A stretch of 53,354 bases of DNA from Brasilonema sp. CT11 (GTDB taxonomy: Bacteria > Cyanobacteriota > Cyanobacteriia > Cyanobacteriales > Nostocaceae). This document shows positions 1 to 53,354 of the stretch, one piece after another. Numbering within the stretch: the first letter of the stretch is position 1; each line of letters starts with the position of its first letter. The stretch covers positions 1-53,354 of the forward strand of contig NZ_JABXYX010000050.1 in assembly GCF_017982655.1 (NCBI RefSeq). The letters are read 5' to 3'. The notes below the pieces were generated by a model. That model did not search any database. It was not told the DNA's origin and was given only the letters and a program-made list of their open reading frames with translations. Made by a program: the position numbers and the translations under genes.

Positions 1-386
1 CACTAAAAACGAATTTGGATTATGGCATTTTTGCCGCATTGCAAACCGCAGCCGAAACCGCATTACAACTAAGCGATGATTATTTACATGAGGTACAAGA
101 ACGTTCCCGTACTCGCCGTGATTTTCTGATTCAAGGCTTAACGGAGTTAGGTTGGAATCTCAGTAAAACCAAAGCGACGATGTATTTGTGGGTTCCTTGT
201 CCTGTTGGTATCAGTTCTACAGAATTTGCTCTCAAAATTTTGCAAGAAACTGGGGTTGTGTTTACGCCAGGTAATGCTTTCGGGGTTGCGGGTGAAGGGT
301 ATGTGCGAATTAGCTTAATTGCGGAGTGCGATCGCTTGGGTGAAGCTTTGCACCGTTTAAAGCAAGCTAATATCCGCTTCCATTGA
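1..386 (+). CDS. PLP-dependent aminotransferase, class I/II (3' part only)
   Basis: The reading frame is open from the window edge to a stop at 386, so only the C-terminal ~127 residues are present. The visible start includes LKTNLDYGIF, which is typical of the region after the PLP lysine in LL-diaminopimelate/aspartate-type aminotransferases. Further on, the small domain is recognisable (TMYLWVPCP, then FTPGNAFGVAGEGYVRISL, which holds the arginine that binds the substrate carboxylate). The TTG at 15 is internal, not a start. The family moves amino groups between amino acids and 2-oxo acids in the cytoplasm; the substrate cannot be told from this fragment. The next gene starts 106 bp downstream on the same strand. 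Confidence 0.8.
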   Translation, partial: LKTNLDYGIFAALQTAAETALQLSDDYLHEVQERSRTRRDFLIQGLTELGWNLSKTKATMYLWVPCPVGISSTEFALKILQETGVVFTPGNAFGVAGEGYVRISLIAECDRLGEALHRLKQANIRFH

Positions 387-492
387 CAGACTGATCATCC
401 AAACTCTATGAGTCCAGAGTAAGATGGCAACTAAAAGTTCTAAAGCTACAATTACCGATTAATCCAATTCTTTCAGAAGCTACTCAGCTATT

Positions 493-1509
493 GTGATTAA
501 TCAACACTCTGATAACCTGTTAAACATTCAATTGAGAAAAACATCAGTTGAGGCTTATAAATTTAGCTGGTTTGATTGGTTTTGTCTTTGTTATCCTCCT
601 GGCTGGCTGATTTTATTCAACCGACACTGGCAGCATTATCACAAAGATCCAGATGGTTGGAATTGGTTAGAATACGGGTTATTTTTGATTCCCTGCGGAT
701 TTTACTTGGCACTTTTGATTCGTTGGTTGCGACTTGGCTGTCGTTCACCTCGTCGTGAGATAGGTGAATTTGATCCAAATTATCAAAAAACTTTTGGAGA
801 CGAAATTATTGCTTCTATTGTTAAATATTATTTTCGAGGCGAGTTACACAAAATTGAGAATTTGCCACAAACAGGACCAATGATTGTGGCAATGAACCAT
901 GCAGGAATGTGTTTTCCCTGGGACTTTTTAACGTTAGGTTATCTATTAAGTAAAACACGAGGATGGTTAGTGCAACCGCTGGCTGATGTCTCTCTGTTTG
1001 ACCATGCTTGGATAACTTGGTGGTTACCACCTGGATGGTCAAAGATTTTGGGTGGTGTAAGAGCAGAATTAAATGATTTTGAAACTGTAATGCAAGAACG
1101 AAAAATTCTCTTGTATGCACCAGAAGGTTTACGTGGACTAAGAAAAGGTTGGGTAAAACGCTATCAACTAGAAACGTTTGATTTGAGTTTCATTCAATTA
1201 AGCCAACGTTATCAAATTTCAATATTACCTGTTATTTGTATTGGAAACGAAAATTTACATCCTTGGACTTTAAATATCAAAAAATTGCAGAGGTTATTCA
1301 ATTTACCATTTTTACCAATATCACCTTTGATGCCATTATTTATTCTGTTTCCATCAATGGGAGTCTGGGCGATGAAAAGTCGCCTGCGTTACTTTATTCA
1401 ACCTTTGTGTACAACTGAGTTAGATGGTGAAGAGACGAAAAGAGCAGAAATTTATCGTAAAGCACAACAGTTACGAGAAGAGTTGCAAAGTCAAATAAAC
1501 CAGTTGTGA
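493..1509 (+). CDS. PlsC-like lysophospholipid/glycerolipid acyltransferase
   Basis: 338 aa starting at GTG. Residues ~20-80 contain aromatic-rich hydrophobic segments (YPPGWLILF; LEYGLFLIPCGFYLALLI) that are likely membrane anchors. The acyltransferase core follows: MNHAGMCFPWD, a His...Asp block in the place of the family NHX4D motif but with wider H-D spacing, and YAPEGLRGLRKG, the glycerol-phosphate-binding EG block. The family moves an acyl chain from acyl-ACP or acyl-CoA to a lysophospholipid or related alcohol at the inner face of the membrane. The altered HX4D spacing makes the exact substrate unsure. It converges on the porin gene across a 14-bp perfect hairpin. Confidence 0.7.
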   Translation: MINQHSDNLLNIQLRKTSVEAYKFSWFDWFCLCYPPGWLILFNRHWQHYHKDPDGWNWLEYGLFLIPCGFYLALLIRWLRLGCRSPRREIGEFDPNYQKTFGDEIIASIVKYYFRGELHKIENLPQTGPMIVAMNHAGMCFPWDFLTLGYLLSKTRGWLVQPLADVSLFDHAWITWWLPPGWSKILGGVRAELNDFETVMQERKILLYAPEGLRGLRKGWVKRYQLETFDLSFIQLSQRYQISILPVICIGNENLHPWTLNIKKLQRLFNLPFLPISPLMPLFILFPSMGVWAMKSRLRYFIQPLCTTELDGEETKRAEIYRKAQQLREELQSQINQL

Positions 1510-1523
1510 AGTCAGGGGGAGCG

Positions 1524-1559
1524 TGTCTCAAAAGCTCTTGACAAGGAGCTTTTGAGACA
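1524..1559. terminator. Hairpin between convergent genes
   Basis: Perfect 14-bp inverted repeat TGTCTCAAAAGCTC / GAGCTTTTGAGACA with an 8-nt loop. It lies between the stop of the acyltransferase (+) and the stop of the porin (-), so a two-way terminator is the simplest reading. No clear T-run follows on either side. Confidence 0.6.
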
Positions 1560-1596
1560 TCATTATGCAACGCCTATTTAAAAAAAGATTCTCTCC

Positions 1597-4248
1597 TCAA
1601 AACTCAGTATGTATGCGAAGCCCAAGAAACGTCGCTGGGCCACGGTCTGAATTATATCCAGGATTGATGATGTACTGTAGATCGAACCCTAGTGTGGTGG
1701 ATTTCGTCACACTCAAATTGTAATAAGCCTCAAAGATATTTTCTGGATTGTAGTTCAGTTTTCCATCACCAATAAAGGTGCCGAGTCCCCCAGCTGCTAG
1801 ATACTGACGAAACGATGAGCCGATGCCATCCAGCGCATATCCCAAACCAAGGGTATCCCGTGGTCGCCCCCAACCGTTGCCTTGAATGCTCAAGCCTGTC
1901 GCAAATGAGCTTTGAATATCTGTATAGTTGTAATTTTCAGTGCGACCATCGTTCCAACTGCCAAACGCAAACAGTCCTACATCACTGCCGAGACTTTGTT
2001 CCAGCCCAATACCGAAGCCATACTGGTCTTTTTCGCTATTTCTGACATCTGTGATCGAGGGTACCCCAACTTTTCCATTCGCTCGCCACAGATTCAAAGC
2101 ATCGTCAAATGAAGCCATAACGGCGTGATCATGAAAACCCAAGAGACGCAGCTTGCCCGGTTGTCCAGCAAGGACGTAGGAACGTTCGATCTCAATGGCA
2201 TCGTTGTAATGGTCGAACAGACCATAATCGATGGTCGGTCCATTGGATGTAGTCGTCAGAGCAAAGCGCCCCACGCGAAACGTCCACTTATCCAGGAAAT
2301 ACTCCAAAGCGCCTCCAACAGTATAGCCACGAGCATTAGAACCGTAGTCAAACGCCCCATAGGTAAGAAAGGCATAGTTGAAAAATTGAGTGCGCGGGCT
2401 GCCGGTAAATCGATTAGGACCATACAAATCGGTTTGAGACAGTTTCCCCACCGTCAAGACCAGTCGTCGGCTAGTCACATCCTTAGCCAGTTGGTTTTGC
2501 CCAGACTCGACAAACGTCTTTTCTCCCCCCAAATTCCAGGTTTGGCGCACAAAGGCTCTTGCCAGATACAGTAGTGGCGCTAGTGATCCCGATTTTTGAT
2601 CCTCGCCATTTGACAGAGATCCCAGCCCTAACAAACCACTGGGTGGTATTGATGAGGATATTTCTGGGTTTAAATAAAACTCGCCGTCCTGCCACAGACG
2701 CACCCCAAAAAAGCCAGTGAAACTGTAGCTATAGGTTAAGTCTTCAGCAGTCTTCGATAAACTATTCGCCCCTGAATAACGGGCATAAAACCCGGGCTTG
2801 TACTGGTAGATAAAAGTCCCCTGAAAGTGGGCATTCGAGTTTTCGGTGATATGATGTTCCTTTTCTGGTTGCTCCGGTTTAGTACCTGGCTCTGGAGCTG
2901 AGGTGCCACCTTGCCCTGAACCAGGCTCCTTTTCTGCTTGCTGCATGGTAGTACCTGTACCTGGCTCTGGAGCAGAAGGGGTACTTGACTCTGAACCAGG
3001 CGCAGTGTTGAAGATATAGGCAAGCCCCAGTAAACCACCAACGCCAGAGCTGTTGAATGTTCCCAGATTCACTCCGGCCGTCAGCGCGAGGTGAGAATTG
3101 ATCGGATAGTCGATACCGGCTGTGAGCAACAAATCACTCTTTGTACGCGCTGCGGAAAATGGCGATGATGACTGCAATCCTAAACCAAAATAGGGAGCAA
3201 TATGTCCTGGTCCTTCTATGGAAAAGTCATAGGTAAGGGGTAACAAAACTGTTGTATCTTGGTTGACCAAAAGAGTCGGTCGGATGGAAAAAGAACGACT
3301 AAGGGCAAATTTGCTAAATGCGGCAAAGCTAGTTGCGCCCAAAGCACTAGTTTGACCACCAGCTCCGAAGTTCGCCCCTATCCCCAAATAGCTAAACTTA
3401 TATTTCGGTTTTTTCGTTGGAGTCGGGGTTCCAGGCGGCACAATCGCAGGTGCTTGAGAGACGGGTGAATCTGAAGTTGGAGAACTAGGCTGTAATTTAT
3501 CAGCAGAGATCTCGACTGTACCTGGTACTGGTACTGCCACCGTTTTCGTCTTAGCTGTAGCTTTGGGAATCCCGATGGGAGCGACAGTTGTCTCTTTCTC
3601 GGGGATTTGTGTTGCGAGTTTAGTTATCTGAGACTGAAAGTGAGCATTCGAGTTATCGAGAACCTGTTTTTGAGTTCCATCGGGTTTGGGGTTTAGCTCT
3701 GGTGACTTGTCAGCACTAGGTTTGTTTGTGGGAGAAGATTGATTTGCTGGCACAGAAGGAGTATTTGCTGTCATAGCATTACGCTCCCAAAGTTGTGTTA
3801 ATTCCACCTTAAATGCTTGTTTTAATTTTTGGATATTAACTAAATCTTCTTTTTTTACGGTATTTACTGTAGCTGTGCTTGCTATCAATTCATTAACACG
3901 ATTCAAGCAAGCATTGAAAGTGATAGCAAATTCATTGCGTGTTATCGCTTGATTACGTGGAAAAATGGCATTTGGGTATCCTTCACAGCTATAGTGTTCT
4001 ACGAGAGATTGCAATGCTTTAAATGACCAATCTGTGGGTTGTACTGACCCTGGCGATGCTGATGTTTCTTGTGCTATTAAATAGTCTTGGCTATTACTCC
4101 CAGGACTTTTCTTTAGACTGAGCATTACTTGCGGCTCAATAATTTTCGATGTGGCTGGTGTTTCAAGAGCAAAGGCAGCAGCACTAACAAATAACATGGT
4201 TGTAAAAACCGTTGAGCTAGCCAGCAGAGATTGGCATGACTTGTTCAT
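1597..4248 (-). CDS. SLH-OprB outer-membrane porin with an extra beta-barrel-like module
   Basis: 883 aa from the ATG at 4248, chosen because GGAGAAA sits just upstream and the signal peptide begins there (MNKSCQ...SAAAFALETPA); the frame stays open 30 codons further. Order: signal peptide, SLH-type domain (~70-125, with PRNQAITRNEFAITF), Pro/Thr-rich linker, a barrel-like domain (~285-435, alternating hydrophobic strands such as SYLGIGANFGAGG), a second Pro/Gly/Glu-rich linker, then a carbohydrate-selective-porin (OprB) domain (~465-883, ending in Phe as outer-membrane barrels do). Cyanobacterial SLH-OprB porins anchor to peptidoglycan and pass small solutes including iron or inorganic ions. 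The middle barrel is not usual and is bordered by a duplicated NSNAHFQ motif. Substrate is unknown. Confidence 0.85.
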   Translation of the reverse strand: MNKSCQSLLASSTVFTTMLFVSAAAFALETPATSKIIEPQVMLSLKKSPGSNSQDYLIAQETSASPGSVQPTDWSFKALQSLVEHYSCEGYPNAIFPRNQAITRNEFAITFNACLNRVNELIASTATVNTVKKEDLVNIQKLKQAFKVELTQLWERNAMTANTPSVPANQSSPTNKPSADKSPELNPKPDGTQKQVLDNSNAHFQSQITKLATQIPEKETTVAPIGIPKATAKTKTVAVPVPGTVEISADKLQPSSPTSDSPVSQAPAIVPPGTPTPTKKPKYKFSYLGIGANFGAGGQTSALGATSFAAFSKFALSRSFSIRPTLLVNQDTTVLLPLTYDFSIEGPGHIAPYFGLGLQSSSPFSAARTKSDLLLTAGIDYPINSHLALTAGVNLGTFNSSGVGGLLGLAYIFNTAPGSESSTPSAPEPGTGTTMQQAEKEPGSGQGGTSAPEPGTKPEQPEKEHHITENSNAHFQGTFIYQYKPGFYARYSGANSLSKTAEDLTYSYSFTGFFGVRLWQDGEFYLNPEISSSIPPSGLLGLGSLSNGEDQKSGSLAPLLYLARAFVRQTWNLGGEKTFVESGQNQLAKDVTSRRLVLTVGKLSQTDLYGPNRFTGSPRTQFFNYAFLTYGAFDYGSNARGYTVGGALEYFLDKWTFRVGRFALTTTSNGPTIDYGLFDHYNDAIEIERSYVLAGQPGKLRLLGFHDHAVMASFDDALNLWRANGKVGVPSITDVRNSEKDQYGFGIGLEQSLGSDVGLFAFGSWNDGRTENYNYTDIQSSFATGLSIQGNGWGRPRDTLGLGYALDGIGSSFRQYLAAGGLGTFIGDGKLNYNPENIFEAYYNLSVTKSTTLGFDLQYIINPGYNSDRGPATFLGLRIHTEF
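2821..2845 (-). repeat. Copy A of a 25-bp direct repeat inside the porin
   Basis: Encodes ENSNAHFQ at the start of the OprB domain. It matches 3634-3658 at 23 of 25 positions. The two copies lie 813 bp (271 codons) apart and border the extra barrel-like module. Confidence 0.8.
3634..3658 (-). repeat. Copy B of a 25-bp direct repeat inside the porin
   Basis: Encodes DNSNAHFQ just before the extra barrel module. It is the partner of 2821-2845 (two mismatches). Direct repeats bordering an in-frame module are what a tandem duplication or recombination insertion would leave. Confidence 0.8.
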
Positions 4249-4641
4249 TTTCTCCTCACAGTTAATTTTTTTTTTGATATCATCTGTCGCGCATTTAAGT
4301 TGCACTTTTTGTCGGCTGGAATCTTTAAAGTGGAGCATTCCAACCGGAAAATTAAATAACCGAGAACTTAGTTAGGACTAAGTTGTCTTTAGGATAAAAA
4401 AATTGAATATTAATCAGGAAAATTTCTCATATTTAAGGTAATTGAGATGCTCTTCTCAACTCCTCTGGTGTCCGTTTTTCCTCTCTATTTAAAAATATTC
4501 ACGAAGAGATATTCGATTAGTGCTCTTGGTATGCGCAAAGCGCCCGATTCGTGCGCAAAAGCTCATGCTGAGCGCCTAGCAGACTTAGTCTTTCCTTTGG
4601 GAGACTCGCCTGCATTGCAATCTACTTTTTACCACGACTAC
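4249..4641. other. Intergenic region upstream of the porin
   Basis: About 390 bp between the porin start and the stop of the downstream DUF2808 gene. It holds the AGGAG-type ribosome site of the porin and AT-rich sequence near 4380-4440 that may include its promoter. Around 4530-4620 it has GCGC-rich repeat-like sequence similar to other cyanobacterial intergenic repeats. I see no gene here. Confidence 0.4.
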
Positions 4642-5127
4642 TTAAAATGTGTGAAATCTTGCTACACCTAAAGGAATTTCCACGTCACTGCCAGCTAATT
4701 TAGCGGATAAACTATAGATAGAGTCCTGACCGTGAATGGGTTGTTTCACTTTGTTCAGTTCAACAATCAGCTTAGTTTTAGAAGAAATCGTTTCTGGGTC
4801 AGGAATATCTAGTATTATCCTTCTGGAATTGACTGAAACATTAATGTTTATTTTTTGACCATTTTCATCTAACACATCAATATCATTACTCACAGCTACA
4901 GTAGATGGAACGTCAAGAATTAATTGAGAAAGAGTTTTCTTATTTTGAGGAATATGTAATAGGAAAGAATGTTTAACAATTCGCCACTGAGTAAAATTGA
5001 ATTGGAGATTGCTCTTGGTGGCAGGAACCCCATTATCATCTGTTTTAGTACTTGCATAGCTAGTAGAAATTAAACTTCCGCTAATCGTAAGAATAAATGC
5101 AGCAGCAGAAATTAGGATTTTATTCAT
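4642..5127 (-). CDS. DUF2808 exported protein (copy 2)
   Basis: 161 aa from ATG 5127; an in-frame GTG lies 18 nt upstream but the signal peptide (MNKILISAAAFILTISGS...) starts at the ATG. The mature part has the DUF2808 pattern: a beta-rich domain with HIPQNKKTLSQLILDVPS, then VSNDIDVLDENGQ, and the ending LAGSDVEIPLGVARF. These are small exported proteins of cyanobacteria with no settled biochemical role. It is a paralogue of the next gene upstream (5390-5869), separated by 262 bp with a hairpin. Residues 27-40 (around STKTDDNGVPATK) replace the aromatic-rich start seen in the paralogue. Confidence 0.8.
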   Translation of the reverse strand: MNKILISAAAFILTISGSLISTSYASTKTDDNGVPATKSNLQFNFTQWRIVKHSFLLHIPQNKKTLSQLILDVPSTVAVSNDIDVLDENGQKININVSVNSRRIILDIPDPETISSKTKLIVELNKVKQPIHGQDSIYSLSAKLAGSDVEIPLGVARFHTF

Positions 5128-5208
5128 TTTTTGAAGATTTTTCACATTAGTAGAATTATTCAGTACGTACGTAGTATGCTAAATCTACTTTTTAAAAGGC
5201 TAAAGGCT

Positions 5209-5237
5209 TGCTGTAAAAAAAATCAGTTTTTACAGCA
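5209..5237 (-). terminator. 11-bp hairpin between the two DUF2808 genes
   Basis: TGCTGTAAAAA / TTTTTACAGCA with a 7-nt loop, downstream of the first DUF2808 gene and about 80 bp before the second. It could end the first transcript, so the two paralogues may be expressed separately. Confidence 0.5.
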
Positions 5238-5389
5238 GGAATTCTTGAGTCATAAGTTAGAACTTAAATTTGCTCTAGATCTGGCTCTTGAGTGAAAAAT
5301 AAGAGTTTCCTCTTCCCTGTCTTCACGGATGATTTTCAAAAATCTTTAAAGGATTGCTATACTTTGGCATAACAGATACTGAAGAACCA

Positions 5390-5869
5390 TTAATAGGTGA
5401 GACGAAACTGAGCTATACCGATGGGTATCTCTGCATTCATCCCAACAAGTTTAGCTGATACTCTGTATAACCAGGCATTAGAAGTACCAACTCTGTCCAC
5501 CTTGTTTAAGTCAATAGTAAGTGTATTTCCTGGAGAAATTGCCTCAGAGAAAATTATGGTAATTTTATTGGCATTTACAGAAGTGTTAGCTTGGATTTCT
5601 TTACCAGATTTGTTGGAGATACTAATATCATTCTTGACCCTCAACCCTGCTGGAACATCAATATCCAGTTGAGAAAGTGCGCTGCTATTTTGAGGGATTT
5701 GTAACTGGAAAGTCTGGCGAACATTTCCCCATTTACGACCATGAGGAAATTGGGTTGTACTTCCGATATATGGAAAACTCTCAATGTTTGTGATGGAATT
5801 GGCATAGACACTAGGAACAGAAGTAGCCGCTACTAAACTCAATGCAATTAAGTACATTAGTGTTTTCAT
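5390..5869 (-). CDS. DUF2808 exported protein (copy 1)
   Basis: 159 aa with a clear signal peptide (MKTLMYLIALSLVAATSVPSVYA). The mature domain shows the DUF2808 signatures LQIPQNSSALSQLDIDVPAG, VKNDISISNKSGKEI and the ending AKLVGMNAEIPIGIAQFR. Likely a periplasmic or outer-membrane-associated protein; the function is unknown. It is the first of two paralogues that follow the metal-efflux operon on the same strand. Its upstream region holds a decayed copy of the 3' end of the efflux adaptor and, 529 bp away, one of the three 43-bp GACTAG elements. Confidence 0.8.
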   Translation of the reverse strand: MKTLMYLIALSLVAATSVPSVYANSITNIESFPYIGSTTQFPHGRKWGNVRQTFQLQIPQNSSALSQLDIDVPAGLRVKNDISISNKSGKEIQANTSVNANKITIIFSEAISPGNTLTIDLNKVDRVGTSNAWLYRVSAKLVGMNAEIPIGIAQFRLTY

Positions 5870-5970
5870 GCAATTTAAGAAATGATTGCGGAATGTGGGT
5901 TATCTGTTTTTACTAAATAATTGAGTGCATAATCCTGTAACGCCGGCTAACGTGAGCGCATCATAACCTC

Positions 5971-6265
5971 AGCCGCGATCGTTAAGTTTCAAAGCTCTTC
6001 TCTACAACACCAAAGTTCCTTAGTTTTCAAGAAACATCGGAATGTAGAGATGTAAGAAAAAAAGGTGTTTATTGAGAGCTTCTAACCAGCGCCACTACGC
6101 GATTCCAACAAATGAAATAAACACCTTTTGATTCACTTTTGAAAACCTTGATATATATGCGTTGGAAAATGTATTTATTAAGAGTTGGAAAATCACATTT
6201 TCTCCGAGTTTTAGACTGTTGCTCACTTCCCCATAGCAGTGAACTTGCACCTTTACCTAGGCGAA
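5971..6265 (-). pseudogene. Decayed copy of the 3' end of the RND adaptor gene
   Basis: Two blocks match the 3' part of the intact adaptor gene (6506-7825) in the same order and orientation. 5971-6028 matches about 6509-6566 (roughly three quarters identical, including AAGTTTCAAAGCT versus AAGCTTCAAAGCT). 6232-6265 matches about 6649-6682 (catagcRgtg..cttgcacctttacStaggcgaa). The frame is broken. The stretch between the blocks holds an unrelated hairpin element (6060-6129). It is a relic of a second adaptor gene or of a partial duplication. Confidence 0.6.
6060..6129. repeat. 14-bp inverted repeat inside the adaptor relic
   Basis: AAAAGGTGTTTATT at 6060-6073 pairs perfectly with AATAAACACCTTTT at 6116-6129, with 42 nt between. 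It interrupts the relic of the adaptor gene, so it may be a small mobile (MITE-like) insertion or a terminator. Confidence 0.55.
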
Positions 6266-6397
6266 AGGGTTAAAGGCTATCCAACTTTTTCAGAGTTTGA
6301 AATATATATACTCCAAATCAATGGTATTCACTTTTGTATTCATTGATTAAGCTAGTATTACCTCAGACACAATGTTGATGTTTAACTAATAGCAAGT

Positions 6398-6440
6398 AAA
6401 TATGACTAGAGTATGACTAGCGTTAGTAAAAATATGACTA
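6398..6440. promoter_or_regulatory. GACTAG direct-repeat element, copy 1
   Basis: 43-bp sequence found three times in this window. It has TATGACTAG, a second TATGACTAG 11 bp on, and TATGACTA 21 bp after that, all in the same direction. An 11-bp period of direct half-sites is the layout used by OmpR/PhoB-family regulators. This copy lies downstream of the adaptor gene and upstream of the DUF2808 pair. The similarity to copy 3 extends on its left side (TTTAAYTAATAGCAAG). Confidence 0.5.
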
Positions 6441-6505
6441 AGGCATCTTACAAAAAAACGCGATACGCACAACAAGTCAGTAAGCGGGCTTATCGGCTCC
6501 TAACT

Positions 6506-7825
6506 TTAGCCGCCATCACTAAGCTTCAAAGCTGCTCCCTGCAACGCCAATGTCCCTTGGGAGACCACATTCTCACCCGGTTTAAGACCGTTGATAACCT
6601 GGATAGATTCTCCATTATCAACTCCTACTTCCACTCGGCGTTCTTCATAGCGGTGTTCTTGCACCTTTACGTAGGCGAAATTGTAATCTCCCTTACGTTG
6701 TATAGCGCTCTTAGGTACTGAGAGTAGACTCCTATTCTCTACCAAGATTTTGAAGCGTGCAAACATATCCGGTTTAAGATTCAAATCAGGATTGGGAACA
6801 TCTGCCCGAATAGTCAGGGTGCGAGTTTGAGGGTCGAGTACATTGGCAACATAGCTAATCCGACCAGAAAAGGTCTTGTTCGGCAGGCTATCGAAAGTCA
6901 AAACAACAGGTTGACCAATACGTACGTTATTAACGTCTTTCTCATACGTATCCGCCACTAACCCGACCCGAGTCAGATCCGCTATAGTAAACAATTCCTT
7001 GCTGGGATCGGCTAGCTCGCCAGTGTTGATGGTGCGGCTGATAACAATACCGTCAGCTGCAGCCTTAACAATAACATAAGGGTATATCTCCCCTGTACGT
7101 ACAACTTGATCTGCCACTCCTACGGACACTCCGGATAAAGATAAGCGTTCTTCCGCTACTGTGATCGCTGACTGGAACTTGGAGTATAGGGCTTGTAGGT
7201 TTGCTTTATCCTTCTCATACTGGGTACGAGCCGTTTCTAGGTCAGCTTTAGCTGAGATTCGGTCGTTAAAAAGCTTTTGCTCGCGTTGGTAAGCAGCTTT
7301 GGAAAAGTTCAATTGTACCTGAGCTTGCTTAATATCGGCTTTAGTTTGTAGAGTAGCTTGCAACAAATCCGACTGAAGTTGACCAACCGTATCAGACTTA
7401 ATCAAAGCCAGTGTTTGACCGCGAGTGACACGTTGACCTAATTTGACAAAAACGGTAGTAACTCGTCCAGGAACTGGGGGGGCGATATGGGTAAGCAAAT
7501 CAGCAGCAGCCTGAACCCGACCTGTTAATTGGATAGTAACGGGGAAAGGTTTGAATTGTACAGCTTCGACTTTCAGTCCGATTTGCTGTTCCTGTTGAGG
7601 AGTCAATGAAACATAGGTCGATCCTTGAGGAGGTTTAGCGGCTTCTGCTGGAACCTCAGGAATCTTGGCATCCTGTTCCGAAATTTGTTGGGATTTAATT
7701 TGTGTATCTTTTGAGGCTGAGGCTAATAAAAAAAACTTGGGAGTCTTAAGATTCTGACTACAGCCAGCTAGCAGACTCAGAACAAATAGATAAAAAAACC
7801 AAAGGCGACAGGACTGTATCATCAT
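6506..7825 (-). CDS. RND efflux periplasmic adaptor lipoprotein (CzcB-like)
   Basis: 439 aa. The N-terminus is a lipoprotein signal (LLAGCSQN, Cys ~22). The membrane-fusion-protein layout follows: lipoyl half-motif (IAPPVPGRVTTVFVKLGQRV), a long alpha-hairpin (~150-235, rich in Q, A and K), the second lipoyl half (KAAADGIVISRTINTGE), the beta-barrel (IGQPVVLTFDSLPNKTF) and a membrane-proximal domain (AIQRKGDYNFAYV...). It joins the inner-membrane pump to the outer-membrane channel. It is third in the operon pump-channel-adaptor. Substrate is inferred as a divalent metal from the pump motif; no metal-binding His-rich extension is visible. Confidence 0.88.
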   Translation of the reverse strand: MMIQSCRLWFFYLFVLSLLAGCSQNLKTPKFFLLASASKDTQIKSQQISEQDAKIPEVPAEAAKPPQGSTYVSLTPQQEQQIGLKVEAVQFKPFPVTIQLTGRVQAAADLLTHIAPPVPGRVTTVFVKLGQRVTRGQTLALIKSDTVGQLQSDLLQATLQTKADIKQAQVQLNFSKAAYQREQKLFNDRISAKADLETARTQYEKDKANLQALYSKFQSAITVAEERLSLSGVSVGVADQVVRTGEIYPYVIVKAAADGIVISRTINTGELADPSKELFTIADLTRVGLVADTYEKDVNNVRIGQPVVLTFDSLPNKTFSGRISYVANVLDPQTRTLTIRADVPNPDLNLKPDMFARFKILVENRSLLSVPKSAIQRKGDYNFAYVKVQEHRYEERRVEVGVDNGESIQVINGLKPGENVVSQGTLALQGAALKLSDGG

Positions 7826-7941
7826 TATTAAATCACTCTACGGAATTCGGCGCTGATCACTAGAACTTGGCTTGACAATAAAAAATTAAGAATTAAAAAT
7901 TAAAACCCAGTATTTAAATTCACTAATTAAAGATTATTTGC

Positions 7942-9807
7942 TCAGAATGATAATGGGGTACCAACAGCCTTTTCCAGATCCGCGTAGGCACTCTGGTAAG
8001 CCGTCACTGCATCCACATAACCAGAGCGAATTTGTTGGTCTGCTTGTTGAACCGCGATCGCACTCGCTAGATTCGTCTTACCTACTTGATAACTTTCCTG
8101 AGCCAAGCCCAATACCTCTCTAGAATTTGGTAGCAATTTTGACTGGTACTTACGGATTTTTTCACGAGCAATGATCAAAGCTTCGTAGGCAGTACGTACA
8201 TCGACAGCAATTTGCGATCGCACCACGTTTTGCTGCTGCGCAGATTGGTCAATTGTTGCTTGTGCTTGTGCCACTTCCCCTTGTTGTCTATAGAATATGG
8301 GCAGGTTCACTGTTACTCCAAAAAATACACCATTAGTGTTTTGGGTGGGAGCATCCGCAGTGGTAAAAAGATATCCACCGCTTAGTTGCAAGTCGGGTAT
8401 ACGCAAAGCTTTGGCAAGGCGCAGCTGCTGCTGTCCCACTTCAGTCTGCTGTCTGGCGCTTTTGAAGTCCGGACGCTGCTCATAGGCTTGTGCAAGGAAT
8501 TTTTCCACGGCAGGAAGTTGAACATCGGGTGTTGGTACTAGTTGTGTGTTTTTGACTGCCATATTGAACATTCCAGGGTCGTTAATCTCGATATTCTGTG
8601 CGGGGCTATCTCCCAGGAGTGCATTCAACTGAATGCGCGCTTGCTGAATGCGTCCTGTGGCTTGTCTGAGTTGGGGTACTGTCTGGTTAAGTGCCAGTTG
8701 AGCTTGCAACAATTCCGCCTCAGGAGCAGCTCCAGCCTCAAAGCGCTTAAGGGCGATGTATACCAATTTCTGGAGCAGTTGGATCTGTTCTTGCTGTGAG
8801 CGAAAGCTTGCTTGAGCTGCAGCCAATTCGGCGTATGCCCGACGCACTTGCCCGTGAATATCAAAACGGGTGGAATTGTACTGTAGAACAGCCAATTCGT
8901 ACTGAGATTTGGCAACAGATATACGTTTAGATCGCTTGCCCCCTAGTTCTACGGTTTGATTGAGACTCAATTGTTGGGGGTTAGCGCTTTTGTCGTATAC
9001 AGAGCCAAAACCGTATTGAAGAGCAATCTGAGGATTGGGACGCACTCCAGCGATGGTAATGCCCGCAGCACTGATGTTGAGATTACGCTGAGCTGCCAGC
9101 AGTTGGGGGTTTCTAGCATCTGCTCTCTGGAATGCCTCGCTCAGACTAAGACGTAGGGTGGAGTTGGGAGAAGTCTTGCGGTGGGCGACTTCTGGTAGTA
9201 GATCTGCCTCAGCTGAGATTTGGTCGTTGAGGATCTTCTGTGCCTGAGATTGCTTCTTTTGAACTTGATTTTGCCCAGATGGATGAACTCGTTTTGTTGT
9301 TTGAGCAGTTAATTTGGAGGGCTTCTGTTGTCCAGTCTTAGAGGTCAGTTTAGTCTGTGTAATCCTTTTGGAGTTAAGTGAAAAATCAGTTGGCAACTGT
9401 TGAGGCTGAGATTTTTCTGCTGGAACCTCAAAATTTGGGAAACCCTGTGCATTTTTTTGGGGTTGGCTCCCCGTATTTTGTTGGGCAGGTGGAGAAACTT
9501 CAGGAAGTGGGAAACTCTGTGCATTTTGTTGAGATTGAGTCCCAGTATTTTGTTGGGCAGGTGGAGGAACTTCAGGAAGTGGGAAACTCTGTGCATTTTG
9601 TTGAGATTGAGTCCCAGTATTTTGTTGGCCAGATGAACCAACCCCAGCAACTGGGAAACTCTGTGCATTTTGTTGAGGTTGACTCCCCGTATTCTTTGGG
9701 GAAGCTGAAGGAACTTCAGTAGCACTCTTGTTTTGCTGAGCACAGCTAGTGAGAAAACTCAGAGTACAAAAACCCAATATCCAAAAGTAGTTGAGTTGCA
9801 TCCTCAT
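7942..9807 (-). CDS. Outer-membrane efflux channel (TolC/CzcC family) with repeat-rich N-terminal extension
   Basis: 621 aa with a lipoprotein-type signal (FCTLSFLTSCAQQ). Residues ~25-210 are a Gln/Pro-rich extension with 24-aa repeats (NTGTQSQQNAQSFPLPEV...). The TolC-family domain begins near 215 (LSLSEAFQRADARNPQLLAAQ) and shows the two helical repeats (QTVELGGKRSKRISVA; NLPIFYRQQGEVAQAQATI). The family forms a trimeric outer-membrane tunnel for RND pumps. It lies 41-50 bp after the pump gene and 116 bp before the adaptor. CzcC-type proteins do not normally carry such a long N-terminal extension. Confidence 0.88.
   Translation of the reverse strand: MRMQLNYFWILGFCTLSFLTSCAQQNKSATEVPSASPKNTGSQPQQNAQSFPVAGVGSSGQQNTGTQSQQNAQSFPLPEVPPPAQQNTGTQSQQNAQSFPLPEVSPPAQQNTGSQPQKNAQGFPNFEVPAEKSQPQQLPTDFSLNSKRITQTKLTSKTGQQKPSKLTAQTTKRVHPSGQNQVQKKQSQAQKILNDQISAEADLLPEVAHRKTSPNSTLRLSLSEAFQRADARNPQLLAAQRNLNISAAGITIAGVRPNPQIALQYGFGSVYDKSANPQQLSLNQTVELGGKRSKRISVAKSQYELAVLQYNSTRFDIHGQVRRAYAELAAAQASFRSQQEQIQLLQKLVYIALKRFEAGAAPEAELLQAQLALNQTVPQLRQATGRIQQARIQLNALLGDSPAQNIEINDPGMFNMAVKNTQLVPTPDVQLPAVEKFLAQAYEQRPDFKSARQQTEVGQQQLRLAKALRIPDLQLSGGYLFTTADAPTQNTNGVFFGVTVNLPIFYRQQGEVAQAQATIDQSAQQQNVVRSQIAVDVRTAYEALIIAREKIRKYQSKLLPNSREVLGLAQESYQVGKTNLASAIAVQQADQQIRSGYVDAVTAYQSAYADLEKAVGTPLSF
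9445..9700 (-). repeat. 72-bp tandem repeats in the efflux-channel gene
   Basis: About 3.5 copies, starting near 9445, 9517, 9589 and 9661, each 72 bp (24 codons). The unit encodes a Gln-rich NAQSFPLPEV...PAQQNTGTQSQQ stretch. The middle copies are nearly identical, so the array is recent and probably still changes length. Confidence 0.85.
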
Positions 9808-9848
9808 AATTAAGATCGTCGCAACAAAGTAGTTTTACTTTCAACTAT

Positions 9849-12800
9849 TCATGCCTGCCTTACTTTTTCCAAAGTCGGTTCAACGGCAGGATAGTTATTT
9901 TTCTGAGGTCTGTTTTTGTAAGGTTTTTTTGTCTGTTTTTCCACTAGGTTGTATAGTGTTGGCAGCACTACAAGTGTGAGAAAAGTTGCTGATATTAATC
10001 CGCCAATAATGACTATGGCAAAAGGTTTCTGGCTTTGGGAACCAATGCCGTTTGATGATGCCACAGGAAGTAAACCTAAGATAGCCACAGTTGCTGTCAT
10101 CAGTACTGGACGCATCCGCGCCAGCGCCCCCTCATAAACTGCCTTGCTTATCAAGAAGGGTATAATTTTCGATTCTTTATATGACAGTAGTTTTGTATAC
10201 CTAATCATTTTGAGGCTATTCTTCTGCGTTCCTAGTTCAATTAGGGCGATGTAGGCTGCTTGAGATTTTATGCCGGGGGGAAATATCACGACACAATCAA
10301 CGTCCGCTTCTTTTGATAACTGAGCAATATAGTCTTGGGACAACTGATTAATGTAGCTTATTAAAATCACGCCATTCTGTACTGCTACCCCAGTCAGGGC
10401 GATAAATCCTACCCCTGCGGAGATACTGAAATAAGTGTGGGTAACAAACAAACTCACGATCCCGCCGATAGCTGCAAGGGGAACTGCCACCAGAATCAGT
10501 AAGGCATAGCGTGCCGAACCAAAAGCCAAAAGTAAAATCACAAAAATTAGACACAGAGTCAGCGGCACAACTACCATCAGACGCTTATTTGACTCTTGTT
10601 GATACTCAAACTGTCCGCTCCATTCGAGTGTATATCCCTCAGGTAGATTAACTTGTTGAGCAACTTTGGTTTGTGCTTCTGCCACGGCTGAACCCAAATC
10701 GCGCCCTCGTACATTAGCTTTGACAACCATGCGACGTTTGTTCTCTTCGCGATTAATCACTAAAGCTCCCGATACAGCCTCAGTATGAGCCACTTGAGAA
10801 ATAGGAATTGAACTTATTGGTCCTGGTGGATTAATGAGTAAGTTATCTATTGCTTCTTTGGTGTTGCGATAGGGTTTGGCTAAACGTACCAATACGTTAA
10901 AGCGTCGCTCTCCTTCCACAAGCTGGGTCACTGTCTTGCCTCCCACAGATGTGGCAACTAAATTCTGAATATCAGAGACATTCAGACCGTAGCGGCTAGC
11001 AGCATCGCGGTCTACAATGACTTGATACTGGGGCTGACCAAGGATATGGTCCCCTGCAACATCTACCATGCCAGGAATTTGACTGACGATGGTAGTTATT
11101 TGGTCTCCTAACTTTTGGAGTACGTTCAGGTCGGGGCCAAATATCTTGATTCCCAGATTTCCTTTTGCCCCAGAAATGGCTTCATCAACATTGTCCTGGA
11201 TGTATTGTGAAAAATTGTATTCTACATTAGCAATGACTGAAAGCTCCTTGTTCATGGCGCTAACCAGTTCCTCTTTTGTACCGTGGAACTGAGAACGCCA
11301 CTCTTGTGCTGGTTTGAGATCTACTAGAAACTCAATATTGCTAAACAGGTTGGGGTCAGTTGCATCATCAGGGCTACCGGTCTGACTGGTGACGTTTTTA
11401 ATCTCTGGATACTTGACAATAATCTCACGGATGTGATTAGCAATTAAGGTTCCCTCTTCTAGCGAGATTGATGGAGGTAGCACTGTTGCTCGTAACCAAA
11501 TGTTGCCCTCTTCCAGAGCAGGTAAGAACTCTGAGCCGATATGTAAAAAGATGAATACTGCTAGCGCCAATGCCGTCACAGATCCTGCAATTATCGGCCA
11601 CGGATGATTTATTGTCCAACGCAGAATCGGTTTATATATTGACCGAACTACGGTGACTACCGGACTTTCCCGTTCTATCACAGGTTTACGGGTCATAAAA
11701 AATGAGATCAGCACTGGAATGATGGTCAAAGCGATCAGCATTGCTCCCAAAAGCTGGAAGTTCATCGTAAAAGCCAGAGGACGGAAAAGCTTACCCGCTA
11801 CCCCATCAAAGGTGAACAAAACGATGAAGCAACAACAGATGATGCTTGTGGCAAACAAAATAGGTCGTCCCACCTGCTGGGCTGCTTGTAACACCAGATT
11901 GTTGCGACTCTTGCGATCCTTCAAATGATGGCCCTCTTCACTCAGACGGCTAAAAGCATTCTCCACCATCACGACTGCCCCATCAACGATGATTCCAAAG
12001 TCTATTGCTCCCAAACTGAGCAAATTCGCCGGAATGTGAAAAAGGTTGAGGCAGATAAAGGAAAACAGCAACGCCAATGGAATAACAGTCGCAGCTATCA
12101 AACCACTAGTAAAGTCAAATAAAAACACAATGAGTACAATTATCACCAGCATAATTCCCTCTCCCAAGTTGTGTAAGACAGTGTGGAGAGTTTCCCGTAC
12201 CAGCTGGAGACGATCATAGAGTGGTACAAGACGCACTCCCTTAGGCAAGGATTTTTGAATTTCTGGAAACTTTTTGTAAAGGCGCTCAATAACTCGGGAA
12301 GGATTCTCGCCCCGACGCATCAATACAATGCCCATGACATCATCATCATCCCTGTTTTTGCCAAATTGCCCCAGGCGTACGCCTGTACCAATCTCGACAG
12401 TTGCTATGTCCTGGATACGGATAGGTGTCCCACCTTGAGTCGCCGTAATCACTACTTTATTAATATCGTCAATATTTTTGAGCAGTCCCAGACTGCGAAT
12501 GACGAAAGCCTGACCGTTTTTCTCAATGTAGTTGCCACCTGTAGTACCATTGGAGTTGGTTAAAGCCTGAGAAACTTGGTCCATACTCAAGCCCAAGGCT
12601 TTCAAGCGTAAGGGATCTACATTTACCTGGTAGTTCTTGATTGGACCACCCCAACTCGTTACATCAATAACGCCAGGGATTTGCCGAAATGCCTTCTCTA
12701 AATCCCAATCTTCAATGGCTTTACGCTCCATCGCCGAGTAGTATTTTGATTCCACCGTATAGCGATAAATTTCACCTACGCTACTAGCATCTGCATCAAG

Positions 12801-13187
12801 TTGGGGTTTGGCATCGCTAGGTAGATCTGCTTGAGCAGCTCGCTGAAGTACCTGCTGCCGGGCAAGTTGACTCGGTGTGCCGTCCTCGAAAGTAAGAACG
12901 ATAACCGATAAGTTAAGGAAGGAGGTAGATCGCAAGTTAATCTCACCAGGAATACCGTTTAATTCCTTCTCCAGTGGTACCGTCACTAGTCGTTCCATTT
13001 CCTCTGCCGCCTTCCCTGGCAAAATAGTGATTACCCTGACTTGGGGATTGGTGAAGTCGGGATATGCTTCAATTTCTAGCGTTTGGAAGGCTCCGTAACC
13101 CACTACCAACAGCAAAATAGCAATTGCCAAGGTAATATAGCGGTTTCGGAAAGCAATGGAGATGAGTTTATCGATGAGTTTATTCAC
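9849..13187 (-). CDS. Heavy-metal RND efflux pump (CzcA family)
   Basis: About 1112 aa. Start is unsure: TTG at 13196 or GTG at 13187; I use GTG because it gives MNKLIDKLISIAFRNR, the usual CzcA beginning. TM4 carries DFGIIVDGAVVMVEN, the acidic motif of the heavy-metal (HME) RND subfamily that takes up protons, and the two large periplasmic loops and C-terminal TM block are present. It exports divalent or monovalent metal ions using the proton gradient. It is first in the pump-channel-adaptor operon. Oddity: between ISYINQL and EGALARMRPVLMTA, where the family has about 15-20 residues, this protein has about 65, an in-frame insertion of roughly 50 (10141-10340). Confidence 0.9.
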   Translation of the reverse strand: MNKLIDKLISIAFRNRYITLAIAILLLVVGYGAFQTLEIEAYPDFTNPQVRVITILPGKAAEEMERLVTVPLEKELNGIPGEINLRSTSFLNLSVIVLTFEDGTPSQLARQQVLQRAAQADLPSDAKPQLDADASSVGEIYRYTVESKYYSAMERKAIEDWDLEKAFRQIPGVIDVTSWGGPIKNYQVNVDPLRLKALGLSMDQVSQALTNSNGTTGGNYIEKNGQAFVIRSLGLLKNIDDINKVVITATQGGTPIRIQDIATVEIGTGVRLGQFGKNRDDDDVMGIVLMRRGENPSRVIERLYKKFPEIQKSLPKGVRLVPLYDRLQLVRETLHTVLHNLGEGIMLVIIVLIVFLFDFTSGLIAATVIPLALLFSFICLNLFHIPANLLSLGAIDFGIIVDGAVVMVENAFSRLSEEGHHLKDRKSRNNLVLQAAQQVGRPILFATSIICCCFIVLFTFDGVAGKLFRPLAFTMNFQLLGAMLIALTIIPVLISFFMTRKPVIERESPVVTVVRSIYKPILRWTINHPWPIIAGSVTALALAVFIFLHIGSEFLPALEEGNIWLRATVLPPSISLEEGTLIANHIREIIVKYPEIKNVTSQTGSPDDATDPNLFSNIEFLVDLKPAQEWRSQFHGTKEELVSAMNKELSVIANVEYNFSQYIQDNVDEAISGAKGNLGIKIFGPDLNVLQKLGDQITTIVSQIPGMVDVAGDHILGQPQYQVIVDRDAASRYGLNVSDIQNLVATSVGGKTVTQLVEGERRFNVLVRLAKPYRNTKEAIDNLLINPPGPISSIPISQVAHTEAVSGALVINREENKRRMVVKANVRGRDLGSAVAEAQTKVAQQVNLPEGYTLEWSGQFEYQQESNKRLMVVVPLTLCLIFVILLLAFGSARYALLILVAVPLAAIGGIVSLFVTHTYFSISAGVGFIALTGVAVQNGVILISYINQLSQDYIAQLSKEADVDCVVIFPPGIKSQAAYIALIELGTQKNSLKMIRYTKLLSYKESKIIPFLISKAVYEGALARMRPVLMTATVAILGLLPVASSNGIGSQSQKPFAIVIIGGLISATFLTLVVLPTLYNLVEKQTKKPYKNRPQKNNYPAVEPTLEKVRQA

Positions 13188-13196
13188 GACGCTCAA

Positions 13197-13644
13197 TCTA
13201 GATTTGGTGTAGGTTTCAACTAAGCTAGTAATTGGGGTAGTCTTTTAAAACCGAACCATACTAAGCGAAAAGCAAAAAGCTGTACGGTGCAGGTTCCTTG
13301 GTTTTCCAATGTTCCAGCTTTCAAAAAAGTTATCAGAAGACACAAGGGCTTATGGCAGGGGACACAAGCAGGTAAAAGGATTCAAGACCATTAACCTTCG
13401 CTTTGTTAGGGTGTTTTATCACTCGGACATCACAAGGCAGAACAGAAAAATCATAGGATAGTTTGAAAATTCAGATTTGTTCAAGGTTTAGGCATTTTTT
13501 CTCGTCAGAACTTGAAAAGATGAATCATACCAAGTTGCGTTAAAATATCTGATTTATCCCGTTGGGCTTTGGGCAAAATAGAGAAAAATATTAATAACGG
13601 TAGTATTACGTAATATTAAAAAGAACATTCAAAGAGTAACAAAG
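13197..13644. other. Upstream region of the RND operon
   Basis: About 450 bp with no gene. AT-rich sequence near 13560-13640 could hold the promoter, next to copy 2 of the GACTAG element at its far end. A long 5' leader is implied if transcription starts beside that element. Confidence 0.4.
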
Positions 13645-13687
13645 AAATATGACTAGAGTAAGACTAGCATCAGTAAAAATATGACTA
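13645..13687. promoter_or_regulatory. GACTAG direct-repeat element, copy 2
   Basis: Same 43-bp element as at 6398 and 15801, with half-sites spaced 11 and 21 bp. Its last three bases form the stop codon of the histidine kinase on the minus strand. It is the far end of the region upstream of the RND pump operon. Confidence 0.5.
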
Positions 13688-14701
13688 AACAGCCCTCGGT
13701 ATTGAAAATCTAAACATCGATCCTTTGCCTAATTCACTTTCCACTTCAATTTTTCCGTTATGCAGTTGCACCAATCGTTTGGTAATCGCCAGTCCGATGC
13801 CATTTCCTCCTGTTCTGGCATTGCGTGACGGATCTGCCCGCCAAAAGCGCTCAAAAACTTTAGGTAAATCTTCTTGAGCAATTCCAATACCTGTGTCTGT
13901 GACTGCGATCCATACATAATCGCCCTGTAACCAAGCGCGAATAGTCACTGTTCCATTAGGGGTGTAGGTAATTGCATTGCCGATCAGATTAATCAGAATT
14001 TGCTTGATGCGATCGCGATCAGCATAGACAGGAGGTAAATGATTTGGTATCCGCAACTGCAGTTGACAATTTGCCTGTAAGCTTGCAGCCCGAAAGGTTG
14101 TGACAATTTTCTTGAAAATCGGTGCGAGGGGCAACGGCTGAAGTCGCAAGGGCAAATAGCCCGTTTCGACCTTGGAGAGTTCGAGCAAATCATCCACCAA
14201 ACGAATCAATCGCTCAGCTTCCTCACTCATTTGCCTTTGGATCTCGGCGGTCATTTGGGTCATCCCAGTATTGAGCATTTCTAGATAGCCATGAATCACA
14301 GTAATGGGCGATCGCAACTCGTGAGCCATATCACTGGTCAATTCTTGCCGCCGCTCTTCGATTCCTTGTAAGCTAATAGCAAGATGGTTAAAACTGCTGG
14401 CTAAACGATTAATTTCAGGAATCGAAATGTGAGGTGCGCGTGCTGTTAAATCTCCACCGGCAAATGCCTGCATCGCCTTTTCCATCGTTAGTAGCGGACG
14501 TATAATAATGCGTGAAGTCAGTATGCTAACAGCGCTGACACTCAAGAGACTAACGAGGGCTGCTACTACTCCGTCCTGAAAATTTTGGCCAGATAAGTGG
14601 CTCACCAGATTGACGATGCTAATTCCCAACAGCATCACACTCAGGTGAGACAAAAGTAATCGTAGCTTGAGACTGAGTGTCCAATGATTTACCAAAAACA
14701 T
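13685..14701 (-). CDS. Sensor histidine kinase (HAMP-HisKA-HATPase) of the efflux locus
   Basis: 338 aa from the ATG at 14701, which follows the regulator stop as TAACATG; an in-frame ATG at 14740 would overlap the regulator by 38 bp. Two TM helices (about 12-33 and 45-62) enclose only some 12-15 residues, so there is almost no periplasmic sensor domain. Then HAMP (RPLLTMEKAMQAFAGGDL), H-box MAHELRSPITV, N-box (NLIGNAITYTPNG), and the G-boxes DTGIGIAQEDLPK and GGNGIGLAITK. All catalytic boxes are intact. It should phosphorylate the OmpR-type regulator encoded just upstream. The signal may be sensed in the membrane. Confidence 0.9.
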   Translation of the reverse strand: MFLVNHWTLSLKLRLLLSHLSVMLLGISIVNLVSHLSGQNFQDGVVAALVSLLSVSAVSILTSRIIIRPLLTMEKAMQAFAGGDLTARAPHISIPEINRLASSFNHLAISLQGIEERRQELTSDMAHELRSPITVIHGYLEMLNTGMTQMTAEIQRQMSEEAERLIRLVDDLLELSKVETGYLPLRLQPLPLAPIFKKIVTTFRAASLQANCQLQLRIPNHLPPVYADRDRIKQILINLIGNAITYTPNGTVTIRAWLQGDYVWIAVTDTGIGIAQEDLPKVFERFWRADPSRNARTGGNGIGLAITKRLVQLHNGKIEVESELGKGSMFRFSIPRAV

Positions 14702-14702
14702 G

Positions 14703-15449
14703 TTACACTTTGCCATTTGAGTCCGTAAAGCTATAGCCAATCCCAGGTACCGTGCAAATAAACTGAGTCTTATCTAGTTTTTCACCACTAGCATTGGTAC
14801 TGCATAGCTTTTGTCGTAGACGCTTAACGTAAGAATCCACGATGCGAATGTCACCGACATAATCTATTCCCCAAACTGTATCGAGCAACTGTGAACGGCT
14901 CCAAACTCGTCCCGGTCGGCTAGCTAATACCACTAGTAAATTAAATTCTAATGTCGTGAATTTAATCGTCTCTGTTGTTGTGCCATTGGTGTGTTTGAGA
15001 TGGACAATCCTACGTTCTTGATCTATTAGTAAATGGCGTGTTTCGATCATGTTTTCTGAATTTACTTGCTGTCGCTGCTCTCGTCTGAGCAATGCTCTAA
15101 GCCGCACGGCAAGTTCTACGGGACTAAAGGGCTTCGGCATATAGTCATCAGCCCCAGTAGAAAATCCAATGATGCGATCAATTTCCTCGATTTTGCTCGT
15201 CAACATCATGATGTACGGATCTTTCTGCTTTGATTTAATGAACTGACGAATATGGGCGCAAATATCTAAGCCATTTCTCCCTGGCAGCATCAAGTCGAGA
15301 ATGACGACATCTGGTTGCAGTTTACTAAATTTGTCTAACCCTTCATTTCCATTGTATGCAATATCACAGATGTGTCCTTCGCTCTCTACACAGAGGCGAA
15401 TCATCGCAGCAACATTCACTTCATCTTCGATTATTAAGACAACAGCCAT
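14703..15449 (-). CDS. OmpR-family response regulator
   Basis: 248 aa. Receiver domain with acidic pocket E8/D9, phospho-acceptor D52 (VVILDLMLPG), switch residue in MMLTSK and the conserved lysine in MPKPF. A winged-helix DNA-binding domain follows (~130-240; FTTLEFNLLVVLASRPGRVWSR and DSYVKRLRQKL). The kinase gene follows directly, so the two are translationally coupled. Given the adjoining CzcABC-type operon it is the natural regulator of the pump. OmpR-type proteins bind direct repeats with about an 11-bp period, and such repeats (GACTAG elements) lie upstream of this gene, of the pump operon and of the DUF2808 pair. Confidence 0.9.
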   Translation of the reverse strand: MAVVLIIEDEVNVAAMIRLCVESEGHICDIAYNGNEGLDKFSKLQPDVVILDLMLPGRNGLDICAHIRQFIKSKQKDPYIMMLTSKIEEIDRIIGFSTGADDYMPKPFSPVELAVRLRALLRREQRQQVNSENMIETRHLLIDQERRIVHLKHTNGTTTETIKFTTLEFNLLVVLASRPGRVWSRSQLLDTVWGIDYVGDIRIVDSYVKRLRQKLCSTNASGEKLDKTQFICTVPGIGYSFTDSNGKV

Positions 15450-15800
15450 ACAAAAATCTTTATTTATTCATATCTTGACATCTTGCACTACTGATAATTC
15501 ATACATTCTAAAAGCCAGTACAATGTCTGAAGCCTTTATTTTAGTGAAAAAGCCAAAAAAAGTGATGTAACTTTATTGCGCGGGTTTTGACTAACCCTAG
15601 GCTTATACGCAGAGGTGCAAGCTCTGAGCGCCCAACTAGCGGCTTACGCCACTAGCAATATATGGAAGAAGCATATTTTTCGGTATCTCTAAAACCCTTG
15701 CTGTATCAGGATTCTAAAATGTGCATCTTAGGAGTCTCCAAAGAGTCAAGATATAATTTACGGGTATATTTATGAGAGTGGCATTTAATTAATAGCAAGA
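15450..15800. other. Upstream region of the response-regulator/kinase operon
   Basis: About 350 bp with no gene. It contains a GC-rich imperfect palindrome near 15636-15655 (CTAGCGGC/GCCACTAG) of the kind common in cyanobacterial intergenic repeats. The promoter of the regulator probably lies here, next to the GACTAG element at 15801-15843. Confidence 0.4.
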
Positions 15801-15843
15801 AAATATGACTAGAGTAAGACTAGCGTTAGCAAAAATATGACTA
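15801..15843. promoter_or_regulatory. GACTAG direct-repeat element, copy 3
   Basis: Third copy of the 43-bp element (two or three differences from copy 1), about 350 bp upstream of the regulator-kinase operon and downstream of the RppA-like gene. Its left flank (TTTAATTAATAGCAAG) also matches copy 1. Confidence 0.5.
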
Positions 15844-15980
15844 AGAAGCGATCACAAATAAAAATCCTGATTGACTAACAAAAGTTAAAAATCTGCAATG
15901 ATGTTCTTTTTACTCCCCAGATGAAACAGATGTAAACGCAGGGTGATGAAAAAATTCAAAAAGCATAACGCACTCTACTT

Positions 15981-16682
15981 TTATTCTCCAGTTCCTGGTG
16001 GAGAAGTACTAAAGCGATATCCTTTAGCATAGACTGTATGAATTAATTGTGTTTCTCCAGGTTGTTCAATCTTGCGCCGTAGTAAGCGAATTAATGCAGC
16101 AATAACATTGCTACTAGGTAGTAGCTCATCTTTCCAGAGAGATTGGAGAATCTGGGCGTGAGTGAGCAGTTGTCCCGTATTTTCCATAAAATATTGCAGG
16201 AGCTGACTTTCTTTTTCGGATAAGTCGATGATTCTGCCTTGACGATAGGCGACTTGGTTTTCGGTATCGAGTTCTAAGTCAGCTACTACAAGCTTTTGGG
16301 TTGTTGTACCGTGGCTTTGTGAACCGGAACGACGCAATAAAGCCCGAACTCGTGCTAGCAACTCCCGCAACTCAAAAGGTTTAACCAAATAGTCGTCTGC
16401 ACCTGCATCCAAACCTTCAACTCGATCATCCAGAGTATCTTTAGCAGTGAGAAACAACACGGGCGTAGTTTCGCCTTGGCGTCGTAATTCTTGACAAATC
16501 TCCAACCCTGTTTTTCCTGGTAGCATCCAATCTAGAATCAATAAGTTATAACTACCGCTTTGTGCAAGTTGGCTACCACTTGTCCCATCATAAGCCGCAT
16601 CAACGCTATACCCCTCACGAGTTAACATACGACTCAAAGGATCAGTTAATTCAACTTCATCATCAACAAGCAAAATTCGCAT
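15981..16682 (-). CDS. rppA: OmpR-family response regulator, RppA-like
   Basis: 233 aa. Receiver with D7/D8 and phospho-acceptor D51 in the unusual LLILDWMLPGKTGLEICQEL motif that is typical of cyanobacterial RppA proteins. LFLTAKDTLDDRVEGLDAGA and LVKPFELREL follow, and then a winged-helix domain (DLSEKESQLLQYFMEN; LIRLLRRKIEQPGETQLI). RppA in Synechocystis works with RppB and affects photosystem and metal-linked genes; no rppB-like kinase is adjacent here, so its partner is encoded elsewhere or is the kinase at 13685-14701. It is divergent from hisG with a 67-bp gap. Confidence 0.8.
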   Translation of the reverse strand: MRILLVDDEVELTDPLSRMLTREGYSVDAAYDGTSGSQLAQSGSYNLLILDWMLPGKTGLEICQELRRQGETTPVLFLTAKDTLDDRVEGLDAGADDYLVKPFELRELLARVRALLRRSGSQSHGTTTQKLVVADLELDTENQVAYRQGRIIDLSEKESQLLQYFMENTGQLLTHAQILQSLWKDELLPSSNVIAALIRLLRRKIEQPGETQLIHTVYAKGYRFSTSPPGTGE

Positions 16683-16749
16683 GGTCAGCTATTGTACTTA
16701 GCTATCAGATATTATTATTTTGCTGATTGCTGAGCGCTGAGTGCTACTT

Positions 16750-17394
16750 ATGTTGACTATTGCATTGCCGAAAGGGGAACTTCTTAAAAATAGCATCCGG
16801 ATTCTGCAAGATGTGGGATTGGATTTTAGTGCTTTTTTGGATTCAAGTAACCGCCAACTTCAGATTCCTGACTCTAGTGGCAAAGCCAAAGGGTTGCTGG
16901 TGCGAGCGCAGGATGTGCCAGTATATGTAGAATATGGTCAGGCACAACTTGGTATCGTTGGATATGACGTGTTGCGCGAGAAAAAGCCGCAAGTAGCCCA
17001 CTTAGTTGACTTGCAGTTTGGTCATTGTCGAATGTCGGTGGCGGTAAAACAATTAAGTCCTTACCGTTCCGTGCTGGAGTTACCACCTCATGGTCGAGTT
17101 GCTTCAAAATATGTCAATAGTGCGCGAGAGTATTTCCACGGTTTGGATTTACCTGTGGAAATTGTACCGCTGTATGGTTCTGTGGAACTAGGTCCGATTA
17201 CAGGGATGTCAGAAGCAATTGTGGATTTGGTTTCGACAGGACGAACCTTACGCGAAAATGGTTTGGTTGAAATTGAAACTTTGTATGAAAGTACGGCAAG
17301 ATTGATTGCTCATCCTTTGAGTTATCGTTTGAATGCAGATGATTTGCTTGGATTAATAGAGCAACTGCGAGCGATCGCTTTGGCGACAGTTTAA
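16750..17394 (+). CDS. hisG: ATP phosphoribosyltransferase, short form (HisG)
   Basis: 214 aa from ATG 16750 ([12 protein letters not shown]); an in-frame GTG at 16741 adds three residues. The family signature LPKGRL-type start, [10 protein letters not shown] and the PRPP-binding loop around [18 protein letters not shown] are present. It catalyses the first step of histidine synthesis, joining ATP and PRPP. The length fits the short form, which needs HisZ as regulatory subunit; hisZ is not in this window. It stands alone, divergent from the RppA-like gene. Confidence 0.95.
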
Positions 17395-17576
17395 CCTAGA
17401 TTTCTTTACCAGGTATTCATGCAGTTTTGTCATCATATCTATGCGCTTTCCATATCACATCTATCAAAAGTAGCATAAAATACAAGAAATTTGAACACAC
17501 ATTCATCCAAATAAGCTACTTTTTTAAGTCATAGAAAGCTCAAAGCATTAAATTTCAAAAAAATTAATAAAAATTT

Positions 17577-20102
17577 ATGCTTGTAATGATTGATAACGAA
17601 ACAGCAAGACTTGAGGCTCTGCGCCAATATCAAATTCTTGACACTGAACCTGAAGAAGCATACGACAATATTGCTCAGTTAGCTGCCTTGATTTGTGATG
17701 CTCCTATAGTTCTTGTCAATTTTATTGATGAAAACCGTCAGTGGTTTAAAGCAAAAATAGGTTTGGATGTGCCAGAAATGCCTCGTAGCGTCGGATTATC
17801 TTACCTTTGCCAACAGCGACGTGATGTGGTGGTCGTTTCTGATACTTGGGCTGATGAAAAGTTAGCAAAGAATTCAGTAGTTACATCCTATCCTTATATA
17901 CGGTTTTATGCGGGTATCCCCTTAATCACCCCAAAAGGAGATATGGTGGGGACTCTTTGCGTGATTGACCAAGTACCACGAAAACTGAGCCAAAAACAAG
18001 TAGAAGCACTTATGGCACTAGGTCGCCAAGTGATTAGCGAATTGGAGTTAAGGCGTAACTTGGCTGAGGTATCCCATTTTGCTGAGGAACTTAAACGCAC
18101 GAAGGAAAAACTAGCACACAGCGAAAATGTTCTCCGCACAATCATTGAGTCAGAACCAGAGTGTGTCAAATTGTTAGCCAAAGATGGCACATTACTGGAA
18201 ATGAATCCAGCTGGATTGGCAATGATTGAAGCTGATTGTCTCAATCAAGTGCAGGGAAGCTGCGTTTATCCCCTCATTGCTCCTGAGTATCGTCAAGCCT
18301 TTATAACACTTGCACAGGAGGTTTTTCAAGGCGAATCAGGAATACTGGAGTTTGAAATTATTGGTCTCAAAGGCACTCGTCGCTGGCTGGAAACCCACGC
18401 CGTTCCCCTGCGTAATTCTGAGAAAGACATCATTGCTTTGTTAGCAGTGACACGGGATATCACTGAACGTAAGCAAACTGAGGCTTCCTTACAGGATCGC
18501 GAACAACATCTGAAGCTAGCATTGCAGATTGCTAAACTCGGTTCTTGGGAGCTAAATTTGAAAACAGGCGACTTCTCTTGCTCCAACCAATGCAAGGCAA
18601 ATTTTGGTTTGCCGCCTGAAATTGAGCTTTCTTATGATACGCTACAGCAACGGGTTCATCCCGAAGACCGCGCCTATAGGCAAGAAGCTGTCAGACAAGC
18701 TTTAGAGGAACGCCAAGATTATGAGGCAGAGTACCGCAATATCTGGTCTGATAATAGCATCCACTGGGTATTGGCACGAGGTACTGGAATTTATGATGCT
18801 GATGGTAATCCCACTCGCATGATTGGTGTCACGCTTGACATCACTGCTCGTAAACAAGCTGAAGAGGAATTCAAACGTCAAACCAAGCGTTCTCAACTAT
18901 TTGCCGAAATCACCCTCAAAATTCGTCAATCTTTACAAATTGAGGCAATTCTACAAACCACGGTTATTGAAGTTCAAAAACTGCTACAAGCAGACAGAGT
19001 TCTTATCTTTAGATTGTGGGGAGATGGTTCAGGAACGGTGATGCAAGAGTCAGTGTTACCTGGTTTTCCGGTTGTACTAGGACAAAATCTTCTTGATCCG
19101 TGCTTTGCGCAAGACTATCATGAATCGTATCGTCAGGGAAGAATCAGTGCGATCGCCAACATTGAAACAGCAAACATCCAACCTTGCCATAAAGAATTTC
19201 TCTCCCAATTTGCTGTCAAAGCGAACCTCGTTGTCCCAATTCTTCAAAGAGAAAACCTCTGGGGTTTACTCATTGCTCATCAGTGTGAGTGTCCCCGACA
19301 ATGGAATAATGTAGAAATTGAGTTGTTGCAACAGCTCGCAGACCAAATAGGCATTGCCCTATCTCAAGCACAACTTTTGCAACAAGAAACCCACCAACGT
19401 CAGGAACTGGCTCGTTCCAACGCCGAATTAGAACAATTTGCCTACGTTGCTTCTCATGATTTGCAAGAGCCGTTGCGAATGGTAGCAAGTTACTTGCAGC
19501 TTTTAGAGCGACGATACAAGGACAATCTCGATGCTAGGGCGAATGAGTTCATTGGTTACGCTGTAGACGGAGCACTTCGGATGCAGACACTGATCAATGA
19601 CTTGTTGAGTTATTCCCGTGTGAGCACACGTAGTCAGCCTTTTGAGCCAGCTGATTGTCGTTTTGTTGTGAATTGCGTTCTCGCAAATCTTAAAGTTGCT
19701 GTTGAAGAAAGTAACGCAGTCGTCACCTGCGATACTTTACCCGAAGTCATGGCGGATGCTACACAATTGTCGCAGTTGTTTCAAAACCTCATTGGCAATG
19801 CAATTAAGTTCCGCAGCCAACAGCCACCTCAAATCCATATTGGGATTGAACGCATAGACCAAAAGTGGCAGTTTGCAGTGCGTGATAATGGAATTGGCAT
19901 AGAGCCTCAATATTTAGAGCGCATTTTTGTTATTTTTCAGCGTTTACACACTAGAAATAAATATCCTGGTACTGGCATTGGACTTGCAATATGTAAGAAA
20001 ATTGTAGAACGCCACGGTGGAAATATCTGGGTGAAGTCACAACCGCAACATGGTACAACTTTCTTGTTTACAATTCCTGATAGAGCAGGAAACAAATTGT
20101 GA
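17577..20102 (+). CDS. GAF-PAS-PAS-GAF histidine kinase with DXCF cyanobacteriochrome signature
   Basis: 841 aa, soluble. Order: GAF (~5-165), PAS (~185-300, ending [10 protein letters not shown]), PAS (~310-425, ending [10 protein letters not shown]), second GAF (~440-605), HisKA (His627 in [11 protein letters not shown]) and HATPase ([26 protein letters not shown]). The second GAF contains DPCF (Cys509) and, 28 residues on, PCH (Cys537-His538) followed by VKANLVVPI and [10 protein letters not shown]. In DXCF cyanobacteriochromes such as TePixJ the two bilin-linking cysteines have the same context and spacing. Many relatives with these residues are not tested, so bilin binding is an inference. 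An Rcp1-like receiver follows 14 bp downstream. Confidence 0.88.
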
Positions 20103-20116
20103 GCTTTGAATGAATC

Positions 20117-20542
20117 ATGCCCATTGAAATTTTGCTAGTGGAAGACAACCCTGGCGATGTACGATTAACCGAGATAGCTCTCGAAGACAGCAAAATTTCC
20201 GTGAACTTGAATGTTGTGGTGGATGGCGTAGAAGCCATAGCATTCTTACGCAAACAGGAAAACTATACTCAGGTACCCACTCCTGGCATCATCCTGCTTG
20301 ATTTAAACCTGCCTAGAAAAGATGGAAGGGAGGTGCTAGCAGAAATTAAAGCAGATCATACCCTCAAACGTATTCCCGTAGTTGTTTTGACAACATCTAG
20401 AGCTGAGGAAGATGTCTTAAAGGCTTACAACCTCTGTGCTAACTGCTATATTAGTAAACCTGTTGATTTTGATCAGTTTGTCAAAATAGTACATTCAATA
20501 GAAAGTTTTTGGTTCACTGTTGTCAAGCTACCACCGCAGTGA
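20117..20542 (+). CDS. Single-domain response regulator, Rcp1-like
   Basis: 141 aa, receiver domain only: [18 protein letters not shown], phospho-acceptor D62 ([13 protein letters not shown]), switch [13 protein letters not shown] and lysine in [10 protein letters not shown]. The [10 protein letters not shown] start and the YN..ANCYI.KPVD block mark the Rcp1 subfamily, the partners of phytochrome-type kinases. It starts 14 bp after the GAF-PAS-GAF kinase and is probably its phosphate acceptor. There is no output domain, so it must act by protein contact or pass phosphate on. Confidence 0.9.
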
Positions 20543-20642
20543 TGTATTTAGCTTGCAGTTACTTTCTCAGTTGAGTTGCATAGAAATAAGAGAAAAGTGT
20601 GAGGTTATAACTAAGTAACAAATGACTAATAACTAAAAAATA

Positions 20643-22883
20643 ATGAAAATTTTATTAGTAGAAGACAATCCTGGTGATGTCGTTCTTTTAGAAGAGTTTT
20701 TACAAGATGTCACTTCTGTGAAGTTCTACCTGAAGCAGGCGGAGCAACTGGACGAAGCGCTGCGCTTTTTGGAGCAAGAAAGCTTTGATGTTATTTTGTT
20801 AGATCTTTTACTTCCGGATAGTCAAGGATTAGAAACATTTATTAAAATCCATCATCAGGCACCAGTCATTCCCATTATTGTATTGACAGGTTTTAATGAT
20901 GAAACCTTGGCAATTAAAGCTATGCAGCAGGGAGCGCAAGATTATTTAGTCAAGGGACAAGTTAATGGTGACTTACTAGTGCGCTCAATGCGCTATGCTA
21001 TTGAGCGTCAGCGAACAGAAGAAGCACTGCGACAGAGTGAGGAGCGATTTCGAGTCGCCTTAAAAAATTCGCCAATTATTGTTTTTAACCAGGATAAAGA
21101 GTTACGTTACACCTGGGTTTACAATGCCAGTCTTGCCTCTACACCTGAGGAAATGATAGGCAAACAAGATTGCGATTTAATTTGTGCAGAAGATGCTGAA
21201 CGTTTCACAAGTATTAAACGTGATGTACTCACCACAGGTGTCGGAACCAGAGAGGAAGTATCTATCACAACAGCTCAAGGAAAACAATATTACGATTTAA
21301 CTGTAGAGCCATTGCACAATGAATCACAAGAAATCATAGGTATCACCGGCGCTAGCATCGATATTAGTGAACGTAAACTTGCTGAAGAACAAATTCGTCA
21401 ACAAGCGGCTTTGCTTAATGTCACCACTGATGCGATTTTTGTGCGAGATTTAAATAACTGCATTATCTTTTGGAATCAAGGTGCAGAACATCTTTACGGA
21501 TGGCAGGCTCAAGAGGCGATTGGTAAAAATGCTAATCAGCTTTTGTACAAGGAACACTCATCAGAAGTGGACGCTGCTTTTTCAATTGTTCTCAGCAAAG
21601 GAAAGTGGCAAGGCGAACTCACTAAAGTGACTAAAAATGGTAAGGAAGTTCTTGTAGCTAGCCGCTGGACTTTAGTATGTGATGAAAACGGAAAACCCAA
21701 GTCTATTCTGACTGTTGACACAGATATTACTGAGAAAAAACTTTTGGAAGCGCAATTGTTCCGCGCACAACGCTTAGAAAGTCTTGGCACTTTGGCTAGT
21801 GGTATTGCCCATGACTTGAACAATATTCTCACGCCGATTTTAGCAGTGGCTCAATTATTACCTCTAAAATTCCCTCATGTCTACGAGCAAGATAAGCACT
21901 TACTGGAAATCCTAGAAAATAGTGCCAAACGAGGAGCTGAACTCGTCAAGCAGGTTTTGTCATTCGCGCGAGGTGTGGAAGGAAAGCGCATGACTTTACA
22001 ATCCAAACACCTGATCAGGGAAGTCACAAAAATTCTTAGAGAAACGTTTCCAAAATCCATCGAAATCTACACAGAAATAGCAAAAGATTTGTGGATGGTT
22101 TCTGGAGATGGAACACAACTTCATCAGGTGCTAATGAACCTTTGTGTCAATGCTCGTGATGCTATGCCTAATGGGGGTACTTTAACTGTCTGTGCCGAGA
22201 ATTTATTTATTGATGAAAACTATGCTCAAATGCTTTTAGAGGCAAAAACTGGATCTTACATAGTCATAACTGTTTCAGATACTGGAGTTGGTATTGCTTG
22301 TAAAATCATCGATAGAATTTTCGAGCCATTTTTCACAACCAAAGAACAAGGTAAAGGAACAGGACTAGGTCTTTCCACTGTTATAGGTATTGTCAAAAGT
22401 CACGGTGGTTTTGTCAACGTGTGCAGTGAGGTGGGATCTGGTACACACTTTAAGGTTTACTTACCAGCAGTGCAGGGAACGGAAACACAACCAGTACAAG
22501 AATTAGAGGTGCTTGCAGGACATGGAGAACTTATTTTGATTGTAGATGATGAACCCTCAATTCAAGAAATTACCAAAGCTTCATTAGAAGCATACAACTA
22601 TCAAATTCTGACTGCGAGCGATGGTATTGAGGCGATCGCCGTATATGCTCAACATAAGAACAAAATTAGTGCTGTGTTGATTGATATGATGCTACCTGCG
22701 TTAGATGGTTTAACTGTCATGCGTACTTTGCAAAAAATCAATCCACAAGTTAAAATTCTTGCTACTAGTGGACTGATCTTCACCACTAAACTGGCAACAG
22801 TGGGTAATAATGTCAAATCATTTCTACCGAAGCCTTACACACTTAAGGAATTATTGCACGCTTTACAGCAAGTTCTTCAGTAG
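20643..22883 (+). CDS. Hybrid histidine kinase REC-PAS-PAS-HisKA-HATPase-REC
   Basis: 746 aa, soluble. N-terminal receiver (D54, [13 protein letters not shown]), PAS (~135-245, ending [10 protein letters not shown]), PAS (~255-370, ending [10 protein letters not shown]), HisKA with His390 in [14 protein letters not shown] (NtrB/ComP-like H-box), HATPase ([28 protein letters not shown]), and a C-terminal receiver (~635-745, [20 protein letters not shown]). Acidic pockets are present in both receivers. The receiver-first layout suggests that it takes phosphate from an upstream kinase, possibly the preceding one, and regulates its own kinase. It starts 100 bp after the Rcp1-like gene. Confidence 0.9.
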
Positions 22884-22899
22884 AAATACAGACATCCGC

Positions 22900-23688
22900 T
22901 CAAAACTTAGATTCTGCTAAACCTAAATAACGCACACCTTCAGGGTTAATTTCAAAACGGCAAGGCAAAATTTCTAAACCAAGGTCAATGCCAAGCCTCA
23001 ATAATTTGCCATATACAGGATCAGTACTATCGCCAGGGGCAAATTCAGTGCAATCACTTCGGTTTATAAAGTAAAACATAACCGCACGATTTTGAGGTAA
23101 GAGTGCTGTTAATTCTCGCAAATGCTTTTGTCCTCGCGTTGTTTCTGTGTCTGGAAATAGTGCTAATTTCCCCTGCGCCCAAGTTGTATTTTTGACTTCA
23201 AGATATATAGGACAAGTATTTTTTGTTAAAAGTAATTTATCACTTTCTAAAAACAAATCGCTAGATTGAAGGTTGATGTTTGTATGTGGAAATAACAAGA
23301 AATCTACGCGACTTGATTTATTTTCTCCATAGGATACTTCCGGACGAATTTGGCTATAGTTACCCAATTCTGGAAAAAGGTATGTTTCTAAAGCTAATTT
23401 GATAATTCTGTTGGGAAGATTTGTATTTATACCTACCCATGTAGGTTCGTTGTCGTGTACCTGGATCATTTCCCAGGTATAGGGAAGTTTACGGTTAGGA
23501 TTATCACTGTAAGACAGCTGCACTGCACTACCAGGAGTACAAACTCCTGTCATTGGTCCTGTATTCGGGCAGTGGGCTGTTACAATTTCTCCAGAAGCAA
23601 GTTCAACATCGGCAAAAAATCGCTTGTAGCGTTTGAGCAAGACACCAGGATACAAGGGTGGGTAGCGGTAAAGGTAGTCGTTAGTCAT
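22900..23688 (-). CDS. sfsA: DNA/RNA nuclease SfsA family protein
   Basis: 262 aa, standard length. SfsA signatures: LLKRYKRFFADVEL near the start, AHCPNTGPMTGVC, and the nuclease-like core SRVDFLLF...YLEVKNTTWA followed by FPDTETTRGQKHLREL and FYFINRSDC. E. coli SfsA binds DNA and has nuclease activity; the biological role is unsettled. It converges on the hybrid kinase (17-bp gap) and diverges from the TPR gene. Confidence 0.95.
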   Translation of the reverse strand: MTNDYLYRYPPLYPGVLLKRYKRFFADVELASGEIVTAHCPNTGPMTGVCTPGSAVQLSYSDNPNRKLPYTWEMIQVHDNEPTWVGINTNLPNRIIKLALETYLFPELGNYSQIRPEVSYGENKSSRVDFLLFPHTNINLQSSDLFLESDKLLLTKNTCPIYLEVKNTTWAQGKLALFPDTETTRGQKHLRELTALLPQNRAVMFYFINRSDCTEFAPGDSTDPVYGKLLRLGIDLGLEILPCRFEINPEGVRYLGLAESKF

Positions 23689-23806
23689 TTGGTGATTTTT
23701 ATTAACAATTTGAAATGAGTCAACGGAAGATTTAAGTATGAAGTGTAAAGATTAAAGTATTTCACTTTTCAACCTGTATCCTGACTTCATTGTTCAAATA
23801 AACGCC

Positions 23807-25072
23807 ATGAATGACGAATTTTACAATAAAGGATTGGAAAGAGCCAAGCAAAAAGACTATGCTGAAGCCATTGAGGAATTTACCCGTGCTTTGCAGCTAG
23901 CACCTTACTTTGTCGAAGCTTACTATCAACGGGGTTTAGCATACTATGATTTAGGAGAAATGTTGAATGCTGTTTCTGACTTCACAGAAGCGCTGAAACT
24001 TAACCCTCAAAGTGTAGAGGCTCATTACTGTCGCGCCTTAGCACGACTGGCGCTGAAAAATCTGCCAGGGGCGCTTGCGGATGTAGAGCAAGCTATTCGT
24101 TTGAATGTAAATTATGCGGCTGCTTATAATTTACGGGGAATCGTGCACCGTAAACAAGGGTATATTCAAGATGCGATCGCCAGCTTTAAAAAAGCAGCAG
24201 AATTATATTTGCAACAAAACGACACAGAGAATTGTCGCCAGTGTCTAGAAAAAATTAAACAGCTTCAACCAAAGCAAAAACCTGCTTTTGTACAACCAAG
24301 TCCGATAATTGCGCCACTCAAATCCGAAAAAGAATATTTTACGCAGTTACTAGAAAAAGCAGAAAAAGGCGACACGCGCCAAGCAATGGAGGATTTAAAC
24401 TGGGCTTTGCGGGTTGATTCACAGGATGCACAAGCCTACTGCTGTCGAGGGGTGGTGCGTTGCAAGTTGGGTAACTATCGGGAGGCTATCTCTGATTTCA
24501 ACCAAGCGCTGCGACTGAATTTTGAGGATGCAATCGTCTACCGCAACCGAGGAAAAGCGCGTTCTTCTTTAGGAGATCATCAAGGGGCGATCGCTGATTT
24601 CAATCAAGCACTCCAAATGCAACCCGAAGATGCAATGCTGTATGTTGCTAGAGGCAATGCTTATCGAGTGATGGGGAATTATCTTGGTGCAATTAACGAC
24701 TATAGCCAAGCATTGCAAATAAATCCCGATGATGCAACAGCTTACTACAATCGTGGCATTGCCTACACTTGCTTAGAAGAAATGGAACGTGCTGTTGAAG
24801 ATTATCAGCGTGCAGCAAGTATGTTTTGTGAAAAAGAAGACTGGGAAAATTACCAACAAGTTTTAGATAGTCTCAAAAAAATTCACTCTCCCACTTCTAA
24901 CTCAAAAGAAGCAAAGTATAACTTGCTACGACAACGTCTGTTGAGATTGGTTGGGGGATATTGGGAAATGGCGCAAAGATTGATTGATCAAGCAAAGTAT
25001 GACTATCCTGGAATGTCTGAAGAGTGGTACTTGCAGAAAGTCATTGGTGATTGGGAACGCGATCGTGGATAA
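23807..25072 (+). CDS. Tetratricopeptide-repeat protein
   Basis: 421 aa with about nine TPR units in two blocks (~3-145 and ~180-350), for example AEAIEEFTRALQLAP, EAISDFNQALRLN, GAIADFNQALQMQPEDA and GAINDYSQALQINPDDA. A linker at ~150-180 separates the blocks, and a C-terminal segment (LLRLVGGYWEMAQRLIDQAK...EEWYLQKVIGDWERDRG) is conserved-looking but not a TPR. No signal peptide. A scaffold for protein contacts is likely; partners are unknown. It converges on the RiPP cluster across a hairpin. Confidence 0.9.
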   Translation: MNDEFYNKGLERAKQKDYAEAIEEFTRALQLAPYFVEAYYQRGLAYYDLGEMLNAVSDFTEALKLNPQSVEAHYCRALARLALKNLPGALADVEQAIRLNVNYAAAYNLRGIVHRKQGYIQDAIASFKKAAELYLQQNDTENCRQCLEKIKQLQPKQKPAFVQPSPIIAPLKSEKEYFTQLLEKAEKGDTRQAMEDLNWALRVDSQDAQAYCCRGVVRCKLGNYREAISDFNQALRLNFEDAIVYRNRGKARSSLGDHQGAIADFNQALQMQPEDAMLYVARGNAYRVMGNYLGAINDYSQALQINPDDATAYYNRGIAYTCLEEMERAVEDYQRAASMFCEKEDWENYQQVLDSLKKIHSPTSNSKEAKYNLLRQRLLRLVGGYWEMAQRLIDQAKYDYPGMSEEWYLQKVIGDWERDRG

Positions 25073-25109
25073 GTAGAGAGAGTGTTATAACTTGAAACTC
25101 TTAGTTAAC

Positions 25110-25139
25110 GGCTCAAGTTGATCGTAATCGACTTGAGCC
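25110..25139. terminator. Hairpin between TPR gene and ThiF gene
   Basis: GGCTCAAGT / ACTTGAGCC with a 12-nt loop, between two convergent genes. It probably ends one or both transcripts, and it marks the left border of the RiPP cluster. Confidence 0.55.
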
Positions 25140-25194
25140 ACGAGCCACCATAAAATATCACGAAGTAACTAGCACTTATTTGTGCTACTTATTT

Positions 25195-26211
25195 CTACCA
25201 TTCAGCAATCTTGACCAAGTTACCTTTATTAGAATTATATTGTAAAGTCGCATTCAGAGAGAGCGGCTGACTAATACTTGAAAGAAACTTGATCACATCT
25301 GAAATCATCAGAGTTCCAATCAAAGTATTGAGATATGAAATTGACGATGATACAACTGTTGAAGAATTATCATCCAGACCCTTTTCGAGTTCTTGATTGT
25401 GCTGAAGAAACTTTTCCATATGGCTCTTGTGAGTCAATAATGGACCTACAATGCCATGATAAACTCCCACACCTGAGAACATACATGGTACATTTTCTTG
25501 TATGCAATACTGTGCTATCCATGACTGAATAGTAATTGGTGGTGTGTCAGCGCAACACAAAACAAAATCTGGCTTTTCTAAGTCTTCTAAACCTGTATAT
25601 AAATCTTCGATTGAATTGATCCTGATTTTACGAGTATGGATTTTTGTATCAGAGTTTCTCCCTAAAATATAGTTGCGTAGTGCTTCAACCTTCGGTGTAC
25701 TAAGGTCAGTCTGACTAAAACAAAACTGACGGTTAAAGTTTGTTATATTCACAGTATCATCGTCGAGTAATATAAAGTTTTTAATCCCAGCAGCTACCAG
25801 ATGTTGAGCAGCTATATTTCCAGTTCCACCACAACCGATGATACAGACAGACTGTTTTGAAAGCTTTTGTTGTGCAGCATTGGGATCGTCAACGAAATCC
25901 GAAAAGAACTCTACTTGCTTCTCGAAAGGTGTTTCCTTAAATTCGTTTTTATAAAAAGGTCTTACTACACCTTTAGAATCCAATAGTGAAATAAATTTTT
26001 CAAGTCTATCCCCTGGTAGTAAAGATGCTAATGTATTAAGTTGTGTTCCTACAAGCATTTGTCTTAATGCTTGCACTACTTCTTGAGGAATATTAGATAG
26101 TACGAAAGACTGTTGACCATTGGTTAGTAATGTTTTCTGTTTTGATGGAAAAAATAAATATATACTAGGCTTCAAGGCTATTCCATCTTGGTATTTATTC
26201 AATATGTTCAT
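25195..26211 (-). CDS. E1-like ThiF/MoeB/HesA adenylyltransferase with N-terminal RRE-like domain
   Basis: 338 aa from ATG 26211 (the TTG at 26244 is less likely). Residues ~10-86 (IALKPSIYLFFP, LLTNGQQSFVLSN, then a helix-rich part to GVVRPF) resemble the PqqD-like winged-helix leader-recognition domain found in front of E1-like RiPP enzymes. The E1 core is complete for ATP use: IIGCGGTG (126-131), DDD (150-152), NFNRQ (R161), TPK (K174), CCAD (D222). The CxxC pair that usually binds zinc after GPLL is absent (GPLLTHKSHMEKF). MccB and PaaA are RiPP enzymes of this type. It is probably the tailoring enzyme for the peptide at 26855-27082; the reaction is unknown. Confidence 0.8.
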   Translation of the reverse strand: MNILNKYQDGIALKPSIYLFFPSKQKTLLTNGQQSFVLSNIPQEVVQALRQMLVGTQLNTLASLLPGDRLEKFISLLDSKGVVRPFYKNEFKETPFEKQVEFFSDFVDDPNAAQQKLSKQSVCIIGCGGTGNIAAQHLVAAGIKNFILLDDDTVNITNFNRQFCFSQTDLSTPKVEALRNYILGRNSDTKIHTRKIRINSIEDLYTGLEDLEKPDFVLCCADTPPITIQSWIAQYCIQENVPCMFSGVGVYHGIVGPLLTHKSHMEKFLQHNQELEKGLDDNSSTVVSSSISYLNTLIGTLMISDVIKFLSSISQPLSLNATLQYNSNKGNLVKIAEW

Positions 26212-26385
26212 ACTTACGCATATATGGAAAGACAAAAAATACAACTTTCACCAGAAAATTATTTTATAGTACAGCTATTTTCAGGTAAATAGACCACATT
26301 TGCCGTAGGGATACAGCATTGCTATGCCTTTATAGTGTGGTTCAAATACGTGAAAACTGCTGTAATTGCCGAGAAATAAATTTCA

Positions 26386-26432
26386 CAGATAATAGCCAAA
26401 GCCAATATAAAAATGACTTTGGCTATTATCTG
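26386..26432. terminator. 16-bp perfect hairpin between precursor and ThiF genes
   Basis: CAGATAATAGCCAAAG at 26386-26401 pairs perfectly with CTTTGGCTATTATCTG at 26417-26432 around a 15-nt loop. In the direction of transcription (-) it is followed by a T-rich run (TGAAATTTATTTC). It could stop most transcripts after the precursor, so that the enzyme is made in lower amounts. Confidence 0.6.
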
Positions 26433-26570
26433 GTAAGTTTGGCTAATGGCAGTTATGGTGACAATTCATACGGAAGTAAGAAATGGGAGTAAAGATATCG
26501 ATTATCTGACTCCCAACTCAAGCAAAAAGTGCGCTTACATAGTTGTCACAAGTATTCTTTGTGTCGTCTG

Positions 26571-26683
26571 AAACATCAATTTAATAATGCCAAGTTTATA
26601 GACTTCAGCCAGTAGATATTAGAAAAGGAAGTACTAACATCTCCATCTTCCGATTACTATTCTGAATTACTAAATTGATGTTT
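26571..26683. repeat. 113-nt element bordered by a 13-bp perfect inverted repeat
   Basis: AAACATCAATTTA at 26571-26583 and TAAATTGATGTTT at 26671-26683 close an 87-nt interior that holds a shorter GGAAG/CTTCC pairing. It lies just downstream of the precursor peptide gene. It could be a structured 3' RNA or a MITE-like insertion. Confidence 0.55.
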
Positions 26684-26854
26684 TAGAGCCGAGTCAGTAT
26701 TAGTATTTAACTCAATACTAATTTTTTGACACAAATTTTTAGAAAATTGGACAGACTACAAGCAAGTAAGTTCAGTAATGAAATTTGCAGTTAGCTTAGA
26801 TTCAGCTTGTATGTATGTTGTCAATTATTACGTGTTGAGCAATCCCTTTGGTTA

Positions 26855-27082
26855 TCAACATCTGACAGGGTATTGTCCTTTGTTGTCAATGCCATCATTA
26901 TCACCAGAGCTAAGAATTGGCGCATTAACTACTATACCATTTAGTAGACTAAGACCATCTAGTAATCCACCTTGAATCTTACCAGTTTCGTCAGCACCTA
27001 ATTCGGTGATAAAACTTTCCGGATTCTCAAAAAACAAATCAGCGTTAGCAGATTCTAGATTTCCAAAAGTAATGTGAGCCAT
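26855..27082 (-). CDS. Putative RiPP precursor peptide with double-glycine leader
   Basis: 75 aa starting at ATG 27082 with AGAGGT 9 nt upstream. The first 39 residues look like a C39-type leader: FITELGADETGKIQGG gives Leu at -12, Glu at -8, Ile at -4 and Gly-Gly at -2/-1. The predicted core is residues 40-75, beginning LLDGLSLLNGIVVNAP, passing through an Asp/Asn/Gly-rich stretch (SSGDNDGIDNKG) and ending QYPVRC with a C-terminal Cys. It lies between the PPIase and the ThiF enzyme on the same strand as the C39 exporter, which should cut after Gly39. Wide gaps on both sides suggest its own promoter. No peptide of this sequence is known to me. Confidence 0.75.
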   Translation of the reverse strand: MAHITFGNLESANADLFFENPESFITELGADETGKIQGGLLDGLSLLNGIVVNAPILSSGDNDGIDNKGQYPVRC

Positions 27083-27590
27083 TTTAATTTACCTCTAAGT
27101 AAGAATTATTTGTGTTTTTCAACAAAACAGAAATGTTTTATTGCTGATTACCAGCTTAAGTAATAAACTCAGATGATTCAAGTATTTTTAATTAGGCTTT
27201 TGGACAGAATAGTTACATTTTTTGTCTTATTTCAATTAGCACTAATTTAATTAGCTATGGACTAACTAGTCAAAAAACGCCAAATTAGAACAGTTTCAGC
27301 CATTACAAGTTATACGTATATATAAAATTAAGATGTAAATCAACTGCAAAGTATAGATAAAAGTGACATAACTGATGCAGTTATTGCTGAACTGATATTT
27401 TGCACCTACCTATCTAAACCACATTGCATAAATTCGTAGCCCTATATCTGTCATTCTGTTTTTGAAAAATCGGGATGCTCCCAAAAAACAGACACAATTG
27501 TTTTAATTATGTGCTCATCAGATAAGTATTTTGTTTAAAAATCTATAAAACTCATATTTGATTTAAAAAAACTCAGTACATCATTGCTTC

Positions 27591-27611
27591 TTCCCTGTTC
27601 CCTGTTCCCTG
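27591..27611. repeat. Heptamer tandem repeat (TTCCCTG)x3
   Basis: Three exact TTCCCTG units. Related CCCTGTTCC-type runs occur near 28650-28690 and inside mutS at about 40130-40160. These are the short tandem repeats typical of filamentous cyanobacteria. Confidence 0.8.
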
Positions 27612-27779
27612 CGCTGACTTTGTTAGTTCATAAATCAAACTGAATTCTTATATAGGAAATCTAACTGCATCCTTTTTGTCTTTTTAGTAGTCATTCCAAC
27701 CTTGAAAAACCAGAGTAAAGAGTAGAGTATAGTAAATAGGAGAAGACAAGATAAAGTGAAACCTATAACAGAGAACATC

Positions 27780-27804
27780 CTGCATCTTAAGAAAAAAGAT
27801 GCAG
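27780..27804 (-). terminator. Hairpin downstream of the PPIase gene
   Basis: CTGCATCTT / AAGATGCAG with a 7-nt A-rich (T-rich on the minus strand) loop, 60 nt after the PPIase stop. It is a plausible end for the HTH-ABC-HlyD-PPIase transcript. Confidence 0.5.
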
Positions 27805-27863
27805 GAACTTTATTAAATCAAAATTTCTCAGTCGCCAGAAGTAGGAATCACTTTGTTATATGA

Positions 27864-28598
27864 TTAAAAATCTGGAATTATTTCCATCTGATAGATTTGT
27901 TGTTTAACCCACTGTGAAAAATAATCTGCAATGATTTGGTTACGTAGCTTTTCATCTAACTCTGGTAGAAGTATTTCTTCCACAAGAATTAAATGTATTC
28001 CTGAAGACGTCACAATTGGTTTGAGAAGCTGAGGTGGCTTAGCAGCAAAGACAGCAGCAGAAATTTCTGGGTTTAAATCTTTACGATGTACTATTCCCCG
28101 ATATCCGCATTTTCGGCGTAACTCTGTGTCTTGGATATATGTGTGAGCCACATCATAAAAACTCATTTCACCTTCTTTTATGGTGTAATAAAGCTCTATT
28201 GCTAAATCTTCGTCATCTAAGACTAGTTCGTATATGACTGCACCAACATAGTCTAATTGGTTTTCAAAGAAATAGGGTTCAATTTTATCTGCAAAGAGAT
28301 GTTTTGCCAACTCTCTATAAATGAAGTTGTTATATGCGATTTTTTCAAAATCATCTATAGAAAGGTGATACTTTTGTAGCCATACCCATGTCTGTTCAGC
28401 ACTTCTAAGGTTATTAATTAATCGCAATGTATCTGCTGTTTTCTGGAGTGCTTGATCTTCTACCTCAATGCCAATCTCCTCAGTCGCAACGGCAACAATT
28501 TTACGGGTGATAATGTCTTGGAGAATCTCTGGAATTTTACAAGATAGCTTGACTTGTTGAAGAATATCTTCACTAGTAATAGTAACAGTTTTTAACAT
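27864..28598 (-). CDS. Parvulin-like peptidyl-prolyl isomerase of the RiPP exporter operon
   Basis: 244 aa from ATG 28598 (MLKTVTITSEDILQQVKLS); the open frame runs 40 codons further up through repeat-derived sequence and is less likely to be translated. N-terminal helical SurA_N-like part (~1-150), then a parvulin-type core (EMSFYDVAHTYIQDTELRRKCGYRGIV...PEISAAVFAAKPPQLLKPI...GIHLILVEEI). No signal peptide or TM segment is visible, so it would act in the cytoplasm. The same PPIase type is a frequent neighbour of C39-ABC/HlyD genes in cyanobacteria; it may keep the exported peptide or the exporter in an exportable form. Confidence 0.8.
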   Translation of the reverse strand: MLKTVTITSEDILQQVKLSCKIPEILQDIITRKIVAVATEEIGIEVEDQALQKTADTLRLINNLRSAEQTWVWLQKYHLSIDDFEKIAYNNFIYRELAKHLFADKIEPYFFENQLDYVGAVIYELVLDDEDLAIELYYTIKEGEMSFYDVAHTYIQDTELRRKCGYRGIVHRKDLNPEISAAVFAAKPPQLLKPIVTSSGIHLILVEEILLPELDEKLRNQIIADYFSQWVKQQIYQMEIIPDF

Positions 28599-28775
28599 AT
28601 AGGAATCCGGTTTTATTTCTGTTAGCTTGCGTGGCGGAGCCATACTAACAAAGTAGGGGGAGGGAACTCGGAACAGGAAGAAGGAATAAAGGTATACTGA
28701 CTTTTTTTCAAAAATCAAAGAGGAATTCTATAATATTTATTCCAGTTAAGTAAAAAAACTTAAACCTAGTACTTT

Positions 28776-30326
28776 CTACAATTTTAAATTTCCTTGCTGT
28801 AACTGCTGGAACGGATCGAGCAGAAAATCAATAATTCGGCGTTGTCGTACAATAACCTCAGCTGTCGCTGTATCGCCTGGACGCAAGGAAATACATTTAT
28901 CTCCCTTAGGAATACAATTGTGTTTAAGGGCAATTTCTAAGTTATAAGCTGCCACTTTTCCATTTGCTGTTTCTACCTCTGTTGTTGTAGGAGAAATTTC
29001 CACCAATTCTCCTTCTACAACTCCATAATCCTGGAATGGATAAGCATCAAACTTTAGCTTGACTGGCATTTTTGTCTGCAATGAACCACTCTCGGCTGTT
29101 GTTATCTGTGCCCGAATAACTAAAGGCGCACCTTCTGGAGCAATTTCTGCAACCATTGTTCCTGACTGCACAACAGCCCCAGCCCTTTGTATTGGTAACT
29201 GAAACACTCTACCAGCGACAGGTGATTTTAAGACTCTTTGCGCTAACTGTAACTGTAAAGTTTGAATTTGACTTTTACTTTGAGCAATATCTGACTTCAA
29301 AGTAGTTATTTCTGTTTCTAGATTCTTGACTTGTTCTTCACTTTTTAAGACAGCTAGCTTACCAGAATGAGTCAAAGTCTGATAACTTCTTTCCTGTTCC
29401 TTCAGGCGTAAGTCAGCCTGCTCAATCTCAGCTTTTGCTTTGCGAATAGTCTGCTGATAATTACTTTGTTGTTCTGCCAAGCGTAGTTTAGCTTGCTCAA
29501 TGTCTGATTGACTTTGTGCAAGCAACTTTTGCTTTTCATTTGTCATATCTTGCTTTTGAACAACATTAACTTCTGCAACAATCCCTTCTTTACTTAACTG
29601 TTTATAGCGTTCAACTTCCTGCCGGGCGCTGGTTAAACTACTTTCTACAAACTTACTGGCTGTTTGACTAGACTCAACAGTTTGTCTTGCCTGGTTGACT
29701 TGTGTCAGTTTTTCTTGTTTTTGTAGTTCATAAGAGTTTTGCAAAGCACTCAAATTCTGCTGCACCTGCTCAACTTGAGCCTGTTTTTCTAACTCTTGTG
29801 CTTGATTTTGTTGTTGCTGAGTTGTCAAAGCGACAACTAACTGTTTTTTCAAAACATTCAACTGCGACAGGCGATTGAACTGCCCTTCCAATTTATCCTT
29901 TACCTGATGCAATTCAGTTTTAACTAATTCCGAATCCAATATCAACACAGGTTCACCAGGTTTGACTAATTCACCTTCTTTCACCTGAATTTTGGCAACA
30001 GTTCCAGTAATAATAGTATCTAAGTTAACTGTCTTACCCTTCGGCTCAAGTCTTCCTCTAGCAGTGCCTGTTTCATCAACTTTAAACAACATCGTCCAAG
30101 GCAAAACGATCGCCGAAAAGCTCAACAGAAAATATAGTAATCCTCTCGTCCAAACATGAGGTAAACTATCAAGTAAATCCTGAGTGACATCAGACCAATC
30201 ATCCTTTGGTTTATCAGTTACCTTATCAGTTGGCTGAACTGATGTTTGAGAATTGAGAATTTCTTGATAGTTATTACTCTCTTGGATGTTGTGAGTGTGA
30301 ACCTTTCCATTTAACGTATTTGTCAT
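28776..30326 (-). CDS. HlyD-family secretion adaptor
   Basis: 516 aa with AAGGAG well placed before the ATG. Short cytoplasmic N-terminus, one TM helix (~64-82, LLYFLLSFSAIVLPWTMLF), lipoyl half-motif (ITGTVAKIQVKEGELVKPGE), a long coiled-coil hairpin (~145-355, very rich in Q, K and E), the second lipoyl half (VLKSPVAGRVFQLPI), beta-barrel and C-terminal part (PGDTATAEVIVRQRRIIDFLLDPF). It is the membrane-fusion partner of the C39 ABC transporter encoded upstream and bridges the periplasm. A REP-like palindrome sits in the 161-bp gap between the two. Confidence 0.92.
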   Translation of the reverse strand: MTNTLNGKVHTHNIQESNNYQEILNSQTSVQPTDKVTDKPKDDWSDVTQDLLDSLPHVWTRGLLYFLLSFSAIVLPWTMLFKVDETGTARGRLEPKGKTVNLDTIITGTVAKIQVKEGELVKPGEPVLILDSELVKTELHQVKDKLEGQFNRLSQLNVLKKQLVVALTTQQQQNQAQELEKQAQVEQVQQNLSALQNSYELQKQEKLTQVNQARQTVESSQTASKFVESSLTSARQEVERYKQLSKEGIVAEVNVVQKQDMTNEKQKLLAQSQSDIEQAKLRLAEQQSNYQQTIRKAKAEIEQADLRLKEQERSYQTLTHSGKLAVLKSEEQVKNLETEITTLKSDIAQSKSQIQTLQLQLAQRVLKSPVAGRVFQLPIQRAGAVVQSGTMVAEIAPEGAPLVIRAQITTAESGSLQTKMPVKLKFDAYPFQDYGVVEGELVEISPTTTEVETANGKVAAYNLEIALKHNCIPKGDKCISLRPGDTATAEVIVRQRRIIDFLLDPFQQLQQGNLKL

Positions 30327-30416
30327 GATTTCTCCTTACAAAATTTTGGATTTTAGCAGATAGAAATGGGAGTGAGGAGGATGAGGAAGATGAAAAATAT
30401 TCTCCCCCTACTTCAC

Positions 30417-30457
30417 GGCAGGTGCTACAACGGGGGGAACCCCCGCAACGCACTGCC
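30417..30457. repeat. REP-like GC-rich palindrome
   Basis: 41-bp imperfect palindrome with outer arms GGCAGGTGC/GCACTGCC and inner arms CGGGGG/CCCCCG, between the ABC and HlyD genes. Same family as 53104-53147. It could form an RNA hairpin that changes the relative amounts of the two products. Confidence 0.7.
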
Positions 30458-30487
30458 TCCCCTACTTCCCCTGCTCTTCTTGTCCCT

Positions 30488-33223
30488 TCACGCCGCCATG
30501 TTCAGCTGCTGTTGTTGATTGAGATAAAAATAATGTCCCCGCTTTGCCATTAAGGCTTCGTGAGTTCCACTTTCAATCAACACACCCTTGTCTAAAACCA
30601 AAATCAAATCTGCATTTCGTATAGTTGAGAGGCGATGGGCTATGACTAAAGCGGTTCGTCCTTTGAGGATTGTGTTCAAATTCCTCTGAATAATCCGTTC
30701 TGATTCTGTATCTAGATGGGAAGTCGCCTCGTCGAAAATTAATAAGCGGGGATTACCTAATAATGCTCTAGCGATCGCAATCCGCTGGCGCTGTCCACCA
30801 GACAACAAACCTCCACCTTCACCAATTTGGGTTTCATAGCCCATTGGCAACTTTTTAATAAACTCATCAGCACCTGCCAAATTTGCTGCTTCTATGACTT
30901 CTTCTAAAGTTGCTCCTGAATGTCCTAAACTGATATTTTCTCGAATCGTACTGCCAAACAAAAAAGTGTCTTGATCAACAACTCCAACACAGGAACGTAA
31001 GGAACGTAGGGAAATACTCGTAATATCTAGTCCATCAATCAAGATGCGACCATCTGTTGGAGGATATAACCCTAAAACCAACTTGGAAATCGTCGTTTTT
31101 CCCGAACCACTACGTCCCACCAGCGCCACCATTTGCCCTGGTTGTATTTCAAAGTTGAGGTTTTCTAGAATATTAGTATCACTTTCTTTGTGATAACGAA
31201 AAGTAACATTATCAAAGCGAATTTGTCCATAAAGTTCTGATAGTGATTGCCGCAGTTCATGCTGCAAATCTTCTTCCGGTTCTGCATCCAACACATCATT
31301 AATGCGTTCGGTTGCAATTACCACTTCCTGCAATTGATTCCATAATACTGTTAATCGTTGGAAGGGTGAAATAATATTTCCCAATAACATATTAAATGCT
31401 ACCAATTGCCCAATGGTTAATTGGTTTTGAATCACCAAGGATGCTCCAAACCATAGCAATACGGTAGTTGCAACAGCTTGAATTGTATTGCTAAATAGTT
31501 GCAAACCATTGCTGATAACTTGCCCGGAGAAGTTAGTTTTTACCTCCTTATGTAATAGTTCCTCCCAATGCCAACGCACTGTTTGTTCCACTGCGGTAGA
31601 TTTCACCGTCCGCACACCAGTCAGCACTTCAATCAGGTAACTGCTTTCATTGGTCACAGCATGAAAGATTTCTCTGGAAATCTTTTGTAAAAAAGGTGTC
31701 GCAATCAACGCCAGCAAGAAAAAAGGCGGTATGATCACCAACGCCAGCAATGCCATTTTCCAGCTATACCAAAACATCAATCCTACATAGATAAAAACTG
31801 TGAGGAAGTCCAGTAGGATAGACAAAGCGTCACCGGAGAGGAAGCGTTGGATTTTGCGGTTTTCTTGTACACGAGAGATAATATCCCCAACATAACGGGA
31901 TTCAAAAAAACTCATCGGAAGTCGCAAAGTGTGGCGAATAAACCCCACAATTAATGCCACATCCAGCTTATTTGCCGTATGGAACAGCAGATATTGCCGC
32001 AAACCCACAATCGCGACACGAAACAGGCTAAAAATCAGCACCCCCAACCCCACCGCCGTTAAGGTGACTTGCGATCGCTGCACCACCACTCGATCCAAAA
32101 TTAACTGAGTGAATAAGGGAGTAACGAGTCCAAATATCTGAATAAATATAGAAGCGACAACCACTTCTAGCATGACAACAGAGTGGGGCTTGATCAACTC
32201 AAAGAATTGCCAAAAAGCAGTTGTTGTTTCTTTAGCATCCTTGAGTAAGACTGTGGGTTGCAGCAGCAGCGCGTAGCCAGTCCATTTTGCTTTAAATTCC
32301 GCATCGCTGAGAGTGCGTTGACCAATGGCGGGATCTGCGACTATGACTTTTCTTGGACCAATTTCATAGAGAACGATGTAATGCTTACCTTCCCAGTGGA
32401 CAATCGCAGGTAATTTTTGCTTCGCCAACTGGTCAAGACTCGCTTTTACAGGTCGAGTGCCAAATCCAAGACTTTCCGCAGCCGCCGATAACCCGCGCAA
32501 CGACGCGCCACTGCGGTCAACATTAGCAATATCGCGGACGCGGTTGATACTGAAGCGTTTTCCCCAATAACGAGATATCATCACCAAACAAGCTGCACCG
32601 CAGTCAGATGCACTTTGTTGGGCAAAAAACGGATAGCGCCGAATCATCCGTTGCCAAAAATGCCCAACTCGTTGCGTAGGATTGGGGAAGTAAGCTTTGC
32701 TTATCCTTTTCCCTTGCTTTGCTTGTACTGCTGATGTTGAGGAAACATTTATCTTAGGATATGGTTTGTCTACATTTGTTGTTTGAGAATCATTTCTCCC
32801 CAAAAGTCGGGAGTTGCGCGTTTGCGCTTGGGTGTGCAAGTGTTCCCGAATTTGTGGGTGTTTAGCCATAAGTGGTAGCAGCACCTCTTTTGGGATAAAG
32901 CACACTTGTAAATTCAACGCAGCCCTAGCTTTGTAAGGCTGAAAATCAGACTCAGGAAATAAGGTAAATTCGCCAAACGACGCACCCACCTCCAAGGAGA
33001 CGATCAATTCTTCTGCGTCGTTTAGCAACCTTACCTTCCCAGCAACAACAATGTAGATGCCAGGTTCAACGTGGTTTCCTTGCCAGAATTTTCCGACTTT
33101 TGGATTGAGAATTTTAGCCGCCTGAAGACAACGTTGAAACTCTTGTTTAGAAAGAGGATATCCTAGAGCATTGTTCAACTGTTGTAGAGAAAGCAAGTGC
33201 GCTTGTGTTGGATTGTGCGCCAT
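30488..33223 (-). CDS. C39-peptidase ABC exporter with N-terminal cNMP-binding domain
   Basis: 911 aa. Order: cyclic-nucleotide-binding domain (~30-135, with GNHVEPGIYIVVAGKVRLL and GASFGEF), linker, C39 peptidase (~197-325; Q202, C208 in SASDCGAACLVM, H281 in GKHYIV, D297 in VADPAIG), six-TM domain (~345-625) and ABC domain (Walker A GRSGSGKTT, signature LSGGQRQRIAIARAL, Walker B LLIFDEATSHLD, H-loop AHRLST). All catalytic residues are present. It cuts double-glycine leaders and exports the core peptide. HetC-type cyanobacterial exporters share the layout. The cNMP domain could gate transport, but a complete set of phosphate-contact residues is not obvious. Confidence 0.93.
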   Translation of the reverse strand: MAHNPTQAHLLSLQQLNNALGYPLSKQEFQRCLQAAKILNPKVGKFWQGNHVEPGIYIVVAGKVRLLNDAEELIVSLEVGASFGEFTLFPESDFQPYKARAALNLQVCFIPKEVLLPLMAKHPQIREHLHTQAQTRNSRLLGRNDSQTTNVDKPYPKINVSSTSAVQAKQGKRISKAYFPNPTQRVGHFWQRMIRRYPFFAQQSASDCGAACLVMISRYWGKRFSINRVRDIANVDRSGASLRGLSAAAESLGFGTRPVKASLDQLAKQKLPAIVHWEGKHYIVLYEIGPRKVIVADPAIGQRTLSDAEFKAKWTGYALLLQPTVLLKDAKETTTAFWQFFELIKPHSVVMLEVVVASIFIQIFGLVTPLFTQLILDRVVVQRSQVTLTAVGLGVLIFSLFRVAIVGLRQYLLFHTANKLDVALIVGFIRHTLRLPMSFFESRYVGDIISRVQENRKIQRFLSGDALSILLDFLTVFIYVGLMFWYSWKMALLALVIIPPFFLLALIATPFLQKISREIFHAVTNESSYLIEVLTGVRTVKSTAVEQTVRWHWEELLHKEVKTNFSGQVISNGLQLFSNTIQAVATTVLLWFGASLVIQNQLTIGQLVAFNMLLGNIISPFQRLTVLWNQLQEVVIATERINDVLDAEPEEDLQHELRQSLSELYGQIRFDNVTFRYHKESDTNILENLNFEIQPGQMVALVGRSGSGKTTISKLVLGLYPPTDGRILIDGLDITSISLRSLRSCVGVVDQDTFLFGSTIRENISLGHSGATLEEVIEAANLAGADEFIKKLPMGYETQIGEGGGLLSGGQRQRIAIARALLGNPRLLIFDEATSHLDTESERIIQRNLNTILKGRTALVIAHRLSTIRNADLILVLDKGVLIESGTHEALMAKRGHYFYLNQQQQLNMAA

Positions 33224-33848
33224 AGATATCTGAATCAGTCCCTAATTTTGTGGGATTAAGAGGCAATAATTCAGTGCTATCCGGCGGATTAGCCGAATTG
33301 AGGTCACGAATTAAAATTTTTGAACTCTTAGCAAAGTCACTCTTATCCGTGTCTTTGTCAGCATTTTTCGGTTGTGGTTTAGTAGATAACCCCATCTGTT
33401 TGAGTAGGCGAAGAATATGGCGATCGCTTACCTCAACTCCAAATTCTTTTGCCAAATGTTTTCTCAGCCAGTTTGCTGTCCAACGTTGAAAAGAATAGCC
33501 GTAATCACGAGGACTATCGTTGACTAGTTGCTGCAAACGCTGCAAATACTCGTCATTCACAGCCATTGGACGACCAATTGGACAATCCTGCCATTGGTGC
33601 GCCATACCTGTACGCGCTATATGCGTCCAATGCCTTGCTGTTGCTGGAGAACACCCCAAAGTTCGACAGATTTCCGTTTGGGATTTCCCCTCATCTACCA
33701 GCAACATAATCTGGATACGCTGGCGGTATAACTCAGGTAAATCTTGCTGTAGACTTTTTTGCAAAAGTTTGCATTGAAACATTGTCAAAAACTTACCATG
33801 AGTCACTGTAGGGTGATTGGTATCAAATTTACCTTGATAGTGTGACAT
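33147..33848 (-). CDS. Helix-turn-helix protein related to the N-terminus of IS630 transposases
   Basis: 233 aa. Two HTH units: KSQTEICRTLGCSPATARHW (~53-73) and a winged-helix block with GYSFQRWTANWLRKHLAKEF and SDRHILRLLKQMGLS (~117-150). These match the DNA-binding part of IS630-family transposases, but no DDE catalytic domain follows; instead there is a polar tail. The tail overlaps the start of the ABC exporter gene by 77 bp in another frame, so the two are coupled. It is the first gene of the cluster and a good candidate for its regulator, derived from a transposase. Confidence 0.8.
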   Translation of the reverse strand: MSHYQGKFDTNHPTVTHGKFLTMFQCKLLQKSLQQDLPELYRQRIQIMLLVDEGKSQTEICRTLGCSPATARHWTHIARTGMAHQWQDCPIGRPMAVNDEYLQRLQQLVNDSPRDYGYSFQRWTANWLRKHLAKEFGVEVSDRHILRLLKQMGLSTKPQPKNADKDTDKSDFAKSSKILIRDLNSANPPDSTELLPLNPTKLGTDSDIYGAQSNTSALAFSTTVEQCSRISSF

Positions 33849-34360
33849 ATCTGGAAAATCTAGCTATTTATTGTCAAATTGTTTACCGTAGGGAAACACG
33901 TAATTTTGCTAACATTTCTACAAACAGTCATATAAGTGTTCATCAGCAGCCAATGCTAGTAATACTTATTTAAGAAACTTTTCTCAAAAATACACTCAGT
34001 GATAACACTTAAAAGTAATATTGTTGTTATTCTCTTTAATATCTATTCATAAAAGATTTAACTTTGATATTTTCCATGCAAAAAGTTTAAGAATGTGGCT
34101 CAAATATATGTAAACTCTTTACAAAAGAAGTACTAAAAACGATATTCGCGAACCACTTTCCCTTGTCCACATCCCGTGAAAAGTCAGACCTATCTCAGAT
34201 TCACACGTCCGTATATATCAGCTACCGGCTTTAATTGCTGTAATTTTGACTACTTTTAGTATTTCTTCAAATGCTATAGACAAACGGCAGCCTTTATTCG
34301 ACCTTTGGTAGAGTTTTGTTAAGAAAATTTACAACCCCTTAACAAAAGGAAATAGTTTTT
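33849..34360. other. Divergent promoter region, RiPP cluster / NDH-2
   Basis: About 510 bp between divergent genes, so promoters for both must lie here. It is AT-rich (33900-34140). The right end has a 10-bp inverted repeat (34314-34323 / 34338-34347, TTTTGTTAAG/CTTAACAAAA) whose right arm runs into the AAAGGA ribosome site of the NDH-2 gene. Confidence 0.5.
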
Positions 34361-35728
34361 ATGGTAGTTGTACATGAAAATAATGAACTACATAACGTTG
34401 TAATCATTGGTGGAGGCTTTGGTGGACTGTATACAGCAAAGACTCTTGCCAAAGCGAATGTCAATGTTACTCTTATTGATAAACGTAACTTTCATTTATT
34501 TCAGCCGCTTTTATATCAAGTTGCGACAGGTACGCTATCACCTTCTGATATCTCCTCACCATTACGAGCTGTATTCAGAAAAAGCAAGAATACAAAAGTG
34601 TTGTTGGGAGAAGTAAATGATATTGATCCAGAATCCAAAGAAGTTATTCTGCGTGATAGAATAATACCCTACGATACATTAGTTGTTGCTACAGGTGCTA
34701 ACCATTCCTATTATGGTCACGATAACTGGAGACCATTGGCTCCTGGCTTGAAAATTGTTGAAGACGCCATAGAAATACGTCGCCGGATATTTTCGGCATT
34801 TGAAGCAGCAGAAAAAGAAACTGATCCCGAACTACGCCGTGCTTGGTTGACTTTTGTGATTGTCGGAGCGGGTCCCACTGGTGTAGAGTTAGCAGGTGCG
34901 ATCTCAGAATTGGCATACAAAACTCTCAACGACGATTTCCGCAACATCGACACCTCAGAAACTAAGATTTTATTATTGCAAGGTGGCGATCGCATCCTCC
35001 CTCATATGGTACCAAAGTTATCAAAAGTCGCAAAAGTATCTTTGGAAAAGTTGGGTGTGGATACCCAAACTAATACCAGAGTGACAAATATTGAAAATGA
35101 TATCGTTACTTTCAAGCAAGGTGATCAAGTTCAAGAAATTACCTCAAAAACTATATTATGGGCAGCAGGTGTGAAAGGTTCCGCTATGGGGCAAGTTTTA
35201 GCAAACCGCACAGGTGTAGAGTGTGATCGCTCCGGACGTGTAATTGTAGAACCAGACTTGACAATTAAGGATTATAAAAGCATCTTTGTCATCGGAGATT
35301 TAGGCAACTTTTCTCATCAAGATGGAAAACCCTTACCTGGTGTTGCACCCGTAGCCAAACAAGAAGGAGAGTATGTAGCTAAACTCATTAAAAAACGCCT
35401 TCAAGGTAAAACACTACCACAATTTCGTTACAATGACGTAGGTAGTTTGGCGATGATTGGCAAAAATTTAGCTGTTGTAGATTTAAGCTTCATTAAACTC
35501 CAAGGTTTCCTTGCTTGGATATTTTGGTTAGTCGTTCATATCTACTTCTTAATCGAGTTCGACACTAAATTACTAGTAGTATTTCAGTGGGCATGGAATT
35601 ATCTGACTCGTAGTCGTCGCTCTAGATTGATTACAGGTCGAGAAGCTTTTGAAGATGCGAAAACTGTTACCAACGATGTTCCTTCGACCACTAGAAAAGT
35701 GCAAGAAACTTACAAGGTTGGAGTTTGA
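34361..35728 (+). CDS. Type II NAD(P)H dehydrogenase (NDH-2)
   Basis: 455 aa with AAAGGA 10 nt before ATG. FAD-binding Rossmann motif VVIIGGGFGGLYTAKTLAK at the start, NAD(P)-binding VIVGAGPTGVELAGAI near 167, the TILWAAGV block, and FVIGDLGNF (~310). A C-terminal hydrophobic stretch (LQGFLAWIFWLVVHIYFLIEF, ~380-400) is the amphipathic/membrane anchor of NDH-2 enzymes. It passes electrons from NAD(P)H to quinone without pumping protons. It is a single gene, divergent from the RiPP cluster and followed by a strong hairpin. Confidence 0.93.
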   Translation: MVVVHENNELHNVVIIGGGFGGLYTAKTLAKANVNVTLIDKRNFHLFQPLLYQVATGTLSPSDISSPLRAVFRKSKNTKVLLGEVNDIDPESKEVILRDRIIPYDTLVVATGANHSYYGHDNWRPLAPGLKIVEDAIEIRRRIFSAFEAAEKETDPELRRAWLTFVIVGAGPTGVELAGAISELAYKTLNDDFRNIDTSETKILLLQGGDRILPHMVPKLSKVAKVSLEKLGVDTQTNTRVTNIENDIVTFKQGDQVQEITSKTILWAAGVKGSAMGQVLANRTGVECDRSGRVIVEPDLTIKDYKSIFVIGDLGNFSHQDGKPLPGVAPVAKQEGEYVAKLIKKRLQGKTLPQFRYNDVGSLAMIGKNLAVVDLSFIKLQGFLAWIFWLVVHIYFLIEFDTKLLVVFQWAWNYLTRSRRSRLITGREAFEDAKTVTNDVPSTTRKVQETYKVGV

Positions 35729-35824
35729 AAAGTACGTTCGATTTATTTGTGCCGACTTAACTTATAGCAATCCTATTTGATTTGTGTGAAAGTGCCTGCG
35801 CTTAGCGCATAAATTGAGAGACAC

Positions 35825-35857
35825 AGATCCCCGACTTCATTAAGAAGTCAGGGATCT
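35825..35857 (+). terminator. Terminator after NDH-2
   Basis: AGATCCCCGACTTC / GAAGTCAGGGATCT, 14-bp stem with one mismatch and a 5-nt loop, then TGTTGTTT. This stem type recurs after genes in Nostocales genomes. Confidence 0.75.
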
Positions 35858-35890
35858 TGTTGTTTACAAATGATTTCGGACTGCTATATT

Positions 35891-36100
35891 CTATTTATGG
35901 TTGTCCTTATTTTGTTCTTTCTCCTGGCGACTAACCTGCTGTAGTACCACAACGGACTGATTAATCATCCAAATAAGCACTTCGAGCGTTGAATCTCCCT
36001 CATCAAATTTGACTTTTCCTTGTATCCCTATCAGAAACAATTGGAAGGTTAACAGTAAAGCGATCGCTTTGCTAAGAATATCTTGACGCTTGCGTTGCAT
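35891..36100 (-). CDS. Small hypothetical protein with one hydrophobic helix
   Basis: 69 aa from ATG 36100, with TTGGGGT about 9 nt upstream as a weak ribosome site. Residues ~9-27 (ILSKAIALLLTFQLFLIGIQG) form a hydrophobic helix, and the rest is polar with a charged tail (SRQEKEQNKDNHK). I recognise no family. It is divergent from the NB-ARC gene and shares with it a region full of ACCCCAA motifs. It may be a real membrane peptide, but the coding evidence is limited. Confidence 0.4.
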   Translation of the reverse strand: MQRKRQDILSKAIALLLTFQLFLIGIQGKVKFDEGDSTLEVLIWMINQSVVVLQQVSRQEKEQNKDNHK

Positions 36101-36108
36101 ATGTTTGT

Positions 36109-36234
36109 ACCCCAAAGATTTGATAGATACAGGTTCTCTTTGGGGTCGTGTCCCTATGCAAACACCCCAAACTTAAGAAAAATGTTTTAAAATCTGGATT
36201 TAAGAACCTTGGGGTGGTAGTTTCAACTTGGGGT
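36109..36234. promoter_or_regulatory. Cluster of ACCCCAA/TTGGGGT motifs upstream of the NB-ARC gene
   Basis: Five copies of the 7-mer within 126 bp: ACCCCAA at 36109 and 36164, TTGGGGT at about 36140, 36209 and 36228. The first pair forms a 10-bp inverted repeat (ACCCCAAAGA/TCTTTGGGGT). They lie between the divergent small gene and the NB-ARC gene, as operator sites would. Confidence 0.45.
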
Positions 36235-36268
36235 AGCCCTAAACTTTCTGGTCGATTTTGGAAATGTA

Positions 36269-39200
36269 ATGCCAAAAAATACTTACGGCCCTGTAATTCA
36301 AAAGCGAGTCAGGCGTCTATTGGAAGCGTTGCTTTGTTTTGCGGATGGGAAATTTGAGGACGGCAACTTTAAAATTGAGTACGACTGGAAAGAAGAAGAC
36401 AGTGCTAACCCCAAGCTGACTATTAAAACAACTCTGGTAACGTTAGATTTGCTGACTTGTGCAGTACCTCGGAACTCCACCCCTAACGCGTTCCCACAAG
36501 TGAGGAGGACAAAAAGCGAATTAGAAAAAGCCAAACGGGAAATTCGAGAAGCGCTGAATTTACTCAAGGATTTTGTGAAAATTTTGGGAGATAACCGTAT
36601 ACAAACCAAGGGTTCTGATGACTGGCACTTTACGTTGAAGCTATGGTCAAAAGACAAAGAAAAGAACCTGAAGCGGTTTGATGAGGTATGGGAAAGCAAC
36701 AGACCAAAGAAATCTAAACAACTAGAAGCTAATTTCACTCAAGATGAGGATGTTGCTGTTGTACCCCAAACTAAACTGACTTTGTTTAAAGTACCAGATT
36801 TACCTTCACACTTTGTAGAACGCCCAGAATACAGTGATGATTTAAAGGCGCGTCTCCTCACCGAATCAACATTAGATAGTCGTACGTTGGTAATTACTGC
36901 CATTCACGGCTTGGGTTCTGTGGGTAAATCGACTTTAACCGCCGCTTTAGCCCATGATCCAGAAGTACAAACTCGGTTTTGTGACGGTATTTTGTGGGCA
37001 ACATTAGGTCAAGAACCCGATGTGCTTTCTTTGCTAAGTGGCTGGGTGCAGGCGTTAGGAGACTATAGCTTTAAACCTACGAGTGTAGAAGCAACTTCTC
37101 CTCATTTGCGGACGCTGCTTTATGACAAAGATGTGTTGCTGGTGGTGGACGATGCTTGGAATACCAAAGATGCACAAGCATTTAATGTTGGGGGATCGCG
37201 GTGTCAGGTTTTAATAACTACTCGTGAAGCTTCAATTGCCGAAGTCTTAAAAGCCAGTACCTACAGCCTGGATATAATGACATCAGACCAGGCGATGGAA
37301 TTGCTGACGAAGAAATTAAAACGCGAGATTACAGGTGCAGAACGTCAGTCAGCCGAAAATTTAGCTAAAGGCGTTGGTTATCTACCTCTAGCATTGGAAC
37401 TTGCAGCCGCCGAAGTTGTCAATGGTACAACTTGGGATGAACTGTTGAGAGATATTCAGCAAGAAGTAGCCAGATTAAAAAGTTTTGACCGACCGGGAGC
37501 GGAAGAAATTACCGATGAAGCAAGTTTAAAACGCTTGAGTTTAACAGCATCATTAAATTTGAGTGTCAAAAGAATGCCAAGGGAAAAGCAGCAGCATTTT
37601 TCTTGGTTAGGGGTGTTGCCGGAGGATGTCATCAATATTAATAAGAAGATGGCGGCGACGCTGTGGGAAATGGATGAGCGTGATGCTGCCAAAACATTGC
37701 AATATTTACGGAATAAAGCATTGCTATTAACAGGAGTACCGCTTGCGGATAATACGCCTACCTATCGGTTACATGACTTATTCCACGATTTGGCGCGTAA
37801 TTTGTTAACTGCTGCCCCACAACCAACGCGGACAGGAGATTTACCAGGGTTAGGTTTCAATCTTGTTGATGCTCACGCTGAATTTTTGAAGAAGTATCGG
37901 CAGAAAATCCAAAATAATTTATGGCATACCTTACCCGATGATGGTTACATTCATCAGCGTTTAGTTTGGCATTTGGAGAAAGCAGGACAAGTAGAAAAGA
38001 TTCACTCTTTATTGCGGGAGGAGTCGGCAACTGGTAACAATGGCTGGTATGAAGCGCGGGAGAAATTAGGACAAACTGCGGGTTATATCACAGATATTTC
38101 TCGTGCTTGGGAATTAGCAGAGAAGAATTGGAAGATATCAACACTGTCCCAAGTGGTGAGTTTGCAGTGTCGCTATGGTTTAATTACAGCTTCCCTTAAT
38201 AGTTTGGCAGCTAATATACCAGTGGAATTGCTGCTAGCTTTGGTCAAAAACAATTTCTGGACTGGTGAACAAGGACTAGCTTATGCCCTGCAAAACCCAA
38301 AACCAGAGCAGAAAGTGCAAGCCCTTGCAGAGTTAGTCAACTATTTGCCACCAAATTTAGAAAAACTAGCACTTTCAGAAGCACTCGCTGCAGCCAGGGA
38401 GATTCAGAAGGAGTACTATCGCGCCAATGTATTGAGAGCTTTAGCAGAGAAACTGCCAGAGGTGTTGCCAGAAGCACTCGCTGCTGCCAGGGAGATTCAG
38501 TCTGAGTCATCTCGCGCCAATGTATTGAGAGCTTTAGCAGAGAAACTGCCAGAGGTGTTGCCAGAAGCACTCGCTGCTGCCAGGGAGATTCAGTCTGAGT
38601 CATCTCGCGCCAATGTATTGAGAGCTTTAGCAGAGAAACTGCCAGAGGTATTGCCAGAAGCACTCGCTGCTGCCAAGTCGATTCAGTCTGAATATCATCG
38701 CGCCAATACCTTGAGTGCATTAGCAGAGAAACTGCCAGAGGTATTACCAGAAGCACTGGCTGCTGCCAAGTCGATTCAGCCTGAGTATTATCGCGCCGAT
38801 GTCTTGAGAGCATTAGCAGAGAAACTGCCAAGAGAGTTGTTGCCAGAAGCACTCGCTGCTGCCAGGGAGATTCAGTCTGAATATCATCGCGCCCGTGCCT
38901 TGAGTGCATTAGCAGAGAAACTGCCAGAGGTATTGCCAGAACCACTCGCTGCTGCCAGGGAGATTCAGGATGAATCATCTCGCGCCCATGTCTTGAATGT
39001 TTTAGCAGAGAAACTGCCAAGAGAGTTGTTGCCAGAAGTACTCGCTGCAGCCAGGGAGATTCAGGATAAGTCTTCTCGCGCCTTAGCCTTGAGTGCATTA
39101 GCAGAGAAACTGCCGCCTGAGTTGTTGCCACAAGCACTGGCTGCTGCCAGGGAGATTCAGGATAAGTCATATCGCGCCAATGTCTTGAGTGCATTAGCAG

Positions 39201-39493
39201 AGAAACTGCCAACAGAGTTGTTGCCAGAAGCACTCGCTGCTGCCAAGTCGAATCAGTCTAACTATTCTGGCGCTGATGTTCTGAGAGCATTAGCTTTAGG
39301 TCTGTCACAAACGCCATCTGCCACACTTTTCCCCATTTGGCGAGATATACTTCATGAACTATCCCTTCGCACTCGTCCTAATTTGCTGCAAGATATCAAA
39401 GCATTATTTCCAGTTATCTTTGCATTAAGTGGTGAAGCTGCAACGGCAGAAGTTGCTCGTGCAATTGAGGATGTGGGGCGATGGTGGAGATAA
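36269..39493 (+). CDS. NB-ARC STAND ATPase with C-terminal helical repeats
   Basis: 1074 aa. N-terminal domain (~1-150, with KREIREALNLLKDFVKIL and DDWHFTLKLWSKDKEKN) resembles a domain recurring in front of cyanobacterial STAND/AAA proteins and probably mediates partner binding. NB-ARC (~180-480): P-loop HGLGSVGKSTL (~213), Walker B LLVVDDAW, sensor VLITTRE, GLPL-type GYLPLALEL, then winged helix with RLHDLFHDLARNL. A helical linker follows, then about ten 31-33-aa repeats (LPEALAAAREIQ...LAEKLPEV, ~705-1010) and a C-terminal cap. STAND proteins oligomerise when the repeat sensor binds its trigger; many act in phage defence or programmed death. No fused toxin or nuclease domain is visible. 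Confidence 0.85.
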   Translation: MPKNTYGPVIQKRVRRLLEALLCFADGKFEDGNFKIEYDWKEEDSANPKLTIKTTLVTLDLLTCAVPRNSTPNAFPQVRRTKSELEKAKREIREALNLLKDFVKILGDNRIQTKGSDDWHFTLKLWSKDKEKNLKRFDEVWESNRPKKSKQLEANFTQDEDVAVVPQTKLTLFKVPDLPSHFVERPEYSDDLKARLLTESTLDSRTLVITAIHGLGSVGKSTLTAALAHDPEVQTRFCDGILWATLGQEPDVLSLLSGWVQALGDYSFKPTSVEATSPHLRTLLYDKDVLLVVDDAWNTKDAQAFNVGGSRCQVLITTREASIAEVLKASTYSLDIMTSDQAMELLTKKLKREITGAERQSAENLAKGVGYLPLALELAAAEVVNGTTWDELLRDIQQEVARLKSFDRPGAEEITDEASLKRLSLTASLNLSVKRMPREKQQHFSWLGVLPEDVININKKMAATLWEMDERDAAKTLQYLRNKALLLTGVPLADNTPTYRLHDLFHDLARNLLTAAPQPTRTGDLPGLGFNLVDAHAEFLKKYRQKIQNNLWHTLPDDGYIHQRLVWHLEKAGQVEKIHSLLREESATGNNGWYEAREKLGQTAGYITDISRAWELAEKNWKISTLSQVVSLQCRYGLITASLNSLAANIPVELLLALVKNNFWTGEQGLAYALQNPKPEQKVQALAELVNYLPPNLEKLALSEALAAAREIQKEYYRANVLRALAEKLPEVLPEALAAAREIQSESSRANVLRALAEKLPEVLPEALAAAREIQSESSRANVLRALAEKLPEVLPEALAAAKSIQSEYHRANTLSALAEKLPEVLPEALAAAKSIQPEYYRADVLRALAEKLPRELLPEALAAAREIQSEYHRARALSALAEKLPEVLPEPLAAAREIQDESSRAHVLNVLAEKLPRELLPEVLAAAREIQDKSSRALALSALAEKLPPELLPQALAAAREIQDKSYRANVLSALAEKLPTELLPEALAAAKSNQSNYSGADVLRALALGLSQTPSATLFPIWRDILHELSLRTRPNLLQDIKALFPVIFALSGEAATAEVARAIEDVGRWWR
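38381..39290 (+). repeat. Tandem 93/99-bp coding repeats of the NB-ARC gene
   Basis: About ten units of 31-33 codons. Units at 38474-38566 and 38567-38659 differ at one base, so the array is freshly duplicated. The unit frame is conserved, while the codons for the middle segment (around SESSRAN, KEYYRAN, SEYHRAR, DKSYRAN) vary from unit to unit. Confidence 0.9.
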
Positions 39494-39494
39494 G

Positions 39495-42191
39495 CTATTC
39501 CAAATTTTGCAATCCCATAGCAATCTTGCTGTGCTTTTCTATTTGACCCATCACTTGTTTTGCCCGTGCAATCACAACCTTTGGTAAACCCGCCAACCTT
39601 CCCGCTTCAATCCCATAAGACTTATCAGCACCTCCTGGTTGGACTTGGTGCAAAAAGATAATTTGGTCAGCTAATTCCTTCACCGTCACTTGGTAATTAG
39701 CAACATTTGGCAACAGCGAAGCCAATTCATTTAACTCATGGTAGTGCGTCGCAAAAATCGTCCGCGCCAGAATCTCCGTTGCAATGTACTCCGCCACCGC
39801 CCAAGCAATAGAAAGACCATCAAACGTCGCAGTCCCTCTGCCAATCTCATCCAACAACACAAGTGATCTTGACGTTGCATGGTTGAGAATATTCGCCGTC
39901 TCATTCATCTCCACCATAAAAGTCGATTGACCCGTCGCCAAGTCATCTACTGCACCGACACGAGTGAAAATGCGATCGCACACTCCCAACCTAGCAGATC
40001 CAGCAGGCACAAAACTACCAATCTGCGCCATCAGCTGAATTAACCCTACCTGACGCAAATAACAACTCTTACCACTCGCATTCGGACCGGTGAGGATGAT
40101 CAAGTCAGGATGGCGCGAATTCTTCGTGTCTCCCTGCTCCCTACTCCCTGCTCCCTTCTCCTCCTCTTCCTCCTCTGCGTTCTCTGCGCCCACCGCGAAC
40201 TTTGCGGGAGGAACATCCACACCGCAAATTCGCTCTCTGCGGTTCGTTTCCCCTCCTAATGATGTCGAATTCGGCACAAAAAACCCCGCAGGTAAAGACT
40301 GTTCAACCACCGGATGACGCCCATCCACAATCGTAATTTCTCGTCCTTCCACCATTTCCGGACGACAATAACCTTGATAAACCGCTAACTCAGCCAAACC
40401 ACACAACACATCCGCCGCTGCTACTGCACGGGAAATATTGCGAATAACTTCCGCTTGTCCGCCCACTTCTTCCCGCAACGCCACAAAAATCTCATATTCC
40501 AACTGATTCAAATCATCTCGCGCCGTGAGAATCCGCGCTTCCCGTTCCTTCAACTCTGGCGTGATGTAACGCTCTTCATTCACCAGCGTTTGCTTGCGTA
40601 TATAATTAGACGGCACTTGGTCGGCTTTTGCACGAGAAATGCTGATGTAGTAACCAAAAGTTTTGTTAAATCCCACTTTCAGCGTTGGAATTGCCGTCTT
40701 TGCTCTCTCGTCAACTTCCAAATTGGCAATCCATTTTTGGTCATCTTCCACAGTTGCACGTCTTTCGTCCAACTGAGTATTTATCCCTGGGCGAATCAAC
40801 CCGCCTTCTTTGATATGTATGGGTGGTGACTCCACCAGATGAGCGCGAATTTTCTGTGCCAGTTCTTCTAAAACAGGTGGTACCTTTTGCAATGCTTTGA
40901 GAAATGGAGAACGAGCACTACCCACCAAGCGGGATAATTCCGGTAAACGAGAGAGCGAGTCTGCCAAAGCAACTAAATCCCTTGCATGAGCAGTGCCAGA
41001 ACCAGCCCGTCCCGTCAGGCGTTCTAAGTCATAAATTTGACGTAACAACTGCCGTAGTTCTTGACGGAGAGTTGTATTTTCTACCAGTTCTTGGATAGTG
41101 TCTTGCCGGGAACGAATACCCTTAACATCAAGTAACGGTTGCAATAACCACCGTCGTAAAGCACGACTACCCATCGCCGTACTAGTTCTATCCAAACCCC
41201 ACAGCAAGGAGCCAACAAAACTACCATCGCGTACAGTTTGCGTAATTTCCAGGTTACGTCGAGTTTGATAATCAACAATTAAAAAGTCAGTGATGGTATA
41301 GGTGCGTAACAACTGTAAGGGAATTGCGTTTTCTTTTTGCGTATCTTCTAAATATTCCAGCAACCCACCTGCAGCACGGACGGCTAGGGGGAGTTGGTCA
41401 CAGCCAAGTCCTTCTAAGGAACGCACTTTAAATTTTTGCAGCAATCTTGCTCTTGCTTCTGCTTGAGAAAAGGGAATTTGCGATCGCAAACAATAACAAA
41501 AAGATGGTGGCAAACATTCGGGTAGATGTTCCGATTTTTCTCCTGCACGCACTAGTAAACTTCTCAAGTCTGGTGCATTTGTTGGAACGAGCACTTCTGC
41601 AGGCTGTAAGCGCATCAGTTCCTGTGTCAGATGTTCTAAATTGCTACCTTGCGTAGTGAGGAATTCACCAGTAGAAATATCTGCATAAGCCAAACCCCAA
41701 TGCTCTCCAGCAATGACCACAGCCGCCAGGTAATTATTGCGACTTGATTTGAGCATTCCTTCCTCTAGCAAAGTTCCAGGGGTGAGGATACGGGTAACTT
41801 CCCGCCGCACCAATCGACCTGCAGCTTCTGCTGCATCTTCCACTTGGTCGCAAATCACAACCGCATACCCTTTTTCCACCAACTGCGTCGCGTGGCGTTC
41901 CCAAGCGTGATGCGGTACACCACTCATCGCCACTCGTCCTACGTCGCCTACAAGCTTGCTAGTGAGGGAAAGTTCTAATTGCTGCGCCAAAGTCACAGCA
42001 TCTTCAAAGTAACATTCAAAGAAATCTCCCACTCGATACATTAGCATCGCGTGAGGATACTTATCCTTGATATCCACATAATGCTGGAACATTTGAGTCA
42101 GCTTACTGCGATCCACTAGCCGATGATCGGCGTGAGGCGCAGTTGGGTTACTGGGTTGGGTTGTTTGGGATGCAGAGTAAGAAGCGCTCAT
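39495..42191 (-). CDS. mutS: DNA mismatch repair protein MutS
   Basis: 898 aa. Mismatch-binding N-terminal motif ([18 protein letters not shown]), connector and lever domains, and C-terminal ATPase with [14 protein letters not shown] (Walker A), [33 protein letters not shown] (Walker B) and FATHYHEL. It recognises base mismatches and starts repair. Just before the P-loop an acidic stretch ([19 protein letters not shown]...) encoded by heptamer-like repeats is inserted; MutS proteins normally have no such segment. It ends 1 bp from the stop of the NB-ARC gene on the other strand. Confidence 0.97.
40105..40205 (-). repeat. Low-complexity in-frame insertion in mutS
   Basis: The plus strand reads as runs of CTCCCTGCTCCCTACTCCC followed by TCCTCC repeats. 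On the coding strand it gives a Glu run and GAGSREQG. It is a heptamer-type repeat that has entered a coding region without breaking the frame. Confidence 0.75.
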
Positions 42192-42641
42192 CGATGTCTA
42201 CCAATACACATGACAACCTGCCAATATCCGATGATACCTTGATATGGAGGATACTCTCAAATTGTTCAAGGTTTTTAACTCTTCGACTAAGAAGGGGTGT
42301 AGGGGTGTAAGGGTGTAGGGGAAAGCGAAAGGGGGAAAGGGTAAGAAAAAACCTAGGACTTACGCACCATCTGCTATAAACCCGGTTTCTTTGCGTAAGT
42401 CTTGGAAAAAATACGCTAACGCCCTCTGGGAATACTTTAAATTAAGCGGAGCGAGTGGCGGGTATCTCCTACCGAACGCGAAAGCCCTATACCTGCCGCA
42501 CACTCCTACAAGACTGGTTTCACCAGCTGTCTGGTAACTGTTCACTGATTTTAGAGAAATTTCTAAGTGTCAGATTTTTCTTTGCGGAATGGACTCATCA
42601 GGCAGTGATTCTAAGCATACAAACACATTGAGGAATAAACA
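42192..42641. other. Intergenic region with repeats between mutS and the PG-binding gene
   Basis: About 450 bp. It contains a GGGGTGTA-type tandem repeat (42294-42321), then a dispersed-repeat-like element from about 42356 to 42545 that begins with GACTTACGCA, inverted at 42392-42401 as TGCGTAAGTC. The rest includes the promoter and the GAGGAA ribosome site of the downstream gene. I see no real gene. Confidence 0.55.
42357..42401. repeat. Inverted repeat GACTTACGCA/TGCGTAAGTC
   Basis: 10-bp perfect inverted repeat with 25 nt between the arms, at one edge of a dispersed-repeat-like segment. The motif GGACTTACGCA is common at ends of small intergenic elements in Nostocales. Confidence 0.6.
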
Positions 42642-43157
42642 ATGACGATTACAAATGAAGCTGCTTCTGCTCAACTTAATAAGCCTGTTCTCAAGGAAGG
42701 TTCAAAAGGTGACGCTGTTAAAGAACTGCAAAAACTATTATTAAAATGGGGTGCTTTTGTATCTCTCGATGACGAGGGTGCTTGTGTATTTCCTGGTGAA
42801 GAAGTTATTGACGGTGTATTTGGTCCCAAGACAAAAAATGCGGTTATACTCTTCCAGGGTAAGGTATTTCTTGTACAAGATGGAATTGTTGCAGATAAAA
42901 CTTGGCGAGCACTTTTTCTGAATGCGCCAGTTGATATGCCTATCCTCAAGAAAGGTAGCAAGGGAGATCTAGTAAAGAAGGTTCAAGAAAGACTGGCGAT
43001 CGCCGACTACTACAACGGTAAAATTGACGGTGATTTTGCTAACAGTACAGAAAAAGCAGTCAAAGCTTTGCAAAAGGAGGCAGAGTTACCTGTGGATGGA
43101 GTTATTGAAGCTCGCACCTGGTTCGCGGTAAGCCAAATTAACACAATTTTCTGTTAA
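42642..43157 (+). CDS. Peptidoglycan-binding-domain protein (two PG_binding_1 units)
   Basis: 171 aa with GAGGAA before the ATG. Two PG_binding_1 domains: ~15-90 (LKEGSKGDAVKELQKLL...IDGVFGPKTKNAVILFQ...GIVADKTW) and ~98-168 (LKKGSKGDLVKKVQERL...KIDGDFANSTEKAVKALQ...GVIEARTW). The first unit has an unusual loop (WGAFVSLDDEGACVFPGEE). There is no signal peptide and no catalytic domain, so it is either cytoplasmic or exported by another route. It is a single gene with its own terminator. Confidence 0.85.
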   Translation: MTITNEAASAQLNKPVLKEGSKGDAVKELQKLLLKWGAFVSLDDEGACVFPGEEVIDGVFGPKTKNAVILFQGKVFLVQDGIVADKTWRALFLNAPVDMPILKKGSKGDLVKKVQERLAIADYYNGKIDGDFANSTEKAVKALQKEAELPVDGVIEARTWFAVSQINTIFC

Positions 43158-43170
43158 TGAATTCGCTTTG

Positions 43171-43205
43171 AAAAGACCCAGTTTCTTTGAGAAATTGGGT
43201 CTTTT
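43171..43205 (+). terminator. Rho-independent terminator
   Basis: AAAAGACCCAGTTTCT / AGAAATTGGGTCTTTT around a 3-nt loop, ending in TTTTTG, 14 nt after the stop of the PG-binding gene. One G-U pair in the stem. Confidence 0.85.
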
Positions 43206-43226
43206 TGATTGTGGAACTTCTAGAAA

Positions 43227-44609
43227 CTAACACCAAGTTTGTACAACTCGACCTGTCAATTGCTGTCCCAGCCAAAATGTATTACTAGAAAGTGTATGTA
43301 GATTTTGCTTTTCGACTTTCCAGTTTTGCTGCGGATCAAATAAAGTGAGTTCCGCTTTTTGATCTGGCGCGATCGCACTTATTCTCTGTTGTAAACACTC
43401 TGCCGGACGAGTACTAAAAGCTTTCCACAATTCTAATGCCGTAAATTCTCCTGTTTCTACTAGATGCTGCCATAAAAGGGGTAATGCTAACTCGTAACCA
43501 ATTGCCCCTGGTGGAGCTTCGGCAAAGGCAACGGTTTTTTCTTCGTAGGTGTACGGTCTGTGGTCTATGGCTATTGCATCTATAACACCTGTGCGTACTG
43601 CTTGCCGTAACGCTGCTACGTCATTAGAAGTCCCCAAAGGTGGTTCTAAACGCAGGCTCGTATTATAGCTTTGAATTTTTTGCATGTCAAGTAAAAGGTG
43701 CATCCAAGTGGTACTAACCGTAATCGGTACACCTCTAGCTTTGGCTGATGCAATCAGTTCGACACTGCGAGCAGTGGAAACACGCATGATATGTACTGGC
43801 GTATTTGTGGCGGTGACTAATTCCAACAAAGCGGCGATCGCAGAGGTTTCCGCACTAGAAGGTATAAAAGGCAGGCCAAAACGGATAGCATCTCGACCTT
43901 CCCGGATGACGCCATTTCCCATCAATTGGCGATCGCAACACCAAAATGCAACTGGTTTCCTCAAAGGTTGGATATATTCCAACACCCGACGTACCAGCCC
44001 AAAATTTTCCCAAGGCTGACTATCAGTAAAGCCAACCACTCCAACTGCTGCCAAGTTTGCCAATTCAGTCATTTGCTTGCCAGCAACATCTAAACTAATT
44101 GCACCCCAGACATTCACCAGGGGAGTAGAGGAAGACAAGGAGGACAAAGGAGAATTTTGCTTCTCCCTCATTTCTACACCAGTCACCTGCTCTGGGAAAC
44201 TCTCCCTGCGCTTACGCTCACCCTGGCGCTGGCTTTTCATCTGACTCATCACCTGCAACTCCCCTCCTCGCTTCTGCAACTGTGCGACCACAGCCGGATT
44301 ATCAATCACGGGTAGGGTATCGGGTAAGATACTAATTCGTGTAAACCCGCCAGCAGCAGCAGCTTGCAAGAGAGAAACGAGGGTTTCGCGTTCTTCAAAT
44401 CCTGGTTCTCCAGAGTGGCTATACAAATCTACCAACCCTGATCCTAATATCAACCCTTGACAATCTCTTACACGAGTGTTGTCTGGCACATCAGAAATAC
44501 GATTCGTTACAGACCTGATATAGCCATCATCAATCAGCACATCAGCAATTTGATCAGTTCCAGAAACAGGGTCGATAACCCTGACTTGTTGTAGCAGTTC
44601 ACTTGTCAT
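43227..44609 (-). CDS. Dihydroorotase-like amidohydrolase, probably a degenerate (PyrC') type
   Basis: 460 aa from ATG 44609 (the TTG at 44621 is less likely). Amidohydrolase fold signatures are present: GLVDLYSHSGEPGFEERET, HIMRVSTARSVELIASAKARG and DAIAIDHRPYTYEEK. In active dihydroorotases the first block is DxHxH; here it is DLYSH, so the first metal-ligand His is Tyr, and the late DHAPH block is DHRPY. This is the pattern of pseudo-dihydroorotases that support aspartate transcarbamoylase without catalysis. A Lys/Arg/Ser-rich stretch of about 45 residues (around MSQMKSQRQGERKRRESF) is inserted before VNVWGAISLD. Confidence 0.85.
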   Translation of the reverse strand: MTSELLQQVRVIDPVSGTDQIADVLIDDGYIRSVTNRISDVPDNTRVRDCQGLILGSGLVDLYSHSGEPGFEERETLVSLLQAAAAGGFTRISILPDTLPVIDNPAVVAQLQKRGGELQVMSQMKSQRQGERKRRESFPEQVTGVEMREKQNSPLSSLSSSTPLVNVWGAISLDVAGKQMTELANLAAVGVVGFTDSQPWENFGLVRRVLEYIQPLRKPVAFWCCDRQLMGNGVIREGRDAIRFGLPFIPSSAETSAIAALLELVTATNTPVHIMRVSTARSVELIASAKARGVPITVSTTWMHLLLDMQKIQSYNTSLRLEPPLGTSNDVAALRQAVRTGVIDAIAIDHRPYTYEEKTVAFAEAPPGAIGYELALPLLWQHLVETGEFTALELWKAFSTRPAECLQQRISAIAPDQKAELTLFDPQQNWKVEKQNLHTLSSNTFWLGQQLTGRVVQTWC

Positions 44610-44737
44610 TTTCGCTATCAACCATCAGCTAGCAGCTATAAGCTTTTTAACTTTTATATATTGTTAACTGTGCGTTTGTCTTACGTAACCTAAGAATCAA
44701 CTCGCGGCAAAAGGCTGACAGAGCAAACATTACAATC

Positions 44738-46090
44738 TTACAATGCTCCCGCCGCTGTTTTATCAAGTACGCCACCACCTAAGTGAGCGGTAATGTTCAT
44801 CGCTTGCAGTACTGGTTTTCCATTTTCTCCTAACGTATAGTCAATAACACTTACTGCACCGTTACCCTGACGAAAATTCCAAAAATGTTCTGATGATAAA
44901 CCCAGAACGTGACACAGCAGAGTTTTATTAGTAGCATCATGAGCAACGACTAATCCGATTTTGAGTTCGTTTGCCAATGCAGTTTGGACAATTGACTCCC
45001 ACGCTGCGACACTACGTTGCCACACTTGTTGCAAGTTTTCTCCTTCTGGCATTTGGACTTGTGCTGGTGTTGTGCGCCAGCGATCCAACTCTCCTGGAAA
45101 TTCCTGCTCTATTTCTTTTTCTAATTTACCTTCCCAAAGTCCGTGACTAATTTCCCTTAAACCATCCTGCAATTCCAAATTAACATCAGTATGGTACTGC
45201 AAAATAATTTCTGCAGTTTCTTTAGGACGCACCATTGTGCTACTGACTGCAAAATCAATTTCTACGTCTTTGAGAAACTGAGCAGCTTTTTGTGCCTGCT
45301 GTTTACCATTGTCGTTGAGTGGGACATCAATTTGTCCCTGAAATCTGGTTTGGCGGTTCCACTCAGTTTCTCCGTGACGCACCAGCAACAATCTTACACC
45401 TTTGTGATTTGGGCGCAAGGAGGGTAGAATATCTCCTAAATGTTGCGTCTGATTCAGAGATTCTAGTTGGACAGCTTCTCCCAATCTTCCAGAAAAATTA
45501 AGTACACTGATGCAACAGTTAGATTGTTGTATGGAATGGTAACGTTCTGGAGGAATTTCCAGTGCCGTGCCCAAAAGAGCACGATTAATGCCATTATGCC
45601 CCACAACAAGTATTGTTTCGTTTGGATGGCGAGCTAAAAGTTCTTGCCAAAACTGCCGCGCCTGTTCGTACAAAGCCACAACAGGAAAATGTTCTGTTGT
45701 TTGCTCACCGTCTTTTACAGACATCCGCAGTAGCTGGGGAGTTTCCTGCCAAATACGGTAGTCTTCGCCCAACTTCTCTTTAACTTCAGCAGAAAGCATT
45801 CCCTGCCATAAAGGCAGATCAATTTCCATCAACAGATCAGAAGTTTGGGGAATAGCAGACTGCTCAGTATGAATTGTCAGCTCACGGTGAATAATATCTA
45901 CTGTATCTTTTGCACGTTGCAAAGGACTGCTATATATTGCGTTAAATAGGAAATTACTGAGGGCTTTGCCTACTTGAGTAGAATCACTACGACCTTTTTC
46001 AGTTAATCTAGAAGCATCCGAGCGTCCTTGTACGCGTTTTTCGGTATTATAAGTACTTTGACCGTGGCGCACGATAATTACACGAGTCAC
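44738..46090 (-). CDS. Tandem histidine-phosphatase (phosphoglycerate-mutase-like) protein
   Basis: 450 aa from GTG 46090, with GGAGGG upstream. Two complete PGAM-type domains: ~1-205 (IIVRHGQSTYNTEKRVQGRSD, second His in VVGHNGINRAL) and ~225-440 (LLVRHGETEWNRQTRFQGQID, second His in VVAHDATNKTL). Each has the RHG phospho-histidine, the Arg after it and the catalytic Glu region. The doubled form is usual in cyanobacteria; substrates of such proteins are sugar or acid phosphates, and this one's cannot be told from sequence. Confidence 0.9.
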   Translation of the reverse strand: MTRVIIVRHGQSTYNTEKRVQGRSDASRLTEKGRSDSTQVGKALSNFLFNAIYSSPLQRAKDTVDIIHRELTIHTEQSAIPQTSDLLMEIDLPLWQGMLSAEVKEKLGEDYRIWQETPQLLRMSVKDGEQTTEHFPVVALYEQARQFWQELLARHPNETILVVGHNGINRALLGTALEIPPERYHSIQQSNCCISVLNFSGRLGEAVQLESLNQTQHLGDILPSLRPNHKGVRLLLVRHGETEWNRQTRFQGQIDVPLNDNGKQQAQKAAQFLKDVEIDFAVSSTMVRPKETAEIILQYHTDVNLELQDGLREISHGLWEGKLEKEIEQEFPGELDRWRTTPAQVQMPEGENLQQVWQRSVAAWESIVQTALANELKIGLVVAHDATNKTLLCHVLGLSSEHFWNFRQGNGAVSVIDYTLGENGKPVLQAMNITAHLGGGVLDKTAAGAL

Positions 46091-46325
46091 GTTTTACCCT
46101 CCTCTATCTAAAGGAATCATTCTACTGTAAAGTGTTAGCAGAATAATTTCTTGACAGAAGTATACTTCATGTGTTTTGTACTCTTGTAATTACCTGAAAA
46201 TAAATAACCCTCCAAGCTTATAGGGATTTTCGCCCAAAAATTGGAGGGGAACTGAGTATTTGGCATTTTTCTGGAGATTTTAGCCAAATATTTCCGTACA
46301 ATAACAAGAAAACTCATTATTTCTA

Positions 46326-46718
46326 CTAATTTCCATCTCTATCTAAGTCAACCTGTACTTTCACCCCATCATTGCTGTAAAACGAGTCATCTCCTTGGGG
46401 AAAAAGCAGATTGTTTGGAGTTGTTAACGGTTCTCTACGACGTAATTCGACTTGATCGCCAAGTTGCAAAACATCACCTGGAGATACTGTTTCTGTATAA
46501 TTTTTTTGTGGGACATTCTTTTGAGAATTGAGTCCTGTAAAAAATCTTGCGAAATCACCTTCGGCTGTTCTATTATTTACGCCAGTTAAAGAATTTCCTT
46601 GAATTGTGTAATTCGCAGTTTTTGAGTTTGATAAGACTGAGGACTGTGCGTAAACTTTGGTTTGTAATCCAGCAGTTACCGCTAGTATAGCCAAGCCAGC
46701 TAATATCTTGAAGTTCAT
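46326..46718 (-). CDS. Small exported hypothetical protein
   Basis: 130 aa with a signal peptide (MNFKILAGLAILAVTAGLQTKVYA) and GGGGA before the ATG. The mature part is polar and Asn/Ser/Thr-rich (NYTIQGNSLTGVNNRTAEGDF), with a charged end (VKVQVDLDRDGN). I recognise no domain. It is probably periplasmic or released. It lies between the histidine-phosphatase gene and a repeat-free AT-rich gap, with no obvious operon partner. Confidence 0.6.
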   Translation of the reverse strand: MNFKILAGLAILAVTAGLQTKVYAQSSVLSNSKTANYTIQGNSLTGVNNRTAEGDFARFFTGLNSQKNVPQKNYTETVSPGDVLQLGDQVELRRREPLTTPNNLLFPQGDDSFYSNDGVKVQVDLDRDGN

Positions 46719-47284
46719 TGTTTTTCCCCAAACTTTAGATTATTTTTCGCATAAGTATGAAAAAGCTTTTTGACTTGCAGTATAGAGTCAGCTTTATACA
46801 AGAAACGTCTTTGAATAAACGCTTCTTGAAGTTTCAAAAATTCTCTAATAGCCAGAAAGCTAAAGCACAACATGTTCTCCAGAGTTTCTCTTTGAAAACG
46901 CATTATGGAACAAGCACAATTTTTTATGATTGTGGAGCTTGATTAAGCTCTACAAGTTGAGTTTACTCTTGTGCCCCTAATTAGCGAGGTATTAGATACT
47001 CACTCTTAATAATTGCTGTTGTCTGTAATTACAAGCAAACAAGTACTTTCTAGGATATTAAAGATTTGTAGATTTTTCCTCTTATTTGAGAGATATGTCT
47101 ATAAGCATAGATGAGATTTGCTAATCTCATTAGCGAACCAACAACGCCAACACTATTGTTTCGTAGATTTGTGGTTGTGGTTTCACGGATACATCCCTGG
47201 GATATTATCATCAAAAAATATGCCAGGAATTCTGATAATCAAGAATGGGGTTATAAAACAGATATATACGAAAAAAAACTAGCA
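46719..47284. other. AT-rich gap upstream of the nuclease gene
   Basis: About 560 bp. Promoters for the small exported protein (-) and the nuclease (+) should be here. A frame open from 47111 joins the nuclease gene but has a basic, poorly conserved-looking N-terminus. A short GAGCTT/AAGCTC hairpin occurs near 46937-46952. No other gene is supported. Confidence 0.4.
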
Positions 47285-47980
47285 ATGTCCTTTGATACCC
47301 AACTGCTACCCCGCATCAATGCCAAATCAATGCGAGAAAATGGTAAACAATATTACGTAGATACTCAGGGAAATCGCTTTCCTAGTGTGACGACAATACT
47401 TAACGCCACCAAACCGCAAGAAGACCGTGATCGGCTGTTAAATTGGAAAGCACGTGTTGGAACAGAAGAAGCTAGCCGAATTACAACAGGAGCCAGTCGT
47501 CGAGGAACGCAAACCCACAAACAAATTGAACGCTATCTACTGAGAGAAAATCCTGCTTGTCCTGAAGCCAGTCGTCCTTATTGGGAAAGTATTAAACCTG
47601 TTTTAGAAGAAATTGATACAGTCAAACTTGTGGAAGGCTCAGTCTTTCACTACAACATGAGTTATTCCGGCAAAGTAGATTGTGTCGCAAGTTACAAAGG
47701 TATTCCCTGCATTTGCGAGTGGAAAACAGCAGATAAACCCAAAGGTTCAATTGAGCGTTTATATGAACATCCTCTGCAATTAACAGCTTACATAGGAGCA
47801 GTTAACCAGTGTTATCAAGAATATGATATTGAAATCAATCACGCCCTGTTGGTTGTAGCAATACCAGACACAGAAGCTGAGGTATTTTGGTTTGAACCAG
47901 AAGTCATGAAAGATTACTGGAAGCAATGGGAACAACGAGTTGCTAAGTATTGGAAACGTAGAAACAGTTGGAGTCGGTAA
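47285..47980 (+). CDS. PD-(D/E)XK-family nuclease (MGME1-like)
   Basis: 231 aa from ATG 47285 (MSFDTQLLPRINAKSMREN); the frame is open to an ATG at 47111, which would add 58 residues of no recognisable kind. Core: FPSVTTILNATKP, GTQTHKQIERYL, then the catalytic block SGKVDCVASYKGIPCICEWKT (Asp...Glu-X-Lys of the PD-(D/E)XK fold), and PLQLTAYIGAVNQ. The family includes single-strand exonucleases such as mitochondrial MGME1. It ends 8 bp from the stop of the convergent FGE gene. Confidence 0.8.
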   Translation: MSFDTQLLPRINAKSMRENGKQYYVDTQGNRFPSVTTILNATKPQEDRDRLLNWKARVGTEEASRITTGASRRGTQTHKQIERYLLRENPACPEASRPYWESIKPVLEEIDTVKLVEGSVFHYNMSYSGKVDCVASYKGIPCICEWKTADKPKGSIERLYEHPLQLTAYIGAVNQCYQEYDIEINHALLVVAIPDTEAEVFWFEPEVMKDYWKQWEQRVAKYWKRRNSWSR

Positions 47981-47988
47981 AGCAGAGT

Positions 47989-48984
47989 TCACACATTAAC
48001 TACGCAACGAAATCCAATATGACAAGTTGAGGTATCTACTGTTTCTGGATGACGTGCGGCTGGTCGATAACGCTGGCAGTAGTTAGGGGCACACAGAAAG
48101 GAACCACCTTTGAGTACCTTTCTAGGTATTTGAGATGGTGTATTTGGATCAAAGCTCTCTTCGCGTGTTCCACCTCTGGGGTTGACTGGAATACAGCAAG
48201 ATTTGGTCTTATTTTCCGGGTGAGAATCTCGATACCAATCAGTTGTCCACTCCCAAACGTTGCCGATCATATCGTACAAACCATAACCATTTGCAGGATA
48301 CGAGCCGACAGATTCTGCTCCAGGAGAGCGCGGCTTTAGGTTTTGCCAAGGAAACTCACCTTCCCAAGTGTTAGCCATGCGCTTACCTTTGGGAGCAAAT
48401 TCATTTCCCCAAGAGTAGACAGCACCCTCCAGCCCACCGCGAGCCGCAAATTCCCACTGTGCTTCTGTTGGTAATAATTTACCAGCCCAAGCTGCGTAAG
48501 CTTCAGCATCTTCATAGGCAATATGTACCACAGGATAATTGTCTCGCCCTTTGATAGAACTTCCAGATCCGGCTGGATGTCGCCAGTTTGCACCCGGCAC
48601 ATAAACCCACCAGCTACAAGTTTGTAAATTCACTGGTTGTTTCGGCTGCTGAAAGACAGCCGAACCAGGTACTAAGAGTTCTGGTATAGCTCCAGGATAA
48701 TCTTCTGGCTTTGGTGGACGCTCTGCGACCGTCACATAGCCAGTTGCTTTCACAAAACGTTGAAACTGCTTGTTAGTAACAGCATAGCGATCCATCCAGA
48801 AGCCATTTACACGGATAAGATGGGTTGGAGCTTCCTCTGGGTAATGGTGGTCAGACCCCATGACAAAAGTGCCACCCGGTATCCAGACCATGTCTTTATC
48901 AGGTGCTTTACCAGGACGCTTGAGTGCGATTTGCCTGTCAGATTTCCCAGATGAAACCTCGTGATGTACTGTACGTTCCTGCAT
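47989..48984 (-). CDS. Formylglycine-generating enzyme (sulfatase-modifying)
   Basis: 331 aa from ATG 48984. FGE-sulfatase fold from ~38 on: MVWIPGGTFVMGSDHHYPEE, DRYAVTNKQFQRFV, LPTEAQWEFAARGG, YDMIGNVWEWTTDW and GGSFLCAPNYCQRYRPAAR. The last carries the two active-site cysteines spaced C-X4-C as in human FGE, plus the downstream RHPETVDTS...GFRCV. It oxidises the Cys of the sulfatase CXPXR motif to formylglycine in the cytoplasm. Its ribosome site overlaps the stop of the sulfatase gene (TAAGGA), 13 bp upstream, so the two are coupled. Confidence 0.92.
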   Translation of the reverse strand: MQERTVHHEVSSGKSDRQIALKRPGKAPDKDMVWIPGGTFVMGSDHHYPEEAPTHLIRVNGFWMDRYAVTNKQFQRFVKATGYVTVAERPPKPEDYPGAIPELLVPGSAVFQQPKQPVNLQTCSWWVYVPGANWRHPAGSGSSIKGRDNYPVVHIAYEDAEAYAAWAGKLLPTEAQWEFAARGGLEGAVYSWGNEFAPKGKRMANTWEGEFPWQNLKPRSPGAESVGSYPANGYGLYDMIGNVWEWTTDWYRDSHPENKTKSCCIPVNPRGGTREESFDPNTPSQIPRKVLKGGSFLCAPNYCQRYRPAARHPETVDTSTCHIGFRCVVNV

Positions 48985-48997
48985 GAATGAGTTTTCC

Positions 48998-50371
48998 TTA
49001 TGCTGGGTAAGGCAGAACTTGTCCGTTCCATTCCTCAAAGCGATCGCGCAACTGCTGGAATACTTTGGGATTGTTATCCTTAAGGTCAGTTTGTTCGCCT
49101 TCGTCACTGGCAAGATCAAACAGATATTCCTTCTCTCCTTGGCGCAAGTACTTCCAATCCCCGCTTCGGACTGCTGCTTGGAGTTGCCCTGAAGGACGCC
49201 CACCAACATTAGATTTATAGCGCCAGAACAGTGTTCGAGGATAAACGGGTTTTTTGCCCAGAAGAACTGGAAGCAAATTCCGACCATCAAGTGGATAGTT
49301 GGGGTCGGGTGAAGTACCTGTTGCTGCCAGAATTGTTGCTGTTAAGTCGAAAGTGATAAGAACTTGGCTGTTCACTTGGTTTGGTTGAATCACTCCAGGC
49401 CAGCGAATAAAAGTAGGGACTCGTATACCACCTTCATACAAACTGCTTTTTCTCCCTTGAAAAAGTCCGATATCAGAGTACCTCTCACCCCCGTTATCAC
49501 TGGCAAAAATGACTATGGTATTATCAGCCTGCCCAGAATCTTTTAAAGCTTGCAAGACTTTACCAACTCCGTCGTCTAGCCTTTTTAGGATCGCCGCGTA
49601 AGTTTCTTTTGACCCTCCGGCGGTGAAATCGTTTGAATTGTAGAAAGTTCGACTCAACTCTTCATCTTCTGGTCCTTCCCAGGGCCAATGAGGCGCATTG
49701 TAATGAAGGCTCAGGTAAAACGGTTGATTGCGTGGTCTTTTGAGGAATTCAACAGCACGTTCAGTATACAAGTCTGTAGCATAACCAGGTTTTTCTACAG
49801 GTACCTCACCTTCATAGAAGTCAAGTTCTTCAGCTACACCTTTGTGGGTAAAGTAGTCGATCCCTCCACTATAGTTTCCAAAGAACTCATCAAAGCCACT
49901 CTTGAGTGGACCGTAATTTGGAAGAAAACCAGCGTGCCATTTACCAACCAATGCTGTCTGATAACCATTGGCTTTCAAAAGGGAAGCGATGGTTGGCTGT
50001 TGAGGCGGTAATCCTACACTGTCACCTTCAACTAGAGGTTCTTGAAGACCAACTGGCAATCGCGCTGGATAACGACCTGTAAAAAAGCCGATCCGTGTTG
50101 GCGTGCAAACAGTTTGCGCTGCATAAGCATTGGTGAAGCGCGTACCTTCGGTTGCCAACTGGTCTAAATTTGGCGTCTGATAGGTTTTTCCATAAATACC
50201 AATGTCGCCCCAGCCCAAGTCATCCGTCAAAATGAACAGTATATTCGGACGCTTTCGTTTGGCAGCGACAGCAGAAAACACACTCGATCCTCCTAATGTC
50301 AAGACTGTGCTGACAAGTGCTGTCCCCACAAACTGACGACGACTAATTGCTGGTAGTTTGCGTTTGTTCAT
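48998..50371 (-). CDS. Tat-exported type I sulfatase
   Basis: 457 aa with AGGAGA before ATG. N-terminus has a twin-arginine signal (SRRQFVGTALVSTVLTLGG). The alkaline-phosphatase-superfamily core includes ILFILTDDLGWGD (metal Asp pair), the formylglycine site VCTPTRIGFFTGR (CXPXR complete), ALVGKWHAG, APHWPW and SDNGGERYSDI (metal Asp-Asn). It removes sulfate from an ester, probably a sulfated polysaccharide or aryl sulfate, in the periplasm. The FGE gene follows. A Tat route fits, since formylglycine formation and folding take place before export. Confidence 0.93.
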   Translation of the reverse strand: MNKRKLPAISRRQFVGTALVSTVLTLGGSSVFSAVAAKRKRPNILFILTDDLGWGDIGIYGKTYQTPNLDQLATEGTRFTNAYAAQTVCTPTRIGFFTGRYPARLPVGLQEPLVEGDSVGLPPQQPTIASLLKANGYQTALVGKWHAGFLPNYGPLKSGFDEFFGNYSGGIDYFTHKGVAEELDFYEGEVPVEKPGYATDLYTERAVEFLKRPRNQPFYLSLHYNAPHWPWEGPEDEELSRTFYNSNDFTAGGSKETYAAILKRLDDGVGKVLQALKDSGQADNTIVIFASDNGGERYSDIGLFQGRKSSLYEGGIRVPTFIRWPGVIQPNQVNSQVLITFDLTATILAATGTSPDPNYPLDGRNLLPVLLGKKPVYPRTLFWRYKSNVGGRPSGQLQAAVRSGDWKYLRQGEKEYLFDLASDEGEQTDLKDNNPKVFQQLRDRFEEWNGQVLPYPA

Positions 50372-50822
50372 TGATTTCTCCTGATCAGTTTTTGATTACC
50401 TACGTTAAGCATGGTGATTCGAGCCTGAGTGATGAAACTTCAGACTTGTTGGACACACATTTGTGACCTATAAGCTACAAATTGATTGGTGCTATGTCCC
50501 TGCTTATATTCCGGCAATAAGATCGATTAACAGTATTTTTACTACAGACATAATTGCACATATAGAATGCGCAAAGCAAGTCTTTTTCTAACAAATTGTG
50601 TAGAAGATCACACAAAAATAAATTAGTAGCCTTCACTTCTATTTTCAAGTTAGGCTGGAGTGGATTCCGTTTTAGGAAAAATTGCCTTTCTAGCCCTTGC
50701 AGCAATTTTTCTCTCAAGGTAGAGATATATCCATTGACAGAAAACAGAAATAATAGGAATATAAGCGCCGGTCAAGTCAATAGTAAGCTGCTTGACCATC
50801 AAAGGTCAGAGGTTAAAGACGA
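50372..50822. other. Intergenic region between sulfatase and EamA genes
   Basis: About 450 bp between divergent genes. It contains a GGTCAAG/CTTGACC inverted repeat near 50771-50798 in the leader of the downstream gene. An 80-codon minus-strand frame here has no ribosome site or recognisable features. I see no gene. Confidence 0.4.
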
Positions 50823-52835
50823 ATGGGGCGATACGAAAGGCGACCAGATAACCCACGAGAAAAAGGCGATCCATATGGGACAGCAGAAAGTGCCTTACGG
50901 GCTGTCACTGAGGAGTTGCAAATTCTCCAACGGAATTTGCTTAGATCCTTACAGGAAGATACCAAGCGGTTGCAAGCAGAAAAAGACCGCTTAACTGAAG
51001 ACATTAGACGGCTGGAAGAGGAAAAAGAACATCTTCAACAGGCGTATCAAATTAATGAGCAGCAAACGTTGATTCGTCAGTTGTCACAAGTATTAGCTAA
51101 TCATATATCAACGCAGCTGCAATCTTCTTTGGAAACTTTAGCTACGCAAGCTATGGAGCGTGTTTCCCAACCAGTGGGAAGTTCTGAATCCACACAAACC
51201 ACAAGTCGCTCCACAAGTGAAGCAAATGAGTATGCGGAAAAACTTTTGGGTTCTTTGGATGACACCCTCACTATTACCTTTAACTCACTGCAGCAGGAGT
51301 TGAAAAACTATCAAAGCGGTCTTTCTCAACAGTTATCCCGAATGATAGTCCAACAAAGGGAAGGCGAAGCAATTTTAATAGAATTAGTGAATTCTCTGCG
51401 TAGAGAACTGGAACAAACACCACAAAATTCACCATCTACAATTGCAGCAGTTCCCTCTGGTGAGATTGAACAAATTCTACAACAGCAACAGCTGACTTCT
51501 GAGGAAGTACCAACAAAGTTGCAAAGAGAAATTCCTCCAGAAACTACAGTTTTACCTAGGAGTTTACCCCAGGAAGAAACCCCTGCTTGGAATTCTCTTT
51601 CCCAAAGTATAGTCTCGCCAAGCGAAATAACTCAGTCTCCTCCCGTGTTAGAAGAACCAACTCCCGTGGCATCTCCAAGACGCAGCGAAACAACTCAGTC
51701 TCCTCCTGTGTTAGAAGAACCAACTTCCGTAGCATCTCCAAGACGCGCCGTTTTAGAGCCAGAAACATCTCCTCCACCAGAACCACAACTCACACCAAGG
51801 CAGAGGGGAATTTCTTCTTTACAAATCACAGGAATTATCCTGCTTGCATTGTCAACAATAGCAACAGCGCTGTACAACGTAGCTATTAAGGTAATTTTCC
51901 TGCCTGGCTCCCAAATTTTAGGTGTGTTTGATGCACAACGCCTGATCTCACCAAATTTGGGTAATTCACTTTTCATTTTGATGCTCAGGATGCTGGTGGT
52001 TCTACCGCTAATGTTGCTTTTGGCTCCCATGCTACATTCACGAGTATGGCAAGATCTGCAATACCTGAGTGACTCAGTTCGAGGAAACTCCAGTAATCCG
52101 AGTACAAAACGAGTGTTGATACTGTCAATTGTCAGTGGATGCTTTTTGTTTCTCTCTCAGGTACTCATCTACCTTGCCATCGGTCAAATTCCGACTGGGA
52201 TGGCGATCGCACTTTTCTTTGTGTATCCAATTATCAACGGACTGGTGTCATGGTTTTTGTTCCGCGATCGTCTAACTTTATTCAGTTCTGGCGCTATAGC
52301 TGTTATTGGCATGGGTGAATTATTGGTTTTAGGAAGTTCTAACAGTAGTGTCATTGGTAATACTCGTATCGGCAGCATTGCAGCAATTGCTTCAGGAGGT
52401 GCTTTTGCTGTGTACCTCCTAGTCTCCCGCATGTGTGCAGCTAAAGTGCATCCAGTCTCTCTTACCTTAATCAACTTTGCTACGATGTTGCTGTTGTCTG
52501 TCTTTGGTTTAATACTGCCTTTACCCGCAAGTTGGAACTTGCAACTAAACCGTGGTTACCTGCTAGAACTTGTTTTATGTGCTTTCCTATTGGGTGTACT
52601 AACGCTCTTCAGCTATTTGTTCAATAATTTTGGAATTCGTAAAATTGGTGCCTCACGCTCAGCAATTATCGGTGCCAGTATCCCTGCTCTAACGGTCATT
52701 TTTGCTGGGTTGATTCTTCAGGAAACTTTGCAACTTGAGCAAGTTTTGGGAGTGCTGCTGGTTAGCTTTGGAGCGGGATCTCTGTGTTTTGAGAAAATCC
52801 GCAGGACTAAGCCTTTTCATCAGTCTTCGCAGTGA
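50823..52835 (+). CDS. EamA/DMT-family transporter fused to an N-terminal coiled-coil region
   Basis: 670 aa. Residues ~20-210 are soluble and helical with a strong coiled coil (LQEDTKRLQAEKDRLTEDIR, RLEEEKEHLQQAY). Then a Pro/Glu/Ser/Thr-rich linker with a 19-20-aa repeat (TQSPPVLEEPTPVASPRR) present twice, and ten TM helices from ~335 forming two EamA domains (LFILMLRMLVVLPLMLLLAP; LAIGQIPTGMAIALFFVYPI; FGIRKIGASRSAIIGASIPA). EamA proteins export or import small metabolites; the substrate is unknown. The cytoplasmic coiled coil is unusual for the superfamily and suggests oligomerisation or a tether. A strong hairpin follows. Confidence 0.85.
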   Translation: MGRYERRPDNPREKGDPYGTAESALRAVTEELQILQRNLLRSLQEDTKRLQAEKDRLTEDIRRLEEEKEHLQQAYQINEQQTLIRQLSQVLANHISTQLQSSLETLATQAMERVSQPVGSSESTQTTSRSTSEANEYAEKLLGSLDDTLTITFNSLQQELKNYQSGLSQQLSRMIVQQREGEAILIELVNSLRRELEQTPQNSPSTIAAVPSGEIEQILQQQQLTSEEVPTKLQREIPPETTVLPRSLPQEETPAWNSLSQSIVSPSEITQSPPVLEEPTPVASPRRSETTQSPPVLEEPTSVASPRRAVLEPETSPPPEPQLTPRQRGISSLQITGIILLALSTIATALYNVAIKVIFLPGSQILGVFDAQRLISPNLGNSLFILMLRMLVVLPLMLLLAPMLHSRVWQDLQYLSDSVRGNSSNPSTKRVLILSIVSGCFLFLSQVLIYLAIGQIPTGMAIALFFVYPIINGLVSWFLFRDRLTLFSSGAIAVIGMGELLVLGSSNSSVIGNTRIGSIAAIASGGAFAVYLLVSRMCAAKVHPVSLTLINFATMLLLSVFGLILPLPASWNLQLNRGYLLELVLCAFLLGVLTLFSYLFNNFGIRKIGASRSAIIGASIPALTVIFAGLILQETLQLEQVLGVLLVSFGAGSLCFEKIRRTKPFHQSSQ

Positions 52836-52847
52836 ATGAGTCCCCGT

Positions 52848-52882
52848 CCCAATACGGTTTGGTCTAACCGAACTGTATTGGG
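52848..52882 (+). terminator. 16-bp hairpin after the EamA gene
   Basis: CCCAATACGGTTTGGT / ACCGAACTGTATTGGG around a 3-nt loop, with one mismatch and one G-U pair, 12 nt after the stop codon. A T-run is not evident, but the stem is very stable. Confidence 0.7.
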
Positions 52883-53103
52883 CAGGTGGATAGTGTACCT
52901 CACAATTGTTGAAAAGCGCTCTAAAAAGGAGTCAGAATGGGCTTTGCCCTTGCACTCTACAGCAATTCCTGATTCAGAATATCTCTACGGATAAATCCGG
53001 GGGCTTTAGACCATTATTCATTCACCCTAGTACTTCACTAGAAAAACTTTAATGGGTGAATCAATTTTCACTCGCTAGTCTTGTTTCCCTCTTGCTTTGC
53101 GAC

Positions 53104-53147
53104 GGACACTCTCCAAGGGCGGGGGGAACCGCCGCACGGAGGTGTCC
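53104..53147. repeat. REP-like GC-rich palindrome
   Basis: Outer arms GGACACTCTCC/GGAGGTGTCC and inner arms GGCGG/CCGCC around GGGGAA. Same family as 30417-30457. A related motif continues to about 53185 (GTCCAGAGGACACGC). Confidence 0.65.
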
Positions 53148-53199
53148 TCCTCTTTGCGCGTATGTCCAGAGGACACGCTACGCAAACGCGGTTTTTTAT

Positions 53200-53263
53200 T
53201 TCACCCCGCAAAGTTGCTGTGGCGGACTACTAGTAGTCTATCAAGTCAACTTTGCAGGGTGAA
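53200..53263. repeat. 64-bp nested palindrome
   Basis: Outer arms TTCACCCCGCAAAGTTG and CAACTTTGCAGGGTGAA (one mismatch) enclose a perfect 14-bp palindrome GACTACTAGTAGTC at 53225-53238. It could be paired IS ends or a strong terminator beside the transposase-like tail. Confidence 0.7.
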
Positions 53264-53354
53264 GCAGTCGGGTATAACCGCTCCATTTTTTTCCGTGCAT
53301 CAGTAGTTTTAAAGCGCCAATTTACACTCGCATAAGCAGTATTCCGTTGTTGTT
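53230..53354 (-). CDS. C-terminal tail of a putative IS630-type transposase (partial)
   Basis: The minus-strand frame is open from the window edge to a TAG at 53232-53230, 40 residues. It includes RNTAYASVNWRFKTTDARKK and LYPTA, which resemble the C-terminal end of IS630-family transposases as I remember them. The last residues (SPCKVDLIDY) run into the nested palindrome, so the normal end may have been changed. The gene lies mostly outside the window; the assignment is tentative. Confidence 0.4.
   Translation of the reverse strand, partial: QQRNTAYASVNWRFKTTDARKKMERLYPTASPCKVDLIDY

What the first reader, a model, noticed from the sequence alone, without database searches (positions are those of the whole stretch)
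25195..33848. Self-contained RiPP-type cluster whose only tailoring enzyme is an RRE-ThiF adenylyltransferase
Six minus-strand genes lie between a convergent TPR gene and a divergent NDH-2 gene: HTH protein, C39 ABC exporter with cNMP domain, HlyD adaptor, parvulin-like PPIase, double-glycine precursor, and E1-like ThiF enzyme with a leader-recognition-like N-terminus. Known ThiF-only RiPPs (microcin C7 with MccB, pantocin A with PaaA) do not use this combination of C39/HlyD export plus a PPIase. No YcaO, LanM or radical-SAM gene is present. Seen: genes, motifs and layout. Inferred: that they act together.
Basis: partly seen in the sequence, partly recalled or inferred. Interest (0 to 1): 0.8.

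Follow-up and report, generated by a model that had tools for sequence, protein, structure and literature searches.

The report
ThiF-only peptide cluster in cyanobacteria
A cyanobacterium carries a small gene cluster in which a single microcin-C-type activating enzyme appears to modify the tail of a secreted peptide that has borrowed its leader and export genes from a lanthipeptide-like system; it is a real and probably working cluster, and a new variant of a known kind.

Summary
In detail: six minus-strand genes (25195-33848) encode an HTH protein, C39-ABC exporter, HlyD, parvulin PPIase, a 75-aa double-glycine precursor and a ThiF-like enzyme. The cluster recurs in four Brasilonema-group genomes. 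ThiF is under purifying selection (dN/dS 0.14-0.20); the leader is almost invariant; the core is hypervariable but ends in a conserved tail. The enzyme's nearest solved structure is MccB; ATP-site residues are kept and its N-terminal domain models as an RRE. (1) HTH-C39-HlyD-PPIase is the ordinary cassette of cyanobacterial class V-type (LanK/HopA1) clusters, and the leader is that family's. (2) The same genome has a sister cluster with a 71%-identical ThiF beside LanK and HopA1. (3) ThiF-only RiPPs now include EnfB and IndF systems. In six of six loci ThiF travels with one leader subtype (PESF: 8 of 8 precursors with ThiF, 0 of 78 without), across two exporter lineages; a 2.5-kb precursor-ThiF block is cleanly missing in a sister species. 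Most likely ThiF binds this leader and adenylates the precursor's C-terminal carboxylate, closing a C-terminal ring before C39 export. The chemistry is inferred, not shown. New variant of a known kind.

The parts
25195..26211 (-). RRE-ThiF enzyme (338 aa), MccB-like; RRE about residues 1-90, adenylation domain about 111-331
   Evidence: Pfam ThiF E 1.2e-42; best PDB match MccB 6om4 E 1.8e-27 single sequence, 6.5e-45 profile; N-terminal model resembles RREs; R161, K174, D222 kept
26855..27082 (-). precursor peptide, 39-aa leader ending GG, 36-aa core ending GDNDGIDNKGQYPVRC
   Evidence: conserved in 4 genomes, leader dN 0 to 0.046, variable core
26966..27082 (-). leader-coding part (ThiF-associated subtype LFFENPESFITELG...IQGG)
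26855..26905 (-). conserved core tail GDNDGIDNKGQYPVRC with stop codon, proposed site of modification
   Evidence: alignment; penultimate Arg in 8 of 8 ThiF-associated precursors
27864..28598 (-). parvulin/PpiC-type PPIase (conserved start 28598; open frame upstream to 28718)
   Evidence: Pfam Rotamase E 1.1e-8; dN/dS 0.20-0.27
28776..30326 (-). HlyD-type periplasmic adaptor
   Evidence: TIGR01843 215.7 bits, over cut-off
30488..33223 (-). C39 peptidase-ABC exporter with N-terminal cNMP-binding domain ('long type')
   Evidence: Pfam; exporter tree
33147..33848 (-). HTH protein (IS630-type HTH), usual member of the cassette
   Evidence: Pfam/NCBIfam; HTH found in 13 of 20 leader loci

Best explanation
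The cluster makes and exports a RiPP whose only dedicated tailoring enzyme is an MccB-like RRE-ThiF adenylyltransferase. The leader and export cassette come from the cyanobacterial class V-type (LanK/HopA1) system, whose kinase and lyase are absent here. Proposed path: the RRE of ThiF binds the PESF-subtype leader; ATP and Mg adenylate the alpha-carboxylate of the precursor's last residue (...R-C/Y/W); the acyl-AMP is captured inside the molecule by a tail nucleophile (candidates: invariant Tyr of YPxRx, ring of 5; invariant Lys of DNK; Cys of CSRT, ring of 4, in the sister precursors), giving a C-terminal macrocycle of -18 Da. C39 then cuts after Gly39, and ABC/HlyD, aided by the PPIase, exports the core. 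Shown: genes, conservation, ThiF-leader co-occurrence, kept ATP-site residues. Supported by a model: the RRE. Inferred: that ThiF modifies this peptide, the carboxylate used, the nucleophile, and the roles of PPIase and HTH.
For: Co-occurrence: ThiF and the PESF/FF[EN] leader subtype at 6 of 6 loci of 4 genomes; signature in 8 of 8 complete ThiF-associated precursors, 0 of 78 others. The two locus types use exporters of different starred clades, so ThiF and leader seem to have moved together. A block of about 2.48 kb holding precursor and ThiF, and no other recognised gene, is absent with a clean junction in G021 beside the same cassette. Selection: ThiF dN/dS 0.14-0.20; leader dN 0-0.046; core dN 0.13-0.47. 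Enzyme: MccB is the best solved relative. R161, K174, D222 align with MccB and match in motif and Arg-Lys spacing the essential R167, K180, D225 of EnfB named in PMC12250964 section 5 (EnfB itself was not aligned). RRE: the best 14 Foldseek hits of the N-terminal domain model are RiPP enzymes or leader-binding proteins (ThcOx, PbtF RRE, heterocyclases incl. TruD, TigE, TbiB1, McbBCD); MccB comes at rank 17 (that each bears an RRE is in part recalled). C-terminal activation: the one feature I see shared by the two unrelated core types is a penultimate Arg (8 of 8, against 7 of 69 distinct tails without ThiF), and MccB, EnfB and IndF act at the C-terminal carboxylate (PMC12250964, PMC12150305).
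Against: No product has been seen. The C-terminal residue is Cys, Tyr, Trp or Thr, not Asn, so MccC-like chemistry is not implied. The conserved acidic DNDGIDN segment would also suit side-chain activation (as in GrcB or PaaA). No RRE match reaches E 0.001 (best 1.6e-3), ribosomal oxygenases stand at ranks 15, 16, 19 and 21-24 of the same list, and the model is moderate (pLDDT 71; the full-length model failed at 40.7). Pfam shows no RRE/PqqD family in the protein. All 7 genus genomes carry at least one HopA1 gene, so modification in trans by LanK/LanY cannot be excluded. The 8 ThiF-associated precursors are two core types related by descent, and the leader model was built from them, so signature and Arg counts are few independent events. 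The CxxC of zinc-bearing relatives is absent from all six ThiF proteins of this subfamily.
Confidence: 0.55

Rival explanations
1. Side-chain activation: ThiF adenylates an Asp of the conserved DNDGIDN segment, which is attacked by the C-terminal Cys, Tyr or Trp side chain (GrcB-like, reverse orientation) or cyclises as in pantocin.
For: Last residue is Cys, Tyr or Trp, all possible nucleophiles, and the Asp segment is conserved; GrcB joins an internal Glu to a C-terminal Cys (PMC12250964 section 4).
Against: The four complete sister precursors served by the 71%-identical ThiF have no Asp or Glu in the core and end GNTCSRT, so one shared chemistry would not work there.
Confidence: 0.2
2. ThiF acts on the precursor together with LanK/LanY encoded elsewhere (in trans), so the cluster is a satellite of a class V-type cluster such as that on contig C348.
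For: Same leader family; the C348 cluster with ThiF, LanK and HopA1 is in the same genome; each of 7 genus genomes has at least one HopA1 gene, G022 has four.
Against: Two of four window-type cores have no Cys and the other two have only a C-terminal one, so no ordinary lanthionine; G022 and G025 have the cluster but no second ThiF of this subfamily, and G025's single HopA1 gene has no leader-type precursor beside it.
Confidence: 0.12
3. The peptide is exported unmodified (like a class II microcin; recalled) and ThiF serves another purpose or only docks the leader.
For: The same cassette stands next to untailored double-glycine peptides in G021, G023 and G024; docking-only ThiF proteins are known in YcaO systems (PMC12150305, part 1).
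Against: ATP-site residues are kept, no YcaO family was found in the window, ThiF is under purifying selection and is present or absent together with the precursor.
Confidence: 0.1
4. Decaying remnant of a class V-type lanthipeptide cluster.
For: LanK/HopA1 genes missing; HlyD is split in the sister locus of G021.
Against: ThiF, PPIase, HlyD and C39 are open in 4 genomes with pairwise dN/dS 0.09-0.27.
Confidence: 0.03

Closest known systems
MccB / microcin C-type RiPPs
   Same: RRE plus ThiF architecture, ATP-site residues, best solved-structure match
   Different: precursor is a long double-glycine peptide ending Cys/Tyr/Trp instead of a short peptide ending Asn; C39/HlyD export; no CxxC in ThiF
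EnfB (enterofaecin) and IndF (indolylamide) ThiF-like RiPPs
   Same: ThiF is the core-modifying enzyme beside precursor and transporter; C-terminal carboxylate activation (PMC12250964, PMC12150305)
   Different: Enterococcus and Streptococcus hosts, other core motifs (WWIVI, NWYFI), no C39/HlyD/PPIase cassette named in the parts read, different leader motifs
GrcB (GRC-type thiolactone)
   Same: RRE-ThiF making a macrocycle; C-terminal Cys in the precursor
   Different: radical SAM partners; side-chain Glu used; no Glu in these cores
Cyanobacterial class V-type (LanK/HopA1) clusters, 'type-B' LanA of Liang et al. 2022
   Same: leader found in loci with LanK and HopA1, and the HTH-C39-HlyD-PPIase cassette
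   Different: no LanK or HopA1 in the cluster; ThiF instead; 0 of 20 sampled leader loci have ThiF. Their type-B alignment (supplement) was not seen.
Cyanobacterial bacteriocin groups I/II of Wang, Fewer and Sivonen 2011
   Same: long-type C39 transporter with CAP_ED domain, HlyD and SurA-like rotamase (PMC3140520, passages)
   Different: ThiF does not occur in that paper's main text (0 occurrences)

Membership tests
ThiF-like (TLAT) RiPP enzymes | ThiF adenylation domain with conserved Arg/Lys/Asp for ATP and Mg | tested here: met
   R161, K174, D222 aligned to MccB; essential residues named for EnfB in PMC12250964, matched by motif and spacing
ThiF-like (TLAT) RiPP enzymes | N-terminal RRE | tested here: met
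   by fold model only: pLDDT 71, best Foldseek hits are RiPP leader-binding proteins, best E 1.6e-3; no Pfam match
ThiF-like (TLAT) RiPP enzymes | ATP-dependent modification of the cognate precursor | not testable with these tools
   needs enzyme assay
Microcin C type | precursor ending in Asn | tested here: not met
   ends C, Y, W, C in four genomes
Microcin C type | short precursor, mostly 7 residues (abstract of PMC6495379 in search listing) | tested here: not met
   75-81 aa with GG leader
Class V lanthipeptide | LanK kinase and LanY (HopA1) lyase in the cluster | tested here: not met
   none in the cluster; both on contig C348
Class V lanthipeptide | Ser/Thr and Cys in core for lanthionine | tested here: not met
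   two of four cores have no Cys, two have one at the C-terminus
Class V-type leader family (cyanobacteria) | leader homology to precursors beside LanK and HopA1 | tested here: met
   leader model, built from window- and C348-type leaders, matches 116 of 208 family genomes at E up to 0.001; LanK and HopA1 in 18 of 20 loci that I picked
Cyanobacterial bacteriocin group I/II | long-type C39-ABC (CAP_ED), HlyD, SurA-like rotamase | tested here: met
   definition from PMC3140520 passages

The most novel reading that the evidence does not exclude
A new RiPP subclass: a microcin-C-type activating enzyme that was re-targeted to a class V lanthipeptide-type leader and closes a C-terminal ring on a hypervariable peptide with a fixed tail, through an aryl ester (Tyr) or lactam (Lys) not reported for ThiF enzymes in the papers read. 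In the sister cluster the same enzyme would close a Cys-Ser-Arg-Thr thiolactone on a dehydrated, possibly lanthionine-bearing peptide, a hybrid of two RiPP chemistries.
Probability: 0.3. Interest if true: 0.75.

Novelty: new variant of a known kind. Interest (0 to 1): 0.55.

Why it matters
It shows an activating enzyme and a leader apparently moving as one module between exporters, and between a class V-type setting and a minimal setting: a natural experiment on how RiPP enzymes are recruited by their leaders. Two ThiF paralogues on two unrelated cores in one strain allow a direct test of what ThiF-like enzymes recognise. The host, if it is Brasilonema sp. CT11 as size and contig number suggest, is in culture with public mass spectrometry data (PMC7503407, passages).

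Tried and rejected
Structure of full-length ThiF from four related sequences failed (pLDDT 40.7); only the N-terminal domain was usable. ORFs of 18 aa or more between precursor and ThiF were listed and I saw none shared by all four genomes. Rfam gave nothing in the cluster. The genome-contig scan returned three Brasilonema/Scytonema loci and one short match in Ruminococcus. The phylum-wide ThiF search (14 of 386 genomes at E up to 1e-25) gave, outside the window's own genome, only matches of 90-112 bits against 632-664 for this subfamily. Six distant ThiF contexts (L018, L086, L087, L088, L090, L091) have no leader (best model E 0.087) and no cassette; one 35-residue match to the exporter in L087 is not a C39 exporter. 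Rejected: membership in microcin C and in class V lanthipeptides (see tests), and the idea that the exporter-PPIase combination is itself new. Papers: PMC9486802 (search listing, passages, section 7), PMC12250964 (outline, sections 7, 14, 17, passages), PMC12150305 (parts 1 and 2 of 3), PMC3140520 and PMC7503407 (passages only); other papers were seen only in search listings. No paper describing ThiF in a cyanobacterial class V-type cluster was seen in the listings of searches; subscription journals are not held, and the listings show at most 20 papers each.

Full report
WHAT IS THERE. The window is contig C333 of an 8,789,847-base, 411-contig genome; size and contig number fit Brasilonema sp. 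CT11 (411 scaffolds, about 8.79 Mbp, PMC7503407 passages), an inference only. The exporter carries an N-terminal cNMP-binding domain. The precursor has a 39-residue leader ending GG and a 36-residue core. Of the 31 non-overlapping window ORFs of 110 aa or more, all scanned with Pfam, none is a YcaO, LanM or radical SAM protein.

CONSERVATION. The same cluster lies in three other genomes of the genus: G020 (Brasilonema angustatum HA4187-MV1), G022, and G025 (Scytonema tolypothrichoides VB-61278); the two names come from contigs of equal length and position. ThiF is 89-95% identical to the window's. Pairwise dN/dS is 0.14-0.20 for ThiF, 0.13-0.19 for HlyD, 0.09-0.14 for the C39 exporter and 0.20-0.27 for the PPIase; in the precursor the leader has dN 0 to 0.046 while the core has dN 0.13-0.47, with indels. 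The core nevertheless ends in a fixed tail, DxDGIDNKxxYPxR followed by C, Y, W or C. Two of the four cores have no Cys.

WHERE THE LEADER AND CASSETTE COME FROM. A model of the leader finds matches in 116 of 208 genomes of the family. In 20 loci that I chose from that list, tblastn found HopA1 in 18, LanK/LxmK in the same 18, the PPIase in 17, HlyD in 16, the C39 exporter in 14, the HTH protein in 13, an aldo-keto reductase-like protein in 12 and ThiF in 0 (several contigs are cut short). So cassette and leader are those of cyanobacterial class V-type clusters; Liang et al. 2022 report a cyanobacteria-only 'type-B' of putative class V precursors (PMC9486802, section 7). Whether the window leader falls in their alignment could not be checked. 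The cassette also matches groups I/II of Wang et al. 2011 (PMC3140520, passages).

THE SISTER CLUSTER. The same genome has a 71%-identical ThiF on contig C348, next to a HopA1 protein, a short LxmK-like kinase and an MsnO8-family luciferase-like oxidoreductase, with Cys-bearing precursors (3 or 4 Cys) of a related leader and a second HopA1/LxmK pair. G020 has the same cluster, split over two contigs. The LxmK-like proteins are below the NCBIfam cut-off of that model (44.2 and 93.5 bits, cut-off 315). Thus ThiF is not only found alone.

THIF AND LEADER GO TOGETHER. This ThiF subfamily was found at 6 loci in 4 of the 217 family genomes searched, all of one genus; a fifth genome matched at 30% identity only. 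All six loci have a leader of a distinct subtype: PESF and FF[EN] in 8 of 8 complete ThiF-associated precursors and 0 of 78 others. Of the 7 genus genomes, the three without this ThiF have no leader match near the score of this subtype. The two locus types use exporters from different well-supported clades, so leader and ThiF seem to have moved as a pair. In G021, whose exporter is sister to that of G025 (support 100/99), the cassette is present but a block of about 2.48 kb with precursor and ThiF is absent with a clean junction. The tree alone needs two changes either way (one gain and one loss, or two gains); the matching position beside the cassette favours a loss in G021. G021, G023 and G024 instead have another double-glycine peptide downstream, on the opposite strand, and G025 has both. 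The eight leaders share descent, so this is strong linkage but few independent events.

THE ENZYME. The closest solved structures are MccB (E 1.8e-27 with one sequence, 6.5e-45 with a profile), ahead of ThiF and MoeB; PaaA is weaker. The glycine-rich motif, the NFNRQ motif, R161, K174 and D222 are kept; the last three correspond, by way of MccB and by spacing, to residues reported essential in EnfB (PMC12250964). There is no CxxC. The N-terminal 107 residues model at pLDDT 71 as strands followed by three helices. The 14 best Foldseek hits are RiPP enzymes or leader-binding proteins, among them the PbtF RRE, TbiB1, ThcOx and McbBCD, and MccB is rank 17; ribosomal oxygenases are mixed in from rank 15 on, and no hit reaches E 0.001.

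HOW IT MAY WORK. Known ThiF-like RiPP enzymes adenylate a carboxylate that is then attacked: MccB (C-terminal Asn, phosphoramidate), PaaA, GrcB (Glu to C-terminal Cys thiolactone), EnfB (C-terminal imide), IndF (C-terminal Ile to Trp indole) (PMC12250964 sections 7, 14, 17; PMC12150305 parts 1-2). Here the two core types share a penultimate Arg (8 of 8, against 7 of 69 distinct tails without ThiF) and a possible nucleophile 4-5 residues from the end (Cys of CSRT, Tyr of YPxRx), which resembles the four-residue ring of IndF. I therefore favour C-terminal activation and ring closure, confidence about 0.55; the ring atom is a guess.

NOVELTY. New as far as the listings of searches show: a ThiF enzyme tied to the class V-type leader, both within a LanK/HopA1 cluster and alone. 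The review by Zhu et al. mentions a ThiF-like gene beside a lanthipeptide dehydratase in Abiotrophia defectiva (PMC12250964 section 4.2), so a ThiF-lanthipeptide pairing as such has a precedent. Verdict: new variant of a known kind, interest 0.55.

Noticed in passing
L157 9406-9627 (-), L158 12962-13210 and 13653-13901 (-), L159 12804-13073 and 13522-13773 (-), L020 7639-7845 (-): A second double-glycine peptide family (MAKITISQL..SDSYINELSNTELDATKGG) lies on the opposite strand downstream of the same C39-HlyD-PPIase cassette with no tailoring gene recognised beside it; not found by tblastn in the window, L019 (G022) or L021 (G020).
   Followed up: partly
L066-L085, L165, L166 (Nostocaceae class V-type clusters): Precursors with this leader but no ThiF often have Cys-poor cores (46 of 78 none, 23 one, 9 two Cys after the first GG), although LanK and HopA1 genes are near; their products may be dehydrated rather than lanthionine peptides.
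   Followed up: partly
L160 9517-11958, L163 9759-12250, L164 7562-10046: A LanK-HopA1 pair with no leader-type precursor recognised nearby in G025, G000 and G021, in a similar neighbourhood in each; a possible non-RiPP role of this kinase-lyase pair.
   Followed up: no
L070 4775-6639 and other class V-type loci: An aldo-keto reductase-like protein (12 of 20 loci; Pfam on one member) and a second, divergent parvulin (11 of 20) stand near HopA1 in many class V-type clusters.
   Followed up: partly
window 27864-28598 (-): The cluster PPIase has a sub-threshold match to TIGR04500, a putative peptide maturation system protein (56.3 bits, cut-off 180).
   Followed up: no
window 36269-39493 (+): STAND-type protein with EAD4 and NB-ARC domains and a near-repeat array at its C-terminus, possible conflict or defence protein.
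   Followed up: no
L157 6917-8423: HlyD is split into two ORFs in G021, the genome lacking the precursor-ThiF block; decay or assembly error not decided.
   Followed up: no
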